Positions 1 to 57,150 of a stretch of 57,150 bases of DNA are shown one piece after another. Under the pieces are notes generated by a model. The model worked only from the letters and a program-made list of their open reading frames with translations, did no database searches and had not been told where the DNA came from. The stretch lies in contig CACZAC010000011.1 in assembly GCA_902779125.1 (NCBI GenBank), positions 1-57,150 of the forward strand, written 5' to 3'. Source of the stretch: an uncultured Bacteroidales bacterium (GTDB lineage: Bacteria > Bacteroidota > Bacteroidia > Bacteroidales > Muribaculaceae). The stretch's first letter is position 1, and each line of letters begins with the position of its first letter. Both the position numbers and the translations under genes were made by a program.

Positions 1-87
1 AATCCTGATTGGCGTGTCCCGTTGCGGAAAACAGGCGACCTCGACGACTTCGTGAGTCAATGCGTCAGTCAAGAGAATCAATACTGA
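1..87 (+). CDS. C-terminal end of an unidentified protein (5'-truncated)
   Basis: Frame 1 is open from the window edge and ends at TGA 85-87, giving 28 residues that end in DDFVSQCVSQENQY. The composition is ordinary coding sequence and a weak terminator-like hairpin follows at 119-162. I do not recognise the family from so little. It could be the end of an accessory gene belonging with the AT-rich gene to its right. It could also be a chance open frame, since only 28 codons are visible. Confidence 0.4.
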   Translation, partial: NPDWRVPLRKTGDLDDFVSQCVSQENQY

Positions 88-118
88 AGCGCCCCACCAA
101 ACCGAAAAAAAAAGAAGG

Positions 119-162
119 CGAGACCGGCACCTCTTCGGTGTTAGCCTCGTTAGCTTTTTTTC
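119..162 (+). terminator. Weak rho-independent terminator candidate
   Basis: Arms CGAG (119-122) and CTCG (146-149) enclose an inner GCACC/GGTGT stem with a TCTTC loop. A run of T follows at about 155-162. It lies 30 bp after the stop of the truncated gene at the window edge. The stem is interrupted, so this is tentative. The remainder of 163-384 holds no convincing gene or motif. Confidence 0.35.
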
Positions 163-384
163 CAGACTCGCTGTCGGTTTGATTATGCCGTCTTGAGGGC
201 ACGGTCTCCCCGTCAGGTAATAACGCCTGGTGATGGTGGTGCTGGGTGACTCTTCGCCGCCCAGTCCATACCATCGGTTAATATTGTTGTCGCCCCTTGA
301 AAGCCGCCGACGTGTTAATGTGTTGCTGCGGCCTATATTTCGGGGCTTGTTATTGTCTCTTGTATATAAGGGTTTTAGGCGTAA

Positions 385-1422
385 TCAACCGTTCTCCTCA
401 TCATATCTAAGATAAACACGATAGACGCGCTCAAAGTTTTCAGGAAACATTACATCGTCTTTGTGATAATACTTTGGGCTTGCGTATGACTTTAGGATAT
501 CACGTATAGCTTTTCTCATATTTTCTATGTCCACGCCTTGTTTATACTTTCCACTAAGTCTCTGAAAGACCTCATATATCCAATATGACACCTGATTATT
601 TGCTGAAACAAATTTACCATTTTTTGAGCCCAACTTATACAGGTCTTCGTCGCTACCATATTTGACGAGACCTTCATCAACAAAGATTTTATACATCTCA
701 TGTATTACACGATGATTCAGTTTGTCTTTTGCAACAGCACACTCTGCGATCTTTGCTTTCAGTTCCGTTATAGACATGGGATCTCTTCCATAGCGATCGT
801 AGAATTGAGGGAAAATCAATTCTTTAAACAATTTAATTGCCTTCTCGCTATGAAATTCGCAAGCAAGCCCTCTAGCACGAAAGAAATTCACTTTTATGCT
901 GTCGATAGATTTCCCTTTGGGATTATCACCATTCAATTGATTTGCGATCTCCTGGAAAGCTATTTCGTCCTCATATTCAGCTATCATCTGAGTTAACCTT
1001 TCGTCTCGGTATTCGTAATAAGCATAGTATGTTATCGACAGAGCCTTTATAAGATTGTTTGAAACAGACATAAGCTGATAGGAATTATCCTTCTTGGCTT
1101 GTGTTGAATAGTCTTTCAGTATTTTCAAGATTCTCTGCTTTACATCTTCAGCTTTATCCATAACGACAAAGTCGTTCATCACATCGGTTGCAGCACAATA
1201 CAATAAATATCGGCCAGTATCCAACCTGTCAGCCAAACATTGCTGAAAAGAAGGCAAAAAGTTAGAAGAATCAGACAACAATTTTGCGCAAGCCTCATAC
1301 CAATAACTTTGCTTTTTCTCTGAATCGTATTTGTAGATTTTGATTCCTTCATCAACCAATTGAATGACTTTATCTTTCAAGGTAATGTTAGGCACTTTTT
1401 GAATAAATTCCTCTCTGGTCAT
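385..1422 (-). CDS. Hypothetical helical protein, AT-rich, next to tRNA-Phe
   Basis: A 345-residue protein starting MTREEFIQKV. It has no signal peptide, no membrane segment and no motif I recognise. It is rich in Lys, Glu, Asp and Tyr, and predicted by eye to be mostly alpha-helical (for example residues 90-160), as in repeat-helix or scaffold-like proteins. Its base composition is clearly more AT-rich than the genes from 1681 onward, and it lies on the 3' side of the tRNA-Phe gene, a common integration site. I infer accessory DNA. No good promoter was found in 1423-1530, so readthrough from the tRNA promoter is possible. Confidence 0.7.
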   Translation of the reverse strand: MTREEFIQKVPNITLKDKVIQLVDEGIKIYKYDSEKKQSYWYEACAKLLSDSSNFLPSFQQCLADRLDTGRYLLYCAATDVMNDFVVMDKAEDVKQRILKILKDYSTQAKKDNSYQLMSVSNNLIKALSITYYAYYEYRDERLTQMIAEYEDEIAFQEIANQLNGDNPKGKSIDSIKVNFFRARGLACEFHSEKAIKLFKELIFPQFYDRYGRDPMSITELKAKIAECAVAKDKLNHRVIHEMYKIFVDEGLVKYGSDEDLYKLGSKNGKFVSANNQVSYWIYEVFQRLSGKYKQGVDIENMRKAIRDILKSYASPKYYHKDDVMFPENFERVYRVYLRYDEENG

Positions 1423-1450
1423 AGTTTAATCTGTTAATAATACATAAAAA

Positions 1451-1499
1451 ATTCGGTTGTCAAATGGTTGTCAATTTTACTCCCACTCGAAAACCGAAT
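1451..1499. repeat. Inverted repeat beside tRNA-Phe
   Basis: Arms ATTCGGTT (1451-1458) and AACCGAAT (1492-1499) flank two direct copies of GGTTGTCAA. The element lies between the tRNA 3' end and the AT-rich gene. It may be a remnant of an integration site or a processing hairpin; the sequence does not decide this. Confidence 0.4.
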
Positions 1500-1533
1500 C
1501 CTTGATTTTCTGGCACTTACGTGCAATCTTTTG

Positions 1534-1605
1534 TGGTACCTCCGGGGATCGAACCAGGGACACGCGGATTTTCAGTCCACTGCTCTACCACTGAGCTAAG
1601 GTACC
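1534..1605 (-). tRNA. tRNA-Phe (anticodon GAA)
   Basis: On the minus strand the gene reads GGTACCT at the 5' end and AGGTACC plus discriminator A at the 3' end, a complete 7-bp acceptor stem. The D arm is GCTC/GAGC, the anticodon arm is GTGGA-CTGAAAA-TCCGC with anticodon GAA, and the T loop is TTCGATC. CCA is not encoded. The T stem has one T-C mismatch. It lies between the AT-rich hypothetical gene and the membrane glycosyltransferase-like gene. Confidence 0.95.
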
Positions 1606-1620
1606 TTTCAAAAGCGAGTG

Positions 1621-1628
1621 CAAAGATA
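1621..1628 (-). promoter_or_regulatory. -7 element for tRNA-Phe
   Basis: The minus strand reads TATCTTTG, an exact match to the Bacteroidota TAnnTTTG element. It lies 16 bp upstream of the tRNA 5' end. No clear TTTG is present at -33. Confidence 0.6.
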
Positions 1629-1680
1629 CGGCGATAAAATTTCTTTTCTGAACAATGTTTATTATTCCGCCAATACACTG

Positions 1681-3438
1681 TTAATCAACATCATACAATA
1701 TAAACCATTGATTTTGCCACACGACATGGTAACTATTGATGTCGATAAAGCGGATGATTGTGGCCATCTTTTCCTTGGTCATGAATTTATCCTCATGGGG
1801 ATAGGCAAGCAGGTAATCGTCGGTCGCCTCGCTCCAATAGGGGCCCAAGTTATTGAACTTCTGGCGCAGGATGGCGGGACGTGATGCATCTAAAACGTTA
1901 AAGCGTTCGCTCATCGCCTCGGCACTGAGCAATTCGGGCCACGAGCAGCCGATGGCGGGCACGGTGCGCGTCAGGTGGTTCATCATGGGGATGCTGCCGT
2001 AGCACAACAGGGTGTCACCCTCATGGATGTAGGGTTTCAGTCCAGACAAGGTTTCGTTGATGATTTGAGCCCGCTCGGGGGTGGTGTGGATGAGAGCAGC
2101 ACGGATATCGTTGATGGCAGCCGTCTTGTGCCACAAGGCGCCACCGTCGAAATAGGTGCCCCAGGTCACGGTCTGTACCAAGCCGACGGCAATAAACACC
2201 AGCGGGAAGATGATGTTGTGGCGCCGTTGCCACACGACTGCTGCCACGGGCGCCGCCATCCAGGCGATGATGCCACCGTTATTGGTTGCGCCATCGCTGC
2301 CCAGAGGGAACACCAGCAGCATGAACAGGCCCAGCCATGCCGCCACAGCACGACTGCCGCCCTTGTAGATGACCCACACGAGCCCCGCCACACACATCAC
2401 CCACAACGGATGCATGAGATGGGACTGATGGCTCATGAAAAAGACAAGCATCACAGTCACCATCAGCCAAAACGACCAGAACTGCCAACGGGTATCAGGC
2501 CAGGAGAAATAGCGCCGAATCACCGAGTAAGCCCACCACAGACCGAACGCCTTCAGGCCCACCAGCAGGCACTGCCAATAGAATCCCAGCATCTCCATGA
2601 CCATGCCGCCGGCATTGTGGCTTGCCTCGCCGCTGCTACCGGTAGCGACACCCAGTAGGTCGGTCATGTTCTGCTTGAACAACTCAAAATGTCCCAAGGC
2701 CATCATCATGCCGACAATGGCCAACGCACCAACGGCCACACCTGCCAGCATCGTGCCACACTGGCACCGAGCGACGCGCCACGTTCTCCCGTTATAATAA
2801 TGAGCGATAAACGGCATCACAGCCAAGCCCACGGCCAGCACATTGGGGATGCGGGTAAAGGTGTTCATGCCCACGATGACGCCCGCCAGCAACAGGTGCA
2901 GCCAGCGTCCTCGTGTCAATCCCTTGAAGGTCAATGCAAGGGCCGCCACCCAAAGCAGGGCACTCATCAAGTCGTTGTTGAAGGTGTAGGGAAACTGTAC
3001 CAGCGAGGCTACTACCATTGCGAAGCCCAAGATGACCGCCGTGGCAGGGATTATGCGCTTGAGTGCCCATGCCAGAATCGCCATGCAACCCACGTTGCAC
3101 AGCACGCCCGCGACACGCATCGCCATCCACTTGCCACCCTCGGGCAACAGCGCGTTGAGCGCACCGCCAGCCACGCCGCTCAGGTAGTACATGAAGTTGT
3201 ACTCCACACTCGCGGGCGCCTTGAAGATGTTCTCAAAGAAGGTGAGGTAATAGCCCGTGTCGCACAGGTCCACACCGAAGACGGCAATCATGAGTTGCCA
3301 CAGCGTGAGCAGGGCAATCGCCCACCCCACCGAGGCGCCGTAATGGCCGTTGGCCCATTGCCTGATATGTCGCAGATGTTCTAACAAGATGTGACAAAGG
3401 TAGTGCAAGTTGAACGAAATGCCAAATTTTTGCCCCAT
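1681..3438 (-). CDS. Polytopic membrane protein, GT-C glycosyltransferase-like
   Basis: A protein of up to 585 residues with about 11-12 hydrophobic segments, followed by a soluble C-terminal part of about 150 residues. The first loop after TM1 carries the acidic motif DLCDTGYYL, as in the GT-C / family 39 (dolichyl-phosphate-mannose mannosyltransferase-like) fold, where acidic residues in the first external loop are catalytic. This suggests transfer of a sugar from a lipid carrier. A perfect promoter (3395-3426) lies inside the 5' end, so the first 17 or more codons are probably not translated. A TTG at 3387 or GTG at 3330 are better starts, and the latter falls just before TM1. The family assignment is an inference from topology and motif. 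Confidence 0.7.
   Translation of the reverse strand: MGQKFGISFNLHYLCHILLEHLRHIRQWANGHYGASVGWAIALLTLWQLMIAVFGVDLCDTGYYLTFFENIFKAPASVEYNFMYYLSGVAGGALNALLPEGGKWMAMRVAGVLCNVGCMAILAWALKRIIPATAVILGFAMVVASLVQFPYTFNNDLMSALLWVAALALTFKGLTRGRWLHLLLAGVIVGMNTFTRIPNVLAVGLAVMPFIAHYYNGRTWRVARCQCGTMLAGVAVGALAIVGMMMALGHFELFKQNMTDLLGVATGSSGEASHNAGGMVMEMLGFYWQCLLVGLKAFGLWWAYSVIRRYFSWPDTRWQFWSFWLMVTVMLVFFMSHQSHLMHPLWVMCVAGLVWVIYKGGSRAVAAWLGLFMLLVFPLGSDGATNNGGIIAWMAAPVAAVVWQRRHNIIFPLVFIAVGLVQTVTWGTYFDGGALWHKTAAINDIRAALIHTTPERAQIINETLSGLKPYIHEGDTLLCYGSIPMMNHLTRTVPAIGCSWPELLSAEAMSERFNVLDASRPAILRQKFNNLGPYWSEATDDYLLAYPHEDKFMTKEKMATIIRFIDINSYHVVWQNQWFILYDVD
3395..3426 (-). promoter_or_regulatory. Promoter of the membrane glycosyltransferase-like gene
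   Basis: On the minus strand TTTG (3426-3423) and TACCTTTG (3402-3395) are separated by exactly 20 bp, matching the Bacteroidota consensus at both elements. Transcription would begin near 3388, inside the longest open frame, which argues for a later start codon. Confidence 0.65.
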
Positions 3439-3481
3439 TCTTGCCCGTGGCAGTGAAAAAAGCAGTAAATTCGCTCGTTAA

Positions 3482-3555
3482 TTAGAAGTTAGGGGTTAGG
3501 GTTATCTTCTCTAGAGATTCTAGAATATCTAGAGCCCAAAAACCAGAAACCAAAC
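3482..3555 (+). repeat. Heptamer-periodic leader with three TCTAGA boxes
   Basis: The leader of the DUF2851 gene contains TTAGAAG, TTAGGGG and TTAGGGT in tandem (3482-3502). Next come three TCTAGA hexamers at an exact 9-bp spacing (3510, 3519, 3528). Last come CCAAAAA, CCAGAAA and CCAAAC (3536-3555), directly against the ATG at 3556. The 7-nt period recurs before era, der and upstream of rel. No TAnnTTTG element was found here. Confidence 0.6.
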
Positions 3556-4845
3556 ATGGAAGGACTGCTGCAATACATCTGGCAACATCGGCTGTGGCTC
3601 AGCGAGGACATGGTGACCAACGACGGCTGCAAGGTGCGCGTCATTGACCCTGGGCTGCTCAACACCGATTCGGGACCCGACTTTTTCAACGCCAAGGTCG
3701 AGATTGACGGGCATCTGTGGGTGGGCAACGTCGAAATCCATGTGCGCGCCAGTGACTGGAAACGTCACCATCATGACGAGGACCCGGCCTACGACAGCGT
3801 GATTCTTCATGTAGTAGAGAAAGATGATGCCCCCGTAACGCGCATCAACGGCGAAATCATCCCACAGGTCGAGTTGAAGGTGTCACCACGCTTCAACGAG
3901 TGCTATGACAAGCTGGTCAACGCCCAGGTGGAACTGCCCTGTGCAGCACGCCTCAAGGAGGTGCCCCAACTCACCGTCACCGAGTGGATAGAGGCGCTGG
4001 CTTTTGAGCGGTTGCACAGCAAGGTGGATCGCGTGCGTGAATTATATGATCGCTATCACGGCAGTTGGGAGGACATCTGCTATGTGCTGCTGGCACGCAC
4101 GCTAGGTTTTGGCATCAACAACGAGGCCTTTGAACGCCTGGCACGGGTCACGCCGTTGCGCCTGTTGCACAAGCACAGCGACTCCATCCTGCAAGTCGAG
4201 GCGCTGCTCTTCGGGCAAGCCGGGCTGCTCAACGGTGCCCACAGCAGTGAGAGTTATTACCAGCAGCTGATGCGCGAGTATGCCTTCCTTGCCAACAAAT
4301 TCTCCCTGCGCCCCATCGAGGGCACAGCATGGCGCCTGTTCCGCAGCCGTCCGCAGAATTTCCCCTATCGCCGCATCGCCCTGCTGGCCCAATTTGTTCA
4401 CGGCGGCTTCAACCTGATGAACGACATCCTCAACGCCAGCGACACCAAGGCGCTGCTGGCGCTGTTTGACATCGAACTGAGCGGCTATTGGACGACACAC
4501 TACTCCTTCGGCAAGCCTTCGCCCAGTGCTGGCCGTGCGCTGAGCAACAGCAGCATCGACATCGTCCTTATCAACACCGTTGCCCCACTCTATTATGCCC
4601 GTGGCGAGATGACCGACGACTACGGGATGACTGACCGCGCCATCGCCCTGCTCGAGGACATCCGCCCCGAGCAAAACAGCATCGTCACCATGTTCCGCAA
4701 TGCCGGCATCAAGTGTGATGATGCCTTGACCAGCCAAGCCCTCATCCAGCTGCGCCGCAACTACTGCGAGGCGCGCAAGTGCATCTACTGCCGCCTGGGG
4801 CACCGCCTGCTCGCCACCGACGCCCGGCAGAACCCCACACCATAA
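3556..4845 (+). CDS. DUF2851 family protein
   Basis: A 429-residue protein with no signal peptide. The N-terminal part contains GPDFFNAKVEIDG and WVGNVEIHVRASDW (about residues 40-75), the hallmark of DUF2851 (PF11013), a Bacteroidota family of unknown function. A YDSVILHVV segment follows and resembles a nuclease-like beta core rich in Asp, Glu and His. The C-terminus has a C-x(4)-C-x(2)-C cluster (CEARKCIYC), possibly metal-binding. The length fits the family. It is convergent with the NlpC/P60 gene. Biochemical role unknown. Confidence 0.88.
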   Translation: MEGLLQYIWQHRLWLSEDMVTNDGCKVRVIDPGLLNTDSGPDFFNAKVEIDGHLWVGNVEIHVRASDWKRHHHDEDPAYDSVILHVVEKDDAPVTRINGEIIPQVELKVSPRFNECYDKLVNAQVELPCAARLKEVPQLTVTEWIEALAFERLHSKVDRVRELYDRYHGSWEDICYVLLARTLGFGINNEAFERLARVTPLRLLHKHSDSILQVEALLFGQAGLLNGAHSSESYYQQLMREYAFLANKFSLRPIEGTAWRLFRSRPQNFPYRRIALLAQFVHGGFNLMNDILNASDTKALLALFDIELSGYWTTHYSFGKPSPSAGRALSNSSIDIVLINTVAPLYYARGEMTDDYGMTDRAIALLEDIRPEQNSIVTMFRNAGIKCDDALTSQALIQLRRNYCEARKCIYCRLGHRLLATDARQNPTP

Positions 4846-4883
4846 CAACAAGCCCAATCCACCCCGGCCAAAGGATATGACAC

Positions 4884-4913
4884 AAAACGTGCGCCCCAAC
4901 CAGGAACGCACGC
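4884..4913 (-). terminator. Terminator candidate for the NlpC/P60 gene
   Basis: Arms CGTGCG (4888-4893) and CGCACG (4907-4912) enclose a 13-nt loop. On the minus strand they are followed by TTTTGTG. The hairpin lies 26 bp beyond the stop of the minus-strand hydrolase, in the convergent gap with the DUF2851 gene. Confidence 0.45.
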
Positions 4914-4938
4914 CGTATTCATAATATGATGATTTGTT

Positions 4939-5472
4939 TTACAGTACTCTGCAGGCGCCTACATAACGACGGCTGTAGTAAGACTCGGTGTTCTTGCTCT
5001 CGGTCACGCCGCTGCTGCAAGCCGAATGGATAAAGTGGAAGGTGTTGTCCTCATTCACGCGGGTGACGATGCCTACATGGCCCACGCCACCACGACCCGA
5101 ACGACCCTGGAAGAACACGAGGTCACCAGGCTGCAGGTCTTTCTGCTTCACACGCACACCGTCAAAAATCTGGCCTCTTGAAGAACGGTCCAACTCGATG
5201 CCGAAGCGCTTGAAAACGTAGCTGGTGAAACCAGAGCAGTCAAACCCGCGGGGCGACATGGCTCCATAACGATAAGGCGTACCGCGGAAACGGTATGCAT
5301 AGTTAATGACTTGGTCAACGATGTTGTTACGGCTGTTCTGCTCGAGCTGTTCGAGCACGGTACCCTGTTTGCGGGATGCTAATTGCTGCGATTGTGCATT
5401 AAAGCAGGTAAATGAGATTGCTAAAATGATGAATAATGCTGATAAACTTATTTTACTCTTTATAAAACTCAT
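4939..5472 (-). CDS. Secreted NlpC/P60 (C40) peptidoglycan hydrolase
   Basis: A 177-residue protein with a Sec signal peptide (about residues 1-27, hydrophobic core SLSALFIILAISF, then NAQSQQ). It has a single NlpC/P60 domain from about residue 52. The catalytic Cys79 is in DCSGFTSYVF, His132 is in GHVGIV and the third polar residue is His149 in FIHSA. Such enzymes cleave gamma-D-Glu-diamino acid bonds in the cell wall stem peptide, in the periplasm. I chose the ATG at 5472 because it begins the signal peptide; an in-frame ATG at 5529 would add 19 basic residues. No substrate-binding SH3 domain is present. Confidence 0.9.
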   Translation of the reverse strand: MSFIKSKISLSALFIILAISFTCFNAQSQQLASRKQGTVLEQLEQNSRNNIVDQVINYAYRFRGTPYRYGAMSPRGFDCSGFTSYVFKRFGIELDRSSRGQIFDGVRVKQKDLQPGDLVFFQGRSGRGGVGHVGIVTRVNEDNTFHFIHSACSSGVTESKNTESYYSRRYVGACRVL

Positions 5473-5651
5473 AATATATAATTTAGAGGACTGGAAGATT
5501 GGCCTGAGCCTCCGCTTCTTTAAAGGCATTTAGAACGATGAAAAATGCCGTACGTCCTGGTTTGTCTTCTTGACGATGATAGGCGGTACCTCGACATTAA
5601 AAAGAACAATTTCTTTCGTTCTGTGCACGGCTTGCACTATCATTCACGCTG

Positions 5652-5683
5652 CAAAGGTACCTCAATCGGCCCACCCGACCAAA
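5652..5683 (-). promoter_or_regulatory. Promoter of the NlpC/P60 gene
   Basis: The minus strand has TTTG (5683-5680) and TACCTTTG (5659-5652), separated by exactly 20 bp. Transcription from about 5645 leaves a leader of roughly 170 nt before the ATG at 5472, long for this genome. Confidence 0.65.
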
Positions 5684-6101
5684 CCCTTTAAACACTTGTA
5701 AACATTTACCGAAAATTGCGGTTTTAACAAAATGTTCCACGAAAATTCCCTTATAATAGGGGCTCAAGGCCACCTTGAATGATTAATTTTTGGAAATTAA
5801 AAATGAAAAAGTTTACACTTTTTAACATTAAATGGCATCCTATAAGATTTTATTTTTAGATTTTTGCTACAAAAACGAGCCTCGAAGAAAGGTGAAAACC
5901 ACTTTCGCCTTGCAAAATGCAAGCAATCAGGGTCAATTTGTCAATTATGATGATAATGGCGTTTCTTTAGCATCCCAAGCAATACACCCGCGCCCGTGGA
6001 ACAATGACAATTCAGGGTAAGGCAGTTGCACAATGCCAAGGGGAGATTGCTATATACTGCTGCCTGAAATGGACTGTGTCAGCCAATAGAAGTAAAGAGA
6101 C
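5684..6101. other. Intergenic region without a recognisable gene
   Basis: This AT-rich stretch lies between the hydrolase promoter and the terminator of the fibronectin-III gene. A plus-strand open frame of 62 codons at 5832-6020 has no promoter, signal or recognisable composition, and I do not consider it a gene. I see no RNA fold or repeat that stands out. Confidence 0.5.
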
Positions 6102-6134
6102 AAAACGGGCGACCCATTTCAGGTCGCCCGTTTT
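6102..6134 (-). terminator. Strong rho-independent terminator
   Basis: A perfect 13-bp stem, AAAACGGGCGACC (6102-6114) with GGTCGCCCGTTTT (6122-6134), and a 7-nt loop. On the minus strand it lies about 50 bp downstream of the stop of the fibronectin-III protein. The flanking A and T tracts would let it work in both directions. Confidence 0.85.
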
Positions 6135-6182
6135 GAAGTTTATTGAGATTCTAAAATCGAATCTAGGCCGATGATGAGATGA

Positions 6183-9100
6183 TTACTTCAGAACCTTAAC
6201 GGTGCTGGAGGTGCCATCGGTGTAGGTGGTGACGATAATCGTCACACCATTAGCCTGCTGCATCTCCTGGCCGAGAGCGTTGAAGTAGCGTACGCTAGCA
6301 ACCTGCTTGCCGTTGGTCATCTCGTCGATACCAGTGGCCGTGCCAGCGGGAATCTCAGCGGTCAAGGAAACCTCGCCGTCGGTCTGGCCGGGGATGTGGG
6401 CTACAGCCACGAATTGGATAGTCTGAGCTTCCTCGGTGATGGTAACAGTGAAGGGATTAGGTACCTCAACACGGTTGCCATCCTCATCAATCATATACAG
6501 TGTTACTACTGCATCGGGATCGCCCTCTTTTACTTGAGCAGTGAAGGTGTAGAACTCTTCACCAGGAGTGCTGATAATCTCAGGAGCTGCGGTCTGAGCC
6601 GGTTCTACATATTCCGTAGTGGTGAAGAAGACAGACTCGGTCCAATTGCTGGTAGCGCGACTAACAACGCCCTGAACCTGAACCTCATAGGTGGTTTCGG
6701 GAGTCAAGCCCTCGATAGTGTAAGCAGGCGTAACATTGTTAATCTCAATCCAATCGCCAGCCGGCTCATCCTCGGGAGAAGCCATATAGAAGTCGACGAC
6801 ATTCAGGATGTACTTATCGGTCACATTATAGTGGCGGATTGCGATATAACCCTGCTGACCTGCATATTCGCTAAGGTTGAAGGTGTAAGTGGTCTTAGTG
6901 CCAGTTGCCTCGATATCCTCGCTAACTGGAACGAAGTCGGCAACGTCAGTACCAGTAGTGCTTACATATACACGGAATACCTCTTCGGCATAGCTCGGAT
7001 CCTGTCCCCAAGCAACGAAGCTAACCTCGGGACCAATCAAGGCCTGCGGAGTAATAACCCAGTTGTCAGGAGTGAGGGCACCGCCACCCTGGATGTAGCT
7101 ATTCGAAGAAAGGGTGGTTTGTACCGTTCCATCACCAAGAGTCAGGTTCCAAACATACCAGTTCTGACCATCACCATCAGCGTCAATGGTTGTCCAGCCC
7201 TCGGGCAGATTACCAGTTGCAATACCTTGGAAGTCTTCTTCAATGCCCTTATTAATGGCAGCCTTGCGGTAACGCAGGTTGTAAGTGTCTTGACTTCCTA
7301 CCCAGTTAGCAGTGGCTGTCGTTGACGTAACATCAATGACTTCCAGATCGCTAGGCGCAGCATCAAGACGAAGCGTTGTAAATACCTCAGATTCGGTCCA
7401 AGCCGAGGTTCCATCTGCATAGACACTTTGTACCTGAACCTCATAGGTGGTGCCGTCTTGCAGCGGCTCCATAGTAAAGGGACTGGTCACACCTTCCATG
7501 ACGGTCCATTCAGCATCAGCATCAACTCCATTGATTGCTACCGCATCAATAAAGAGATAGTAGCCTTGAGCATCGTGGTGACGGATAGCAACATAGCCTT
7601 CCTGCCCAGCAAAAGCGCTCAGGTCAAATTCTTTCTTGTCCCACTGGTTGAGTACACCAGAAGTGTTGATGTTCTCTTCGATTGCAACGAAGTCGGCAGC
7701 ATCGGTGCCAGTAGTCGAAACATATACGCTGTAGTTCTCAACATAGTTGGTGCCGAGGTCGGCAGCATAGAATTCAAGTGTACCACCAAGCTTAACCTTC
7801 GGGCTAATCAACCAATTGTCGACACCAAGGGGTGAATTGGTTTGTTCATTCAAGCTCGCATCAGCCATGCAGTACTCGCCATCGGCAGCAACGAGAGGTG
7901 TGCCACTCATATTGTAAGAGCTGATCTGCATAACCTGCCAACCGTTATTGAACGTCCAGCCAGAAGGAAGTTCTGTGCCTTCGAAGCTCTCGCTCATGTC
8001 AGTCTTAACGCGGTAGCGCAGGTTGTAGCTCTCGCCCTCGCCAGTCCAAGAGGCTTCAGCGCTCTTTGCGGTGATTTTGCCAACTGCAAGGTCGGTCGGC
8101 AATGCGAAACGCAACGGAGTGGTGAATGTGCATACATCGCTCCAAATGCTCATCTCATCATCCGTACACATTGAGCGCACATAAGCCTTGTAGGTCGTAT
8201 TCTCCTCAAGTCCGGTGAGTTGCAAGGTGGGCTCGCCATTAACGGTCACGGGCTCAGCATCATCAGGATTAAAGTCACCGGTACCGCAAACAACCTGCCA
8301 CAGGTCTTGTTCCTCGTTGCCGGGTGTCCAGGTCAAGGTAGCGCCGTCATAAACGACATTGCTTGCGGTGAGATTTGTCGGACGCGGGCAATTAACTCGC
8401 GAAAAACGGAATGTAGTGAGAACACCGGCAGTGAGTGATGAACCTTGGGGATGGGAATAGATGACATTTCCGTTATCATCAACAATCTCGGCGGCGGTTT
8501 CACCAACGTAGGAGCCAGCAACCCAAACCACGTCATAGTCTTCGCCGTAGCACAGGCTGACAGTTCCTGTTGCTTCAGCTCCCGTAACCATAGTGAGTTC
8601 TGCAATCAGCAAACCAGTATTGTGATGAACAATCTGGATTTTGTTACCGTTCCAGCCGTCACCGTATGAATCGGTAAGGGTATAGGTGATTTCGCCCATG
8701 TCATCGACATCACACAATGCTGTGGTAAACGACATATCTGTCCAACCGCTCAAGTTGCCATCACCATAGTCAGACTGAACACGCACGTCATAGGTTGTAG
8801 CATTGTGGAGAACGTCAAGGTCAATAGAAGGAGTTGATACCGACCCAGCGGGAATCCACTCTTCCTCGCTGTGCATCTTGTACTCTACGTTCCAGGAAGT
8901 CTCTTCGCCACCAGGCGTCCATGTAATGGTTGCACTGTTAGGCGTGATGTTGCTTGCCTGCAAGTTGGTGGGCTTGTAGTAAACCACACCGGTCGCGGGC
9001 TCGTAGGTGAAGGTGGTTTTGGGGAGGAAGTCACGCTGAGTGGGCTCGATTGCATCCTGAGAGGAATAGTTGTAACCCTGCACCGCAGCGCCCTCAACGT

Positions 9101-9572
9101 ACTTGCCGGTGAATGAAGCGCTCTTGAAATTTCCTTTCTCAATGCAATAAACACCAACCAACAGATTGCCGCCCTGATACCCGAAGGAATCCGCAAAATC
9201 GATTGCCAACTCCTCACCGGTGGCGTCTAGCGGACCTTCATACACAATCGTAGCGCCATCCATGCCCATGAAGGCATCGATAGTAGTAAAATTCACTTCC
9301 TTAATGAAAATCTGGAAAATTCCGCCCCAAGCAGCTGATGCAGGACTGGACAGATACCATTTCATACCGGAGATTGTGCCGCCTGTCATTGGTACCAATT
9401 CATTGGAATTCATGACAAACTCGGCCTTCAAATACGCATCGGCATAAAAGCCGTAAACTGGTACATAGTTATTATCGTTACCTCCATCATACACAGTCAA
9501 TGTTTCGGCTGTCAAAGACGAGGTGAACCCTATGACCATAAGTACCAAACCAAGTAGAATTTTTTTGTACAT
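6183..9572 (-). CDS. Large secreted fibronectin-III / choice-of-anchor-J protein with type IX-like C-terminus
   Basis: A 1,129-residue secreted protein, starting at the ATG at 9572, which gives signal peptide MYKKILLGLVLMVIGFTSS. About five fibronectin type III-like modules are visible, each with an NWxGxxxTWxVxY-like core and a TTYEVQVQS-like strand. Two cleaved-adhesin / choice-of-anchor-J domains begin at SFEGTELPSGW and FQGIATGNLPEGW; each ends in YxAIRHxxxxxYxLxxDxV. The last 45 residues (VRYFNALGQEM through TYTDGTSSTVKVLK) resemble a type A C-terminal domain of type IX secretion cargo. The protein is probably displayed on the surface or released, with an adhesive or glycan-binding role. 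It has its own promoter and terminator. Confidence 0.85.
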   Translation of the reverse strand: MYKKILLGLVLMVIGFTSSLTAETLTVYDGGNDNNYVPVYGFYADAYLKAEFVMNSNELVPMTGGTISGMKWYLSSPASAAWGGIFQIFIKEVNFTTIDAFMGMDGATIVYEGPLDATGEELAIDFADSFGYQGGNLLVGVYCIEKGNFKSASFTGKYVEGAAVQGYNYSSQDAIEPTQRDFLPKTTFTYEPATGVVYYKPTNLQASNITPNSATITWTPGGEETSWNVEYKMHSEEEWIPAGSVSTPSIDLDVLHNATTYDVRVQSDYGDGNLSGWTDMSFTTALCDVDDMGEITYTLTDSYGDGWNGNKIQIVHHNTGLLIAELTMVTGAEATGTVSLCYGEDYDVVWVAGSYVGETAAEIVDDNGNVIYSHPQGSSLTAGVLTTFRFSRVNCPRPTNLTASNVVYDGATLTWTPGNEEQDLWQVVCGTGDFNPDDAEPVTVNGEPTLQLTGLEENTTYKAYVRSMCTDDEMSIWSDVCTFTTPLRFALPTDLAVGKITAKSAEASWTGEGESYNLRYRVKTDMSESFEGTELPSGWTFNNGWQVMQISSYNMSGTPLVAADGEYCMADASLNEQTNSPLGVDNWLISPKVKLGGTLEFYAADLGTNYVENYSVYVSTTGTDAADFVAIEENINTSGVLNQWDKKEFDLSAFAGQEGYVAIRHHDAQGYYLFIDAVAINGVDADAEWTVMEGVTSPFTMEPLQDGTTYEVQVQSVYADGTSAWTESEVFTTLRLDAAPSDLEVIDVTSTTATANWVGSQDTYNLRYRKAAINKGIEEDFQGIATGNLPEGWTTIDADGDGQNWYVWNLTLGDGTVQTTLSSNSYIQGGGALTPDNWVITPQALIGPEVSFVAWGQDPSYAEEVFRVYVSTTGTDVADFVPVSEDIEATGTKTTYTFNLSEYAGQQGYIAIRHYNVTDKYILNVVDFYMASPEDEPAGDWIEINNVTPAYTIEGLTPETTYEVQVQGVVSRATSNWTESVFFTTTEYVEPAQTAAPEIISTPGEEFYTFTAQVKEGDPDAVVTLYMIDEDGNRVEVPNPFTVTITEEAQTIQFVAVAHIPGQTDGEVSLTAEIPAGTATGIDEMTNGKQVASVRYFNALGQEMQQANGVTIIVTTYTDGTSSTVKVLK

Positions 9573-9677
9573 AGGATAAAAAGTTAAGTTAAACATTAAG
9601 CGATAAAACACATTTATTTAATTATTTAGACTTCACTGTTAACTCATCAAACGATTGGTTGAAGTAATATTTTACCG

Positions 9678-9709
9678 CAAAGATAACATATTTGCATAAT
9701 AAATCCAAC
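9678..9709 (-). promoter_or_regulatory. Promoter of the fibronectin-III protein gene
   Basis: The minus strand reads TATCTTTG at 9685-9678 (exact TAnnTTTG) with GTTG at 9709-9706, 20 bp upstream. The leader to the ATG at 9572 is about 100 nt. Confidence 0.6.
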
Positions 9710-10011
9710 AAAAAACACAACATTTAATTACTAATTCTCATAAATATAGGATATCATTGTTTCTATAGGTTGACTATTTCATGGTATGGCATTGTTATAA
9801 TGGATGTATCATCTAGCCATCGTCGCTATAAAAATCGCGCTTAGAGCATGAAAATAAGCCCACGCATTGTGGTATGAATTATGACACATCCATTTTCCAC
9901 ATGTTGTGAATACTTGAGGAATCAAATGGTTATGAGTATGGAAAGATAGCGACGCTCGCCCCACCCTCACGGCGGTGCTTCACATCGTGTAGAGCATAGC
10001 CACCCAAAAGC
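9710..10011. other. Intergenic region, no gene seen
   Basis: About 300 bp between two minus-strand units. I find no open frame with credible composition, no tRNA and no clear repeat. Function, if any, is unknown. Confidence 0.5.
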
Positions 10012-10043
10012 AATCGGGGCAACAACTATATCGCTCCCCGATT
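10012..10043 (-). terminator. Terminator of the Rieske-like lipoprotein gene
   Basis: Arms AATCGGGG (10012-10019) and CCCCGATT (10036-10043) form a perfect 8-bp stem with a 16-nt loop, 74 bp beyond the stop at 10117. The minus-strand 3' flank is only GCTTTTGG, so the T tract is weak. Confidence 0.5.
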
Positions 10044-10116
10044 CAAAAAAACAGCGAAAAACCAAAAAAGCAAAGAAAGAATTTTGAGATAAATGCGATT
10101 TCAATTTTAATCGATA

Positions 10117-10602
10117 TCAATTGGAGATAACATAACCGCCATCGCTGGGATAGACATGATACTGCCGCATGCCCACCTTGTTGGTGATGGCGACTCCGCT
10201 TACAGGACCGCCTGCACCTGTCAACGGATTGAAGCGCGAACCGCATTTTGCACACACTGCCTCATAATTCTCGGAATCAATAGACAAGATGATGTCCCTG
10301 CTTACCTCTACAGGACACGTCAGGTCATAAGCCATGGGAGCATCCATTCCCATCATCAGCAATACACCACCAAAGCCGGTGAAAGTGTTCACGTCATAAG
10401 GAAAGTTACTAGGGATACCTTTCTCACGGTTGAAAATACGGAATTCACCCATGCCACTCACGCCATAGGTGTTCCAGCGGGCATAATCACCCAAATTGAT
10501 TCGCACGTTAAAGTTAGGTACCGACTTGTTATCGATGTGGTCACAAGAGCCCATGGCGAGCACGAGCAGAGTCAAAATAGCGTATATGCAATTCTTTTTC
10601 AT
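10117..10602 (-). CDS. Rieske-like fold lipoprotein
   Basis: A 161-residue protein with a lipoprotein signal peptide; the lipobox LAMGSC ends at Cys20 and is followed by DHIDNK. The C-terminal half has the layout of a Rieske/ferredoxin-like domain: CPVE near residue 96, CAKCGSRFNPLTGAGGP near 117-133, and a final LRQYHV-like strand (MRQYHVYPSDGG). In true Rieske proteins the ligands are C-x-H and C-x2-H; here the His positions are Val and Cys, so a 2Fe-2S Rieske centre is unlikely. It may bind another metal through its three Cys, or only keep the fold. It stands alone between a GT2 gene and the fibronectin-III gene. Function unknown. Confidence 0.75.
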   Translation of the reverse strand: MKKNCIYAILTLLVLAMGSCDHIDNKSVPNFNVRINLGDYARWNTYGVSGMGEFRIFNREKGIPSNFPYDVNTFTGFGGVLLMMGMDAPMAYDLTCPVEVSRDIILSIDSENYEAVCAKCGSRFNPLTGAGGPVSGVAITNKVGMRQYHVYPSDGGYVISN

Positions 10603-10718
10603 ATTAGTGAATTAAATATCCGAAGTACATTTGGGGCCAATTTTCACGTTATACCCTCGTTTTTCCAGGCCCCAAGATGGCAAATCATCTATTAAAATAA
10701 CGAAAAAATAAGCATTTG

Positions 10719-10750
10719 ATTGTGAAGTTTCACAAAAAACTATAATTTTG
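10719..10750 (+). promoter_or_regulatory. Promoter of the GT2-PBP1A unit
   Basis: ATTG (10719-10722), a 20-bp spacer and TAATTTTG (10743-10750). It lies about 28 bp upstream of the ATG at 10779 and would drive the glycosyltransferase and the penicillin-binding protein together. Confidence 0.6.
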
Positions 10751-10778
10751 CATGCTACAAAACCAGTAATTGCTAGGC

Positions 10779-11534
10779 ATGGAACCGCTATTTTCCATCA
10801 TTACCGTCACTTGGAACGCAGCCGAAATGATCGGCCCAACGCTGCAGAGTGTGCAACTACAGACCTTCAGTGACTACGAGATGCTCATCATCGATGGAGC
10901 GTCGAGCGACGACACGCTCAACATCGTCAATGCGGCGTCCATCGCCTCGCTGCGTGTATTCAGCGAGCCCGACAAGGGTTTGTATGACGCAATGAATAAG
11001 GGCATTGCCCGTGCACGCGGCCGCTATATCATCTTCCTGAATGCCGGGGATGCTTTTGCCGATGATACCGTGCTGGCACGACTGGCATTGTTCAAGTCCG
11101 ACAACCCTGGCGTGATTTACGGGCAAACCCAGCTGGTCAACGCTCAGCGCCGCGTGGTGGGCAAGCGCCACCTGACCGCCCCCCGTCACCTGACCGCCGC
11201 CAGTTTCCTCAACGGCATGCTGGTTTGCCATCAAGCCTTTGTTGCTCGCCGCGACCTGGTGCCGGAGTATGACCTGCGATATCGTCTCAGTGCCGACTAT
11301 GACTGGTGCATCAAGGTTCTGAAACGCTCCCCGCTCAACAGCTATGCCGGGGATGAACCTATTATCAGCTATCTCGCTGACGGCATGACCACCCGCCACC
11401 ACCGCGCCTCGTTGTGGGAGCGCTACCGCATCATGTGCCAACACTATGGCACCCTGCCTGCTACGCTGGCTCATCTGAGCTTTATCCCGAGGTATCTGAA
11501 GCGCCGTTTCGGCTCCAGTGCCAACAATCAGTAA
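10779..11534 (+). CDS. Family 2 glycosyltransferase
   Basis: A 251-residue GT-A fold enzyme of glycosyltransferase family 2. The N-terminus FSIITVTWNAAEMIGPTLQS is the nucleotide-sugar binding strand, IDGASSDDT carries the conserved acidic residues, and FLNAGDAF holds the metal-binding position in place of DxD. EPDKGLYDAMNKGIARARGRY is typical of enzymes related to WcaA-type transferases. It is cytoplasmic, and the likely role is adding a sugar to a surface polysaccharide or lipid precursor. I chose the ATG at 10779 over a TTG at 10770. The PBP1A gene starts 39 bp downstream and is probably co-transcribed. Confidence 0.88.
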   Translation: MEPLFSIITVTWNAAEMIGPTLQSVQLQTFSDYEMLIIDGASSDDTLNIVNAASIASLRVFSEPDKGLYDAMNKGIARARGRYIIFLNAGDAFADDTVLARLALFKSDNPGVIYGQTQLVNAQRRVVGKRHLTAPRHLTAASFLNGMLVCHQAFVARRDLVPEYDLRYRLSADYDWCIKVLKRSPLNSYAGDEPIISYLADGMTTRHHRASLWERYRIMCQHYGTLPATLAHLSFIPRYLKRRFGSSANNQ

Positions 11535-11573
11535 CACTCACTTTGTTTTCCTGACTCTCTAATAACCCGATAC

Positions 11574-14006
11574 ATGGCCATTAAGACTAAAAACAATATC
11601 ATTACGCGCAACTGGCGCCGTTTCAAGCAATGGTACAAGGGCTTGTACCGTGGCCGTCCCTGGTGGGTCAAGACACTGGCAGCCCTGGGCACGTTTATCG
11701 TCCTGTTCTTGCTCTATCTGCTTGCTGTGGACGTCAACTTTTTGTGGCTCTTCGGCAAGTCGCCCAGCACTTACAGCATCATGCACCCTCGCAACCCCGA
11801 GGCAAGCTACCTGTACAGTGCCGACGGCAAGACCATCGGTAAATACTATGACGAGAACCGCACGCCCGTACCCTATGACTCAATCAACCCGCAATTCTTC
11901 AGGGTACTTATTGATACCGAGGACGAGCGCTTTTACAGCCACCACGGCATCGACTTCAGTGGCCTGGGTGCCGCAGCCAAGGATATGCTGCTGCGCGGAC
12001 GCCCCCGTGGCGCCAGCACCATTACCCAGCAGCTGGTGAAGAATATGTTCCGCACCCGCAGCGACTACTCAACGGGACTGCTGGGCTATATCCCAGGTGT
12101 GAAGATGCTCATCATGAAGAGCAAGGAGTGGATTATCGCCACCAAGCTGGAGATATTCTACAGCAAGCAGGAAATCCTCGAGATGTATGCCAACACGGTG
12201 GACTTCGGCAGCAACGCCTTTGGCATCAAGACCGCTGCCAACACCTACTTCAAGACCACACCCCGCAACCTCAAACTCGAAGAGAGCGCCGTACTCGTGG
12301 GACTGCTCAAGGCTACCAGCACCTACAACCCTCGCATCAATCCCAAGAACAGCCTGCGCCGCCGCAATGTGGTGCTGATGAACATGGTGGAACACGGCGA
12401 CTTGACCAAGGCACAATATGACTCGGTGTCATCGTTGCCTATCGACCTGAAATATACCATTGAGAACAACTATGACGGTGTAGCACCCTACTTCCGCGAG
12501 GCTGTGGCACGCGAAATCGAGGACATTGCCAAAGAACAGGGCCTGAAACTGGACCTAGAGCGCGACGGCCTCAAAATCTACACCACCCTCGACTCCAAGA
12601 TGCAGGAGTATGCCGAGCAGGCCGTGAGCGAGAAGATGAAGGTGGTGCAGCAGAGCTTTAAGAGCCACTGGGGCAACCAGGACTGCTGGCTGGACGACAA
12701 CAACCAGCCCATAGCCAACTTTGTCGAGGACAAGGCGCGCAATACACCCATCTACCATGAGCTGCTGGCACGTTACCCCAATGACCTGGATTCGGTCAAC
12801 TACTACATGAACCAGCCCCACATGGTCCATCTGTTCGACTACGAGAACGACTCGCTCTACATGGAGATGAGTTCCATGGACTCGGTGCGCTATATGCTCC
12901 ACTTCATGCACTGCGGCTTTATCGCCATGGAGCCAAGCAACGGCCACATCAAGGCGTGGGTGGGCGACGTGGACTTTGACACATGGAAATATGACAAGGT
13001 GCGGGCCAAGCATCAGCCAGGCTCTACGTTCAAGCTGTTTGTCTATGCCATGGCAATGGAGCGCGGTCTTGTCCCCTGTGACCGCCGTCTAGACGAATAC
13101 ATCGACACACTTGTATATAACGAGGAGAAACAGGAAATGGAGCACTGGCGTCCCACCAATGCCAACGGCACTTTCACAGGAGCCGACATGACTCTGCGAG
13201 CCGCATTTGCCCAGAGCATCAACAGCGTCACCGTGCGCGTAGCGAACGAGGTGGGCTTCAACGACATCGCCCAATTGGCGCGCGACATGGGCATCCGTTC
13301 ACCGATGGATCCCAAACCAGCCTTGTCGCTGGGTGCCAGCGATGTGGACCTGATGGAACTGGTCAACGCCTATTGCACCGTGGTCAACGACGGCATGAGC
13401 CACGACCCGGTCATCGTCACCCGCATCGTGGACCGTGACGGCAAGGAGATTTACCGCGCTCCTGAGCATCAGCAGCGTGCCATGACCTACCGCTCGGCAT
13501 GGCTCATGCAACAGATGCTCATGGCGTGCCGCACCGATGCCGGCGGTACAGCCATGGCACTAAACGGCTACATCACCCGTCCACTCTATGACGTGGACCT
13601 GGGTGGTAAGACCGGCACGAGTAACCGCCATGCCGACGCCTGGTTCGTTGCCGTATCACCAGGACTGGTGTGTGGCGCGTGGGTCGGCGGCGAGTACCGC
13701 CAGATACACTTCCGCTGGGGAGCTTTGGGTCAGGGCAGCCGCACGGCATTACCCATCTGCGGCCGCTTCCTGCAGCTTGTCTTGAGCGACCCGCAGTTCC
13801 AGCGCTACCATCAGCGGTTCCAGCCTGCCAAGGAGCCTATCGATGCAGCACTGTATTCCGGATGCTCGGCACTGGGAGAAATCGAGGAATTTGACTCTAC
13901 AATGCTCGACTTTGACGAGGACAGCCTCGCCATCCCCTTGAGCGATGATTTCAACCCCGACGAGAAACTCAAAATCGACGAGCCCGCTGTACCCGACTCA
14001 ATCTAG
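11574..14006 (+). CDS. mrcA: Class A penicillin-binding protein (PBP1A type)
   Basis: An 810-residue bifunctional peptidoglycan synthase. A basic cytoplasmic N-terminus is followed by one membrane anchor (about residues 32-52). The glycosyltransferase-51 domain has Glu116 in EDERFYSHHGID and GASTITQQLVKNMF. The transpeptidase domain has Ser484 in STFK (484-487), SIN at 548-550 and KTGTS at 679-683. All catalytic motifs are intact. The length and order are those of PBP1A (ponA/mrcA) in Bacteroidales. It polymerises and crosslinks glycan strands in the periplasm. It ends in an acidic tail after the transpeptidase domain. Confidence 0.95.
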   Translation: MAIKTKNNIITRNWRRFKQWYKGLYRGRPWWVKTLAALGTFIVLFLLYLLAVDVNFLWLFGKSPSTYSIMHPRNPEASYLYSADGKTIGKYYDENRTPVPYDSINPQFFRVLIDTEDERFYSHHGIDFSGLGAAAKDMLLRGRPRGASTITQQLVKNMFRTRSDYSTGLLGYIPGVKMLIMKSKEWIIATKLEIFYSKQEILEMYANTVDFGSNAFGIKTAANTYFKTTPRNLKLEESAVLVGLLKATSTYNPRINPKNSLRRRNVVLMNMVEHGDLTKAQYDSVSSLPIDLKYTIENNYDGVAPYFREAVAREIEDIAKEQGLKLDLERDGLKIYTTLDSKMQEYAEQAVSEKMKVVQQSFKSHWGNQDCWLDDNNQPIANFVEDKARNTPIYHELLARYPNDLDSVNYYMNQPHMVHLFDYENDSLYMEMSSMDSVRYMLHFMHCGFIAMEPSNGHIKAWVGDVDFDTWKYDKVRAKHQPGSTFKLFVYAMAMERGLVPCDRRLDEYIDTLVYNEEKQEMEHWRPTNANGTFTGADMTLRAAFAQSINSVTVRVANEVGFNDIAQLARDMGIRSPMDPKPALSLGASDVDLMELVNAYCTVVNDGMSHDPVIVTRIVDRDGKEIYRAPEHQQRAMTYRSAWLMQQMLMACRTDAGGTAMALNGYITRPLYDVDLGGKTGTSNRHADAWFVAVSPGLVCGAWVGGEYRQIHFRWGALGQGSRTALPICGRFLQLVLSDPQFQRYHQRFQPAKEPIDAALYSGCSALGEIEEFDSTMLDFDEDSLAIPLSDDFNPDEKLKIDEPAVPDSI

Positions 14007-14148
14007 TTTCAGATTTGCTTTGTTGTACATTCCCTTGCGGACACCTCATATTGAGTGAACATTCGCTCTAATTTCACCTTCCCGGGTGCTGTTCAGTTGT
14101 GTCCCAATCCGAAAAAGCGTAAAACGAGCGTGAAATCGAAGCCCGCAA

Positions 14149-14197
14149 AGCAGAAAATAGCAGATTTTAAAAAAATGCTGCATTTTTTCTGCTTTTT
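14149..14197 (+). terminator. Terminator after PBP1A
   Basis: AGCAGAAAATAGCAG (from 14149) pairs imperfectly with CTGCATTTTTTCTGCT, and CTTTTTCCC follows. The hairpin lies about 140 bp after the PBP1A stop and just before the promoter of the BspA-like unit. One internal offset makes the stem imperfect. Confidence 0.5.
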
Positions 14198-14208
14198 CCC
14201 ATGATTTA

Positions 14209-14240
14209 TTTGCTTTTATTCGAAATTTGTCATATATTTG
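14209..14240 (+). promoter_or_regulatory. Promoter of the first BspA-like operon
   Basis: TTTG (14209-14212), a 20-bp spacer and TATATTTG (14233-14240) are exact consensus matches. Transcription from about 14247 gives a leader of roughly 215 nt before the ATG at 14461. Confidence 0.75.
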
Positions 14241-14325
14241 CGGCTAATTATTGCAGGTTGTTATTTGGATGGTGATTTGCGATAAGTTTTACTAATTGTT
14301 ATAAAGCGAGTCTAAATGTTCCTTA

Positions 14326-14352
14326 TCCTTGGGGTCTTGAGTGCCCCAAGGA
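14326..14352 (+). promoter_or_regulatory. Leader hairpin of the first BspA-like operon
   Basis: TCCTTGGGG (14326-14334) and CCCCAAGGA (14344-14352) form a perfect 9-bp stem with a 9-nt loop inside the 215-nt leader. No T tract follows at once, so it is not a simple terminator. A role in mRNA stability or translation is an inference. Confidence 0.5.
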
Positions 14353-14460
14353 GAGAATTCGACCAACGTCCTCGCGCTTTTTGTTTACTGGATTTCAATT
14401 CAATGATGTCCTTAATCGTCGCTATTGTGGAGGACCAACCGACGGCATTTTGATAGTTTT

Positions 14461-15669
14461 ATGAAAAAGTATCTGTTATTAACCCTAATGATGTTGGCAC
14501 AGACCAGCGCAACCCTTTATGCCCATGACTTCCAAGTCAACAACATCTATTACAACATGCTGAGCGATACCGAAGTCGAAGTGGCAGGACTGAGGAGTAT
14601 TAACAATTCTAATGGCTATGTGATTATACCCGATTCAATTATTGTAGATGGTTTGAGCTATTCGGTTACAGCCATCGGCAGTGATGCATTTAATGGTAAT
14701 AAAGAATTGAATGGAATAGTCATTAGCGGTAACGTCACTACAATCGGAGAACGTGCGTTCCGTGACTGTACGAGTTTGACCTGTATTGACATTCCTAATT
14801 CGGTCGTCACTATCGGCAATAAAGCGTTCGATAACTGCCGTGGCTTGATTAGTGTCACAATGGGAAATTCTGTTACTGCAATTAGCGATAATGCTTTTTC
14901 TAATTGTCTTTATCTGTCAAGTATTAATATCCCTAATTCGGTCACAATAATTGGTGATAAAGCATTTGAAGGCTGTCACTATTTAAGTCATATCGAGATA
15001 CCCAATTCAGTCACATCTATTGGTTCGGGCGCTTTCAGTAATACCTTTTTCATGAGAAGTATAATCCTTCCCAATTCCATCACGATTATAAGCCGCCAAA
15101 TGTGCTGCTACTGTATGGGCCTGGTCGGCATAACCATACCTAATTCGGTTACAACAATTGAAACGGCAGCATTTATGGGTTGCGCTAGTTTGAAAAGTGT
15201 AGAAATCCCCAACTCAGTAACAAATATCTGTGATTATGCTTTTGCATCATGTGACTCTTTAGAAAGCATAGCTATCCCCAGTTCGATTTCGGTTTTAGGT
15301 GAAAACGCATTCACTGGCTGTAACAGGATGCACCATGTGACGTGCTATCCTGCTACGCCGCCAGAGCTGACACGATTTGCACAAGACAGTTTCTATGAGC
15401 GCGTGATTCTGTTTGTGCCTAACGAGTCGTTGGAGGATTACAAAGCTCATGAGGAGTGGGGCAAGTTCACCCACATCGTGCCGTTTATCGGGGCTGGTCC
15501 TGGCGACATCAACGGTGATGGCAACATTGCCATCAGTGACGCGACCGAACTGGTCGACATGCTGCTTGTTGGAGAAGAGGCGCCCGCTTGGGGTGACGTC
15601 AACGGCGACGGCAATGTGACCGTTAGTGACATCACCGACCTCATCGACAAGCTCATGGAGATGAATTAA
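14461..15669 (+). CDS. BspA-like leucine-rich repeat surface protein with dockerin-like tail (BspA-1)
   Basis: A 402-residue secreted protein. The signal peptide MKKYLLLTLMMLAQTSATLYA sets the start at 14461; an in-frame ATG at 14425 adds a non-signal extension. About ten LRR_5 (BspA-type) repeats of 23 residues follow, with the pattern IPNSVTxIGxxAFxxCxxLxx. After the repeats come a short beta segment (LFVPNESLEDYKAHEEW) and two Ca-binding dockerin-like repeats, GDINGDGNIAISD and GDVNGDGNVTVSD, each followed by an LIDxLL-type helix. BspA-like proteins bind host matrix proteins or other bacteria. It is first in an operon with the next gene 42 bp downstream. Confidence 0.88.
   Translation: MKKYLLLTLMMLAQTSATLYAHDFQVNNIYYNMLSDTEVEVAGLRSINNSNGYVIIPDSIIVDGLSYSVTAIGSDAFNGNKELNGIVISGNVTTIGERAFRDCTSLTCIDIPNSVVTIGNKAFDNCRGLISVTMGNSVTAISDNAFSNCLYLSSINIPNSVTIIGDKAFEGCHYLSHIEIPNSVTSIGSGAFSNTFFMRSIILPNSITIISRQMCCYCMGLVGITIPNSVTTIETAAFMGCASLKSVEIPNSVTNICDYAFASCDSLESIAIPSSISVLGENAFTGCNRMHHVTCYPATPPELTRFAQDSFYERVILFVPNESLEDYKAHEEWGKFTHIVPFIGAGPGDINGDGNIAISDATELVDMLLVGEEAPAWGDVNGDGNVTVSDITDLIDKLMEMN
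15445..15624 (+). repeat. 180-bp near-identical block, copy 1
   Basis: This block encodes the end of the linker and most of the dockerin-like tail. It matches 16948-17127 with 6 differences in 180 bp by my count, all silent. The rest of the two genes is much more divergent, which points to gene conversion or recent shuffling of the tail. Confidence 0.85.
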
Positions 15670-15711
15670 TAATGAAGTCAATATAGTCTAACAATATAAT
15701 CCATTATTAAA

Positions 15712-17172
15712 ATGAAAAAGCTTCTATTAACGCTACTGATGCTAGTCACGGCCACCGCGACCATGAGCGCTCAGGGCGAGCCGATGGAACAGACGGCTAT
15801 TCCCAACATTTGTCTTCAGTCGATTGAAACTGGTTATGATTCCTATTATTATGCCGTAATCATTAATAACTCAGATGAAGACCCTGATGCAGATTTGTTT
15901 TACAGATACTCTTTTAATGGGGAAGAGTTTAGCGAATGGATGCCCTATGAGGATGTGCTCTTTTTTGATATCATGGGCAATTATCAACTTCAGGTCTATG
16001 CACAGGCCGAAGGCAAATCACCCAGTGATGTTATAGGAACAGAATTTACCATAGCAGAGCCCACTCATATGGGAACCTATGACTTTAAAGAAGACGATAT
16101 CTACTATAAAAGGTTAACTGATTCGACAGTTTGTGTGACTTATAAAAGCGATGAATGGATTGCTTATCCCTATGCTAATGGCGAGGAGAGTTATTCGGGT
16201 TTTGTCGAAATACCTGCTACGGTCTATCATGTGAAAAATGACTATTCTGTGACCCGCATCGGAAGTCTTGCATTCTGGGATTGTTATCTGACAGGGATTA
16301 CTCTGCCTAATACCATAACAACGATTGAAAGTCAAGCTTTCATGGCTTGCACTCTCGACTCGATTTATATTCCTGCGTCGGTAGTGAATATTGATCCTAC
16401 TGCCTTTTCAGGTTGTAATCAGCTGGTGTCTTTGCAAGTTGATGAGAATAATCCGGTTTATGATTCACGAGACAACTGCAATGCCATCATTGAGACGGCA
16501 ACCAACACGATGGTCTGTGCTACATTGGGCACTGTCATCCCTTCGTCAGTGACTGCCATTGGTGATTATTGCTTCGGTAGCTATCCTCAGGGATTGTATG
16601 TGACCAATATTGTCATCCCCGATCAGGTTGTGAGCATTGGTACCGAAGCTTTTATGTTCTGCACGAGTTTAAAGGATGTTACCTTTGGCAGTTCGGTGAC
16701 GTCTATCGGTGAAAGAGCGTTTAATTTAACGGCAATAGAACACCTCGTTCTTCCCGCATCGGTGGCTACGATATCAGAGCATGCCTTTTCTTATTGCTAT
16801 AAATTGAAGAGTGTGGTATGTAAGGCGATTGTTCCGCCAGTAGCAGCAACTGTTTTTGATGGCAATGAATATTCTTATGACGATCAAGACATAGTTTACC
16901 ATGATGCTATATTGTTCGTGCCGAATGAGTCAGTCGAGGATTACCGTGCTCATGAGGAGTGGGGCAAGTTCACCCACATCGTGCCGTTTATCGGGGCTGG
17001 TCCTGGTGACATCAACGGCGACGGCAACATTGCCATCAGTGACGCTACTGAATTGGTCGACATGCTGCTTGTTGGAGAAGAGGCGCCCGCTTGGGGTGAC
17101 GTCAACGGCGACGGCAATGTGACCGTTCTTGACGTGACCGACCTGATTGACCTCTTGATGTCCGATAACTGA
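15712..17172 (+). CDS. BspA-like LRR protein with dockerin-like tail (BspA-2)
   Basis: A 486-residue secreted protein with signal peptide MKKLLLTLLMLVTATATMSA. Residues about 30-115 form a beta domain with YAQAEGKSPSD, resembling the chitobiase/hexosaminidase C-terminal-like module also found twice in the next paralog. LRR_5 repeats follow from about residue 180, interrupted by NPVYDSRDNCNAII, a recurring insert in this family. The tail has two dockerin-like repeats (GDINGDGNIAISD, GDVNGDGNVTVLD). The last 180 bp are nearly identical to those of the preceding gene. Secreted, probably surface-associated; ligand unknown. Confidence 0.87.
   Translation: MKKLLLTLLMLVTATATMSAQGEPMEQTAIPNICLQSIETGYDSYYYAVIINNSDEDPDADLFYRYSFNGEEFSEWMPYEDVLFFDIMGNYQLQVYAQAEGKSPSDVIGTEFTIAEPTHMGTYDFKEDDIYYKRLTDSTVCVTYKSDEWIAYPYANGEESYSGFVEIPATVYHVKNDYSVTRIGSLAFWDCYLTGITLPNTITTIESQAFMACTLDSIYIPASVVNIDPTAFSGCNQLVSLQVDENNPVYDSRDNCNAIIETATNTMVCATLGTVIPSSVTAIGDYCFGSYPQGLYVTNIVIPDQVVSIGTEAFMFCTSLKDVTFGSSVTSIGERAFNLTAIEHLVLPASVATISEHAFSYCYKLKSVVCKAIVPPVAATVFDGNEYSYDDQDIVYHDAILFVPNESVEDYRAHEEWGKFTHIVPFIGAGPGDINGDGNIAISDATELVDMLLVGEEAPAWGDVNGDGNVTVLDVTDLIDLLMSDN
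16948..17127 (+). repeat. 180-bp near-identical block, copy 2
   Basis: This is the partner of 15445-15624. The differences are at Gly, Gly, Asp, Ala, Thr and Leu codons and none changes the protein. Confidence 0.85.
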
Positions 17173-17179
17173 TAATCTG

Positions 17180-17228
17180 AATCACACCATCAAAAGTTCG
17201 CTTTTTTACGGTGTGATTTGGGAAAGTG
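17180..17228 (+). terminator. Weak hairpin after BspA-2
   Basis: AATCACACC (17180-17188) and GGTGTGATT (17220-17228) are perfect 9-bp arms with a 31-nt loop that contains TTTTTT. It lies immediately after the BspA-2 stop at 17172 and may end the first BspA operon. Confidence 0.4.
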
Positions 17229-17232
17229 TCAA

Positions 17233-17280
17233 AAAATTGGACACTTTAGTGTCAAAAATTTTGACACTTTGCATTTTTTG
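17233..17280. repeat. Tandem 23-bp palindromic repeats
   Basis: Two abutting 23-bp direct repeats (17235-17257 and 17258-17280) each form an inverted repeat: AGTGTC...GACACT. The second is a perfect 21-bp palindrome (17258-17278) about a single central A. They sit 12-57 bp upstream of the -33 element of the third BspA gene, so an operator for a dimeric regulator is a reasonable reading. They could also fold as RNA if read from upstream. Confidence 0.75.
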
Positions 17281-17291
17281 AGGTTAGAACG

Positions 17292-17323
17292 GTTGACAAG
17301 ACTTTTTCTACATCTTAAATTTG
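17292..17323 (+). promoter_or_regulatory. Promoter of BspA-3
   Basis: GTTG (17292-17295), a 20-bp spacer and TAAATTTG (17316-17323). Transcription from about 17330 gives a leader of roughly 330 nt before the ATG at 17658. Confidence 0.65.
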
Positions 17324-17442
17324 CAACACCAGCAGTTGGGGTATCCATTCCCCACAACCTTGAAGCGAAACCATGAGTAATACTGAATTGGAACAAAATT
17401 ATAGATGTTAATAAAAAAGTGCTAAAAATTTTTCAGCCCAAC

Positions 17443-17612
17443 GATGTGTCCCAGCAAGAGCGGCACACATCTTGACGAAGCTGCCTTGCTAGAGACACAC
17501 GAGCCAAGGGCAATGCTAGGAACCACAGAGATGACGGATGATGATGTAATGTCCGATTGATGATATTCAAACGGACGACTGAAAGAAACGGTTCCTGGCA
17601 TTGCTCTTTTTT
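17443..17612 (+). promoter_or_regulatory. Structured leader with terminator-like hairpin before BspA-3
   Basis: The leader holds GATGTGT/ACACATC (17443-17449 with 17465-17471). It also holds a 19-bp stem with two G-U pairs, 17506-17524 with 17590-17608, whose loop contains GTCCG/CGGAC. Six T follow (17607-17612). CCTTG at 17484-17488 can instead pair with CAAGG at 17505-17509, which overlaps the foot of the long stem. This is the arrangement of a conditional terminator, or of a small RNA ending about 45 nt before the start codon. No known riboswitch class is recognised. Confidence 0.55.
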
Positions 17613-17657
17613 AGTATCTATATGCAAACAATTATTAACCATTTAATATTATGAACT

Positions 17658-20012
17658 ATGATAAAAAAACTACTTTTAATGCTCATGCTCATAGTCACGG
17701 CCACCGCGACCATGAGTGCTCAGGACGAACTGGAACAGACACTCGATCCTGTGATTATCATCGAAGAGCCTATAGATGGCGAAGTGAACATTCTAGTCGT
17801 GTGTGATGAACCCGCTACTATCTACGTTTCCATCGACGGAGGAGAAGTGGGGTGTGGAGAAAATGTATTCAACATTATATGGCAACAGAACGAAGTGGAT
17901 CAGGAGATTATGGTTTCAGCCTATGCTATTGCCGAAGGAAAAGCTCCATCCAACACAGTCTATTTCCCATGCTTCATTCCAGCTCTACCACAACCCACCT
18001 CAGCACCTGAAATAGTATTTCTTGATGAAGGATATCAGATGATAGTTTACATCGAGAACACAGATGATTACGACGCCACCATCTATTATCGGTGTTTTTT
18101 CGAATATGAAGGTTACCCTGATGATGATTTTTTTATGGAGTATTCTGGGCCCTTTGTATTCGATAAATATGGTTATTTTGGGGATGTTGTAACTATCGAA
18201 GCCTATGCCATTGCCGAAGGAAAGCTTGAAAGTGAACACGTTATGGCTCAGTGCTATCTCGAACCGTATGATCCACCACAACCGGATCCATATAAAGTAT
18301 CCTGTTCAGACTTCTCATCTGACGGTATTTACTACAAGATTTTGAGCGAATCAACAGTAGGGGTAACCAAGCAATACAAGGACTCCCGCCATTACAATTA
18401 CTGGGCAGGTGACGTTTTGTGCTCGTTCGGTAACGATTATCCCTGTTACTACGGCAGTAAAACCATACCCGCCACTGTTAACAACAACGGCAAGACTTAC
18501 ACAGTAACGGCTATTCTGGATGAAGCATTCATGAATAGCGATGTGTCCAGCGTGACGCTACCCGCTACGATTACCGAAATTGGCAATTACGCATTCGCCA
18601 ATTCCGATATCAACGGCATTACCCTACCCGAGTCAATCACTACAATCGGCACAGGCGCATTTACCGGTTGCTCCTATATCACCGATGTGAATATCCCTGC
18701 CAGCGTCACCAGCCTGGGTGATTACGCCTACAGCCGTTGCGAGGCTTTAAACAATGTGGCACTCAACGGCTCATTATCTGCCATCGGCAAATACTCATTC
18801 TCCAATTGCCAGGGTCTTACCCAAGTAACCATTCCCGCAACAGTAACCACCATTGGCGCGAATGCATTCTATAGCTGCAAGAACCTGGTTGACGTGTCAA
18901 TGTCCGAGGGGCTTGAAACGATTGGCAATGGCGCCTTTATGGGCTGCTCGTCACTGACTGACATCTCATTGCCCTCAACTGTGACCACCATCGGTAATTC
19001 AGTATTCTCCCAGTGCAATGGTTTGACTCAGTTGACACTGGGCAACTCATTGACCTCAATCGGCAGCTCGGCATTCTCCCGTTGCACCAGCCTTACTGAT
19101 ATCGTTATTCCCGAGGGTGTAACCGTTATCGGCAATTCGGCATTTTATGGCTGCAAGGCTTTGGTATCGGCATCACTGCCCAACGCACTCGAAGCCATCG
19201 ACTATTCCACATTCCTGGGATGTGCCGCTCTGTCACAGGTCAACTGGCCCGCATCGCTCACCAGCATCAATTACGACGCCTTCAACGGCTGCAAGAGTCT
19301 GCCTGGCGTGACGATTCCCGCCGCTCTCACCACTATCGCCGCAAGAGCCTTTGACGACTGTCCGTCCTTGGCATCGATTCAGGTTGAACAGGGCAACACG
19401 GTCTTTGACTCGCGCGAGAACTGCAACGCCATCATCGAGACAGGAAGCAACGCACTGATTTTGGGCTGCAAGAACACAGTCGTTCCCAGTACCATCACGG
19501 CCATTGGCGACCATGCTTTCTACAACTGCGCCGACTTGGCCGAAGTCACCATTCCCGACGGTGTGACACGCATCGGCGAATATGCCTTCTACAACTGTAA
19601 GGGCTTGACCGAAATTACGATTCCAGCAACGGTAGATACCATCTGCAGTGACGCGTTCTACACATGCACCGGCTTGAAGACCGTCACTTGTCTGGCACCG
19701 CTGCCTCCCGTCGTTTATTACAGGACTTTCATCTCTTGCTATGATGCCACCCTGCGTGTCGAGCAGGAGTCTGTTGAGGATTACAAGGCCGCCGAGTACT
19801 GGAACAAGTTCAAGTATATCCTCTCGACCACCGATCCCGAAGTCGGAGACGTCAATGGTGACGGCATGGTTTCCATCGCCGACGTGTCAGACTTGATTGA
19901 CATGCTGCTAAGTGGTGAAGAATTGCCCGCTTACGCCGACGTCAACGGCGACGGCAAGGTGAGCATCACAGATATCACAGCCCTCATCGACCTGCTGGTG
20001 AGCAGCAATTGA
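17658..20012 (+). CDS. BspA-like LRR protein with dockerin-like tail (BspA-3)
   Basis: A 784-residue secreted protein whose signal peptide MIKKLLLMLMLIVTATATMS is nearly the same as that of BspA-2, also at DNA level. Two beta modules follow at about residues 25-120 and 121-205, with AYAIAEGKAPSN and AYAIAEGKLESE, like the chitobiase C-terminal module. About 17 LRR_5 repeats (residues 260-690) contain one NTVFDSRENCNAII insert. The tail is a dockerin-like pair (GDVNGDGMVSIAD, ADVNGDGKVSITD). A long structured leader precedes it. BspA-4 follows 48 bp downstream without a clear promoter, so they are likely co-transcribed. Confidence 0.88.
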   Translation: MIKKLLLMLMLIVTATATMSAQDELEQTLDPVIIIEEPIDGEVNILVVCDEPATIYVSIDGGEVGCGENVFNIIWQQNEVDQEIMVSAYAIAEGKAPSNTVYFPCFIPALPQPTSAPEIVFLDEGYQMIVYIENTDDYDATIYYRCFFEYEGYPDDDFFMEYSGPFVFDKYGYFGDVVTIEAYAIAEGKLESEHVMAQCYLEPYDPPQPDPYKVSCSDFSSDGIYYKILSESTVGVTKQYKDSRHYNYWAGDVLCSFGNDYPCYYGSKTIPATVNNNGKTYTVTAILDEAFMNSDVSSVTLPATITEIGNYAFANSDINGITLPESITTIGTGAFTGCSYITDVNIPASVTSLGDYAYSRCEALNNVALNGSLSAIGKYSFSNCQGLTQVTIPATVTTIGANAFYSCKNLVDVSMSEGLETIGNGAFMGCSSLTDISLPSTVTTIGNSVFSQCNGLTQLTLGNSLTSIGSSAFSRCTSLTDIVIPEGVTVIGNSAFYGCKALVSASLPNALEAIDYSTFLGCAALSQVNWPASLTSINYDAFNGCKSLPGVTIPAALTTIAARAFDDCPSLASIQVEQGNTVFDSRENCNAIIETGSNALILGCKNTVVPSTITAIGDHAFYNCADLAEVTIPDGVTRIGEYAFYNCKGLTEITIPATVDTICSDAFYTCTGLKTVTCLAPLPPVVYYRTFISCYDATLRVEQESVEDYKAAEYWNKFKYILSTTDPEVGDVNGDGMVSIADVSDLIDMLLSGEELPAYADVNGDGKVSITDITALIDLLVSSN

Positions 20013-20060
20013 TGCAAGTGTGAAAGATTAAATGATTATCAACAAAAAACAGAATAGATT

Positions 20061-23000
20061 ATGAAGAAGTTCATTTATAGCCTATTGATGCTGATGGCCG
20101 TTTCTTTCACGGTCCAAGCTCAGTGGAACCAGTATTGGCACAATGGCATCCACTATGAGATTATCACAGAAAACAGGGTCAAGGTAATTGCCGTGGACGA
20201 TGACAGCTATAGCGGCAACATCACAATTCCTGCTACGACCCAGATTCTGGTAGGATATTCTAACTCACATTCTATCGGAGAACCTTACCAACGCTCGTTC
20301 ATTGTCGCCGAAATCGACGAGAACGCTTTCAATGGCTGCACAGGACTGACAAGCATCTCACTGCCCAACACCATCAAGGCCATCGGCAAAAACGCCTTCC
20401 ATGGCTGCACGGGACTGACAAGTGTCACCCTCCCCAATGGTGTCTCCACGATTGGAGCATCGGCTTTCGCCGAATGTACCAATCTGAGGAGCGTCATCAT
20501 GCCCAACTCGGTCATCTCGATGGATTGGAACGTGTTCTATGGCTGTTCGTCCTTGACAAGCGTCACGCTGTCCAATAACCTGAATGCCCTCAACGGCACG
20601 TTTAGCGGTTGCACATCATTGACCAGTATTGATATTCCATCGGGCGTAAAGCAACTGGACGGCACCTTTGCAGGATGTACGGGCCTGACAACAGTAAAGT
20701 TGCCTTCGGCTTTATCCTATATCGGTGAAAGCACCTTTCAAGGTTGCACTTCTTTAACGGGAATCTACCTGCCCAACTCACTGACTTATATCGGAAAACT
20801 GGCGTTTGCCTACACGGGATTGACTTCTGTGGAGTTGCCCGATGCAGTGACCTACCTGGGAGAAAACGCCTTCTATGGCAGCACGGGACTGGCATCAGTA
20901 ACTATACGTGCCACCAATCCTCCCATGATGGAGAATGTTGACGGTTTCTTAAGCGAGACTTACGGCATGGCAGCGCTCACGGTCCCCAAAGTGTCACTGA
21001 CCGCCTATCTGACTGCTGACTGGTGGAACTTATTTGAGCACATCACTGGCAATGCCGCATTAAATAACCATTACGACTTTGAGAAAAACGGCATCTATTA
21101 TACGATTACTGGAAGCAACACGGTAGAAGTAACCTTTAAGGACAGGAACTATAACAGCTATAGCGGCACAATAACCGTCCCCGCCAGTGTAAGCATGAAT
21201 GGCGTGACCTATAGCGTGACAAGAGTGGGCCACTCGGCATTCCGCGGCTGCACGGGCCTGACTGCAGTAAACCTGCCTGCCAGCGTGACCGCCATCGACA
21301 AGAATGCATTCTATAGTTCAGGTTTAACTAATATCGCAATTCCCGAGGCGGTCACCTATATCGGAGACAGTGCTTACTATTCCTGCTCAGGCCTGGCGAA
21401 TCTTGCCAACCTGACGATTCCCCAAAATGTAACCACCATCGGTAAAGATGCCTTCCTTGGCGTCGGGATGCAGTCGCTCACATGGAATGCGCGCGAATGC
21501 TGGACTATAGGCAATATGACGACCCAAAACATCAGTCAAGTGACAATCGGCAACGAGGTGACGGTGCTTCCTAAACAATTTGCTCATGATTCTCAGATTA
21601 CGTCGGTAGAACTTCCAAATTCCTTGACAACAATCGGCGACGAAGCATTTAAGTCTAACTATAAATTGACCAGTCTGACGGTTCCTGAAAATGTCACCGA
21701 ATTCGCGCCCAGTGCATTCAACAATAACAGGATAACTACGCTCACCTGGAATGCCCGAGAATGCATTAGTGGTCTAGTTGAAGAAGAGGGATACTATTAT
21801 TATTATGATTATTGGTATAACTGGAATTCGACGTTTAATCAAGTCAGCAACTTGACGATTGGTGACCAGGTGCGCATATTGCCCTATGGTTTTGTTGCCG
21901 GTTCCAAAATTGCTTCGGTAACAATCCCCAATTCCGTCAAGTTTATTGGAGGCGGCGCATTCTGTAATTGCACAAATCTCTCTGGTATCACTATCCCCGA
22001 CTCAGTTGAGGAAATCGGAGTTTATGCTTTCGCTTATAACCAGAATATGACTCATGCTACCATCGGCAAGGGGGTAGAACGCCTTGGCGAGAAGGCATTT
22101 TACAGTACCAGCCTGCAGTCTCTCACCTGGAATGCGGTACGCTGTGAAACTATTGGATTTTTTGACGAGCGCCACAGTTACGATGACAGCTACTATGGCT
22201 CCAGCTATAACCATTTGACCCAAATAACGATTGGAAATGAAGTTGAAAAGATACCCAATTACTTTGCATATCAAATCCCAATCTCATCCATTGAAATCCC
22301 TGCTTCGGTCAAGGAAATCGGCAATAATGCTTTTTCTAGATGCGAAGGGTTAACAGACATCAACCTCCCAGCTTCTATCAAGACCATCGGTTCTGGAGCA
22401 TTCAGTAGCTGTAATAGCTTAACCGAGGTCATCATTCCCGGGTCGGTTGACACGATTAAAAGTGGCGCTTTCAGTGACTGCGACGCATTGACGTATGCTT
22501 CAATTCCTGCTTCGGTCAAATCGCTGCAAGGATTCAACAATTGTTACAACCTGACCGAGGTTTCCATCAGCGCGCTCAACATTGGAAGTGATGCATTCGC
22601 TTATTGCAACAAACTGAGTGACCTTACTCTGTCGGCACCGTTACAAAGCATCGCTGAAGGCGCTTTCAACCAATGCAATGCCCTTACCAGTCTCGTGATA
22701 CCCAATACGGTAACCACAATACAGGGACACCCATTCTATAACTGCAACGAGCTGGAATCGATTGTTGTGGCAGAAGATAACCCCGTCTATGACTCCCGTG
22801 ACAACTGCAACGCTATCATAAAGACTGAAAACGACAGTCTAGTGCTTACCTGCAAGAACTCAACATTGCCTTCAGGACTCACTTCCATTGGCGACTATGC
22901 ATTCTACAACTCCGAAATCACAAGCATGGTTATTCCGTCTACAGTCAAGTCCATCGGTAAATATGCGTTTGCTAGTTGTAGCAAACTGACAAGTGTCACG

Positions 23001-24650
23001 ATTCCTGACGGTGTGACGACAATCGGTGACAATGCCTTTAGCGGTTGTTCTGCCTTATCCGCAATAAATCTTCCTAAGGCCTTGACAGCCATTAATCCTT
23101 ACACATTTCTTAACTGCCGGAAACTGACTAGTTTAGCCATACCCGCTGCAACCACCTCGATTAACACAAATGCATTCACGGGATGCACCGCAATAGAGTC
23201 GATAACGATAGATGAGGCCAATCCGGTTTATGACTCGCGTGACAATAGTAATGCGATAATTGAAACCGATAGCAATACGTTGCTCATGGGATGCAAGGGA
23301 ACCACTATACCTGGTACGGTGACAGCAATCGGAGATTATGCATTCAATGGATGTTATTTGTCAAGTATCAACATACCCGCGAGCATTACATCTATCGGAA
23401 GTGATGCTTTCTATGGCTGTTCTAAATTGAAGCGCGTGGATATCACAGATCTCAACGCATGGTGCCAAATCACCTTCTCAAATGGCTACAGTAATCCGCT
23501 ATACTTTGCGAAGCATCTGTATAAGGACAACACCGAATTGACTGAATTTGAGATTCCTGCCGGGACAACCGAAATCAAGGACTTTGCCTTCTATGGTTGG
23601 ACAGGGCTCACCAAAGTAACGATACCGGGTACCGTCCAAACAATCAACAAATCAGCGTTTTGCTATTGTTCTAACTTGAGCAACGTGACGATTCCCGATG
23701 CAGTCACAACGATAGGTCAATATGCGTTCTACTATTGCAGCAACTTGTCGAGTGTTACATTCGGTAATGGCACCGAAATAATTGGCGATTATGCGTTTAA
23801 CTATTGCTCCAAGTTGTCCAGCCTGCAACTTGGTAATTCAGTCAATACGATTGGGAATTACGCATTCGGTAATTGTTCCTCATTACTGAGCGTGTCAATT
23901 CCCGATGCAGTCACAACATTAGGTCAATATGCGTTTAGCTATTGCAGCAATTTGTCTAATTTGACACTCGGCAATTCTGTTAAGACGATTGGCAACTATG
24001 CTTTTTATTACTGTAACAATTTGCCAAACCTAGTAATCGGTGATGCTGTTGAGACGATTGGTGCGGATGCGTTTTGCAATTGTACCAAATTGTCGAGTGT
24101 AGTAATCGGTGATGCTGTTGAGACGATTGGCGAATTTGCATTCAGATATTGTAGCAATCTGTCAAGCGTTACTTTCGGTAATTCTGTCAAAACTATTGGT
24201 AGGTATGCCTTCTATGACGCAAAAATGGCCAGTATTGTTTTGCCTGCGTCACTCTCAAATATTGAAGCTCATGCATTTGGAGATTGCTCACAACTGAGAG
24301 ATGTAACATGCTTGGCAACGACGCCGCCAACTTGTGCTGTTTATTGGACCTTTGATAACTATAGCAATTCCACATTGCGAGTACCAGAGGCTTCGATAGG
24401 TGCATACCAGTCGGCATACTGCTGGCAGAACTTCAATACGATTGTTGCTGTCAGTGCAACCAAGCTGGGTGATGTGGATGGTGACGGCGTCACAAACATC
24501 GGTGACACCACGACCCTGATTGACATGTTGCTCAGCGACGGTAATAGCGACAGACAGGTTAGCAACGAGGCTGCCGATATTGACGGCGACGGCAAGTTGA
24601 CCATCAAGGACGTGACCTCTCTCGTGGACCTGCTGCTAAAAAGCAATTGA
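20061..24650 (+). CDS. Giant BspA-like LRR protein with dockerin-like tail (BspA-4)
   Basis: A 1,529-residue protein with signal peptide MKKFIYSLLMLMAVSFTVQA. It contains roughly 45-50 LRR_5 repeats of 23 residues, arranged in blocks that restart with IYYTI/IHYEI-type beta segments at the N-terminus and near residue 345. Repeats with TLTWNARECW-like strands in the middle differ from the IPxSVTxIG type. NPVYDSRDNCNAII inserts occur twice. DNA copies in 23691-24130 are strongly alike, indicating recent repeat duplication. The tail is a dockerin-like pair (GDVDGDGVTNIGD, ADIDGDGKLTIKD). Probable surface adhesin; no catalytic domain is seen. Confidence 0.88.
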   Translation: MKKFIYSLLMLMAVSFTVQAQWNQYWHNGIHYEIITENRVKVIAVDDDSYSGNITIPATTQILVGYSNSHSIGEPYQRSFIVAEIDENAFNGCTGLTSISLPNTIKAIGKNAFHGCTGLTSVTLPNGVSTIGASAFAECTNLRSVIMPNSVISMDWNVFYGCSSLTSVTLSNNLNALNGTFSGCTSLTSIDIPSGVKQLDGTFAGCTGLTTVKLPSALSYIGESTFQGCTSLTGIYLPNSLTYIGKLAFAYTGLTSVELPDAVTYLGENAFYGSTGLASVTIRATNPPMMENVDGFLSETYGMAALTVPKVSLTAYLTADWWNLFEHITGNAALNNHYDFEKNGIYYTITGSNTVEVTFKDRNYNSYSGTITVPASVSMNGVTYSVTRVGHSAFRGCTGLTAVNLPASVTAIDKNAFYSSGLTNIAIPEAVTYIGDSAYYSCSGLANLANLTIPQNVTTIGKDAFLGVGMQSLTWNARECWTIGNMTTQNISQVTIGNEVTVLPKQFAHDSQITSVELPNSLTTIGDEAFKSNYKLTSLTVPENVTEFAPSAFNNNRITTLTWNARECISGLVEEEGYYYYYDYWYNWNSTFNQVSNLTIGDQVRILPYGFVAGSKIASVTIPNSVKFIGGGAFCNCTNLSGITIPDSVEEIGVYAFAYNQNMTHATIGKGVERLGEKAFYSTSLQSLTWNAVRCETIGFFDERHSYDDSYYGSSYNHLTQITIGNEVEKIPNYFAYQIPISSIEIPASVKEIGNNAFSRCEGLTDINLPASIKTIGSGAFSSCNSLTEVIIPGSVDTIKSGAFSDCDALTYASIPASVKSLQGFNNCYNLTEVSISALNIGSDAFAYCNKLSDLTLSAPLQSIAEGAFNQCNALTSLVIPNTVTTIQGHPFYNCNELESIVVAEDNPVYDSRDNCNAIIKTENDSLVLTCKNSTLPSGLTSIGDYAFYNSEITSMVIPSTVKSIGKYAFASCSKLTSVTIPDGVTTIGDNAFSGCSALSAINLPKALTAINPYTFLNCRKLTSLAIPAATTSINTNAFTGCTAIESITIDEANPVYDSRDNSNAIIETDSNTLLMGCKGTTIPGTVTAIGDYAFNGCYLSSINIPASITSIGSDAFYGCSKLKRVDITDLNAWCQITFSNGYSNPLYFAKHLYKDNTELTEFEIPAGTTEIKDFAFYGWTGLTKVTIPGTVQTINKSAFCYCSNLSNVTIPDAVTTIGQYAFYYCSNLSSVTFGNGTEIIGDYAFNYCSKLSSLQLGNSVNTIGNYAFGNCSSLLSVSIPDAVTTLGQYAFSYCSNLSNLTLGNSVKTIGNYAFYYCNNLPNLVIGDAVETIGADAFCNCTKLSSVVIGDAVETIGEFAFRYCSNLSSVTFGNSVKTIGRYAFYDAKMASIVLPASLSNIEAHAFGDCSQLRDVTCLATTPPTCAVYWTFDNYSNSTLRVPEASIGAYQSAYCWQNFNTIVAVSATKLGDVDGDGVTNIGDTTTLIDMLLSDGNSDRQVSNEAADIDGDGKLTIKDVTSLVDLLLKSN
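23691..24130 (+). repeat. Intragenic 69-bp LRR repeats, recently duplicated
   Basis: 23691-23750 and 23898-23957 are nearly identical at an offset of 207 bp, three 69-bp units. 24031-24061 and 24100-24130 are identical over 31 bp at an offset of one 69-bp unit. The pattern fits unequal crossover or slippage within the LRR array. Confidence 0.8.
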
Positions 24651-24672
24651 TTTTCATTGAAATAAAAGCACG

Positions 24673-24714
24673 GCGTGCAATGGCTCATCAAACCAGCCAT
24701 TGCACGCTTTTTTT
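24673..24714 (+). terminator. Strong rho-independent terminator after BspA-4
   Basis: GCGTGCAATGGCT (24673-24685) and AGCCATTGCACGC (24695-24707) form a perfect 13-bp stem with a 9-nt loop. Seven T follow (24708-24714). It lies 22 bp after the BspA-4 stop. Confidence 0.93.
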
Positions 24715-24727
24715 CAATAAAAAACAC

Positions 24728-24735
24728 TACCTTTG
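24728..24735 (+). promoter_or_regulatory. -7 element of the esterase gene
   Basis: TACCTTTG lies 22 bp before the ATG at 24758. The -33 position falls in the preceding terminator and lacks TTTG. Confidence 0.55.
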
Positions 24736-24757
24736 TAGCCAACAAAATATATCGACT

Positions 24758-26083
24758 ATGATTACTAGACGATTATCTCTCGTTACCATATTGATGGCTA
24801 TGGTGTTCACCATGCAGGCAGGGCATAGCCTCATCGACGGCGTGCTGGAGCACTCCGACATCTATCCAGGCACTGTCCACACCTACCAGGTGTATGTGCC
24901 TGACCAGTATGACGGCAAGCGGCCGGCGGCATTGTACGTGGGCTTGGATGGCGTGTTGTGCAATGCCCCACAGGTCATGGACTCGCTCATCACAGCGGGC
25001 AAGATGCCCTGCACAATCGGTGTGTTCCTGCAACCAGGTATAATCACAGATGCTGAAGGCACAGTATTACGCTACAACCGCTGTTACGAGTTCGACAACA
25101 CAACCGGACTTTTTGCCGATTTCCTTGAGACCGAACTGCTGCCCGCTGTCGAGCAGAAGACTACTCCACGCGGCAAGCCCATCCGCCTGTCCCACCGTCC
25201 TCAGGACCGCATGATTTTCGGCCTGAGCAGTGGTGGCATTGCTGCTTTCAATGCCGCCTGGCACCGCCCCGACCTGTTTGGCAAAGTGTTCACGGGTGTG
25301 GGCACCTTTGTGGCAATGCGTGGCGGCAACGACCTGCAGGCACTGGTTCGCAAGACCGAGCCGCTGCCCCTGCGCGTGTTCATCCAGGACGGCAGCAATG
25401 ACGTGTGGAATCCGTTGTTCGGACACTGGTACGAGGGTAACCAGCTGCTGGCCAGCGCACTACAGTTTGCCGGCTATGACGTGCAATGTGACTGGAGCGA
25501 CGGTGGCCACAATGTAAAACGCTCCACCGAGATTTTTTCCCAGGTGATGCAATGGATGTGGCGCGACTGGCCTGCCCAACCCGTCACTGGAGAAACGCAG
25601 AATGATTTTCTCAACAGCCTCCTTATCAGCGAGGACAAGGGATGGGAAAAGATTGGGAACGGCGTTGAGAGGACTCCTATCAAGCGCATCATCTACCCCG
25701 ACCTGACCAATATCGCCATCATTCCCGAGGAACACGGTAACACCGTGTGGCAATACATCCTGCGTGACGGGCAGCCCACCTGCGGCGAACCTTTCTACTG
25801 GCTGCACAACGACGACAACAGCCGTCCGCTCGACATCCAGACCATCACCTTCGACGGCAAAGGCAACCTGTGGGCCGTCACCAGCATGGGCATCCAGATT
25901 TGTGACCAGAACGGACGTGTGCGAGCCATCGTGCGCCTGCCGCTCGGCATCGACCCCGTCAACGAAATCAAAATCACCGAGGGCTATGTATGGCTCCATA
26001 CCGCCACCAGCGACTGGCGACGCTCCTTCAACGTCAGTGCCCCCACCCTGGGCACCCGTCCCGAGAGCCAAGGCCAAGGTTAA
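24758..26083 (+). CDS. Secreted esterase (Fes/CE1-like alpha/beta hydrolase) with partial propeller-like C-terminus
   Basis: A 441-residue protein; the ATG at 24758 gives signal peptide MITRRLSLVTILMAMVFTMQ. Residues about 25-275 form an alpha/beta hydrolase of the esterase D / enterochelin esterase type. The nucleophile is Ser157 in GLSSGG, acidic residues are in DGSNDVW and the His is in GGHNVKR. From about residue 320, TITFDGKGNLWAVTSMGIQI resembles blades of an SMP-30/gluconolactonase propeller, but only about 120 residues remain where a full propeller needs about 270. It may act on acylated glycans in the periplasm. The substrate is unknown. Confidence 0.82.
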   Translation: MITRRLSLVTILMAMVFTMQAGHSLIDGVLEHSDIYPGTVHTYQVYVPDQYDGKRPAALYVGLDGVLCNAPQVMDSLITAGKMPCTIGVFLQPGIITDAEGTVLRYNRCYEFDNTTGLFADFLETELLPAVEQKTTPRGKPIRLSHRPQDRMIFGLSSGGIAAFNAAWHRPDLFGKVFTGVGTFVAMRGGNDLQALVRKTEPLPLRVFIQDGSNDVWNPLFGHWYEGNQLLASALQFAGYDVQCDWSDGGHNVKRSTEIFSQVMQWMWRDWPAQPVTGETQNDFLNSLLISEDKGWEKIGNGVERTPIKRIIYPDLTNIAIIPEEHGNTVWQYILRDGQPTCGEPFYWLHNDDNSRPLDIQTITFDGKGNLWAVTSMGIQICDQNGRVRAIVRLPLGIDPVNEIKITEGYVWLHTATSDWRRSFNVSAPTLGTRPESQGQG

Positions 26084-26089
26084 CCCCAA

Positions 26090-26131
26090 AAGTCAAAAAC
26101 TAATAGCTAAAGACGAACAGCTAAAGACTTT
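26090..26131 (+). repeat. Heptamer-periodic sequence upstream of rel
   Basis: Six units of 7 nt are read as AAGTCAA, AAACTAA, TAGCTAA, AGACGAA, CAGCTAA, AGACTTT. They fill the gap between the esterase stop and the rel -7 element. Confidence 0.5.
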
Positions 26132-26136
26132 TTTAT

Positions 26137-26144
26137 TACTTTTG
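26137..26144 (+). promoter_or_regulatory. -7 element of the rel-pgpH unit
   Basis: TACTTTTG matches TAnnTTTG and lies 26 bp before the ATG at 26171. No TTTG is seen at -33. Confidence 0.5.
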
Positions 26145-26170
26145 TAGTTTGAATTAAAAGCTTGTGACCC

Positions 26171-28402
26171 ATGATGCAGAAAAATAATATGACACCCGAG
26201 CAAGAGGAACAGATCATTAACGAGGCATACCAGAACTTGTTAAACGGCTATTTGTCAAGCAATCACCGCAAGAAAGTGGAGGTAATTGACAAGGCTTTCA
26301 AGTTTGCGCGTGACGCCCACAAGGGCATCAGGCGCCGCTCGGGTGAGCCCTACATCATGCATCCGATTGCCGTGGCCACCATCGTGAGCCAGGAAATCGG
26401 ACTGGGTTCCACAAGCATCAGCGCGGCCCTGCTTCACGATGTGGTCGAGGACACCGACTATACCGTCGAGGATATCGAGGCACAGTTCGGCACCAAAATC
26501 GCACGCATCGTGGACGGATTGACCAAGATTTCGGGTGGCATCTTCGGTGACAAGGCATCCTTGCAGGCCGAGAACTTCCGCAAGCTGTTGCTCACCATGA
26601 GCGAGGACATCCGGGTGGTGCTCATCAAGATGGCCGACCGTCTGCACAACATGCGCACGCTCTCGTCCATGCCTGCCAACAAGCAGTACAAGATTGCCGG
26701 CGAGACACTTTACATCTATGCCCCGCTGGCCCACCGATTGGGCCTGTATGCCATCAAGACCGAGCTCGAGGACTTGAGCTTCAGGTACAACCATCCCAGT
26801 GAATATCAGCGCATCAAGGACCAGATTGCCGCCAGCGAGGAGAGCCGCAACGAGCTGTTTGCCCGTTTCTCGGAACCCATCCGCGAGCGCTTGGACAACA
26901 TGGGGCTGAAGTATGAGTTCAACGCCCGTGTCAAGTCTTGCTACTCCATCTGGAACAAGATGCAGACCAAGCGCATCCCGTTTGAGGAGGTATATGACCT
27001 GTATGCCGCGCGCATCGTGTTCGAGTGTGAAGACGAGAGTGCCGAGAAGCGCATCTGCTGGAACATCTACAATGAGGTGACCGAGGTGTACACCAAGCAT
27101 CCCGACCGAGTGCGTGACTGGCTCACCACCCCCAAGGTGAACAAATACCGTGCCCTGCACGTCACCGTAATGGGACCTGACGGCAACTGGGTTGAGGTGC
27201 AGATACGCAGCCGCAAGATGGATGATATCGCCGAACGCGGATTTGCCGCACACTGGAAATACAAGATTGGCGAGGGCGAGGAAGAGGACGAGCTGGCAGC
27301 TTGGCTCAGCACCATCGTCGATATCCTTAAGGATCCCGAGCCCAACGCCATCGACTTTCTCGACACCATCAAGCTCAACCTGTTTGCCAGCGAAATCGTG
27401 GTATTCACGCCCAGGGGCGAGATGATTACACTGCCCAAGGGTGCCTCGGTGCTTGATTTGGCATTCATGCTCCACACCGACCTGGGCACCCACTGCATTG
27501 CCGGCAAGGTCAACCACAAGCTAGTGCCGTTGTCCTACAAGATGTCGAGTGGAGACCAGGTGGAAATCCTTACCAGCAACTCCAATGAGCCCAAGCCCGA
27601 ATGGGAGAAGTTCCTCGTCACCGCCAAGGGCAAAACGCGACTGCGTGCCGCCCTGCGCCACAAGCGCCGCCTCATTATCGACGAGGGCGAGAAACGCTTC
27701 ATGGAGTTCCTCAAGGAGCACAAAATCGAGCTGAGCAATGAAGTGCTCTCACATGCCATTACAGGGCAGGGCGTCGCTAACAAGGAGGAACTGTTCTTCA
27801 TGATTGGCAACGACGAGATAAAACTCAACGAGGAAATGCTGGGCAGGAAAGAGGAGAGCGGACGCTTCAACTGGTGGCGCCGCAACCCCTTCAGGGGCAG
27901 CAACAAGGACCAGGCCAAGCAGACCACCGACGAAGCAGCCAAGGCCATCGACACCAAGGCCATCTACAGGCTCGTCACCCGCGACGGCAACAGCAATTAC
28001 CAGATTGCCGATTGCTGCCATCCCATTCCCGGTGACGATGTGGTGGGATTCATCAACGACAACGGCGATGTGATTGTACACAAGATGGACTGCTCTACCC
28101 TAGCCCGCCTCAAAGCCAGCTACGGTTCACAACTGCTGCAGACCCAGTGGGAAGACCACGGTGACAGTTTCCTTGCCACCATCCACATCGAGGGCATTGA
28201 CCGCAAGGGCATTCTCCAGTCGATTGTCAACATCATTTCGACCAACATGTCTATCAACATGAAGCGGATGAACGTCACCGCCGACCAGGGTGTGTTCAAC
28301 TGCAACCTTGATGTGCTCATCAGTGACGCTCAGGCAGTCACCAACCTGTGCCGCGAAATCAAGAGAATCAAGGGCATAAACACCGCATCCAGAATGAGTT
28401 AA
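26171..28402 (+). CDS. rel: Bifunctional (p)ppGpp synthetase/hydrolase, RelA/SpoT family
   Basis: A 743-residue cytoplasmic protein. The N-terminal HD hydrolase domain has YIMHPIAVA and HDVVEDTD (His89, Asp90), with the metal-binding residues intact. The synthetase domain spans about residues 235-370, with RVKSCYSIWNKM, YRALHVTV (near 327) and VEVQIRSRKMDDIAERGFAAHW. The TGS domain (about 405-465) has VFTPRGEMITLPKG, and a zinc-finger-like or helical segment with DCCHPIPGDDVVGF follows. The ACT domain ends the protein. It makes and degrades the stringent-response alarmone. pgpH starts 19 bp downstream, suggesting one transcript. Confidence 0.95.
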   Translation: MMQKNNMTPEQEEQIINEAYQNLLNGYLSSNHRKKVEVIDKAFKFARDAHKGIRRRSGEPYIMHPIAVATIVSQEIGLGSTSISAALLHDVVEDTDYTVEDIEAQFGTKIARIVDGLTKISGGIFGDKASLQAENFRKLLLTMSEDIRVVLIKMADRLHNMRTLSSMPANKQYKIAGETLYIYAPLAHRLGLYAIKTELEDLSFRYNHPSEYQRIKDQIAASEESRNELFARFSEPIRERLDNMGLKYEFNARVKSCYSIWNKMQTKRIPFEEVYDLYAARIVFECEDESAEKRICWNIYNEVTEVYTKHPDRVRDWLTTPKVNKYRALHVTVMGPDGNWVEVQIRSRKMDDIAERGFAAHWKYKIGEGEEEDELAAWLSTIVDILKDPEPNAIDFLDTIKLNLFASEIVVFTPRGEMITLPKGASVLDLAFMLHTDLGTHCIAGKVNHKLVPLSYKMSSGDQVEILTSNSNEPKPEWEKFLVTAKGKTRLRAALRHKRRLIIDEGEKRFMEFLKEHKIELSNEVLSHAITGQGVANKEELFFMIGNDEIKLNEEMLGRKEESGRFNWWRRNPFRGSNKDQAKQTTDEAAKAIDTKAIYRLVTRDGNSNYQIADCCHPIPGDDVVGFINDNGDVIVHKMDCSTLARLKASYGSQLLQTQWEDHGDSFLATIHIEGIDRKGILQSIVNIISTNMSINMKRMNVTADQGVFNCNLDVLISDAQAVTNLCREIKRIKGINTASRMS

Positions 28403-28421
28403 CAAAGGAACCAGCAAGCAT

Positions 28422-30524
28422 ATGAAAAAGAACCATACCACCATCATCTTCATGCTGCTCGTGCTGTCGATTGTACTGATATCGACCGCATTGTTCTATA
28501 GCCGCGAAGAGAGCCAGGTTTCCAGTTTTGAGACAGGCAAACCATGGGTACACTCCAGGCTGGAAGCCGACTTCCAGTTTGATATCGAGTATGATGATGC
28601 TACTCGCGAGCACATCACCGACAGCGTGAACAAGAACTTTGCCAAAATTTACACCCTGGACCGCAACAAGGGCGAACAGCAGGTCGCACTGCTGGCGCAC
28701 AAACTGTCGGGGCGCAGCGGCAGCCAACAGTTGCTGAAAGCAGTCTATAAACTCTATCAGGACGGTATTGTGGACAATGAGGCCGCCAACGACATCCTCT
28801 CGGGCAAGCAACTCCGCTTCATGGTGGGCAACAACCAGTTGCAGGTGGTGGATGCCACCAATATGAAAACCGTTCGCCAAGCCTACACGTGGCTTGCCGA
28901 CACCTTCAAAACCAATTCCGCGATACAAGATGCTATGCGGGCGGCAAACATTGAACAATATCTGGAACCTAATATGATGGTCGATGAGGAGGAAAACGAG
29001 AAATGGCTGGGTGAGGACATGCGCAACGCGTTGCGCTCTCCTGGTACCGTGCAGGCCAACGAGGTCATCATCTCCTACGGCGAGATTGTCACGCCCAAGA
29101 AAGCCGCTGCCATCGAAAGTTACCAGAACGAGCTGACGCGCCGCAATAAACAACGCAACGTGGACGAGACGCTCAACCTGCTGGGACAGATGCTCATTGT
29201 CGCCACACTGATGATTGCGTTCTTCTTCTTCATGAAGCTCCTCCGCAATCAGGTGTTCAGGCGTCTGCGCCGCATGGTATTCCTCATTTCGCTGATTACA
29301 TTGTTTGTCATCGCTGTGTTCCTGTGTGTCAAACTGAAGTACAGCCTCTTGTATGTCATCCCATTCGGGCTGGTGCCCGTCATCGTGTCATCGTTCTTTG
29401 ACGACCACACCTCATTCTTTGTCCACATTGTCACGGTGCTGATTTGCTCACTCGTGGCAAGCAGCCATCAGGCAGAATTCATCATCATGCAGTTCTTGGC
29501 GGGTATCATCGCCATCGTGTCGGTCAAGGAATTGACCAAGAGGACCCAGCTGGTGCAGTGCGCCGTCGTCATTTTCCTGGCCTACTCCATTACCTACATT
29601 GCCATGACACTCATCAACGAGGGCAATATCCATAAGATAGACCAATACTACTTCGGCTACTTCCTCATCAACTGCGTGATTCTTTTTGTCGCCTTCTTCA
29701 TCATCCCCATCATCGAGAGAGTGTTCGGCTTCACCTCGTCGATGACCCTGCTGGAGCTTGCCGACATCAACAGCCCGCTGCTGCGCAAACTGTCCACCAA
29801 CTGCCCAGGCACCTTCCAGCACTCACTGCAGGTAGCCAATCTGGCTGGTGAGGCAGCTTTGACCATTGGTGCCAACATGCAGCTTGCCAGGACCGGTGCG
29901 CTCTATCATGATATCGGCAAGACCATGAATCCAGCCTTCTTCACCGAGAACCAGATCGGAGAGAACCCGCATGACCACCTGGTACGCCCAGAGGACAGTG
30001 CCAAAATCGTCATCGACCATGTCGCCAACGGCATCAAACTGGCCGAAGAAGCCAACCTGCCCAAGGTCATCAAGGACCTTATCGCGCAACACCATGGTAA
30101 AGGTGTAACCAAGTACTTCTACTATAAGGCTAAAGAAGCCAGTCCCGACGGCGAAATCGACCCGAAGCCCTTCACCTATCCCGGCCCCAACCCACAGACC
30201 AAAGAAGCCGCCATCCTGATGATGGCCGACGCCTGTGAGGCCGCCACCAAGAGCCTGAACGACCATAGCGAGGAAGCTATTGCAGCCATGGTGGACAAAA
30301 TCATCGATGGCCAAGTGGCCGAAGGGCTCCTGCGTGAGACGCCCATCAGTTTCCGCGATGTAGAAACCGTCAAAAAGCTCTTTGTTGAGCGCTTGCGCAC
30401 AGCCTACCATGCCCGTGTCGCCTATCCCTCTGAAATCAAGAAAGTCACCGAGGAGACGCCCGATACCACCGGTAGCGCCACGACACCGCCGCCACACGAC
30501 AGCAACAAGGCCAGTGAAGCATAA
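28422..30524 (+). CDS. pgpH: 7TM-HD phosphodiesterase (PgpH-like, c-di-AMP)
   Basis: A 700-residue membrane protein. An N-terminal membrane segment (about residues 9-25) is followed by an extracytoplasmic 7TMR-HDED domain of about 230 residues. Seven membrane helices follow (about 245-440), then a cytoplasmic HD domain with His467 in HSLQVANLAGEA, HDIGK (His496, Asp497), QHHGKG and DACEAATKS. This architecture is that of PgpH, which hydrolyses cyclic di-AMP. It ends in a Thr/Pro-rich tail. It sits directly behind rel, placing two nucleotide second messengers in one transcript. c-di-AMP specificity is by family only. Confidence 0.9.
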   Translation: MKKNHTTIIFMLLVLSIVLISTALFYSREESQVSSFETGKPWVHSRLEADFQFDIEYDDATREHITDSVNKNFAKIYTLDRNKGEQQVALLAHKLSGRSGSQQLLKAVYKLYQDGIVDNEAANDILSGKQLRFMVGNNQLQVVDATNMKTVRQAYTWLADTFKTNSAIQDAMRAANIEQYLEPNMMVDEEENEKWLGEDMRNALRSPGTVQANEVIISYGEIVTPKKAAAIESYQNELTRRNKQRNVDETLNLLGQMLIVATLMIAFFFFMKLLRNQVFRRLRRMVFLISLITLFVIAVFLCVKLKYSLLYVIPFGLVPVIVSSFFDDHTSFFVHIVTVLICSLVASSHQAEFIIMQFLAGIIAIVSVKELTKRTQLVQCAVVIFLAYSITYIAMTLINEGNIHKIDQYYFGYFLINCVILFVAFFIIPIIERVFGFTSSMTLLELADINSPLLRKLSTNCPGTFQHSLQVANLAGEAALTIGANMQLARTGALYHDIGKTMNPAFFTENQIGENPHDHLVRPEDSAKIVIDHVANGIKLAEEANLPKVIKDLIAQHHGKGVTKYFYYKAKEASPDGEIDPKPFTYPGPNPQTKEAAILMMADACEAATKSLNDHSEEAIAAMVDKIIDGQVAEGLLRETPISFRDVETVKKLFVERLRTAYHARVAYPSEIKKVTEETPDTTGSATTPPPHDSNKASEA

Positions 30525-30604
30525 TAATGCGGCTACAAGGCAATAAACGGAGTGAAAACGTGTTATATAATTGACAGATAACCATCGGTAGAACAGACCA
30601 AATC

Positions 30605-31096
30605 ATGGTAATGCAGACTATATTGCTGATAGCAGGCGTGATAGCCCTCATCATCGCGCTGGTGCTCGTGCTGTCGCCCAAGTGGACAGCGGCCGTGCCA
30701 GCCTATGTCGGGTTATGGCTCATGCACTGGAGCTATTACATCGCCGTTCCCACGATGACATTTGTCTTTTGGGGAATAGCCACGCTGATTACCGTGGGAC
30801 TGTATTACCTGTCTCCCAGCGGCGAACCCGACGGCAATAAATCCAGCAACCTCTATGTGGGATTCACAGCGATGGCTGGCGGCATGCTGGGCATCCTGCT
30901 CGCACCGCGCATCATGGTGCTGGGAGTGGTACTGGGGGCTGTCGTTGGCCAGTTGGCCTATAGCCGCACACCGGCAGGGCGGTGGATGATGACACCGTCA
31001 TCATTGTTCTGGAAATACTTTGCAGCCAAATGTCTCCCCGCAATTGTCGCCGTTTCCATCGTGTGCATCGCCGTAATGGGAATCGTTATCGATTGA
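30605..31096 (+). CDS. Small polytopic membrane protein
   Basis: A 163-residue protein with six hydrophobic segments (about residues 5-23, 29-47, 51-69, 81-100, 103-119 and 142-162), including the Gly-rich stretch GFTAMAGGMLGILLAPR. It has no catalytic motif that I recognise. It lies 80 bp after pgpH and 20 bp before the DUF4919 gene in the same direction, so it may belong to the same transcript. Function unknown. Confidence 0.8.
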   Translation: MVMQTILLIAGVIALIIALVLVLSPKWTAAVPAYVGLWLMHWSYYIAVPTMTFVFWGIATLITVGLYYLSPSGEPDGNKSSNLYVGFTAMAGGMLGILLAPRIMVLGVVLGAVVGQLAYSRTPAGRWMMTPSSLFWKYFAAKCLPAIVAVSIVCIAVMGIVID

Positions 31097-31116
31097 AAAC
31101 AAACAGTAGAAAACAA

Positions 31117-31848
31117 ATGAAACGACTCAAGCATATCATCACCTTCATTCTGGTCATCGCTGTGGCAACGATGGGCAATATCCAGGCGCAACAAGGACCT
31201 GAACGCCCTCAGCCCAGCAAGTTTTCCATCAAGAAAGTGGACTTTGACCATGTCAAGGAAGTCATTACCAACCCCCAGAACGCCTACTACTACCCTAAGC
31301 TCATGAAGGCCTATAACAGCAACGACACGACCTTGAGCATCGAGGCATGGAGGAACTTCTACTATGGCTACACCTTCCAGGAGGACTACAACCCCTTCCG
31401 CGAGAGCATCTACAGTAATGTTGTCGAGCAGCTCTACTACAAGCAGCCCCACTCACGGGCCGAGTGTGACAGCATCGAGAAATATGCCGACAAGTCGCTC
31501 AAAGACAACATGTTCGACTTGAACCAGATGAATTTTTTCATCTATGTCCTCAAGGAGAAGAAGAAACATGCCCGTGCCGCCGTATGGCAGTACCGTCTGG
31601 ACCGCCTCATCGCCGCCATCATGTCGAGTGGCAAGGGCACCAAGGAGGAACCATGGGTCGTTATCTCCCCTGAGCACGAGTACAATATCATCAACTTCCT
31701 GGGCTTCGTTGCCACCGACCACGAGACGCTCGACGGCGGAATCGACTACATCAAAGTACAGCCTGTCGCGGGCAAAAGCACCGAAGGCTTCTACTTTGAC
31801 ATCTCCCGCATGATGCAGATTGCTGCCCTCAAATTCCCCGACATCTAA
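31117..31848 (+). CDS. DUF4919 family secreted protein
   Basis: A 243-residue protein; the ATG at 31117 begins signal peptide MKRLKHIITFILVIAVATMG. The mature part has YYYPKLMKAYNSNDTTL and WRNFYYGYTFQEDYNPF, typical of DUF4919, a Bacteroidota family of unknown function. It then has an EHEYNIINFLGF segment and ends in FYFDISRMM. A periplasmic location is likely. The body is helical. The longer in-frame open stretch from 30982 overlaps the previous gene and lacks a signal peptide. Confidence 0.82.
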   Translation: MKRLKHIITFILVIAVATMGNIQAQQGPERPQPSKFSIKKVDFDHVKEVITNPQNAYYYPKLMKAYNSNDTTLSIEAWRNFYYGYTFQEDYNPFRESIYSNVVEQLYYKQPHSRAECDSIEKYADKSLKDNMFDLNQMNFFIYVLKEKKKHARAAVWQYRLDRLIAAIMSSGKGTKEEPWVVISPEHEYNIINFLGFVATDHETLDGGIDYIKVQPVAGKSTEGFYFDISRMMQIAALKFPDI

Positions 31849-31991
31849 AACACATTATTAAAAAGAATACAGTTAACACATACTGCGCTTGCCTCGGTTG
31901 AGAATGACATGAAAGCCATAATTAGGCTGTTTGGTCACCAATCGAGGTCATTTTTCATTATTATATATATTGGGGTGTTGTGGATTTTGTT

Positions 31992-31999
31992 TATCTTTG
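31992..31999 (+). promoter_or_regulatory. -7 element of the acyl-CoA ligase gene
   Basis: TATCTTTG lies 22 bp before the ATG at 32022. TTGG near 31970 is a weak -33 candidate. Confidence 0.55.
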
Positions 32000-32021
32000 C
32001 AGACAAAATCCGTTATGACCT

Positions 32022-33686
32022 ATGATGAAGGAAAACCTGATCAAAATTTATGAGCGCAGTTTCATCGACAATTGGGAACTGCCTGCATTGACCGACTACA
32101 ATACCGGAGAGAGACTGACCTACGGCGACTTTGCCCGCAACATTGCCAAACTGCACCTGATGTTCAAGAATATCGGCGTGAAGCAAGGCGACCGCATCGC
32201 CCTCATCGGCAAGAACATCCCCAACTGGGTGACCGTGTTCATGGGCACCATCACCTATGGCGCCGTCATCGTTCCCATCCTGCAGGAGTTTAACCCCGCC
32301 GATGCCCAGCACATCATCAACCACAGCGAGGCCACCATGCTGTTCATCAGCAAGAGCATCTGGGAAAACCTGGAGTTTGACAAGATGCCGCGCGTGCGTG
32401 CCGTTTTCCAGCTCGAGGACAAAAAGTTGCTGGCCGTAAAGGATGGTGAGGACATTATTGTTAAAGCCAAAGACGGAATAGAAGACGCCTTCAACGCATT
32501 GCACGGCGAGGGCTTCTACCGTAACGATATCCACTATGCCGACGTACCCAACGACGCGCTTGTTGAGATTAACTACACTTCCGGTACAACGGGATTCAGC
32601 AAGGGCGTTATGCTCTCCGCCAACAATCTGGCGGGTAACGTCGTCTACGGTATCAACTCAGGCCTGCACTTCAAGGGGTCAAGAGACTTGGCTTTCCTGC
32701 CGCTGGCACACGCTTTCGGATGCGCCTTTGATATGCTCACGGCGCTTGCCGTTGGCGCTCATATCACCCTGCTAGGACGCATCCCGTCACCCAAGATTCT
32801 GGTTAAGGCCATGGCCGAAGTCAAGCCCAACGTGGTTTTCACGGTGCCCCTGGTGCTGGAAAAAATCTACAGCAAGATGATTGTGCCCATGATTAGCAAG
32901 GGTGCCCTGCGCTGGGCGTTGGCCGTACCCTATCTCGACAGGCGCATCTACGACAAGATTCGCGACAAGCTCATCGAGGCCTTCGGTGGCGAGTTCGAGG
33001 AGGTTATCGTGGGCGGTGCCCCCTTCAACGCCGAGGTCGAGGACTTCCTCTATAAAATCAAGTTCCCCTTCACCGTGGGCTATGGCATGACCGAGTGCGG
33101 ACCACTGGTGAGCCACACACCGTGGCGCGAGTTCGTGCCCCACAGCGCAGGCCGCATTCTGCCGGGCATTATGGAATGCAAGATTCTGAGCGATGACCCT
33201 GAGAATATCCCTGGTGAAATCTGCGTACGCGGCGAGAACGTCATGCAAGGCTACTTCCACAACAGCGAGGCAACCGACAAGGTGCTGCACGAGGATGGGT
33301 GGCTACACACGGGCGACATGGGTACGCTGAATGCCGATGGCACATTATTTATAAGGGGCAGGCTCAAGACCATGCTGCTGAGTTCCAGCGGACAGAACAT
33401 CTATCCCGAGGAAATCGAGGCGAAGCTGAACAACATGCTCTATGTGAGCGAGAGCCTTGTGGTCATGCGAGAAGGCAAACTCGTAGCGCTCGTTTATCCC
33501 GATTATGACGCCATGGACCAGTTGGGCGTAACCCGCGACAAGCTGCCTGAACTGATGGAGGAAATCCGCAATGAGCTGAATAAACTGGTAGCTCCCTACG
33601 AGCGCATCTCAAGAATCCAGTTAATGGCAACGGAGTTTGACAAAACGCCAAAGCGCAGCATCAAACGGTACCTCTACAGTAACTGA
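32022..33686 (+). CDS. Long-chain fatty acid-CoA ligase (AMP-binding)
   Basis: A 554-residue cytoplasmic member of the ANL adenylating superfamily. The P-loop motif INYTSGTTGFSKGVM lies near residue 185, VGYGMTECGPLVS holds the TxE motif, and WLHTGDMGTLNADG holds the ribose-binding Asp. FIRGRLKTMLLSSSGQNIYPEEIE is the hinge and lipid-pocket region, and the C-terminal Lys is in DKTPKRSIKRY. It activates fatty acids to acyl-AMP and then acyl-CoA. The family also contains acyl-ACP synthetases, which cannot be excluded. Monocistronic, with its own promoter and terminator. Confidence 0.92.
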   Translation: MMKENLIKIYERSFIDNWELPALTDYNTGERLTYGDFARNIAKLHLMFKNIGVKQGDRIALIGKNIPNWVTVFMGTITYGAVIVPILQEFNPADAQHIINHSEATMLFISKSIWENLEFDKMPRVRAVFQLEDKKLLAVKDGEDIIVKAKDGIEDAFNALHGEGFYRNDIHYADVPNDALVEINYTSGTTGFSKGVMLSANNLAGNVVYGINSGLHFKGSRDLAFLPLAHAFGCAFDMLTALAVGAHITLLGRIPSPKILVKAMAEVKPNVVFTVPLVLEKIYSKMIVPMISKGALRWALAVPYLDRRIYDKIRDKLIEAFGGEFEEVIVGGAPFNAEVEDFLYKIKFPFTVGYGMTECGPLVSHTPWREFVPHSAGRILPGIMECKILSDDPENIPGEICVRGENVMQGYFHNSEATDKVLHEDGWLHTGDMGTLNADGTLFIRGRLKTMLLSSSGQNIYPEEIEAKLNNMLYVSESLVVMREGKLVALVYPDYDAMDQLGVTRDKLPELMEEIRNELNKLVAPYERISRIQLMATEFDKTPKRSIKRYLYSN

Positions 33687-33743
33687 TTTCGGCGCCAAAA
33701 AGAGTGTGTTTTTCAAGATTAGCACCCCTGCTTAACAAAATTT

Positions 33744-33772
33744 AACGGATGTGTTTTCCCACACATCCGTTT
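33744..33772 (+). terminator. Terminator of the acyl-CoA ligase gene
   Basis: AACGGATGTGT (33744-33754) and ACACATCCGTT (33761-33771) form a perfect 11-bp stem with loop TTTCCC; TTATTTATCT follows. Confidence 0.85.
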
Positions 33773-33867
33773 ATTTATCTAGCTGATTATCAACGCCTAA
33801 TAAACAAAAACCATCACCAAAATCTGATTTTGCTAAAAAACAAAGTCAAAAAAAATTCCCCAAAAAG

Positions 33868-33897
33868 TTTGCAGGTGAAATATTTGTTATAATTTTG
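33868..33897 (+). promoter_or_regulatory. Promoter of the small lipoprotein gene
   Basis: TTTG (33868-33871), an 18-bp spacer and TAATTTTG (33890-33897), in an A/T-rich setting. The leader is about 50 nt. The near-consensus elements suggest strong expression. Confidence 0.65.
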
Positions 33898-33954
33898 CAC
33901 CCGATTTTAACAACAGAAAATTAATTGTTTTATTATTTAAAAGTACTTAAGAAA

Positions 33955-34173
33955 ATGAAGAAGTTAGTTTTGGCTCTTGCCGTTATCGCTAGCGTTAGCA
34001 TGATTTCCTGCACCAACAACAACGCCGAGCAGGCTGAGGTTGCTGAGGACACCACCACCGTTGTTGAGGAGGTTGTTGACACCACCGCTGCTGTTGTTGA
34101 CAGTGCTGCTGCCGTTGTTGACAGCGCTGCTGTTGAGGCTGCTCCCGAGGCTCCTGCTGAGGAGGCTAAGTAA
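33955..34173 (+). CDS. Small low-complexity lipoprotein
   Basis: A 72-residue lipoprotein beginning MKKLVLALAVIASVSMISC at the ATG 33955; Cys19 is the lipidated residue. The mature part is almost entirely Ala, Val, Thr, Glu, Asp and Pro, including a tandem AAVVDSA repeat encoded by two 21-bp copies (34093-34111 and 34114-34132). It is strongly acidic and probably disordered or coiled. Such peptides are common and often abundant in Bacteroidales outer membranes. Function unknown. An in-frame start at 33925 adds 10 residues and is less likely. Confidence 0.8.
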   Translation: MKKLVLALAVIASVSMISCTNNNAEQAEVAEDTTTVVEEVVDTTAAVVDSAAAVVDSAAVEAAPEAPAEEAK

Positions 34174-34201
34174 GCAAGAGCTCTTACAAGCAAAAACGTT
34201 T

Positions 34202-34242
34202 GAAGCTGTTCCCGCCGATAGGCTCGAGCAGCTTTCTTTTTT
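34202..34242 (+). terminator. Terminator of the small lipoprotein gene
   Basis: GAAGCTG (34202-34208) pairs with CAGCTTT (34229-34235), with a 20-nt loop. TCTTTTTTG follows. Confidence 0.7.
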
Positions 34243-34268
34243 GCACTTTAGCGCAGCATCATAAACAT

Positions 34269-34314
34269 TTCACCCTATAGCTTCTATAGTTTACTATAGC
34301 CGCTATAGGGTGAA
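34269..34314. terminator. Bidirectional hairpin between convergent genes
   Basis: TTCACCCTATAGC (34269-34281) and GCTATAGGGTGAA (34302-34314) form a perfect 13-bp stem, and the loop contains two more CTATAG units. It is 29 bp beyond the nagB stop on the minus strand and also downstream of the lipoprotein gene, so it probably ends nagB transcription. Confidence 0.65.
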
Positions 34315-34342
34315 TGTTTTTGTCTTGTGATTTCTGTTATGT

Positions 34343-35134
34343 TTACAGGTTGTCCTTCTCGATATCCTTGAAGTAACGGTAGGTGCTCACCTTGAGTTCA
34401 TCGACGGCGGCCTCGTCGGCGATGATGACAGCATGGGGATGCATCTGCAGGGCACTCAATGTACACATGTGGGACACACCGCCCTCGATAGCCTGCTGCA
34501 GGGCACGAGCCTTGGCATGGCCATTGACAATAATCATCACCTCGCGGGCATCCATCACGGTGCCGACGCCCACGGTGAGAGCCGTCTTGGGCACCTTATC
34601 CAAGTCGCCATCAAAGAAGCGGCTATTGGCGATAATGGTGTCCTGGGTGAGGGTCTTCTGACGCGTGCGTGATGTGAGAGACGAGCCAGGTTCATTAAAG
34701 GCGATATGACCGTCGGGGCCCACACCGCCCATAAACAGGTCTATGCCGCCTGCAGCCTGGATACGTGCCTCATAGTCGGCACACTCCTTCACCAGGTCGG
34801 CAGCATTGCCGTTAAGGATATTCACATTTTCGGGCTTGATATCAATATGGGAGAAAAAGTTGTTCCACATGAACGAGTGGTAACTCTCGGGGTGTTCCTC
34901 GGGAAGATTGCAATACTCGTCCATGTTAAAGGTGATGACATTCTGGAACGACACCTTGCCAGCCTTGTTCATGGCAATCAGTTCACGGTACATGCCCAGC
35001 GGTGAACTTCCCGTGGGGCAACCCAGTTTAAACGGCTTCTCAGGTGTGGGTTTGGCAGCGTTGATGCGCCCTGCGACAAAATTAGCAGCCCATTTTGATA
35101 CATGCTCGTAATCCGGTTCAATAATAAGTCTCAT
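34343..35134 (-). CDS. nagB: Glucosamine-6-phosphate deaminase
   Basis: A 263-residue cytoplasmic enzyme converting glucosamine-6-phosphate to fructose-6-phosphate and ammonia. Conserved active-site residues are all present: Asp72 in FNMDEY, and Asp141, His143 and Glu148 in [16 protein letters not shown], at the same numbers as the E. coli enzyme. The phosphate loop [10 protein letters not shown] is at about 38-47. The length matches the hexameric NagB class. It is transcribed divergently from surE. No nagA lies beside it. Confidence 0.96.
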
Positions 35135-35170
35135 AATTCTTGATTTTGATTAGATTTATCTATCTTGGGG

Positions 35171-35178
35171 CAAAGTTA
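35171..35178 (-). promoter_or_regulatory. -7 element of nagB
   Basis: The minus strand reads TAACTTTG, 37 bp upstream of the nagB ATG. It is paired with a divergent copy at 35211-35218. Confidence 0.6.
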
Positions 35179-35210
35179 CTTCAAATCTGTGAAATCTCCG
35201 CAAAAAATTG

Positions 35211-35218
35211 TAACTTTG
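35211..35218 (+). promoter_or_regulatory. -7 element of surE-gltX unit
   Basis: TAACTTTG lies 26 bp before the surE ATG at 35245. Together with the nagB element it makes a back-to-back promoter region. Confidence 0.6.
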
Positions 35219-35244
35219 CGGTCAAAATCAACTAAACAAACCGT

Positions 35245-36021
35245 ATGGACAACAAGCGACCCCTCATTCTCATCAGCAACGATGACGGTTACCACTACAA
35301 TGGCATCCACTCGCTCATCAAGGTGGCACAGCGCTACGGCGACGTGTTCGTAGCGGCGCCAGCCGAGCACCAGAGCGGCAAGTCGAGCGCCATTTCACTG
35401 GACCGTCCTGTGCGCGCCCACCTTGTGGAAAAGCGTGAGGGGTACACGGCATTTGAGGTGAGTGGCACTCCTGCCGACTGCGTCAAACTTGCCATCAGCC
35501 AACTCATGGCCGACCGCCAGCCTGACCTTGTGCTTGCCGGCATCAACCACGGTTACAACATGGGCATCAGTTCGCTCTACAGCGGCACCATGGCGTGTGT
35601 GTATGAGGGTATTATGCATGGTGTACCGTCGGTGGCATTCTCCTATGGAGTGTTCACCCGCAATGCCGACACCGCACCCTGCGAGCCACTGGTTGAACAG
35701 GTGCTGCAACGCGTGCTGGAGAAAGGTCTGCCCAAGGATGTTTGCCTCAACGTGAACATTCCGCCTTTCAGCGAAGGTCCCGTCAAGGGGCTGAAGGTCA
35801 CCACCAGCGACCTGGGCCGCTGGGTCAACGAGTGGGAAAAACGCAGCCACCCCATGGGCGGCGAGTACTACTGGATGACTGGCGACTACGAGATGCAGGA
35901 CGAGAACGATGACCGCACCGACATGTACTGGCTGCGACGCCAGTATGCAACGGTCACACCGTGCCACATCGATCAGACCGACCATGCTTCAATCGATGCC
36001 ATCAACGACTTGCTGTTATAA
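35245..36021 (+). CDS. surE: 5'/3'-nucleotidase SurE
   Basis: A 258-residue metal-dependent survival protein E. The N-terminal SNDDG motif supplies Asp13 and Asp14, HQSGKSSAIS supplies the Ser, and GINHGYNMG supplies the Asn of the metal site. SGTPADCV and SGTMACVYEG are family signatures. It removes phosphate from nucleoside monophosphates in the cytoplasm. It is followed 47 bp later by gltX in the same direction. Confidence 0.95.
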   Translation: MDNKRPLILISNDDGYHYNGIHSLIKVAQRYGDVFVAAPAEHQSGKSSAISLDRPVRAHLVEKREGYTAFEVSGTPADCVKLAISQLMADRQPDLVLAGINHGYNMGISSLYSGTMACVYEGIMHGVPSVAFSYGVFTRNADTAPCEPLVEQVLQRVLEKGLPKDVCLNVNIPPFSEGPVKGLKVTTSDLGRWVNEWEKRSHPMGGEYYWMTGDYEMQDENDDRTDMYWLRRQYATVTPCHIDQTDHASIDAINDLLL

Positions 36022-36068
36022 ACGGACACTAGACAATACATTAACCAATATATAATAGAAAAGACATC

Positions 36069-37607
36069 ATGGAAAGACGAGTAAGAGTGCGCTTCGCACC
36101 ATCACCCACTGGCCCGCTGCACATTGGCGGCGTGCGCACAGCACTGTATAACTACCTGTTTGCCCGCCAGCACGGGGGCGATATGATTCTGCGCATCGAG
36201 GACACCGACAGCACCCGCTTTGTGCCCGGTGCCGAAGAATATATCAATGAAGCCCTGCAGTGGTTGGGCATCGGTATTGACGAGGGCGTACACGAGGGCG
36301 GCAACTACGGCCCTTACAAGCAGAGCGAGCGCCGCGACCTTTACCGCAAATACACCCAGCAGCTCATCGATGCCGGCAAGGCCTACTACGCCTTTGACAC
36401 GGCCGAGGAACTTGAAGCCAAGCGTCAGGAAATCAAGAATTTCCAGTATGATGCCCGCACCCGCGGCATGATGCGCAACTCACTGTCATTGCCCGCCGAT
36501 GAGGTCAAGGCCCTCATGGACAGCGGTGCAAAATGGGTGGTGCGCTTCCGCATCGACCCCGACCAGGACGTCGTGGTTCACGACCTGTTGCGCGGTGATG
36601 TGACCATCAATTCGTCGATTCTCGACGACAAGGTGCTCTATAAGAGTGCCGACGACCTGCCCACCTATCACCTGGCCAACATTGTCGATGACCACTTGAT
36701 GGAGGTTTCACACGTTATCCGTGGTGAAGAATGGCTCCCCAGCGCTCCGTTGCACGTGCTGTTGTATAAGGCCTTCGGTTGGGAGGACACGATGCCCGGA
36801 TTTGTACACCTGCCGTTGCTGCTCAAGCCCGACGGCAAGGGCAAACTGAGCAAGCGTGACGGTGACCGCCTTGGTTTCCCTGTGTTCCCCCTCGACTGGG
36901 ACGACCCCAAGAGCGGTGAGCACTCCAGCGGCTATAGGGAGAAAGGATATCTGCCCCAGGCGGTAATCAACTTCCTCGCACTGCTCGGCTGGAATCCTGG
37001 CGACGACCGCGAGATTTTCTCGATGGACGAGCTCATCAAGGAATTCAGCATCGACCACTGCTCCCGCAAGGGCGCCAAATTTGACTTCGAGAAGGGCAAG
37101 TGGTTCAACCACGAGTACCTCATTAATATGGATGACCAAGAGTTGGCTCAGCTGTTCAAACCCGTGCTGGAGCAGCATGGCGTCAACGTGGCCGACTTCA
37201 GTGACGAGTATATCACCGAGGTTGTGGCGCTTGTCAAGAGCCGTATCAACTTTGTGGGCGACCTGTGGGACCAGGCCAATTTCTTCTTCGTTCGACCCAC
37301 TTCCTACAGTGAGAAAGACATCCGCAAACGCTGGAAACCCGAGACGCCTGAACTGATGCGCCAACTCGTGGCCCTGCTCGACAATGCCGATATGGAAGAT
37401 GCCGAGGACACCGAGAAACTGGTGATGGACTGGATTGACAATAACGGCTACCACAAGGGCAACGTGATGAACGCTTTCCGCCTCACCGTCGTTGGCGAGT
37501 GCCGTGGCCCGCACATGTTTGACATCACCCGTCTGCTGGGCCGTGACGAGACGCTGGCACGCATCAATGCCGGCATCGAGAACATCAAGCTTCCTGTTGA
37601 TGCATAA
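36069..37607 (+). CDS. gltX: Glutamyl-tRNA synthetase
   Basis: A 512-residue class I aminoacyl-tRNA synthetase. [14 protein letters not shown] (8-21) carries the HIGH-type motif and KLSKR (259-263) the KMSKS-type motif. RIEDTDSTR binds the amino acid. The helical anticodon-binding domain forms the C-terminal third. It charges tRNA-Glu. The stop codon overlaps the ATG of the next gene by 8 nt (ATGCATAA), implying translational coupling. Confidence 0.96.
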
Positions 37608-38688
37608 TTGGCTGTTTGCCATATTGACCCTATTGCTCTGCATTCCACCTCTTGAAGCCCAGGAGGTGGAATGGAGCGTTGATGCAAGCGTGCTGTTCAA
37701 CAACCGTGAGGGCGGACAGGACAGTTCCACGCCTGACCAGACCAATCTCTTCACGCGTTTGGCGCCAGAAATGGGCATCTCGATGTTCAACGGTGAGCAT
37801 GTCCTCAAGGGCGGTGTGGTGTGGTACCAACCCATGAGTGACAACCTGCAGGGTTACAAAGTGCTGCCCACGCTATACTACCGTTACAACCGCGATGACG
37901 GATGGCACGTGACGGCAGGAATGATGCCCCGGACGCTCATGGTTGAGCGCCAGCCGACCTACCTGTGGTGCGACTCGTTGAACTACTGCCAGCCCAACCT
38001 GCGCGGAATCATGGTACAGTTCATCAAGCCCGCGGGATTTTCTGAAATTGCAGTGGACTGGCGACAGATGCAGACCGAACGCAAGCGCGAGGCTTTCACC
38101 TTCATGTTCAATACCGACTGGCGCATCCACGGGCCGTTGAGGTTGGGTGGGCATCTGCAGTACAACCACTTGGCGATGACACGTCACCACATCGAGGAGC
38201 AACACGTCAACGACAACGTGCTCGTCAACCCGATGGTCACGGTTGACCTTTCACGCCACACCCCACTCGACTCGCTCAGATTTGCCGCTGGCGCCCTCAT
38301 CGACATGGAGCGCGACCGAAGCACCGACAAATGGAAATCCCCTGCCGGGTTTGTTGCCACGGCGACCGCCCGATGGCGCTGGCTTCAGCTCGACGAAACA
38401 TTTTACACCGGCCAGGAGCTGATGCCTCTTTACACCAAGTTCGGCAGCCAGCTCATCTTGGGTGACCCGTATTATCACAGCAAGACCTATAGCCGCACCG
38501 ACCTCACCTTCCACATTGTGAGCAATCGCTTTGTCGACCTGACGGGTGCACTCTCCCTTCATGTCAACGAGCACATAACAGGATTCTGGCAACAGATTGC
38601 CTGCCGCTTTTACATCGACAGCAGCCTGTGGAAACGTCGTCACGACAAGGACTACCTGCGTAGCGGACATCTGGCCCCTCTCTACTAA
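37600..38688 (+). CDS. Secreted beta-rich protein, outer-membrane barrel-like
   Basis: A 362-residue protein beginning [20 protein letters not shown], a signal peptide whose ATG lies within the end of gltX. The mature part alternates aromatic and polar residues in many short strands ([33 protein letters not shown]), as in outer-membrane beta-barrels. The C-terminus does not show a classic terminal Phe, so the barrel reading is tentative. It lies between gltX and waaA with short gaps. Function unknown. Confidence 0.72.
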
Positions 38689-38718
38689 CGATATAATTAA
38701 GATTTAAGACAACGAATC

Positions 38719-39945
38719 ATGGATCCATTATATAACTTTGGTGTCGCCACCTATCGCAATGCCGTCAGGCTGGCTGCCGTGCGCAAACGCAAGGCTAAAC
38801 TGCTCATCCGCGGTCAACGCCGTTGTTTCCGCACGCTTCAACGTAAACTCGACCCTGCGGGGGGCTACATCTGGATTCACGCTTCATCACTGGGCGAGTT
38901 TGAACAGGGCCGTCCTCTCATCGAGATGATCAAGCGCGAGCAGCCCGATGCCCGCATTCTGCTCACATTCTTCTCTCCGTCGGGCTACGAGGTGCGCAAG
39001 AACTTCAGCAAGGTGGATACCGTAGTCTATTTGCCTTTTGACCTGCCCAATAACGTCAAGAAATTCCTGGATATTGTCAAGCCTTCAATGGCAATATTTG
39101 TCAAGTATGAGTTTTGGGGCAACTACCTGCAGGGACTCAAGCGACGCAATATTCCCACCTACATCATCTCGGCGATTTTCCGTCCCAAGCAGATTTTCTT
39201 CCGTCCTTGGGGAGGAATGTTCCGCAAGATGCTCAAGTGCTTCGACACCTTGTTTGTCCAGAACGAAGAATCACGCCAACTGCTGGAGAAAATCGGCATC
39301 AAGAATGTCATTGTTGCCGGTGACACCCGCTTTGACCGCGTGGCCGACGTGCGTGCTGCCGCCCGCGAGTTCCCGCTCGTGGCAAAGTTTGTCGAGAAGT
39401 CACGTTTCACCCTCGTGATGGGCAGTTCCTGGCCGCCCGACGAGGATATCGTCATCCCATACTTCAACGCTCACCGCGAGATGAAACTCATCATCGCGCC
39501 CCATGAGTTTGACCGTCACCGCCTGCACATCCTCATGTCCAAACTGTCCCGTCCCGCACGTTTCTACAGCGAAGCCACTCCGCAGAACATTGAGAGTGCC
39601 GACTGCCTCATCATCGACAGTTTCGGTCTGCTGTCATCGCTCTACCGATATGGCCAAGCGGCATACGTGGGAGGCGGATTCGGTGCCGGCATCCACAACA
39701 TCAACGAGGCCGCCGTCTATGGCATACCAGTCATCTTCGGTCCCAAGTACAACAAGTTCCAGGAAGCGAGCGACCTCATCAGTCTGGACGGCGCCATGAG
39801 CATCCACGATGCCGACTCGTTCTCGGCAGCAATGGACCCCCTGCTCGAAAACGAGCCTCTGCGCCTCAAGTGCGGCAAGACAGCTGGCGATTACATCCAG
39901 TCCCACTTGGGCGGCACCAAGCTCATCTACGACACGATTTTCTAA
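38719..39945 (+). CDS. waaA: 3-deoxy-D-manno-octulosonic acid (Kdo) transferase
   Basis: A 408-residue GT30 glycosyltransferase. ASSLGEFEQG holds the essential Glu near residue 60, FFSPSGYEVRKNF and FVKYEFWGNYLQGLKRRNIPTY are family signatures, and the C-terminal GT-B domain has GGGFGAGIHNINEAAVYGIPV. It transfers Kdo from CMP-Kdo onto lipid A at the inner membrane face. It lies 30 bp downstream of the barrel-like gene. Confidence 0.94.
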   Translation: MDPLYNFGVATYRNAVRLAAVRKRKAKLLIRGQRRCFRTLQRKLDPAGGYIWIHASSLGEFEQGRPLIEMIKREQPDARILLTFFSPSGYEVRKNFSKVDTVVYLPFDLPNNVKKFLDIVKPSMAIFVKYEFWGNYLQGLKRRNIPTYIISAIFRPKQIFFRPWGGMFRKMLKCFDTLFVQNEESRQLLEKIGIKNVIVAGDTRFDRVADVRAAAREFPLVAKFVEKSRFTLVMGSSWPPDEDIVIPYFNAHREMKLIIAPHEFDRHRLHILMSKLSRPARFYSEATPQNIESADCLIIDSFGLLSSLYRYGQAAYVGGGFGAGIHNINEAAVYGIPVIFGPKYNKFQEASDLISLDGAMSIHDADSFSAAMDPLLENEPLRLKCGKTAGDYIQSHLGGTKLIYDTIF

Positions 39946-39946
39946 T

Positions 39947-39966
39947 CGGGAGCGCCAATTCTCCCG
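39947..39966 (+). terminator. Weak hairpin after waaA
   Basis: CGGGAG (39947-39952) and CTCCCG (39961-39966) form a 6-bp stem with an 8-nt loop just after the waaA stop. There is no T tract, so termination is uncertain. Confidence 0.3.
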
Positions 39967-40031
39967 CTTGAAAACGTGCCTCCCTGCCAGACTGATTATT
40001 CAACCCAATAGCCATTAATATCTCCAAGTCT

Positions 40032-41954
40032 ATGAAAAAATGTTTTTGCAACAGCGGCCGCTTTATCTTACTGGCAACAATAGCGGTATTCATGTTGACG
40101 TCTCAGATGGCGTCGGCAACACATTACATCACCTTCAACGACGGGCACATGCTTGTCTTCCCCTCCACGTCGGTAAAAGCCATGACTCAGCGAGATGGGG
40201 TCATCTCTTTTACGGCTGTTGACGGAAAAGTCTATACTTATTCTCTCGCCGACATCAAGACAATCAGCCAGCAGTCCTCCCCACGGGATTTGCCGGTTTT
40301 CATGTCTTTCAAATTCCAGAAAAAGAACAACTACCAGCTCGCAGCAGACGCTACCGGAGTCATCGAAGGCGACTCGATTAACGCCACGGTGGCGGGCATC
40401 GGCAAGCGACTGACAGCGACGTTCACCCTGTCAGACGATGCTGCACGGGCATACGTCGATGGCGTGGAGCAACACAGCACCGTGAGCCGCCTGCGTTTTG
40501 AGGCCGACAGGGTATATACGGTGGGCTATCCTGGCGACCTGGTCCTCGTCCAAACAATGGCAGGAGATTACGCCATGATGCCCTACGGCAGGGAGTACAC
40601 CGTGAAAGTGGATTTCCTGACCGACCACAGTACAACGGTGCCACGCATCGACATCAACACAGTGGGTGGCGTGAACATCACGAGCAAGGAGTATTACGTC
40701 GATGCCGAAATCATCATTGACGGTGCGGGTGTGTTCCCCTCAATGACCGACTCGGTAAAAATCAAGGGCAGAGGAAACTCTTCATGGTCGAATAACCCGA
40801 AAGCCAAGAACCCTTACCGCCTGAAGTTTGACAACAAAGTGAAGCCTCTGGGCCTTGCCAAGGGTAAAAGCTGGGTGCTGCTCAACAACAAACACAGCGG
40901 CTCCATGATGACCAATGCCATCGGCATGAAGGCGGCAAGCCTGATAGGCACTCCTGCAGCAAACCATATCATCCCTGTTGACCTGTATATCAACGGCACC
41001 TACAAGGGCAGTTACAACTTCACCGAAAATGTGGGCTTTGCCAGCAACAGCGTGGACATCGATGACGAAGGAGCAGCATCACTGTTGGAACTGGACACCC
41101 ACTACGACGAGGGTGAAGGGCAGAAGTTCATGTCCAACCCCATGGAGTTGCCTGTCAATATCAAGGAACCCGATTTCAGCGCCGATGCCACGGTGCTGAC
41201 TCTTGACGATGTCGAGCGGCGATTCAACGGTTTGGCTGAGGCCATCTACAACAACGGCAATCTTGCTGACCATGCCGACATTGACTACCTGGCCCGCTAC
41301 CTGATGGTCAACGAACTCATCTGCAACAGGGAACTGCTGCACCCCAAGAGTGTCTTTTGCTACAACGAGAACCTGCTCGATGACAATAGCCGTTTCATCT
41401 TTGGCCCTGTATGGGACTTGGACTGGTCTTTCGGCTTCGATGGGTCAAGCAACAAGAGCTACTTCAACAATAATATCTATTACGACTACTATAATGAGGG
41501 CACGGCGGTGCCTAACTACCAGTTTCTGGGCAATCTGGGCAAGGACATGACGGTGAGGCACCGCATCTACGAGTTGTGGAACGACTTCATCACCGAGGGG
41601 CTTGACGAACTATGCGAGTTCTGCAAGGACTATTACAAGTATGCCAAGCCATCGCTGTCCAAGAACACGACCGTTGCAGGCGATTATACCAATTACTCCC
41701 AACAAGCCTCATGGGCATCAACGTGGATCAGGACACGTGCCGACTTCATCTATAATCAATTAAAACTCGAATTTGAGATGCCTGGCGATGTCAACAGCGA
41801 CCTGGCCATCACCATCGACGACATCACCATGCTGATAGACTACCTGATGAACCCCGCTACGCAGGGAGTCAGCGCCATCAATGCCGATGTCAACTGTGAC
41901 GGCATTGTAGACATCGAGGACTTGTCAACACTCATCGACTTGATGTTGAATTGA
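40032..41954 (+). CDS. CotH-type kinase domain protein with dockerin-like tail
   Basis: A 640-residue secreted protein (signal peptide about residues 1-30 of MKKCFCNSGRFILLATIAVF). An N-terminal beta region of about 160 residues is followed by a CotH domain. The CotH signatures include IKGRGNSSWSNNPKAKNPYR, YNFTENVG and FGPVWDLDWSFGFDG, the last holding the metal-binding Asp pair. CotH proteins are atypical secreted protein kinases or are found in adhesion complexes. The C-terminus has two dockerin-like repeats (GDVNSDLAITIDD, ADVNCDGIVDIED), matching the tails of the BspA-like proteins. Confidence 0.87.
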   Translation: MKKCFCNSGRFILLATIAVFMLTSQMASATHYITFNDGHMLVFPSTSVKAMTQRDGVISFTAVDGKVYTYSLADIKTISQQSSPRDLPVFMSFKFQKKNNYQLAADATGVIEGDSINATVAGIGKRLTATFTLSDDAARAYVDGVEQHSTVSRLRFEADRVYTVGYPGDLVLVQTMAGDYAMMPYGREYTVKVDFLTDHSTTVPRIDINTVGGVNITSKEYYVDAEIIIDGAGVFPSMTDSVKIKGRGNSSWSNNPKAKNPYRLKFDNKVKPLGLAKGKSWVLLNNKHSGSMMTNAIGMKAASLIGTPAANHIIPVDLYINGTYKGSYNFTENVGFASNSVDIDDEGAASLLELDTHYDEGEGQKFMSNPMELPVNIKEPDFSADATVLTLDDVERRFNGLAEAIYNNGNLADHADIDYLARYLMVNELICNRELLHPKSVFCYNENLLDDNSRFIFGPVWDLDWSFGFDGSSNKSYFNNNIYYDYYNEGTAVPNYQFLGNLGKDMTVRHRIYELWNDFITEGLDELCEFCKDYYKYAKPSLSKNTTVAGDYTNYSQQASWASTWIRTRADFIYNQLKLEFEMPGDVNSDLAITIDDITMLIDYLMNPATQGVSAINADVNCDGIVDIEDLSTLIDLMLN

Positions 41955-41985
41955 TTTTTTCAGCATCAAGTTCCCTACCATAGCG

Positions 41986-42014
41986 AGGACACGCCATGTC
42001 GTGTGGCGTGTCCT
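41986..42014 (+). terminator. Terminator of the CotH gene
   Basis: AGGACACGCCA (41986-41996) and TGGCGTGTCCT (42004-42014) form a perfect 11-bp stem with loop TGTCGTG. A T-rich tail (TGTTCTTCTTC) follows. Confidence 0.8.
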
Positions 42015-42120
42015 TGTTCTTCTTCTCCAATGCGTTCAGATGTCACCTTCCTTCATTACCAGCAAACGACTTGCAAAACCAATTCCGAAACGCCGAAAAA
42101 GGAAAAAAAAGTGGAAAATC

Positions 42121-42152
42121 GTTGAATATTAGCGGGAAATGTTATACCTTTG
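42121..42152 (+). promoter_or_regulatory. Promoter of the DUF177-rpmF-fabH unit
   Basis: GTTG (42121-42124), a 20-bp spacer and TACCTTTG (42145-42152), 26 bp before the ATG at 42179. Confidence 0.65.
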
Positions 42153-42178
42153 TGGCGCTTTAACGAAAAAATCAGGAG

Positions 42179-42724
42179 ATGGTAGATGCTTTGAAGTTGA
42201 AAATCAAGACGTTACCATTTGGCACTCACACGGTTGAATGTCATGTGGACGAATCGTTTTTCAATCTCGATGAGCAGAACGAGGTGCGTCGTGCCGATGT
42301 AGATGTCACCGTGCAGGTGACACGCAAGAGCGAAAACACCTACCGCCTGGAGATCTCGTGCCACGGAACTGTGACAACCGCATGTGACCGTTGCCTCGAT
42401 GATCTGGATTTGCCGGTGGATGTGGACTACCGCCTGAACGTGGAGCAAATGGGCACCGAGCTCGACGACAGCAATGACGAGCTCCTGATTGTGCCATCGG
42501 ACTGGCGAGAACTGGATGCCGCGCCCCTAGTGCGCGACACCGTGCTGCTCGCTATGCCGATGACGCATTGTCATGAGAACGAGGAGGATTGCAATCCCGA
42601 CGTGCTTGACGTGCTCGACAGCCATCGCGCCGAGGCCGTCCCCGACGGCGATGACGACCAGCAGAGTGAAACAACCGGCACCGACCCCAGATGGGAGGCG
42701 CTTAAAAAACTGAAAGAACAATAA
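42179..42724 (+). CDS. yceD: DUF177 (YceD) family protein
   Basis: A 181-residue acidic cytoplasmic protein. The signature TACDRCLDDLDLPVD (about residues 63-77) is the C-x2-C motif of DUF177/YceD. In most bacteria this gene sits immediately before rpmF, as here (20-bp gap). Proposed family roles concern 23S rRNA or 50S assembly; the sequence alone does not prove one. A second Cys near residue 138 (HCHENEEDC) could complete a metal site. Confidence 0.9.
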   Translation: MVDALKLKIKTLPFGTHTVECHVDESFFNLDEQNEVRRADVDVTVQVTRKSENTYRLEISCHGTVTTACDRCLDDLDLPVDVDYRLNVEQMGTELDDSNDELLIVPSDWRELDAAPLVRDTVLLAMPMTHCHENEEDCNPDVLDVLDSHRAEAVPDGDDDQQSETTGTDPRWEALKKLKEQ

Positions 42725-42744
42725 TTTTTAAATAACAAAAGAAA

Positions 42745-42927
42745 ATGGCACATCCTAAAAGAAGACAGTCTAAGACTCGTACCGCTAAGCGCCGCACCCA
42801 CGACGTGGCTGTGGCCCCGACCATCGCTCAGTGCACCAATTGTGGCGCATGGCATGTTTATCACACCGTATGCCCCGAGTGCGGTTACTACCGTGGCAAG
42901 AATGTGATGGGCAAGGAGGAAGCCTAA
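42745..42927 (+). CDS. rpmF: 50S ribosomal protein L32
   Basis: A 60-residue basic protein starting MAHPKRRQSKTRTAKRRTHD. It keeps a four-Cys zinc ribbon: Cys30, Cys33, Cys43 and Cys46. This Cys-containing form is expected to hold zinc, and no second Cys-free paralog is seen here. Position between DUF177 and fabH is the usual order in this phylum. Confidence 0.97.
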   Translation: MAHPKRRQSKTRTAKRRTHDVAVAPTIAQCTNCGAWHVYHTVCPECGYYRGKNVMGKEEA

Positions 42928-43089
42928 ATCCCGTGCCTGTTGCGGCAATCTGCACGCAACGTCATGAGATTCAAGCGAAAAGATATCCTGAATGGGCTGG
43001 ATCCGCAGTGTTTTCATCCTCATTTGGGATATTGCATTTAAAAACAACAAGGCTTTTTCATCTATCGTAAAAAACACGCTTTCAAGCTT

Positions 43090-44073
43090 ATGCTGAACGC
43101 AAAAATTACCGGCATCGCATCTTATATTCCCGACGATGTGCTGGACAACGAGATGCTCTCAAAGATGGTGGACACCAACGACGAGTGGATCACTACTCGC
43201 GTGGGAGTCAAGGAGCGTCGTATTCTCAACAAGCCCGTCGGCTCATCGTGGATGGGCATCCAGGCAGTCAACAAGCTGCTCGAGGAGACTGGCACCGACC
43301 GCAACGACATCGACCTGCTCATCTGTCCGACCTCCAATCCCGACCATCGTTTCCCGTCAACGGCATCTATCATTGCCCACGCAACGGGTATCGAGAAAAA
43401 GTGCTATGCCTATGACATCCAGGCTGCTTGCGCGGGCTTCCTCGTAGGCCTTTATGAGGCCACCGCTTTTATCCGTGCGGGCATCTACAAGAAAGTCATC
43501 GTCGTGTCGGCCGAGAAGATGTCGAGTATGGTGGATTACAACGACCGTGCCACCTGTCCGCTCTTTGGTGACGCTGCGGCATGCATGTTGCTGGAACCCA
43601 CCGAGGAGCCCATCGGCATCATGGACGGTATTTTCCACGTTGACGGCTCAGGACTCGAGCACCTGGTTTACAAGGCCGGTGGTTCGGCACTGCGCACCAG
43701 TCACGAGACCGTTGATGCCAATTACCACTGTGTTTATCAGGAAGGCCGCGCCGTTTATCGTCATGCCGTTATCGACATGCTCACATCGAGCAAGGACATA
43801 ATGAAGCGCAACAACCTCACCAACGAGAACATCCAGTGGTTTGTGCCTCACCAGGCCAACCTGCGCATCATCGAGGCCGTTGGCCAGCGTCTGGGCATCG
43901 ACGAGAGCAAGGTACTGGTCAACATCGAGCACCGTGGCAACACGAGTGCCGCCAGCATCCCCCTGTGCCTCGACGAGAACAAGCACCGCATCAAGAAAGG
44001 TGACAAACTCGTTCTCACGGCCTTTGGTGCAGGATTCACCTGGGGCGCCATGTACCTCATCTGGGCGCTGTAA
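43090..44073 (+). CDS. fabH: 3-oxoacyl-ACP synthase III
   Basis: A 327-residue condensing enzyme. Cys114 in AACAGFL, His254 in WFVPHQAN and Asn284 in GNTSAA form the Cys-His-Asn triad. It starts fatty acid chains by joining acyl-CoA to malonyl-ACP. No plsX lies between rpmF and fabH, unlike Proteobacteria. The 162-bp gap before it has no clear promoter, so it is probably read from 42121. Confidence 0.95.
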   Translation: MLNAKITGIASYIPDDVLDNEMLSKMVDTNDEWITTRVGVKERRILNKPVGSSWMGIQAVNKLLEETGTDRNDIDLLICPTSNPDHRFPSTASIIAHATGIEKKCYAYDIQAACAGFLVGLYEATAFIRAGIYKKVIVVSAEKMSSMVDYNDRATCPLFGDAAACMLLEPTEEPIGIMDGIFHVDGSGLEHLVYKAGGSALRTSHETVDANYHCVYQEGRAVYRHAVIDMLTSSKDIMKRNNLTNENIQWFVPHQANLRIIEAVGQRLGIDESKVLVNIEHRGNTSAASIPLCLDENKHRIKKGDKLVLTAFGAGFTWGAMYLIWAL

Positions 44074-44151
44074 AGCGCCCGGACATATCACATGAAGCAT
44101 CACTACTCCAAACGGAAACAACACGAGTAGCGATGCTTCTTGAATAAAAAC

Positions 44152-44186
44152 ACTAGAAACTAGGGACTAAAAACTAGAAACTAAAA
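44152..44186 (+). repeat. Five tandem heptamers against the era start codon
   Basis: Units ACTAGAA, ACTAGGG, ACTAAAA, ACTAGAA and ACTAAAA run from 44152 to 44186 without gaps. The last A of the last unit is the A of the era ATG. This replaces any Shine-Dalgarno sequence. Confidence 0.85.
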
Positions 44187-45067
44187 TGCATCGAGCAGGA
44201 TTTGTAAACATCGTGGGCAACCCCAACGTGGGTAAATCGACACTGAGCAACCGCCTGGTGGGTGAGCGCCTGTCCATCATCACCAGCAAGGCACAGACCA
44301 CACGCCACCGCATCATGGGAATCGTCAACGGCGAGGATTACCAAATCGTCTTCAGCGACACCCCTGGAGTGCTCAAACCCAAGTTCCGCTTGCAGCAGAG
44401 CATGCTGGAATACTCGACCGGTGCCCTCATCGACGCCGATGTGCTCCTCTATGTCACCGACGTTATCGAGAGTCCGACCAAGAATCAGGATTACCTCGAC
44501 CGTGTTGCCAAGGAGAAAATCCCCATCCTGCTGATCATCAACAAGATTGACCTCTTGAAGGGCAACGATGACCTGGTACGCATCATCGAGCAGTGGAAGC
44601 AACTGCTACCCAACGCCGAGGTATTCCCCACCAGTGCACTCGAGAACTTCAATGTGGACAACATCATGAAGCGCATCGTCGAGTTGCTGCCCGAGAGCCC
44701 GCCCTACTTCGGCAAGGACGCACTGACCGACCGCAGCAGCCGTTTCTTTGTCACCGAAATCGTCAGGGAGAAAATTCTGATGACCTATGACAAGGAGGTG
44801 CCCTATGCCACCCAGGTCATCGTCGAGAAATTTGACGAGAGCGACAAGGCCATCCACATCATGGCGGTCATCTATGTCGAGCGCGACACCCAGAAAGGCA
44901 TCATCATCGGCCACCAGGGCAAGATGCTGAAGCGTGTAGGTACCGAGGCACGCAAGGATATCGAGAAATTCTTTGAGAAAAAAGTGTTCCTCGAACTCTA
45001 TGTGAAGGTAGAGAAGGACTGGCGCAACCAGGAAAACAAACTGCGCGCCTTCGGCTACATCGAGTAA
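44186..45067 (+). CDS. era: GTPase Era
   Basis: A 293-residue GTPase. G1 is GNPNVGKST, G3 is DTPGV and G4 is NKID, followed by a C-terminal KH RNA-binding domain with VIVEKFDES and GHQGKMLKRVGTEAR. Era binds the 3' end of 16S rRNA and helps 30S maturation. It is preceded by heptamer repeats that run into its ATG, and der follows 38 bp downstream behind a second heptamer tract. Confidence 0.96.
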   Translation: MHRAGFVNIVGNPNVGKSTLSNRLVGERLSIITSKAQTTRHRIMGIVNGEDYQIVFSDTPGVLKPKFRLQQSMLEYSTGALIDADVLLYVTDVIESPTKNQDYLDRVAKEKIPILLIINKIDLLKGNDDLVRIIEQWKQLLPNAEVFPTSALENFNVDNIMKRIVELLPESPPYFGKDALTDRSSRFFVTEIVREKILMTYDKEVPYATQVIVEKFDESDKAIHIMAVIYVERDTQKGIIIGHQGKMLKRVGTEARKDIEKFFEKKVFLELYVKVEKDWRNQENKLRAFGYIE

Positions 45068-45069
45068 AC

Positions 45070-45104
45070 AACTGAAAACTGAAAACTAACAACAGACAAC
45101 TGAA
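45070..45104 (+). repeat. Five tandem heptamers before the der start codon
   Basis: Units AACTGAA, AACTGAA, AACTAAC, AACAGAC and AACTGAA fill 45070-45104. One T and the ATG at 45106 follow. Period and composition match the tract before era. Confidence 0.8.
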
Positions 45105-45105
45105 T

Positions 45106-46419
45106 ATGGGACGACTAGTAGCAATCGTGGGAAGGCCCAACGTGGGCAAGTCAACACTGTTTAACCGCCTGACCCAGACCCGGGCAGCCATCGTCAACGA
45201 CACCAGCGGCACCACTCGCGACCGCCAGTACGGCAAGATGGAGTGGAACGGCATGGAAATGTCGGTAGTGGACACCGGAGGATGGGTGGTCAACAGCGAG
45301 GACATCTTTGAGGAGGAAATCAACAAGCAGGTGCATCTGGCCATCGACGAGGCCGATGTCATCCTATTTGTCGTGGACATCAAGAACGGCATCACCGACC
45401 TCGACGACCATGTCGCCGACATCCTGCGCCGCACCTCCAAACCCGTCATCGTAGTTGCCAACAAGGACGACAACAACCAGAGCATGTATGCCGAGGCTGA
45501 GTTCTACGCTCTGGGACTGGGACAGCCATTCTCCATCTCGGCAGCCAACGGCAACGGAACGGGTGACCTGCTCGACGAGGTCGTCAAGCGTATGCCCGCC
45601 AAGGCCGAGGAGAAGCTTGAGGAAGAACTGCCCCGATTCGCCATCGTTGGCAGGCCCAACGCCGGCAAGTCATCGCTCGTGAACTCACTCATGGACGAGC
45701 AGCGCAACATCGTCACCGACATTGCCGGCACAACACGCGACAGCATTTACTCACGTTACAACAAATTCGGATTTGACTTCTATCTGGTGGATACCGCAGG
45801 CATCCGCAAGAAAAACAAGGTCAACGAGGACATCGAGTACTATTCGGTGCTGCGCTCCATCCGTGCCATCGAGAACAGCGACGTGTGCATTCTGCTCATT
45901 GACGCCACCCGCGGCATCGAGTCCCAGGATGTCAACATCTTCTCCATCATACAGAAGAACCGCAAGGGACTCGTCGTGCTCGTCAACAAGTGGGATGTAG
46001 CTCAGGACAAGTCACAGCGTGCTTTTGACCACTTCGAGGCTACTATCCGCGAGCGCTTCGCCCCGTTCACCGACTTCCCCATCATCTTCGGGTCGGCGCT
46101 CACCAAGCAGCGCATCCACAAGGTGCTGCAGACGGCCATCGAGGTGAACAACAACCGCCGCACGACCATCCCCACATCTCAGCTGAACAACACGCTGCAA
46201 GCCGACATCACGGCATTCCCGCCGCCTGCCGTCAAGGGGAAATATGTCAAAATCAAGTATATCACCATGCTCAAGGGCGCCTATGTGCCCACGTTCATCT
46301 TCTTCTGCAACCTGCCGCAGTGGATTAGAGACCCCTACAAGCGCTACCTTGAGAACAAGATACGCGAGCACTGGAACCTGCACGGAACACCCATCAACCT
46401 GTTCTTCCGTGAGAAATAA
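45106..46419 (+). CDS. der: GTPase Der (EngA)
   Basis: A 437-residue protein with two consecutive GTPase domains. The first has GRPNVGKST and DTGGW, the second [14 protein letters not shown] and NKWD. A C-terminal KH-like domain includes [23 protein letters not shown]. Der is an essential 50S assembly factor. Gene order fabH-era-der in one direction suggests linked expression with ribosome and lipid synthesis. Confidence 0.96.
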
Positions 46420-46445
46420 GGCTCTCAAGAGACATTTATAAGTTC

Positions 46446-46470
46446 AGGCGCTAAAAATTTTTTAGCGCCT
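46446..46470 (+). terminator. Terminator of der
   Basis: AGGCGCTAAAA and TTTTAGCGCCT are complementary arms of 11 bp around a 3-nt centre, 27 bp after the der stop. It is symmetrical and could act in both directions. Confidence 0.85.
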
Positions 46471-46538
46471 AATTTGTTCACAGTCAATACATTATTGAAT
46501 CCTACATTTAAATATAAAGAATTTTTATACAAATAAGA

Positions 46539-46570
46539 TTTGGAGGTGTCAAAAAATCATATTACCTTTG
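46539..46570 (+). promoter_or_regulatory. Consensus promoter with no evident downstream gene
   Basis: TTTG (46539-46542), a 20-bp spacer and TACCTTTG (46563-46570) are exact. Downstream sequence starts with a GGGAAA/TTTCCC hairpin (46584-46599). It then runs antisense into the secreted-protein gene at 46759-47547. The long plus-strand open frame there looks like an antisense shadow. It may drive a small or antisense RNA. The gap 46471-46758 holds nothing else that I recognise. Confidence 0.6.
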
Positions 46571-46758
46571 CAACAGCAAATGAGGGAAACCCATTTCCCT
46601 TGCAATGCCAAGATTAGAAACAGGCAACAAACAACAAGAACATATATACTTGAATTTTGGTTATGAAGATGGTGTGCTTTTGTGAAAAAGTGCACTTTCG
46701 CTTTCTATATACCCCATTATTGATTCCAGTAACGACAACAGGCACCACCCCCATTCAT

Positions 46759-47547
46759 CTATTGCCTGTAATACAGGGTGCCATTGACGTAGAGCGCATC
46801 CTCGGCACCGATATAGGCAATGGAGATCCAGGTGGGTATGTCCAATATATGCTGGAGATCCACCAACAGATTGCCGCTCTCGTCATAGGCCGACTTACCA
46901 TATCCATACTCGTCGGGTGTTACCCACGTTTCTTCCAGGAAGCCCATCTTATAAGGGCGATAGCGCACATCGGCGGGGTCACTGTCAGCAACATAGACAA
47001 TCTCGGACGAGTCAATATAGAGTTTGATATTACCGTTTTCCACCTCCAACGGTTCCTCAAAGAAGAATCCATCTTCGGGTTCATAATAGGTTTTAACCGT
47101 GCCGCTCAGCACATAGAATTCCTGATGGGCGGCTGTCTGGTCGGCATCATAATACTTGTTGAAACCGTCCTCGTAAGTGAAACTGTAGAAACCGTGTCCG
47201 TTGGCACTAGCGGCAAAGATGCGAAACACATAACCATCACTCGACACAAACGTAGCGCCATTTTGCACCATTTCTACCGGCAGCGGTGTCATTTCATACT
47301 CCTTTACCGTAACATGCGACTTCAATATCAGGTGCGAGTAATACTCACCCGAGTCATCTCCCTCAAACTTATACTTCGTCTGATTGTGGTTCACAATGCG
47401 GTTAAAAGGGTCATTGTTATCGACTATCAACTGCCCCTTCTTGTAATCGCCAAAATCGGCATTAGCATAATAGGCAATCAATTTACCTTGGGCACTCAGC
47501 ATCACTGGCAGGCACAGTGACATCAGCATTAAAATGAATCGGTTCAT
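46759..47547 (-). CDS. Hypothetical secreted beta-rich protein
   Basis: A 262-residue protein with signal peptide MNRFILMLMSLCLPVMLSAQ. The mature part is rich in Tyr, Asp and Glu with short beta segments (GKLIAYYANADFGDYKKGQL, YVFRIFAASANGHGFYSFTY). I recognise no domain. Composition and signal peptide show this strand is coding and the plus-strand frame over it is not. It is divergent from the coiled-coil gene. Function unknown. Confidence 0.78.
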   Translation of the reverse strand: MNRFILMLMSLCLPVMLSAQGKLIAYYANADFGDYKKGQLIVDNNDPFNRIVNHNQTKYKFEGDDSGEYYSHLILKSHVTVKEYEMTPLPVEMVQNGATFVSSDGYVFRIFAASANGHGFYSFTYEDGFNKYYDADQTAAHQEFYVLSGTVKTYYEPEDGFFFEEPLEVENGNIKLYIDSSEIVYVADSDPADVRYRPYKMGFLEETWVTPDEYGYGKSAYDESGNLLVDLQHILDIPTWISIAYIGAEDALYVNGTLYYRQ

Positions 47548-47576
47548 ATCGGTTTAGTCTTAATGTTTATTATGTG

Positions 47577-47584
47577 CAAAAATA
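47577..47584 (-). promoter_or_regulatory. -7 element of the secreted beta-rich protein gene
   Basis: The minus strand reads TATTTTTG, matching TAnnTTTG, 30 bp upstream of the ATG. Confidence 0.5.
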
Positions 47585-47624
47585 ATATTTTTAATTAAAC
47601 CACCCATGATTTAAAACTATTTAT

Positions 47625-47632
47625 TAACTTTG
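47625..47632 (+). promoter_or_regulatory. -7 element of the coiled-coil protein gene
   Basis: TAACTTTG lies 36 bp before the ATG at 47669. It forms a divergent promoter pair with 47577-47584. Confidence 0.55.
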
Positions 47633-47668
47633 CCATCAAATTAACTAAAACAACAATTTTCCACCATT

Positions 47669-48370
47669 ATGAAGAAAATCAAACTGATGGTCATCGCGAT
47701 GACCGTAATGATGATTGCAGCCATGGCACCCAACGCCACGGCACAGACCGTTCAGAATGTGCAGCAGCTCGAGAAGGACATCGAGACCCACGAGAAGAAC
47801 ATCAAGGAGAAAGAAGCCGCCATCAAGGAGCTGGAAGAAAAAATCGACAGCCTCAAATCCCAACTCAAGAGCCTGGAGTCACAGAAGAAGGAGCTGGAAA
47901 AGGATGTGAAGAACGAGGCCAAGATGCGCAAGGAGAAATTCACCACCCGCGACGAACTGGTGTATGACCAGGAAATCGTTGATGTCCTCTACAACCCCTA
48001 CAACAAGAGCGATGTCGAGGAGGCACTCGAGAGTTTCGAGGGCATGGAAACCAAGGATGTCATCAAGAAGAAGGAACTTGTGTCAAAATATGGCGAGTAC
48101 ACCAAGGACCTCAAGGAATTCATGGAGAAGATGAAAAAACAGCTCACTGAGAACCGCTGGAAATACGTTTCATCCAGCACCGACCTGTACAAGAAGTTCG
48201 AGAAGGGACTCAAGGGCACCAAGTACTGGAAAATCTACAACAAGAAGGAGAAAAACGAGAGCATCGACTATCTGGACCGCGTGATGGACAAAATCATGAT
48301 GTTCAAGAACGACGGTCTCAAGAACGAAGCCCAGTTCAACGAGATTCTCAACATGCTCTACGCCAACTAA
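47669..48370 (+). CDS. Secreted coiled-coil protein
   Basis: A 233-residue protein with signal peptide MKKIKLMVIAMTVMMIAAMA, then Ala-rich NATA. Residues about 29-95 form a strongly charged coiled coil of Glu/Lys heptads (EKNIKEKEAAIKELEEKIDS). The remaining helical region is Lys-rich, with LTENRWKYVSSSTDLYKKFE. It is periplasmic or outer-membrane associated by inference. No enzyme motif is present. Its strong terminator shows it is monocistronic. Confidence 0.82.
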   Translation: MKKIKLMVIAMTVMMIAAMAPNATAQTVQNVQQLEKDIETHEKNIKEKEAAIKELEEKIDSLKSQLKSLESQKKELEKDVKNEAKMRKEKFTTRDELVYDQEIVDVLYNPYNKSDVEEALESFEGMETKDVIKKKELVSKYGEYTKDLKEFMEKMKKQLTENRWKYVSSSTDLYKKFEKGLKGTKYWKIYNKKEKNESIDYLDRVMDKIMMFKNDGLKNEAQFNEILNMLYAN

Positions 48371-48404
48371 TACGTTTTAGCTGAGCTTCACGACAGAAAA
48401 GACC

Positions 48405-48436
48405 AGAGGACGTGTCATCAAAATGGCATGTCCTCT
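48405..48436 (+). terminator. Terminator of the coiled-coil protein gene
   Basis: AGAGGACGTGTCAT (48405-48418) pairs with ATGGCATGTCCTCT (48423-48436): 14 bp including two G-U pairs, loop CAAA. The T tract is weak. Confidence 0.8.
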
Positions 48437-48506
48437 GCTTATTGTTTCCAGCAAATCTCCTGACAAAAAAACTGGCTGATTTTTACACATTTTTTCAAAA
48501 AAAGAT

Positions 48507-48514
48507 TATCTTTG
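48507..48514 (+). promoter_or_regulatory. -7 element of the second BspA-like operon
   Basis: TATCTTTG lies about 80 bp before the ATG at 48595. No TTTG is seen at -33. The leader is short compared with those of the first BspA cluster. Confidence 0.55.
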
Positions 48515-48594
48515 CCGTGTGTTGCCTCCGTTGCCGAGCATCACAGTATCATTGTATCATTTAACCTTTAATCACTCTTAATCTCCTTATAGTT

Positions 48595-50895
48595 ATGAAA
48601 CAACCAATACTACAACTCACGAGGGCCTTATCTGTGCTCATGTTGCTTACCATCGCCATTACTGCCGGCGCCTACGATTTTGAGGCCGACGGTATTTTCT
48701 ACAACATCAACACCAGCGACCCGACAACGGTCAGTGTGACATTCAAGGGTGCGACCTACAGTGATGCGAAGTCCTACTACGGCGACATCGTCGTTCCCGG
48801 TAACGTCACCCATGATGGAATCACTTATCAGGTGACCGCCATCGGCGACGCGGCTTTCCGCTCATGCGACAGTCTTTACAGCGTCACCCTTTCCAACCCG
48901 ATTAACGAAATCAAATCCATGGCATTCTATCAATGCACAGCACTCGCCAGCATCGACTTGCCTGAAACCTTGACCTCAATTGGTTATAATGCCTTCGGTT
49001 ACGATATAAATTTACGTCATGTAGACATACCCGAGAGTGTCACTGCCCTCTATGGCAGCGCATTTTCCTATAGCGGCATAGAGAGCCTCTACATTCCTCG
49101 CAATGTAACAAATATCTCGGGAAATCTGTGTCTCTCGTGTGACAGCCTAACCAGCATCGTCGTTGATAGCGAGAATACTACCTACTATTCTAGCAATTGT
49201 AATGCCGTCATCCAGAAGTCCAATAATTCCCTGATTATGGGTTGCGCCACTACCGTCATCCCCGAGACCGTTGTCACCATTGGCAACGGTGCCTTTAACA
49301 GGTGCAGCGGGCTGACGAGCATCACCATTCCCGATGCAGTGAAGACCATCAGTGATCACGCCTTTAACCGTTGTGTCAATCTGACTGAACTAAACATTTC
49401 CCCTGCCAGCCAACTTTACACTATCGGGGATAACGCCTTCGAGAACTGCGCAAAACTTACAAGCCTGTACATTCCCCCAACCACAAGATACATGGATTCC
49501 TATTTTATGACAGCATCCTTCAAGGGCTGCTCGGGTTTGACCAGTATCGTGGTTGACCCCCTTAATCCTTACTTCGACTCGCGCGACAACTGCAATGCCA
49601 TCATCGACAGTGAAACAGGCAAATTAATTATCGGCAGCAACAACGGCTTCGTCCCCGACGGCGTCAAATCCATCTGTCCATATGCATTCAATAGATGCGA
49701 AGGAATCACAAAAATCCACATTCCCGACGGGCTCACTTACATCGGTGAGTATGCATTCCAAAGCTGTACCGGCATCACCGAGCTCACTTTTGGCAAATCG
49801 CTCAAGGAAATTGATGATGGAGCCTTCAGCGGCTGCACCGGAATCACATCCATCAAACTGCCCAATTCACTCATTAGAATTAACGACTTCGCTTTCTCGA
49901 ACTGCACTGCACTAACCGACATCGCGTTTGGCAGTTCGCTCAAGATAATCAATGACTATGCCTTCAGTTACTGCTCGGCGTTGACCGAAGTCGTAATTCC
50001 CAAGAATGTGACTTACGTCGGACGTGGCGCTTTTGGCTATCAGCCTGCTCTCACCAGTGTCACCTGCCTGGCCATGACCCCGCCCGTCGCATCTTTAAAT
50101 CCGAGCACCGTGTTCAATTCTTACTCGATTGCTACGCTCTATGTCCATGAGTCGGTTGTCGAAGCCTATCAACAAGCGATTCCCTGGAAATACTTCAGCA
50201 ATATCGTCGGCATCATTCCCAAGTTTGAGGAGGACGGAATCACCTATGAGCTGGTTGGCGGTAAGAGCGTCAGCGTGTCCAGCAAGGAAGATAGCCACTA
50301 TTCCGGAACGCTCAACATCCCCGAAACGGTCCTGCACGAGGGGCGCACCTATGATATCGTCGGCATCGGCGAGAACGCCTTCAACGGCGACACCCAGTTA
50401 GAGCATGTCGTCCTGCCCGGCACCATCTACTCCATCGACTATGCCGCCTTCCAGGGATGCTCCAGCCTTAAGACCATCAACTTCGAACAGGGCCTTGATT
50501 CCATCGCCGCATTGGCATTTGACGGTTGCGACGCCCTCGAGACCATCGACTGCCAGCCTATTGTTCCTCCCATCATGGTCAGCAAGAACTGCTTCACGAT
50601 GGCAGCCTATGACAACGCCATCCTGCGCGTGCCCAACGAGAGCATCCGCCTCTATCATGAGAGTGAACGCTGGAGCGAGTTCTACAACATTGTCAGGATG
50701 GAGAGCATCGAGCAAGGAGATGCCAACGGAGACTTCAAGGTCGACGTTAGCGACATCACCGCGCTCATCGACTATATCACTGGAGCCAGCACCGATAATA
50801 TCAACAGCATGCTGATGGACCTCAACTATGATGGCAATGTGACCATTGCCGATGTGACCATTCTCATCGACACGGTGCTTAATTCCCCCAACTGA
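48595..50895 (+). CDS. BspA-like LRR protein with dockerin-like tail (BspA-5)
   Basis: A 766-residue secreted protein starting MKQPILQLTRALSVLMLLTI. An IFYNINTSDPTTVSVTFKG beta segment precedes LRR_5 repeats of the IPDAVKTISDHAFNRC type. A second such beta segment (ITYELVGGKSVSVSS, near residue 545) begins a short second LRR block. Inserts of the type NPYFDSRDNCNAII recur. The tail is a dockerin-like pair (GDANGDFKVDVSD, MDLNYDGNVTIAD); the first is imperfect because Phe replaces Gly. It is first in an operon with BspA-6, 50 bp downstream. Confidence 0.87.
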   Translation: MKQPILQLTRALSVLMLLTIAITAGAYDFEADGIFYNINTSDPTTVSVTFKGATYSDAKSYYGDIVVPGNVTHDGITYQVTAIGDAAFRSCDSLYSVTLSNPINEIKSMAFYQCTALASIDLPETLTSIGYNAFGYDINLRHVDIPESVTALYGSAFSYSGIESLYIPRNVTNISGNLCLSCDSLTSIVVDSENTTYYSSNCNAVIQKSNNSLIMGCATTVIPETVVTIGNGAFNRCSGLTSITIPDAVKTISDHAFNRCVNLTELNISPASQLYTIGDNAFENCAKLTSLYIPPTTRYMDSYFMTASFKGCSGLTSIVVDPLNPYFDSRDNCNAIIDSETGKLIIGSNNGFVPDGVKSICPYAFNRCEGITKIHIPDGLTYIGEYAFQSCTGITELTFGKSLKEIDDGAFSGCTGITSIKLPNSLIRINDFAFSNCTALTDIAFGSSLKIINDYAFSYCSALTEVVIPKNVTYVGRGAFGYQPALTSVTCLAMTPPVASLNPSTVFNSYSIATLYVHESVVEAYQQAIPWKYFSNIVGIIPKFEEDGITYELVGGKSVSVSSKEDSHYSGTLNIPETVLHEGRTYDIVGIGENAFNGDTQLEHVVLPGTIYSIDYAAFQGCSSLKTINFEQGLDSIAALAFDGCDALETIDCQPIVPPIMVSKNCFTMAAYDNAILRVPNESIRLYHESERWSEFYNIVRMESIEQGDANGDFKVDVSDITALIDYITGASTDNINSMLMDLNYDGNVTIADVTILIDTVLNSPN

Positions 50896-50945
50896 TTTTC
50901 CATTAACTACCGACTGAAATCAACCACTCAAAAAACAATACGATT

Positions 50946-52871
50946 ATGAAACTTCCATATTTTTTCCGCAGATTATTACCGCTGCTCTTGCTGGTCCTGG
51001 GATGCGCCATGACCGCGGCAGCCTACAGTTTTAAGGTTGACGGCATCTTTTACAGTATTTACAGCAGCAGCTCAACGCCACCCGAAGTGAGCGTCACTTA
51101 CGGATCACATAATTATTGGCCCGGAGATTATCGCGACACGATTATTGTACCCGAAACTGTCACCTACGAAGGTGTGACCTATACGGTCACCAGAGTGGCA
51201 TGGGGTGCATTTATGGACTGCGCTTATCTAAAAGCGGTACAGTTGCCTAACACAATTATCAGCATCGCCGACTTTGGTTTCGAAGGCAATCAAAACCTGA
51301 CCAGCGTGAATATCCCCGAAGGAGTCGTTCAAATCGGCAGTAGTTCCTTTGCCAGCAACCCGAAACTCGAAGGCATCGATTTGCCTAGTACACTCACGAC
51401 AATCGGCAGTAGCGCTTTTCGCGGATGCAATTCAATCACTCACATCAATTTACCAGCGTCTGTGACTTCCATTGCAGGGTGGGCTTTCTCCTATTGCAGC
51501 AGTTTGACCAGTATAACGGTGGAGGGCGGCAACACGGTTTATGATTCCCGCAATCACTGTAACGCCATCATCGAGACTGCTACCAACAAATTGATTGCAG
51601 GATGCGAGAACACCATTATACCCAATACTGTGACAATCATCGGTGATAGAGCATTTTCGGGCCGTAACAGCATGACAGAAATGACAATCACCAATGGCGT
51701 GAAGACCATCGAAGAGGAAGCCTTTACAAGCTGCTCATCGCTGCAAAGCATATACATCCCCGCCTCGGTAGATTCCATCGCCCAAGGCGCATTCGGTTAC
51801 TGCCCTGAATTGACTAGTATTACCGTTGACAGCAACAACAACTCCTATGACTCACGCGACAACTGCAATGGCATCATCGAGAAAGAGACCAGGACACTGA
51901 TTATCGGCTGCCGCAATACCATCATCCCGAACACCGTCAGGAAAATCGGCAACTCAGCGTTCTCAAAGTGTACAGCCCTCACATCCCTGGTCATTCCCAA
52001 CTCGGTCATCTCCATCGGCGAAGATGCCTTCAGCGGATGTTCGGCATTGGAACAACTACAGATGTCAAACGCTGTGAGACACATTGGCTTTGGAGCTTTC
52101 TATGGCTGCGAAGTATTGAAATCCATCACGCTTCCCACGACGCTCACGTCGTTAAGCAACTATGCATTCCAGAGTTGTAAAGCTCTGACGACAATCACAA
52201 TACCCAATTCCATCGAGGAGATTCCACAAGGCCTTTTCGATGACTGCTCTGGGCTGACAACAATCAATCTCCCCAATACCCTCAAGAAAATCGGCGGGTA
52301 TGCATTCTATGATTGCGATGGCTTGATAACGCTCAGGATACCGGAAAGTGTCACCATTCTCGACCATTGGGCTTTCGGTCATTGCCATAACCTCAAGTAT
52401 ATGACCATTCCCGACCAGATTACCGAGATTGATGATATATTTATGGGCTGTAATCGTCTCGAGAAAATCACGCTTGGAAGAGGCTTGAGAACCATCAAGG
52501 GGGATTTCTGGGATTGCAACATGGTCAACGAAGTCACCTGCTTGGGCACCATTCCGCCAGTAATGGCCAAGAGTATCAACTCCAAAATCTACGACAACGC
52601 TGTGCTCAGGGTGCCCAACGAGTCTATCGAAGCCTATATGAACACCAACTACTGGTACAAGTTCAAGCACGTCCAGGGCCTGAACCCGATTGCTGACGGC
52701 GACGCCAACTGCGACGGTGTCATCAGCATCTCCGACGTTAGCCTCGTCATCGACCGCCTGTTTAATCCCGATGTAACAGTCATGCCCACCGAGTATAGCG
52801 ACATGAACAAGAACGGACGCATCGATATTGAAGACGTCACCCAAATCATCGATTTGATACTCAGCCACTAA
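50946..52871 (+). CDS. BspA-like LRR protein with dockerin-like tail (BspA-6)
   Basis: A 641-residue secreted protein; the N-terminus MKLPYFFRRLLPLLLLVLGC is a signal peptide. The Cys in VLGCAMTA could be a lipobox, but AAAYS suggests ordinary cleavage. An IFYSIYSSSSTPPEVSVTY segment and about 17 LRR_5 repeats follow, with two DSRDNCNxII-type inserts. The tail is a dockerin-like pair (GDANCDGVISISD, SDMNKNGRIDIED), more divergent than in the first cluster. It is followed by a clear terminator. Confidence 0.87.
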   Translation: MKLPYFFRRLLPLLLLVLGCAMTAAAYSFKVDGIFYSIYSSSSTPPEVSVTYGSHNYWPGDYRDTIIVPETVTYEGVTYTVTRVAWGAFMDCAYLKAVQLPNTIISIADFGFEGNQNLTSVNIPEGVVQIGSSSFASNPKLEGIDLPSTLTTIGSSAFRGCNSITHINLPASVTSIAGWAFSYCSSLTSITVEGGNTVYDSRNHCNAIIETATNKLIAGCENTIIPNTVTIIGDRAFSGRNSMTEMTITNGVKTIEEEAFTSCSSLQSIYIPASVDSIAQGAFGYCPELTSITVDSNNNSYDSRDNCNGIIEKETRTLIIGCRNTIIPNTVRKIGNSAFSKCTALTSLVIPNSVISIGEDAFSGCSALEQLQMSNAVRHIGFGAFYGCEVLKSITLPTTLTSLSNYAFQSCKALTTITIPNSIEEIPQGLFDDCSGLTTINLPNTLKKIGGYAFYDCDGLITLRIPESVTILDHWAFGHCHNLKYMTIPDQITEIDDIFMGCNRLEKITLGRGLRTIKGDFWDCNMVNEVTCLGTIPPVMAKSINSKIYDNAVLRVPNESIEAYMNTNYWYKFKHVQGLNPIADGDANCDGVISISDVSLVIDRLFNPDVTVMPTEYSDMNKNGRIDIEDVTQIIDLILSH

Positions 52872-52899
52872 AAGACACCTCAACCCATAACAAACAACC

Positions 52900-52925
52900 G
52901 CCTGTAGGGACTTCCCTGCAGGCGA
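52900..52925 (+). terminator. Terminator of the second BspA-like operon
   Basis: CGCCTGTAGGG (52900-52910) pairs with CCCTGCAGGCG (52915-52925), 11 bp with one G-U pair and loop ACTT, followed by ATTGTTT. Confidence 0.85.
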
Positions 52926-53003
52926 TTGTTTAACCCGTGGTCCCACGATGCCTGAATTCTCTTGTTTTTCCCGATTTTTTTCGCCCTTTTTGATGATATT
53001 TAG

Positions 53004-53011
53004 TACCTTTG
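53004..53011 (+). promoter_or_regulatory. -7 element of hsdM and the HUH-fusion gene
   Basis: TACCTTTG lies 26 bp before the hsdM ATG at 53038. No TTTG is present at -33. Confidence 0.55.
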
Positions 53012-53037
53012 TGGTTCAATGAAATAACACCAAGCCA

Positions 53038-54531
53038 ATGATTACAGGAGAAATCAAGAATAGAATAGACAGCATTTGGGACACCTTCTGGACAGGTGGC
53101 ATTACCAATTCAATCACCATTCTCGAGCAGATGACCTATCTGTTCTTTATGAAGATGCTCGACGATGCTCAGCGCACCAAGGAGGCCAATGCCAACGCTA
53201 TGGGTGTGGCGGTGTCCGAGCCGACCATCGGCTACGGGTCGTGGCACAATCCTGAGACCGACCGCAACGTCCCCTACGAAGACCTGCGGTGGAGCACGTT
53301 CAAGCACTATGATCCCGAGACGATGTACCGCATTGTCAGCAAGGACGTGTTTGTGTTCATCAAGAACCTGAGCAACGGCAAGGAATCGGCCTACAGCCGT
53401 TTCATGGAGAATGCGACCTTCCTGATTCAAAGCCCCCGCACCCTCACCAAGATTGTTGAGGGTATCGACCATCTTGACATGAACAACCGTGACACGATGG
53501 GCGACGTCTATGAGTATGTGCTCAGCAAGATGGCGGCTTCGGGCAACAATGGTCAATTCCGCACACCTCGCCATATCATCCGCATGATGGTCGAAATTAT
53601 GCAGCCCACCTTGAAGGACACCATCTGTGACCCCGCTATGGGCAGTGCGGGCTTCATCGTCGAGAGTGCCAAGTATGTGCGTGAGCATTACAAGTCCGAA
53701 CTGTTGAAGAAGGAAAATGCCCACCACTACAAGAATGAGATGCTGCACGGCTTCGACACCGACTTCACGATGCTGCGTATCGGAGCTATGAACCTGATGC
53801 TGCACGGTGTAGACAATCCTGACATTCAATACCGGGACAGTCTTTCAACTGATAACACAGACGAGAACAGATATACCCTGTGCTTGGCTAATCCTCCTTT
53901 TACAGGAAGCCTCGACAATGAGGCGGTGAGCAAGTCGCTGCTTGCCATCACCAAAACCAAGAAAACCGAGTTGCTGTTCGTTAGTTTGTTCATCCGTATG
54001 CTGCAGATGGGTGGCCGTTGTGCTTCCATCGTTCCTGACGGTGTATTGTTCGGCAACAGTACCGCCCACAAAGCATTAAGAAAAGAACTGATCGACAACC
54101 AACGGCTGCAAGCGGTGATTTCGATGCCATCAGGTGTGTTCCAGCCTTATTCGGGAGTTTCAACCGCTGTTCTTGTGTTCACCAAGACCAATGCAGGCGG
54201 CACCGATAAGGTGTGGTTCTACGACATGAAAGCCGATGGCTACACCCTCGACCAAAAGCGTACCGAGTGCCCTGAGAATGATATTCCCGACGTGATAGCC
54301 CGTTTCAAGAACATGGATGCCGAGGCAACAAGGACACGCAAAGAACAATCCTTCCTCGTCCCCGTCGAGGAAATCCGCGACAACGACTACGACCTCAGCA
54401 TCAACAAGTACAAGGAAGTGGAGCGAATCAAGGTCGAATATGAAGCCCCCGAGGTCATCTTCGGCAAAATAGCCACCCTGCAAGAGGACATCAACAAAGC
54501 CATGTCAGAGTTCAAGGAGAAGTACCTATAG
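53038..54531 (+). CDS. hsdM: Type I restriction-modification methyltransferase subunit (solitary)
   Basis: A 497-residue N6-adenine methyltransferase of the HsdM class. The N-terminal helical domain has WDTFWTGGITNSITILEQMT and FFMKMLDD. The SAM-binding motif DPAMGSAGF is at 198-206 and the catalytic NPPF at 285-288. A functional type I enzyme also needs HsdS for target recognition and HsdR for cleavage. Neither is present downstream; instead an HUH-fusion gene begins 2 bp after the stop. It could be an orphan or partnered in trans. All catalytic motifs look intact. Confidence 0.93.
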   Translation: MITGEIKNRIDSIWDTFWTGGITNSITILEQMTYLFFMKMLDDAQRTKEANANAMGVAVSEPTIGYGSWHNPETDRNVPYEDLRWSTFKHYDPETMYRIVSKDVFVFIKNLSNGKESAYSRFMENATFLIQSPRTLTKIVEGIDHLDMNNRDTMGDVYEYVLSKMAASGNNGQFRTPRHIIRMMVEIMQPTLKDTICDPAMGSAGFIVESAKYVREHYKSELLKKENAHHYKNEMLHGFDTDFTMLRIGAMNLMLHGVDNPDIQYRDSLSTDNTDENRYTLCLANPPFTGSLDNEAVSKSLLAITKTKKTELLFVSLFIRMLQMGGRCASIVPDGVLFGNSTAHKALRKELIDNQRLQAVISMPSGVFQPYSGVSTAVLVFTKTNAGGTDKVWFYDMKADGYTLDQKRTECPENDIPDVIARFKNMDAEATRTRKEQSFLVPVEEIRDNDYDLSINKYKEVERIKVEYEAPEVIFGKIATLQEDINKAMSEFKEKYL

Positions 54532-54533
54532 TA

Positions 54534-55679
54534 ATGACAAATACATCCTATCGCCCCCGCAACCCAGGCCACGACTACTACGGCTGTGGGACCTACCTCA
54601 TCACGCTCGTGGTGAGCGAGCGGTCGCCGTTGCTTGGACGGCTGGGCGAGGATGTCAGGCATCCCCAGGTGGCGCTCTCACCGCTGGGCGAGGTGGTAAA
54701 GCAGACGTGGGAGACCATTCCCGAGAAACAGGCGGCTCACGGCAATCGCGTGGCAGTACACGCCTGCGTGTGCATGCCCGACCATTTCCACGGCGTGCTC
54801 GAGGTGTTGGAGCCCATGCAGTGGAGCCTGGGCGACATCATCCAGGCCTTCAAGGCTGCGTGCACCAGCCACTGGCAGCAACAACAGGGGCAGGGTCCTT
54901 CTATCAATCGCCCGATATCGGTCGCTTGCAGCAGCCCGCAAGCGCCCGCGTGGCTGCGCGAGAAAGCCCGCCTCCACGACAGCGAGGGTGCCCTCATCCG
55001 CGCCATGTCCAAGCGGCAGCGCCAGGAGTACTACGCGCTGGTGGGCAGGGAGCAGCGACCGCTGTTCGACGACAATTACGACGACACGGTGTGCCTCGAC
55101 CAGCGGCACCGCCAGGCCATGATTGCCTACGTTCACGACAACCCGCGTCGTGCCATTATGCGCCGTGCCTTGCCCCGGTTGATGCAGCGCAGCCTCCATG
55201 TCCAGATTGGAGGGCGCGACTATGGCATCTTCGGCAATCTGTTCCTGCTGCGTTGGCCCAGCAAGGTGCAGGTGCAATGCCACCGGCGGCATCCCGTCAC
55301 CGGGGAGCCCTACGAGACCACGCCCGACTATGCCCGCCAGCACCGGCAATGGGTAGATGCCATCATCGGTGGTGCCACCGCGATTGTCACCCCAGGCATC
55401 TCACGTGGCGAACTGATGATGAAAAACGAATGCCTCAAGAACGGCTATCCCCTCATCCATATCCAGAAGGAACCCATCACTGCCTATTGGAAGCCCGAGC
55501 GGATGCGGTTTGAGGCCTGCGCTAACGGCTCACTGCTCATTCTCGCGCCATGGGGACTCGATGCCATGGCAGCGGTCAACGGCGTGCCTGCCGACACCGA
55601 CTACAGCCGTTTCCACAACATGAACCATCTCGCTGCCGAGATTTGCGCCTTTAACGGCAACGCCACCATCCTGAGATAA
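54534..55679 (+). CDS. REP-associated-type Y1 transposase (HUH) fused to a Rossmann/DprA-like domain
   Basis: A 381-residue protein starting 2 bp after hsdM. Residues about 1-205 form a Y1/TnpA_REP (RAYT) domain: YGCGTYLITLVV, the HUH motif HFH at 84-86 in MPDHFHGVLEV, NYDDTV with the likely catalytic Tyr182, and AYVHDNPRRA at 198-207. The C-terminal part, about 225-381, has RFGN-like FGNLFLLRWPSK, ATAIVTPGISRGELMMK and EACANGSLLILAPW. It looks like a Rossmann fold of the DprA/LOG kind. RAYTs act on REP hairpins rather than as ordinary IS transposases. Translational coupling with hsdM is likely. Confidence 0.8.
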   Translation: MTNTSYRPRNPGHDYYGCGTYLITLVVSERSPLLGRLGEDVRHPQVALSPLGEVVKQTWETIPEKQAAHGNRVAVHACVCMPDHFHGVLEVLEPMQWSLGDIIQAFKAACTSHWQQQQGQGPSINRPISVACSSPQAPAWLREKARLHDSEGALIRAMSKRQRQEYYALVGREQRPLFDDNYDDTVCLDQRHRQAMIAYVHDNPRRAIMRRALPRLMQRSLHVQIGGRDYGIFGNLFLLRWPSKVQVQCHRRHPVTGEPYETTPDYARQHRQWVDAIIGGATAIVTPGISRGELMMKNECLKNGYPLIHIQKEPITAYWKPERMRFEACANGSLLILAPWGLDAMAAVNGVPADTDYSRFHNMNHLAAEICAFNGNATILR

Positions 55680-55699
55680 CCGCCACCCAACAATCCCGA

Positions 55700-55729
55700 C
55701 AAATAACTACCGATAACGGTAGTTATTTG
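55700..55729 (+). terminator. Perfect palindrome after the HUH-fusion gene (terminator or REP-like site)
   Basis: CAAATAACTACCG (55700-55712) and CGGTAGTTATTTG (55717-55729) form a 13-bp perfect stem with loop ATAA, 21 bp after the stop. The poor T tract (GTATTTCATC) makes a plain terminator less certain. Because the neighbouring enzyme belongs to a family that recognises hairpins, it could also be its target. Confidence 0.6.
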
Positions 55730-55759
55730 GTATTTCATCAATTATTCTTCGCCATTTTT

Positions 55760-55791
55760 CTTGTAAAAATGGTATTTTTACCTTATCTTTG
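55760..55791 (+). promoter_or_regulatory. Promoter with internal operator-like repeat, RepA-like gene
   Basis: CTTG (55760-55763), a 20-bp spacer and TATCTTTG (55784-55791). The spacer is occupied by the inverted repeat GTAAAAAT-GGT-ATTTTTAC (55763-55781), where a bound regulator would block RNA polymerase. The ATG at 55846 is 54 bp downstream. Confidence 0.6.
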
Positions 55792-55845
55792 CAGTCTGAA
55801 ACGTGAAATACACATTTTTTGTTTAACTTTTAAATCGTTATTACC

Positions 55846-56931
55846 ATGAATGACACATTACTAGAAGACAGTTGGCAAGCCCGACTGCTAGCCGAGGAAA
55901 AGGCTAAGAAAAAATTCACCAGCATCAAAGAGAAGTATGTAATCGATGGCGACGTCGATTATCCCGAACCCGAGTACCTCATCCGCATCGGCGACGTGCC
56001 CACCCTGCCCAAGGGCAACCTGGTGGCGGTGAGTGCCAAGTGGAAAAACGGCAAGACGTTCTTCTGCGACATCCTGAGCGCCATCTTTCTGGGCTCCGAC
56101 GTTTTTCCCAACTGCGAGAGCCTGATCAAGCAGGGCAAGGTGCGCTTTATCGACACCGAGCAGGCGAGGAACGACAGCGCCCGCATCCTCAAGACCATCC
56201 GAGCCATCATTCCCGAGGAGAGGCATGACGACATCGAGGTGTCCTGTCTGCGCGATGCCGATATCGACAGTTACGACGAGGGTAGTGGTGATGTTTCCCG
56301 CTATGATTTTGTGCGCCAGTCCATCGAGATTGAGCGCCCCGACCTGGTCATCGTTGACGGCATTGCCGACCTCATCTACAACTACAATGACGTGACCGAG
56401 AGCCAGGACATGGTCAACAAACTGGCAGCCCTGGCCAACAAGCACAACTGCTGCATCGTGGTGGTCATGCACCAGAACAAGGGCAGCCACGACAAGATGA
56501 TGAAGGGACACATCGGCACCATGCTCTACCAGAAGTGCAGCGACGTGTTCCAGGTCGAGAAGCATGGCGAGATTTTTCTCGTCACCCACCCCGTATCGCG
56601 TCACCGCCAAACCGACGGACTGGTTTTCAAACTCGACGAGAACGCCATCCCTAAGGACGGGGCAGCCGACCGCCATCGTCAGTTGCAACTCGAGAAGCAG
56701 CAGAGCGAGCAGCAGGCAAGGGAAATCTTCGCCGCCGTCATCCCCCAGGACGGCACGCCCATCAAGCGCAGCGACATCGTTGAGCAACTCACCGAGAAGC
56801 ACCCGTTCCAGCGAACCCGTTGCTACGAACTCATCAAGCAAGCCCTGTCAACGGGGTGGCTCGAGGAGGTGGACAGGTCAAGGGTAAGGCTCAAGACTGC
56901 AGCCGACGACTCGTCCGTTCGTCCGCTATAA
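55846..56931 (+). CDS. RepA-like AAA ATPase of mobile elements
   Basis: A 361-residue RecA-fold ATPase. Walker A is AKWKNGKTF (64-72), a DTE motif at 103-105 is the likely catalytic acidic site, and Walker B is DLVIVDGI (166-173). MHQNKG (208-213) resembles the sensor of RepA/DnaB-type hexameric helicases (AAA_25). The C-terminus (about 300-350) is a winged-helix-like domain, RSDIVEQLTEKHPFQRTRCY. Such proteins start replication of plasmids, ICEs and phage-like islands. A 24-bp inverted repeat lies immediately downstream. The host element is not fully in the window. Confidence 0.82.
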   Translation: MNDTLLEDSWQARLLAEEKAKKKFTSIKEKYVIDGDVDYPEPEYLIRIGDVPTLPKGNLVAVSAKWKNGKTFFCDILSAIFLGSDVFPNCESLIKQGKVRFIDTEQARNDSARILKTIRAIIPEERHDDIEVSCLRDADIDSYDEGSGDVSRYDFVRQSIEIERPDLVIVDGIADLIYNYNDVTESQDMVNKLAALANKHNCCIVVVMHQNKGSHDKMMKGHIGTMLYQKCSDVFQVEKHGEIFLVTHPVSRHRQTDGLVFKLDENAIPKDGAADRHRQLQLEKQQSEQQAREIFAAVIPQDGTPIKRSDIVEQLTEKHPFQRTRCYELIKQALSTGWLEEVDRSRVRLKTAADDSSVRPL

Positions 56932-57056
56932 TATATATAAATTGAACGAACGGATGAACGGATGAAATTGTGTCATCGATAGTTTTGACACAACAATTTC
57001 AATCCTGTCATTAAACTATACAATACCTACCCTTTCATCCGTTCATCCGTTCGTTC
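56910..57056. repeat. 24-bp perfect inverted repeat with nested and iterated motifs (origin-like)
   Basis: 56944-56967 and 57033-57056 are perfect reverse complements of 24 bp. Each arm itself holds two copies of GAACGGAT. A related motif, TCCGTTCGTCCG, occurs in the last codons of the RepA-like gene (about 56912-56925). Inside lie TTGTGTCA (56968-56975) and TGACACAA (56986-56993), a nested 8-bp inverted repeat. AT-rich sequence follows. The layout fits iterons plus an AT-rich zone next to a replication ATPase. A terminator or attachment site is the alternative. Confidence 0.75.
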
Positions 57057-57097
57057 GCCTGTACACATTTTATTCACTCTTTAATTATTTATTTACC

Positions 57098-57150
57098 ATG
57101 AAAAAGAAAATGAGTTTAAAACAATTAGTTGAATTGCTTATCGACTGTAT
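57098..57150 (+). CDS. Start of an unidentified gene (3'-truncated)
   Basis: An ATG at 57098 opens MKKKMSLKQLVELLIDC and runs off the window end, leaving 17 codons. It is preceded by AT-rich sequence. It could be a helix-turn-helix or replication-associated protein of the same element, but the visible part is too short to say. Confidence 0.45.
   Translation, partial: MKKKMSLKQLVELLIDC

Follow-up and report, generated by a model that had tools for sequence, protein, structure and literature searches.

A RAYT-DprA fusion gene recurs as optional cargo between hsdM and hsdS of type I restriction-modification operons

RAYTs are widespread tamed transposases whose role in the cell is largely open. 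RAYT subclasses with large C-terminal domains have been described in a paper whose main text contains neither the word DprA nor the word restriction (PMC6006769). A DprA-like protein and a PRTase together form a phage-defence system, and DprA homologs serve as antitoxins in shosTA (PMC9122126). Extra genes within hsd loci are also on record: prrC lies within ecoprrI and is activated by inhibition of the restriction-modification (RM) enzyme (PMC12707154), and rloA and rloB lie within a Campylobacter hsd locus, with no function inferred for them (PMC2928727). Among the titles and abstract openings that we searched, mostly from freely readable literature, none paired a RAYT with hsd genes or with DprA.

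The window analysed here, 57,150 bases long, is an entire contig. Open reading frames called from the sequence place hsdM and then a gene for a fusion protein, RAYT-DprA, at 53038-55679 (Table 1). The first-pass annotation had reported hsdM motifs, a stop, a 2-bp gap and the ATG of a 381-residue protein, and all of these were found: the hsdM frame contains DPAMGSAGF and NPPF and ends in TAG at 54529-54531, and the frame that follows contains TPGISRGE and LLILAPW. The hsdM product matched the Pfam families N6_Mtase (E 1.4e-67) and HsdM_N (E 4.2e-13) and was recognized by PADLOC as a type I methyltransferase (E 5.4e-180).

Table 1. Features of the RAYT-DprA locus, in window coordinates
Feature	Coordinates	Strand	Basis
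hsdM, type I adenine-N6 DNA methyltransferase subunit, 497 aa	53038..54531	+	ORF, Pfam, PADLOC
RAYT-DprA fusion, 381 aa; ATG at 54534, 2 bp past hsdM stop	54534..55679	+	ORF, NCBIfam, fold model, dN/dS
Y1/HUH nuclease half, about residues 1-218	54534..55187	+	Fold match, conserved motifs
HUH motif H84-F85-H86	codons 54783-54791	+	Alignment of 121 family members
Candidate catalytic Tyr199 in YVHDNP	codon 55128-55130	+	Motif and conservation
DprA-like Rossmann domain (modelled), residues 220-381	55191..55676	+	Isolated model, Foldseek
Perfect hairpin, two 13-nt arms, 4-nt loop	55700..55729	+	20 nt past RAYT stop
AAA_25 / DnaB-RepA-like ATPase, 361 aa	55846..56931	+	Pfam, relatives
24-nt perfect inverted repeat, arms 56944-56967 and 57033-57056	56944..57056	.	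Sequence, relatives
Start of small ORF, cut by contig end	57098..57150	+	Relatives: at least 75 aa, no Pfam match

The Y1/RAYT catalytic domain proposed in the first-pass annotation is borne out by fold matches and by the conserved HUH motif and tyrosine. In the family alignment, H84, H86, Y199 and N203 are each conserved at 1.00 (to two decimals), with Y199 the candidate nucleophile by its motif, and the motif pattern agrees with the table in PMC6006769. Foldseek matched the predicted model to ISDra2 TnpA (2xm3, E 1.9e-4) and to TnpA_REP (4er8, E 3.2e-4). Profile matches were weaker: NCBIfam REP_Tyr_transpos reached E 5.5e-10 and 39.3 bits, below its cut-off of 80, and Pfam Y1_Tnp reached 14.6 bits, under its cut-off of 23. 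As modelled, the protein is thus RAYT-like by fold and motif and is not a member of the NCBI family REP_Tyr_transpos. A sequence search of the PDB gave three matches, all to unrelated proteins (best E 0.27); a BFVD fold search gave nothing at E <0.001, and no model of PADLOC matched. Pairwise dN/dS between the window copy and 16 relatives was 0.11-0.21, low enough to indicate that the frame is a real gene.

The second half, described beforehand as a Rossmann/DprA-like domain, also proved real. Modelled in isolation it is predicted to be ordered (pLDDT 92.2, pTM 0.88), and its nearest solved folds in that model are ShosA (8zva, probability 1.00) and DprA (3uqz, 0.98-0.99), with MilB matched as well; the whole-protein model gave ShosA at probability 1.00 and DprA 4ljk at 0.98-1.00. 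Against DprA-type folds the isolated domain scored TM 0.52-0.55 by query length at probabilities of 0.98-1.00, with no E-value at or below 0.001. Profile alignment (hhalign) to 29 DprA sequences was collinear but weak (E 0.0045, Prob 7.7%; controls E 0.18-0.95), and Pfam DNA_processg_A found no match in RAYT-DprA.

The window shows RAYT-DprA past hsdM and no visible hsdS, and the gene had been taken to stand in place of hsdS. This would mean that HsdM recognizes DNA through RAYT-DprA in place of HsdS. The rest of the assembly (90.67% complete) could be read the same way: no close hsdR was found in it (best 26% identity), and none of its hsdS genes exceeded 99 bits against the hsdS profile built from the relatives, in which intact copies reached 287-503, so a complete operon in this genome is only putative. 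However, the contig stops about 0.3 kb before the expected hsdS start (by comparison with L082); since it ends ahead of the place that hsdS and hsdR take in relatives, what fills the hsdS slot further on is unreadable from the window. Relatives still carry hsdS, shifted downstream: hsdS and hsdR follow in 6/6 genus relatives with the hsdM-RAYT order, and both are kept at L131, L136, L140 (where hsdR is in pieces), L141 and L194. Replacement was therefore rejected for the relatives, and we regard it as extremely improbable overall. For draft genomes in general, the gene right after hsdM may be cargo, not a replacement of hsdS.

Five of the genus relatives (G015, G057, G095, G052, G094) share the order hsdM-RAYT-ATPase-hsdS-hsdR and one (G068) has hsdM-RAYT-hsdS-hsdR, an order seen also in G064 with an hsdM just 28% identical. 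The RAYT occupies the slot between hsdM and hsdS at L131, L140, L141 and L194 as well, and at L322, from another family of the order, hsdM and RAYT overlap by 1 nt and hsdS starts immediately after. In all, the arrangement is found in gut Bacteroidales at five points of the RAYT tree and, besides, in another family of the order. Across the 24 genus loci with a readable gene past hsdM, the slot held a RAYT in seven, Fic in four, T5orf172 in one, a YhcG nuclease in one and no cargo in 11. Because the slot is filled by Fic, YhcG nuclease or T5orf172 in relatives, we interpret the hsdM-hsdS junction as a cargo slot. Operons with near-identical HsdM exist without RAYT-DprA, which is thus dispensable for the operon as such, and other hsdM loci across the order had a RAYT in only 1 of 18 cases. 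The 99% HsdM identity hinted that hsdM had arrived recently beside a long-established RAYT; this was rejected because RAYT, hsdM and hsdR diverge to a similar degree at four-fold sites (mostly 0.2-0.4). It is the RAYT protein that evolves faster.

Homologs of RAYT-DprA were found in 79 of 101 genus genomes, with five loci in the genome of the window; the other four copies there are 34-48% identical per segment and adjoin genes of housekeeping appearance. Close orthologs came from 19 of 397 genomes in the family search, all of the same genus. An RM gene lay within 2.5 kb at 16/80 ortholog loci vs 0/64 distant-paralog loci (Fisher p 5.8e-5, for rows that are not independent), an association unlikely to be due to chance. 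Thirteen of the 16 were type I (M/S/R), two had another type I M+S pair, and one had a type IIG gene 12 bp upstream. The remaining 64 ortholog loci, and all 64 paralog loci, had no intact RM gene within that distance. The association with hsdM is therefore optional and not that of an obligate system. Of the conserved pairing proposed at first, what stands is its recurrence outside the genus; it is optional, and most homologs examined lie elsewhere.

These distributions bear on the main rival to an accessory role, namely that RAYT-DprA is a neutral or selfish passenger, a domesticated protein with a housekeeping or selfish function of its own that ends up behind many genes, and that RM operons retain because they tolerate inserts at hsdM-hsdS and turn over fast. 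We consider this quite possible. It agrees with the spread of homologs through the genus, with the housekeeping-like neighbours of the other own-genome copies, and with further recurrent ortholog sites, typed by Pfam on one member each: seven loci follow a GH92 glycosidase gene, five deoxyhypusine synthase, four RHS-repeat genes and three transketolase. RAYT is also kept after RM loss, next to hsd scars in G055 and G060 and, with the ATPase alone, in G061, and dN/dS against the window copy falls in the same range without an RM system (0.11-0.21; L091-L096, L099) as in RM-linked copies (0.11-0.17). Relative to the hsd genes the RAYT takes three positions (in the slot, ahead of hsdM and past hsdR), a pattern that suits a tolerated neighbour no less than a partner. 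Against a passenger, the absence of hsd neighbours from the distant paralogs, which have the same two-domain build, makes the association particular to the ortholog group, and that group recurs beside adenine methyltransferases of clearly different systems (the window-type hsdM, that of G064, type I pairs at L162 and L191, and the type IIG of L171). When mapped on a tree of 84 RAYTs, the label for slot occupancy required 10 changes, gains and losses together, at least seven of them forced by starred branches; it was barely clustered (54 of 500 shuffles were equally low), as expected were copies coming and going.

A further rival is that the HUH nuclease and DprA-like domain make the locus a docking module, a hot spot that captures incoming ssDNA and beside which RM and other defence genes are gained and lost. 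At the GH92 site the RAYT lies 8 bp past the glycosidase gene in six of seven genomes (in the seventh, L186, the spacing hinges on which start codon is used), and what follows varies: a type I M+S pair (L162, L191), other genes (L172, L180), or an HKD-Snf2 helicase with Schlafen-AlbA and a type IIG-like enzyme (identified by Pfam in L178 and by clustering in L181 and L186). RM scars beside the RAYT point the same way, as does G047, in which RAYT-ATPase lies upstream of an hsdM-S-R set, whereas its close relative G015 has hsdM-RAYT-ATPase-S-R. However, inspection by eye revealed no shared DNA ends: the 21 downstream flanks were alike only within one locus kind (upstream flanks were viewed only where hsdM precedes RAYT). 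The sole strong hairpin is single-copy, and variable sites are common without a RAYT. We judge docking distinctly unlikely. A present-day insertion sequence of the IS200/IS605 type, with fixed ends, was rejected on the same lack of common ends and on the divergence of the own-genome copies. Viral contigs, phage records and plasmids yielded no relatives, and PHROGs no RAYT match.

That hairpin, at 55700-55729, is terminator-like or RAYT-related; its one copy in the genome led us to reject this particular hairpin as a dispersed REP, and shuffled sequences have terminator-like sites, taken as a class, at least as often as this DNA. The ATPase gene stands behind the RAYT in 7 of 11 RM-linked copies within the genus. 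RAYT-ATPase as a general two-gene module was rejected, as only 1 of 20 examined, out of 23 other ATPase homologs listed, had a RAYT near it. The inverted repeat is perfect in eight of nine ATPase loci, six of the eight having a matching change on both arms, and in relatives hsdS and hsdR come after the small ORF.

Our favoured reading, with a probability of roughly 0.45, is that RAYT-DprA is an optional ssDNA-processing accessory carried in the hsdM-hsdS cargo slot of the type I RM operon. It builds on established gene order, two modelled folds, conserved catalytic residues, purifying selection and recurrence in the slot. The operon messenger would be translated into both HsdM and this protein, as the 2-bp gap here and the start/stop overlap elsewhere suggest; the nuclease half of the protein would nick hairpin-forming ssDNA, its DprA-like half would bind the single strand, and the substrate would be ssDNA arising in restriction, phage replication or DNA uptake. 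Counting against this reading, most copies lie away from RM genes, so RM is not required for the action of RAYT-DprA. The survival of RAYT after hsd loss, its three positions, its presence at 1 of 18 other hsdM loci in the order, the barely clustered slot label, the lack of a PADLOC match and the only putative operon of the window genome weigh on the same side. A defence role is plausible. The narrower proposal of a second-line effector tied to restriction is rather doubtful: made with HsdM, the DprA-like domain would sense or gather ssDNA from restriction cuts or from single-strand phage or plasmid entry, and the HUH half would nick its hairpins. If true, type I (and type IIG) loci would have turned a transposase into an immunity nuclease. 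The recurrence of RAYT-DprA inside restriction operons provides a concrete, testable setting for the role of RAYTs, and it extends the set of genes found within type I RM loci by a new type of protein.

Compared with the systems already described, RAYT-DprA resembles TnpA_REP and other RAYTs in its Y1/HUH fold, its DHxH and YxxxNP motifs, its low copy number and its tamed look; it differs in its DprA-like C-terminal domain, its single-copy flanking hairpin and its sub-cut-off NCBIfam score. With DprA/Smf and ShosA it shares the fold of the C-terminal domain, but it is fused to an HUH nuclease and has no PRTase partner. Like prrC and the rlo-type genes it is an extra gene within an hsd locus; unlike prrC, it is of an ssDNA-enzyme type and not an anticodon nuclease. 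Fic (PADLOC PDC-S04), YhcG and T5orf172 occupy the same hsdM-hsdS position where related operons share this hsdM, although these proteins are unrelated to RAYT-DprA.

Re-reading of the sequence confirmed the coordinates that the first-pass annotation gave for hsdM and the gene behind it, and the 2-bp gap between them. The hsdM product matched Pfam N6_Mtase and HsdM_N and the PADLOC type I methyltransferase model. The 381-residue fusion protein behind it (RAYT-DprA) was matched weakly by family models, and by no PADLOC model (E up to 0.001) or PHROGs family (E up to 0.01). An AlphaFold2 model of the whole protein (60-sequence alignment) had a mean pLDDT of 85 and a pTM of 0.62, residues 1-12 being the sole stretch below pLDDT 50. 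By Foldseek, its first half resembled Y1 transposases (ISDra2 TnpA, 2xm3, E 1.9e-4) and TnpA_REP on its hairpin (4er8, E 3.2e-4); the same run returned ShosA (8zva, E 4.3e-4) and DprA (4ljk, E 0.023, probability 1.00). Modeled in isolation (pLDDT 92.2, pTM 0.88), the C-terminal domain gave ShosA (E 0.0029, probability 1.00), MilB (0.97) and DprA (3uqz, 0.99) as top Foldseek matches, none with E ≤ 0.001. The RAYT profile aligned collinearly and weakly with 29 DprA proteins of related genomes (E 0.0045, probability 7.7%; controls, E 0.18-0.95). Because of this alignment and the structural matches of the predicted models to ShosA and DprA, the initial guess of a DprA-like C-terminal domain was right at the level of the fold.

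In an alignment of 121 members (60 orthologs and 61 distant paralogs), H84, H86, Y199 and N203 were conserved at 1.00 to two decimals, as were G234, N235, G280, E293, P321, C329, L335 and N364 of the C-terminal domain. Pairwise dN/dS between the window protein and 16 relatives was 0.11-0.21, both overall and for the first half, and 0.08-0.23 for the second half. The two-domain build (in the model), the conservation of catalytic residues, the operon position and selection are established.

Features around the hsdM-RAYT gene pair in the window
Feature	Position	Strand	Description
Leucine-rich-repeat ORFs	48595-52871		upstream of hsdM; two similar-looking ORFs in tandem; the second, the one run against Pfam, matches LRR_5 and Dockerin_1
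hsdM	53038-54531	+	type I methyltransferase subunit
RAYT-DprA	54534-55679	+	Y1/HUH nuclease half and DprA-like C-terminal domain
Hairpin	55700-55729		perfect, 13-nt arms; 20 nt past RAYT stop; z -4.7; single copy in genome; contains GTAG
ATPase	55846-56931	+	AAA_25
Inverted repeat	56944-57056		24 nt, perfect; between ATPase and small ORF; nested TTGTGTCA/TGACACAA pair
Small ORF	from 57098		cut by contig end

The window is a complete contig, and beyond RAYT it runs through the hairpin, the ATPase gene and the inverted repeat to the truncated start of the small ORF. Relatives have a strong hairpin with a differing loop at the equivalent place. Eight of the nine ATPase loci have a perfect copy of the inverted repeat, six of these eight with an identical substitution on both arms, and the repeat has the appearance of a site for regulation or replication; two variants, with arms matching each other, occurred among eight relatives' loci. 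It is very improbable that RAYT replaces hsdS: in five genomes of the genus (G015, G057, G095, G052 and G094) the window's order is followed by hsdS and then hsdR, the latter encoding about 1104 residues, and in G068 hsdS follows RAYT without the ATPase. Because relatives run the same order on into hsdS and hsdR, hsdS is most likely absent from the window solely through the contig end. This is unprovable in the window genome itself (90.67% complete), because no hsdR of the relatives' family was found there (best match, 26% identity) and the six Methylase_S stretches of its hsdS genes reach no more than 99 bits with the relatives' hsdS profile, which gives 287-503 for intact relatives. On contig 13 of that genome (L014), an hsdS 31% identical to the relatives' family adjoins a Bro-N/Fic-like ORF.

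Among 101 genomes of the genus, 28 carried window-type hsdM (E threshold, 1e-60) and 79 carried a RAYT homolog (E threshold, 1e-5). Close orthologs (at least 75% identity) occupied 20 loci, that of G008 being partial. Eight lay behind hsdM (the window genome G000, G015, G057, G095, G068, G052, G094 and G064, the last adjoining a different hsdM of 28% identity); hsdS came next in seven of these and would do so in G000. Two were upstream of hsdM (G059; G047, with the ATPase between), one immediately past hsdR (G030) and two beside scars (in G055, hsdM with nothing left but both ends; in G060, the first part of an hsdS, 25 residues long). At the remaining seven (G070, G061, G084, G078 contig 58, G062, G098 and G008), nothing within 2.5 kb matched hsd genes. 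By eye, the DNA after RAYT in G084 looks like the RAYT-hsdS spacer of G068; G078 carries, ahead of its hsdM, an additional RAYT with an internal deletion. Viewed from hsdM, contig ends hide four of the 28 genomes (G031, G058, G062 and G074). In the 24 readable ones (G014 from two contigs), the gene behind was RAYT in 7, Fic in 4 (G014, G039, G071 and G086), T5orf172 in 1 (G069), a YhcG nuclease in 1 (G049) and hsdS itself in 11.

Other arrangements were also seen. A Bro-N/Fic protein lay between hsdM and hsdS at L103, L105, L106 and L117 (PADLOC PDC-S04, checked on L105), and RhuM between hsdS and hsdR at L113 and L117. Genes in two pieces (hsdM at L098 in G078 and L113 in G049; hsdS at L083 in G057) would reflect either decay of restriction-modification (RM) or switching.

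Outside this set, the best 80 of 129 RAYT relatives (58-92% identity in the best segment; about 17 from genus genomes already counted) came from Bacteroidales MAGs, many with titles naming ruminants. Type I hsd genes stood beside RAYT in 13 of the 80, ten of them with RAYT between hsdM and hsdS (L121, L123, L124, L125, L127, L131, L136, L140, L141 and L194). At two further loci RAYT preceded a different type I M+S pair (L191; L162, over a distance of 1.1 kb that includes an HSDR_N_2 gene), at one a type IIG enzyme gene ended 12 bp ahead of it (L171) and at one it adjoined an hsdM scar (L122); 63 had no hsd genes, type IIG enzyme or scar within 2.5 kb. Neighbors were sought with hsdM/S/R profiles and sequences, and other RM or defense types, checked in selected neighbors alone, may be missed. 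The same profiles and queries found no RM neighbor at 64 loci of distant paralogs that share the two-domain build, 60 in the genus and 4 in the window genome; flanks at these loci were somewhat shorter (both 2.5-kb flanks complete in 46/64 vs 62/80). Fisher values were 5.8e-5 for 16/80 vs 0/64 and 9e-9 for 11/20 vs 0/64; because the rows are related, these are not true probabilities. Across 393 genomes of the order (E up to 1e-100), RAYT lay behind hsdM in 1 of 18 loci besides the window's: L322, of a different family, where the two genes overlap by 1 nt, hsdS starts right after and RAYT shares no more than 74% identity with any of the 84 others in the RAYT tree below. At L321 and L324 another small gene filled the place behind hsdM; at L326, L327 and L336 the gene there was unmatched by the profiles used. 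By the genus, 80-locus and order counts, the hsdM pairing singled out by the first-pass annotation thus recurs, though in a minority of cases.

On a quick-method tree of 84 RAYTs (80 relatives, the window, L087, L095 and L101), a position between hsdM and hsdS required 10 changes, gains and losses pooled, and starred branches made at least 7 of them unavoidable; 54 of 500 shuffles needed as few. When loci were labeled by any RM link or scar instead, 11 changes were required, likewise pooled, at least 8 of them unavoidable, and 0 of 500 shuffles needed as few. Nearly identical HsdM proteins, intermixed on their tree (2 of 25 inner branches starred), came from loci with RAYT behind (L019, L082), upstream (L089) or absent (L102). 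Within the genus, synonymous divergence was similar for RAYT, hsdM and hsdR, which makes RAYT roughly as old as the operon. At several sites RAYT persists where RM is gone, and that it is a neutral passenger is a serious, if doubtful, possibility. At the GH92 site RAYT is constant while the genes behind it alternate between RM and other sets; this turnover led us to propose that RAYT is a docking module, which we consider unlikely. One such set (L178, 10338-19161), comprising an HKD+Snf2 helicase, a Schlafen-AlbA_2/HATPase_c_4 protein and a type IIG-like enzyme, is DISARM-like, and clustering places the same set at L181 and L186.

Y1 enzymes nick single strands beside hairpins, and DprA passes the single strands that it binds on to RecA. 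RAYT-DprA would be an optional helper of the restriction operon, with single-stranded DNA as its substrate, a reading we favor tentatively, at a probability of about 0.45. As far as searched, proteins of this type are new among the accessory genes embedded in type I RM: titles and abstract openings in the open-access literature yielded no RAYTs coupled with hsd genes or a DprA-like domain, and a superfamily survey (PMC6006769) mentions large C-terminal domains and, in its main text, neither DprA nor restriction. A gene within a type I locus, prrC, is reported to serve as a guard of RM (PMC12707154), and a DprA-like protein together with a phosphoribosyltransferase (PRTase) to act in phage defense (PMC9122126). 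A single locus, L147 (7813-9621), where RAYT is followed after 6 bp by a gene encoding a PRTase domain, recalls such DprA-like plus PRTase defense pairs.
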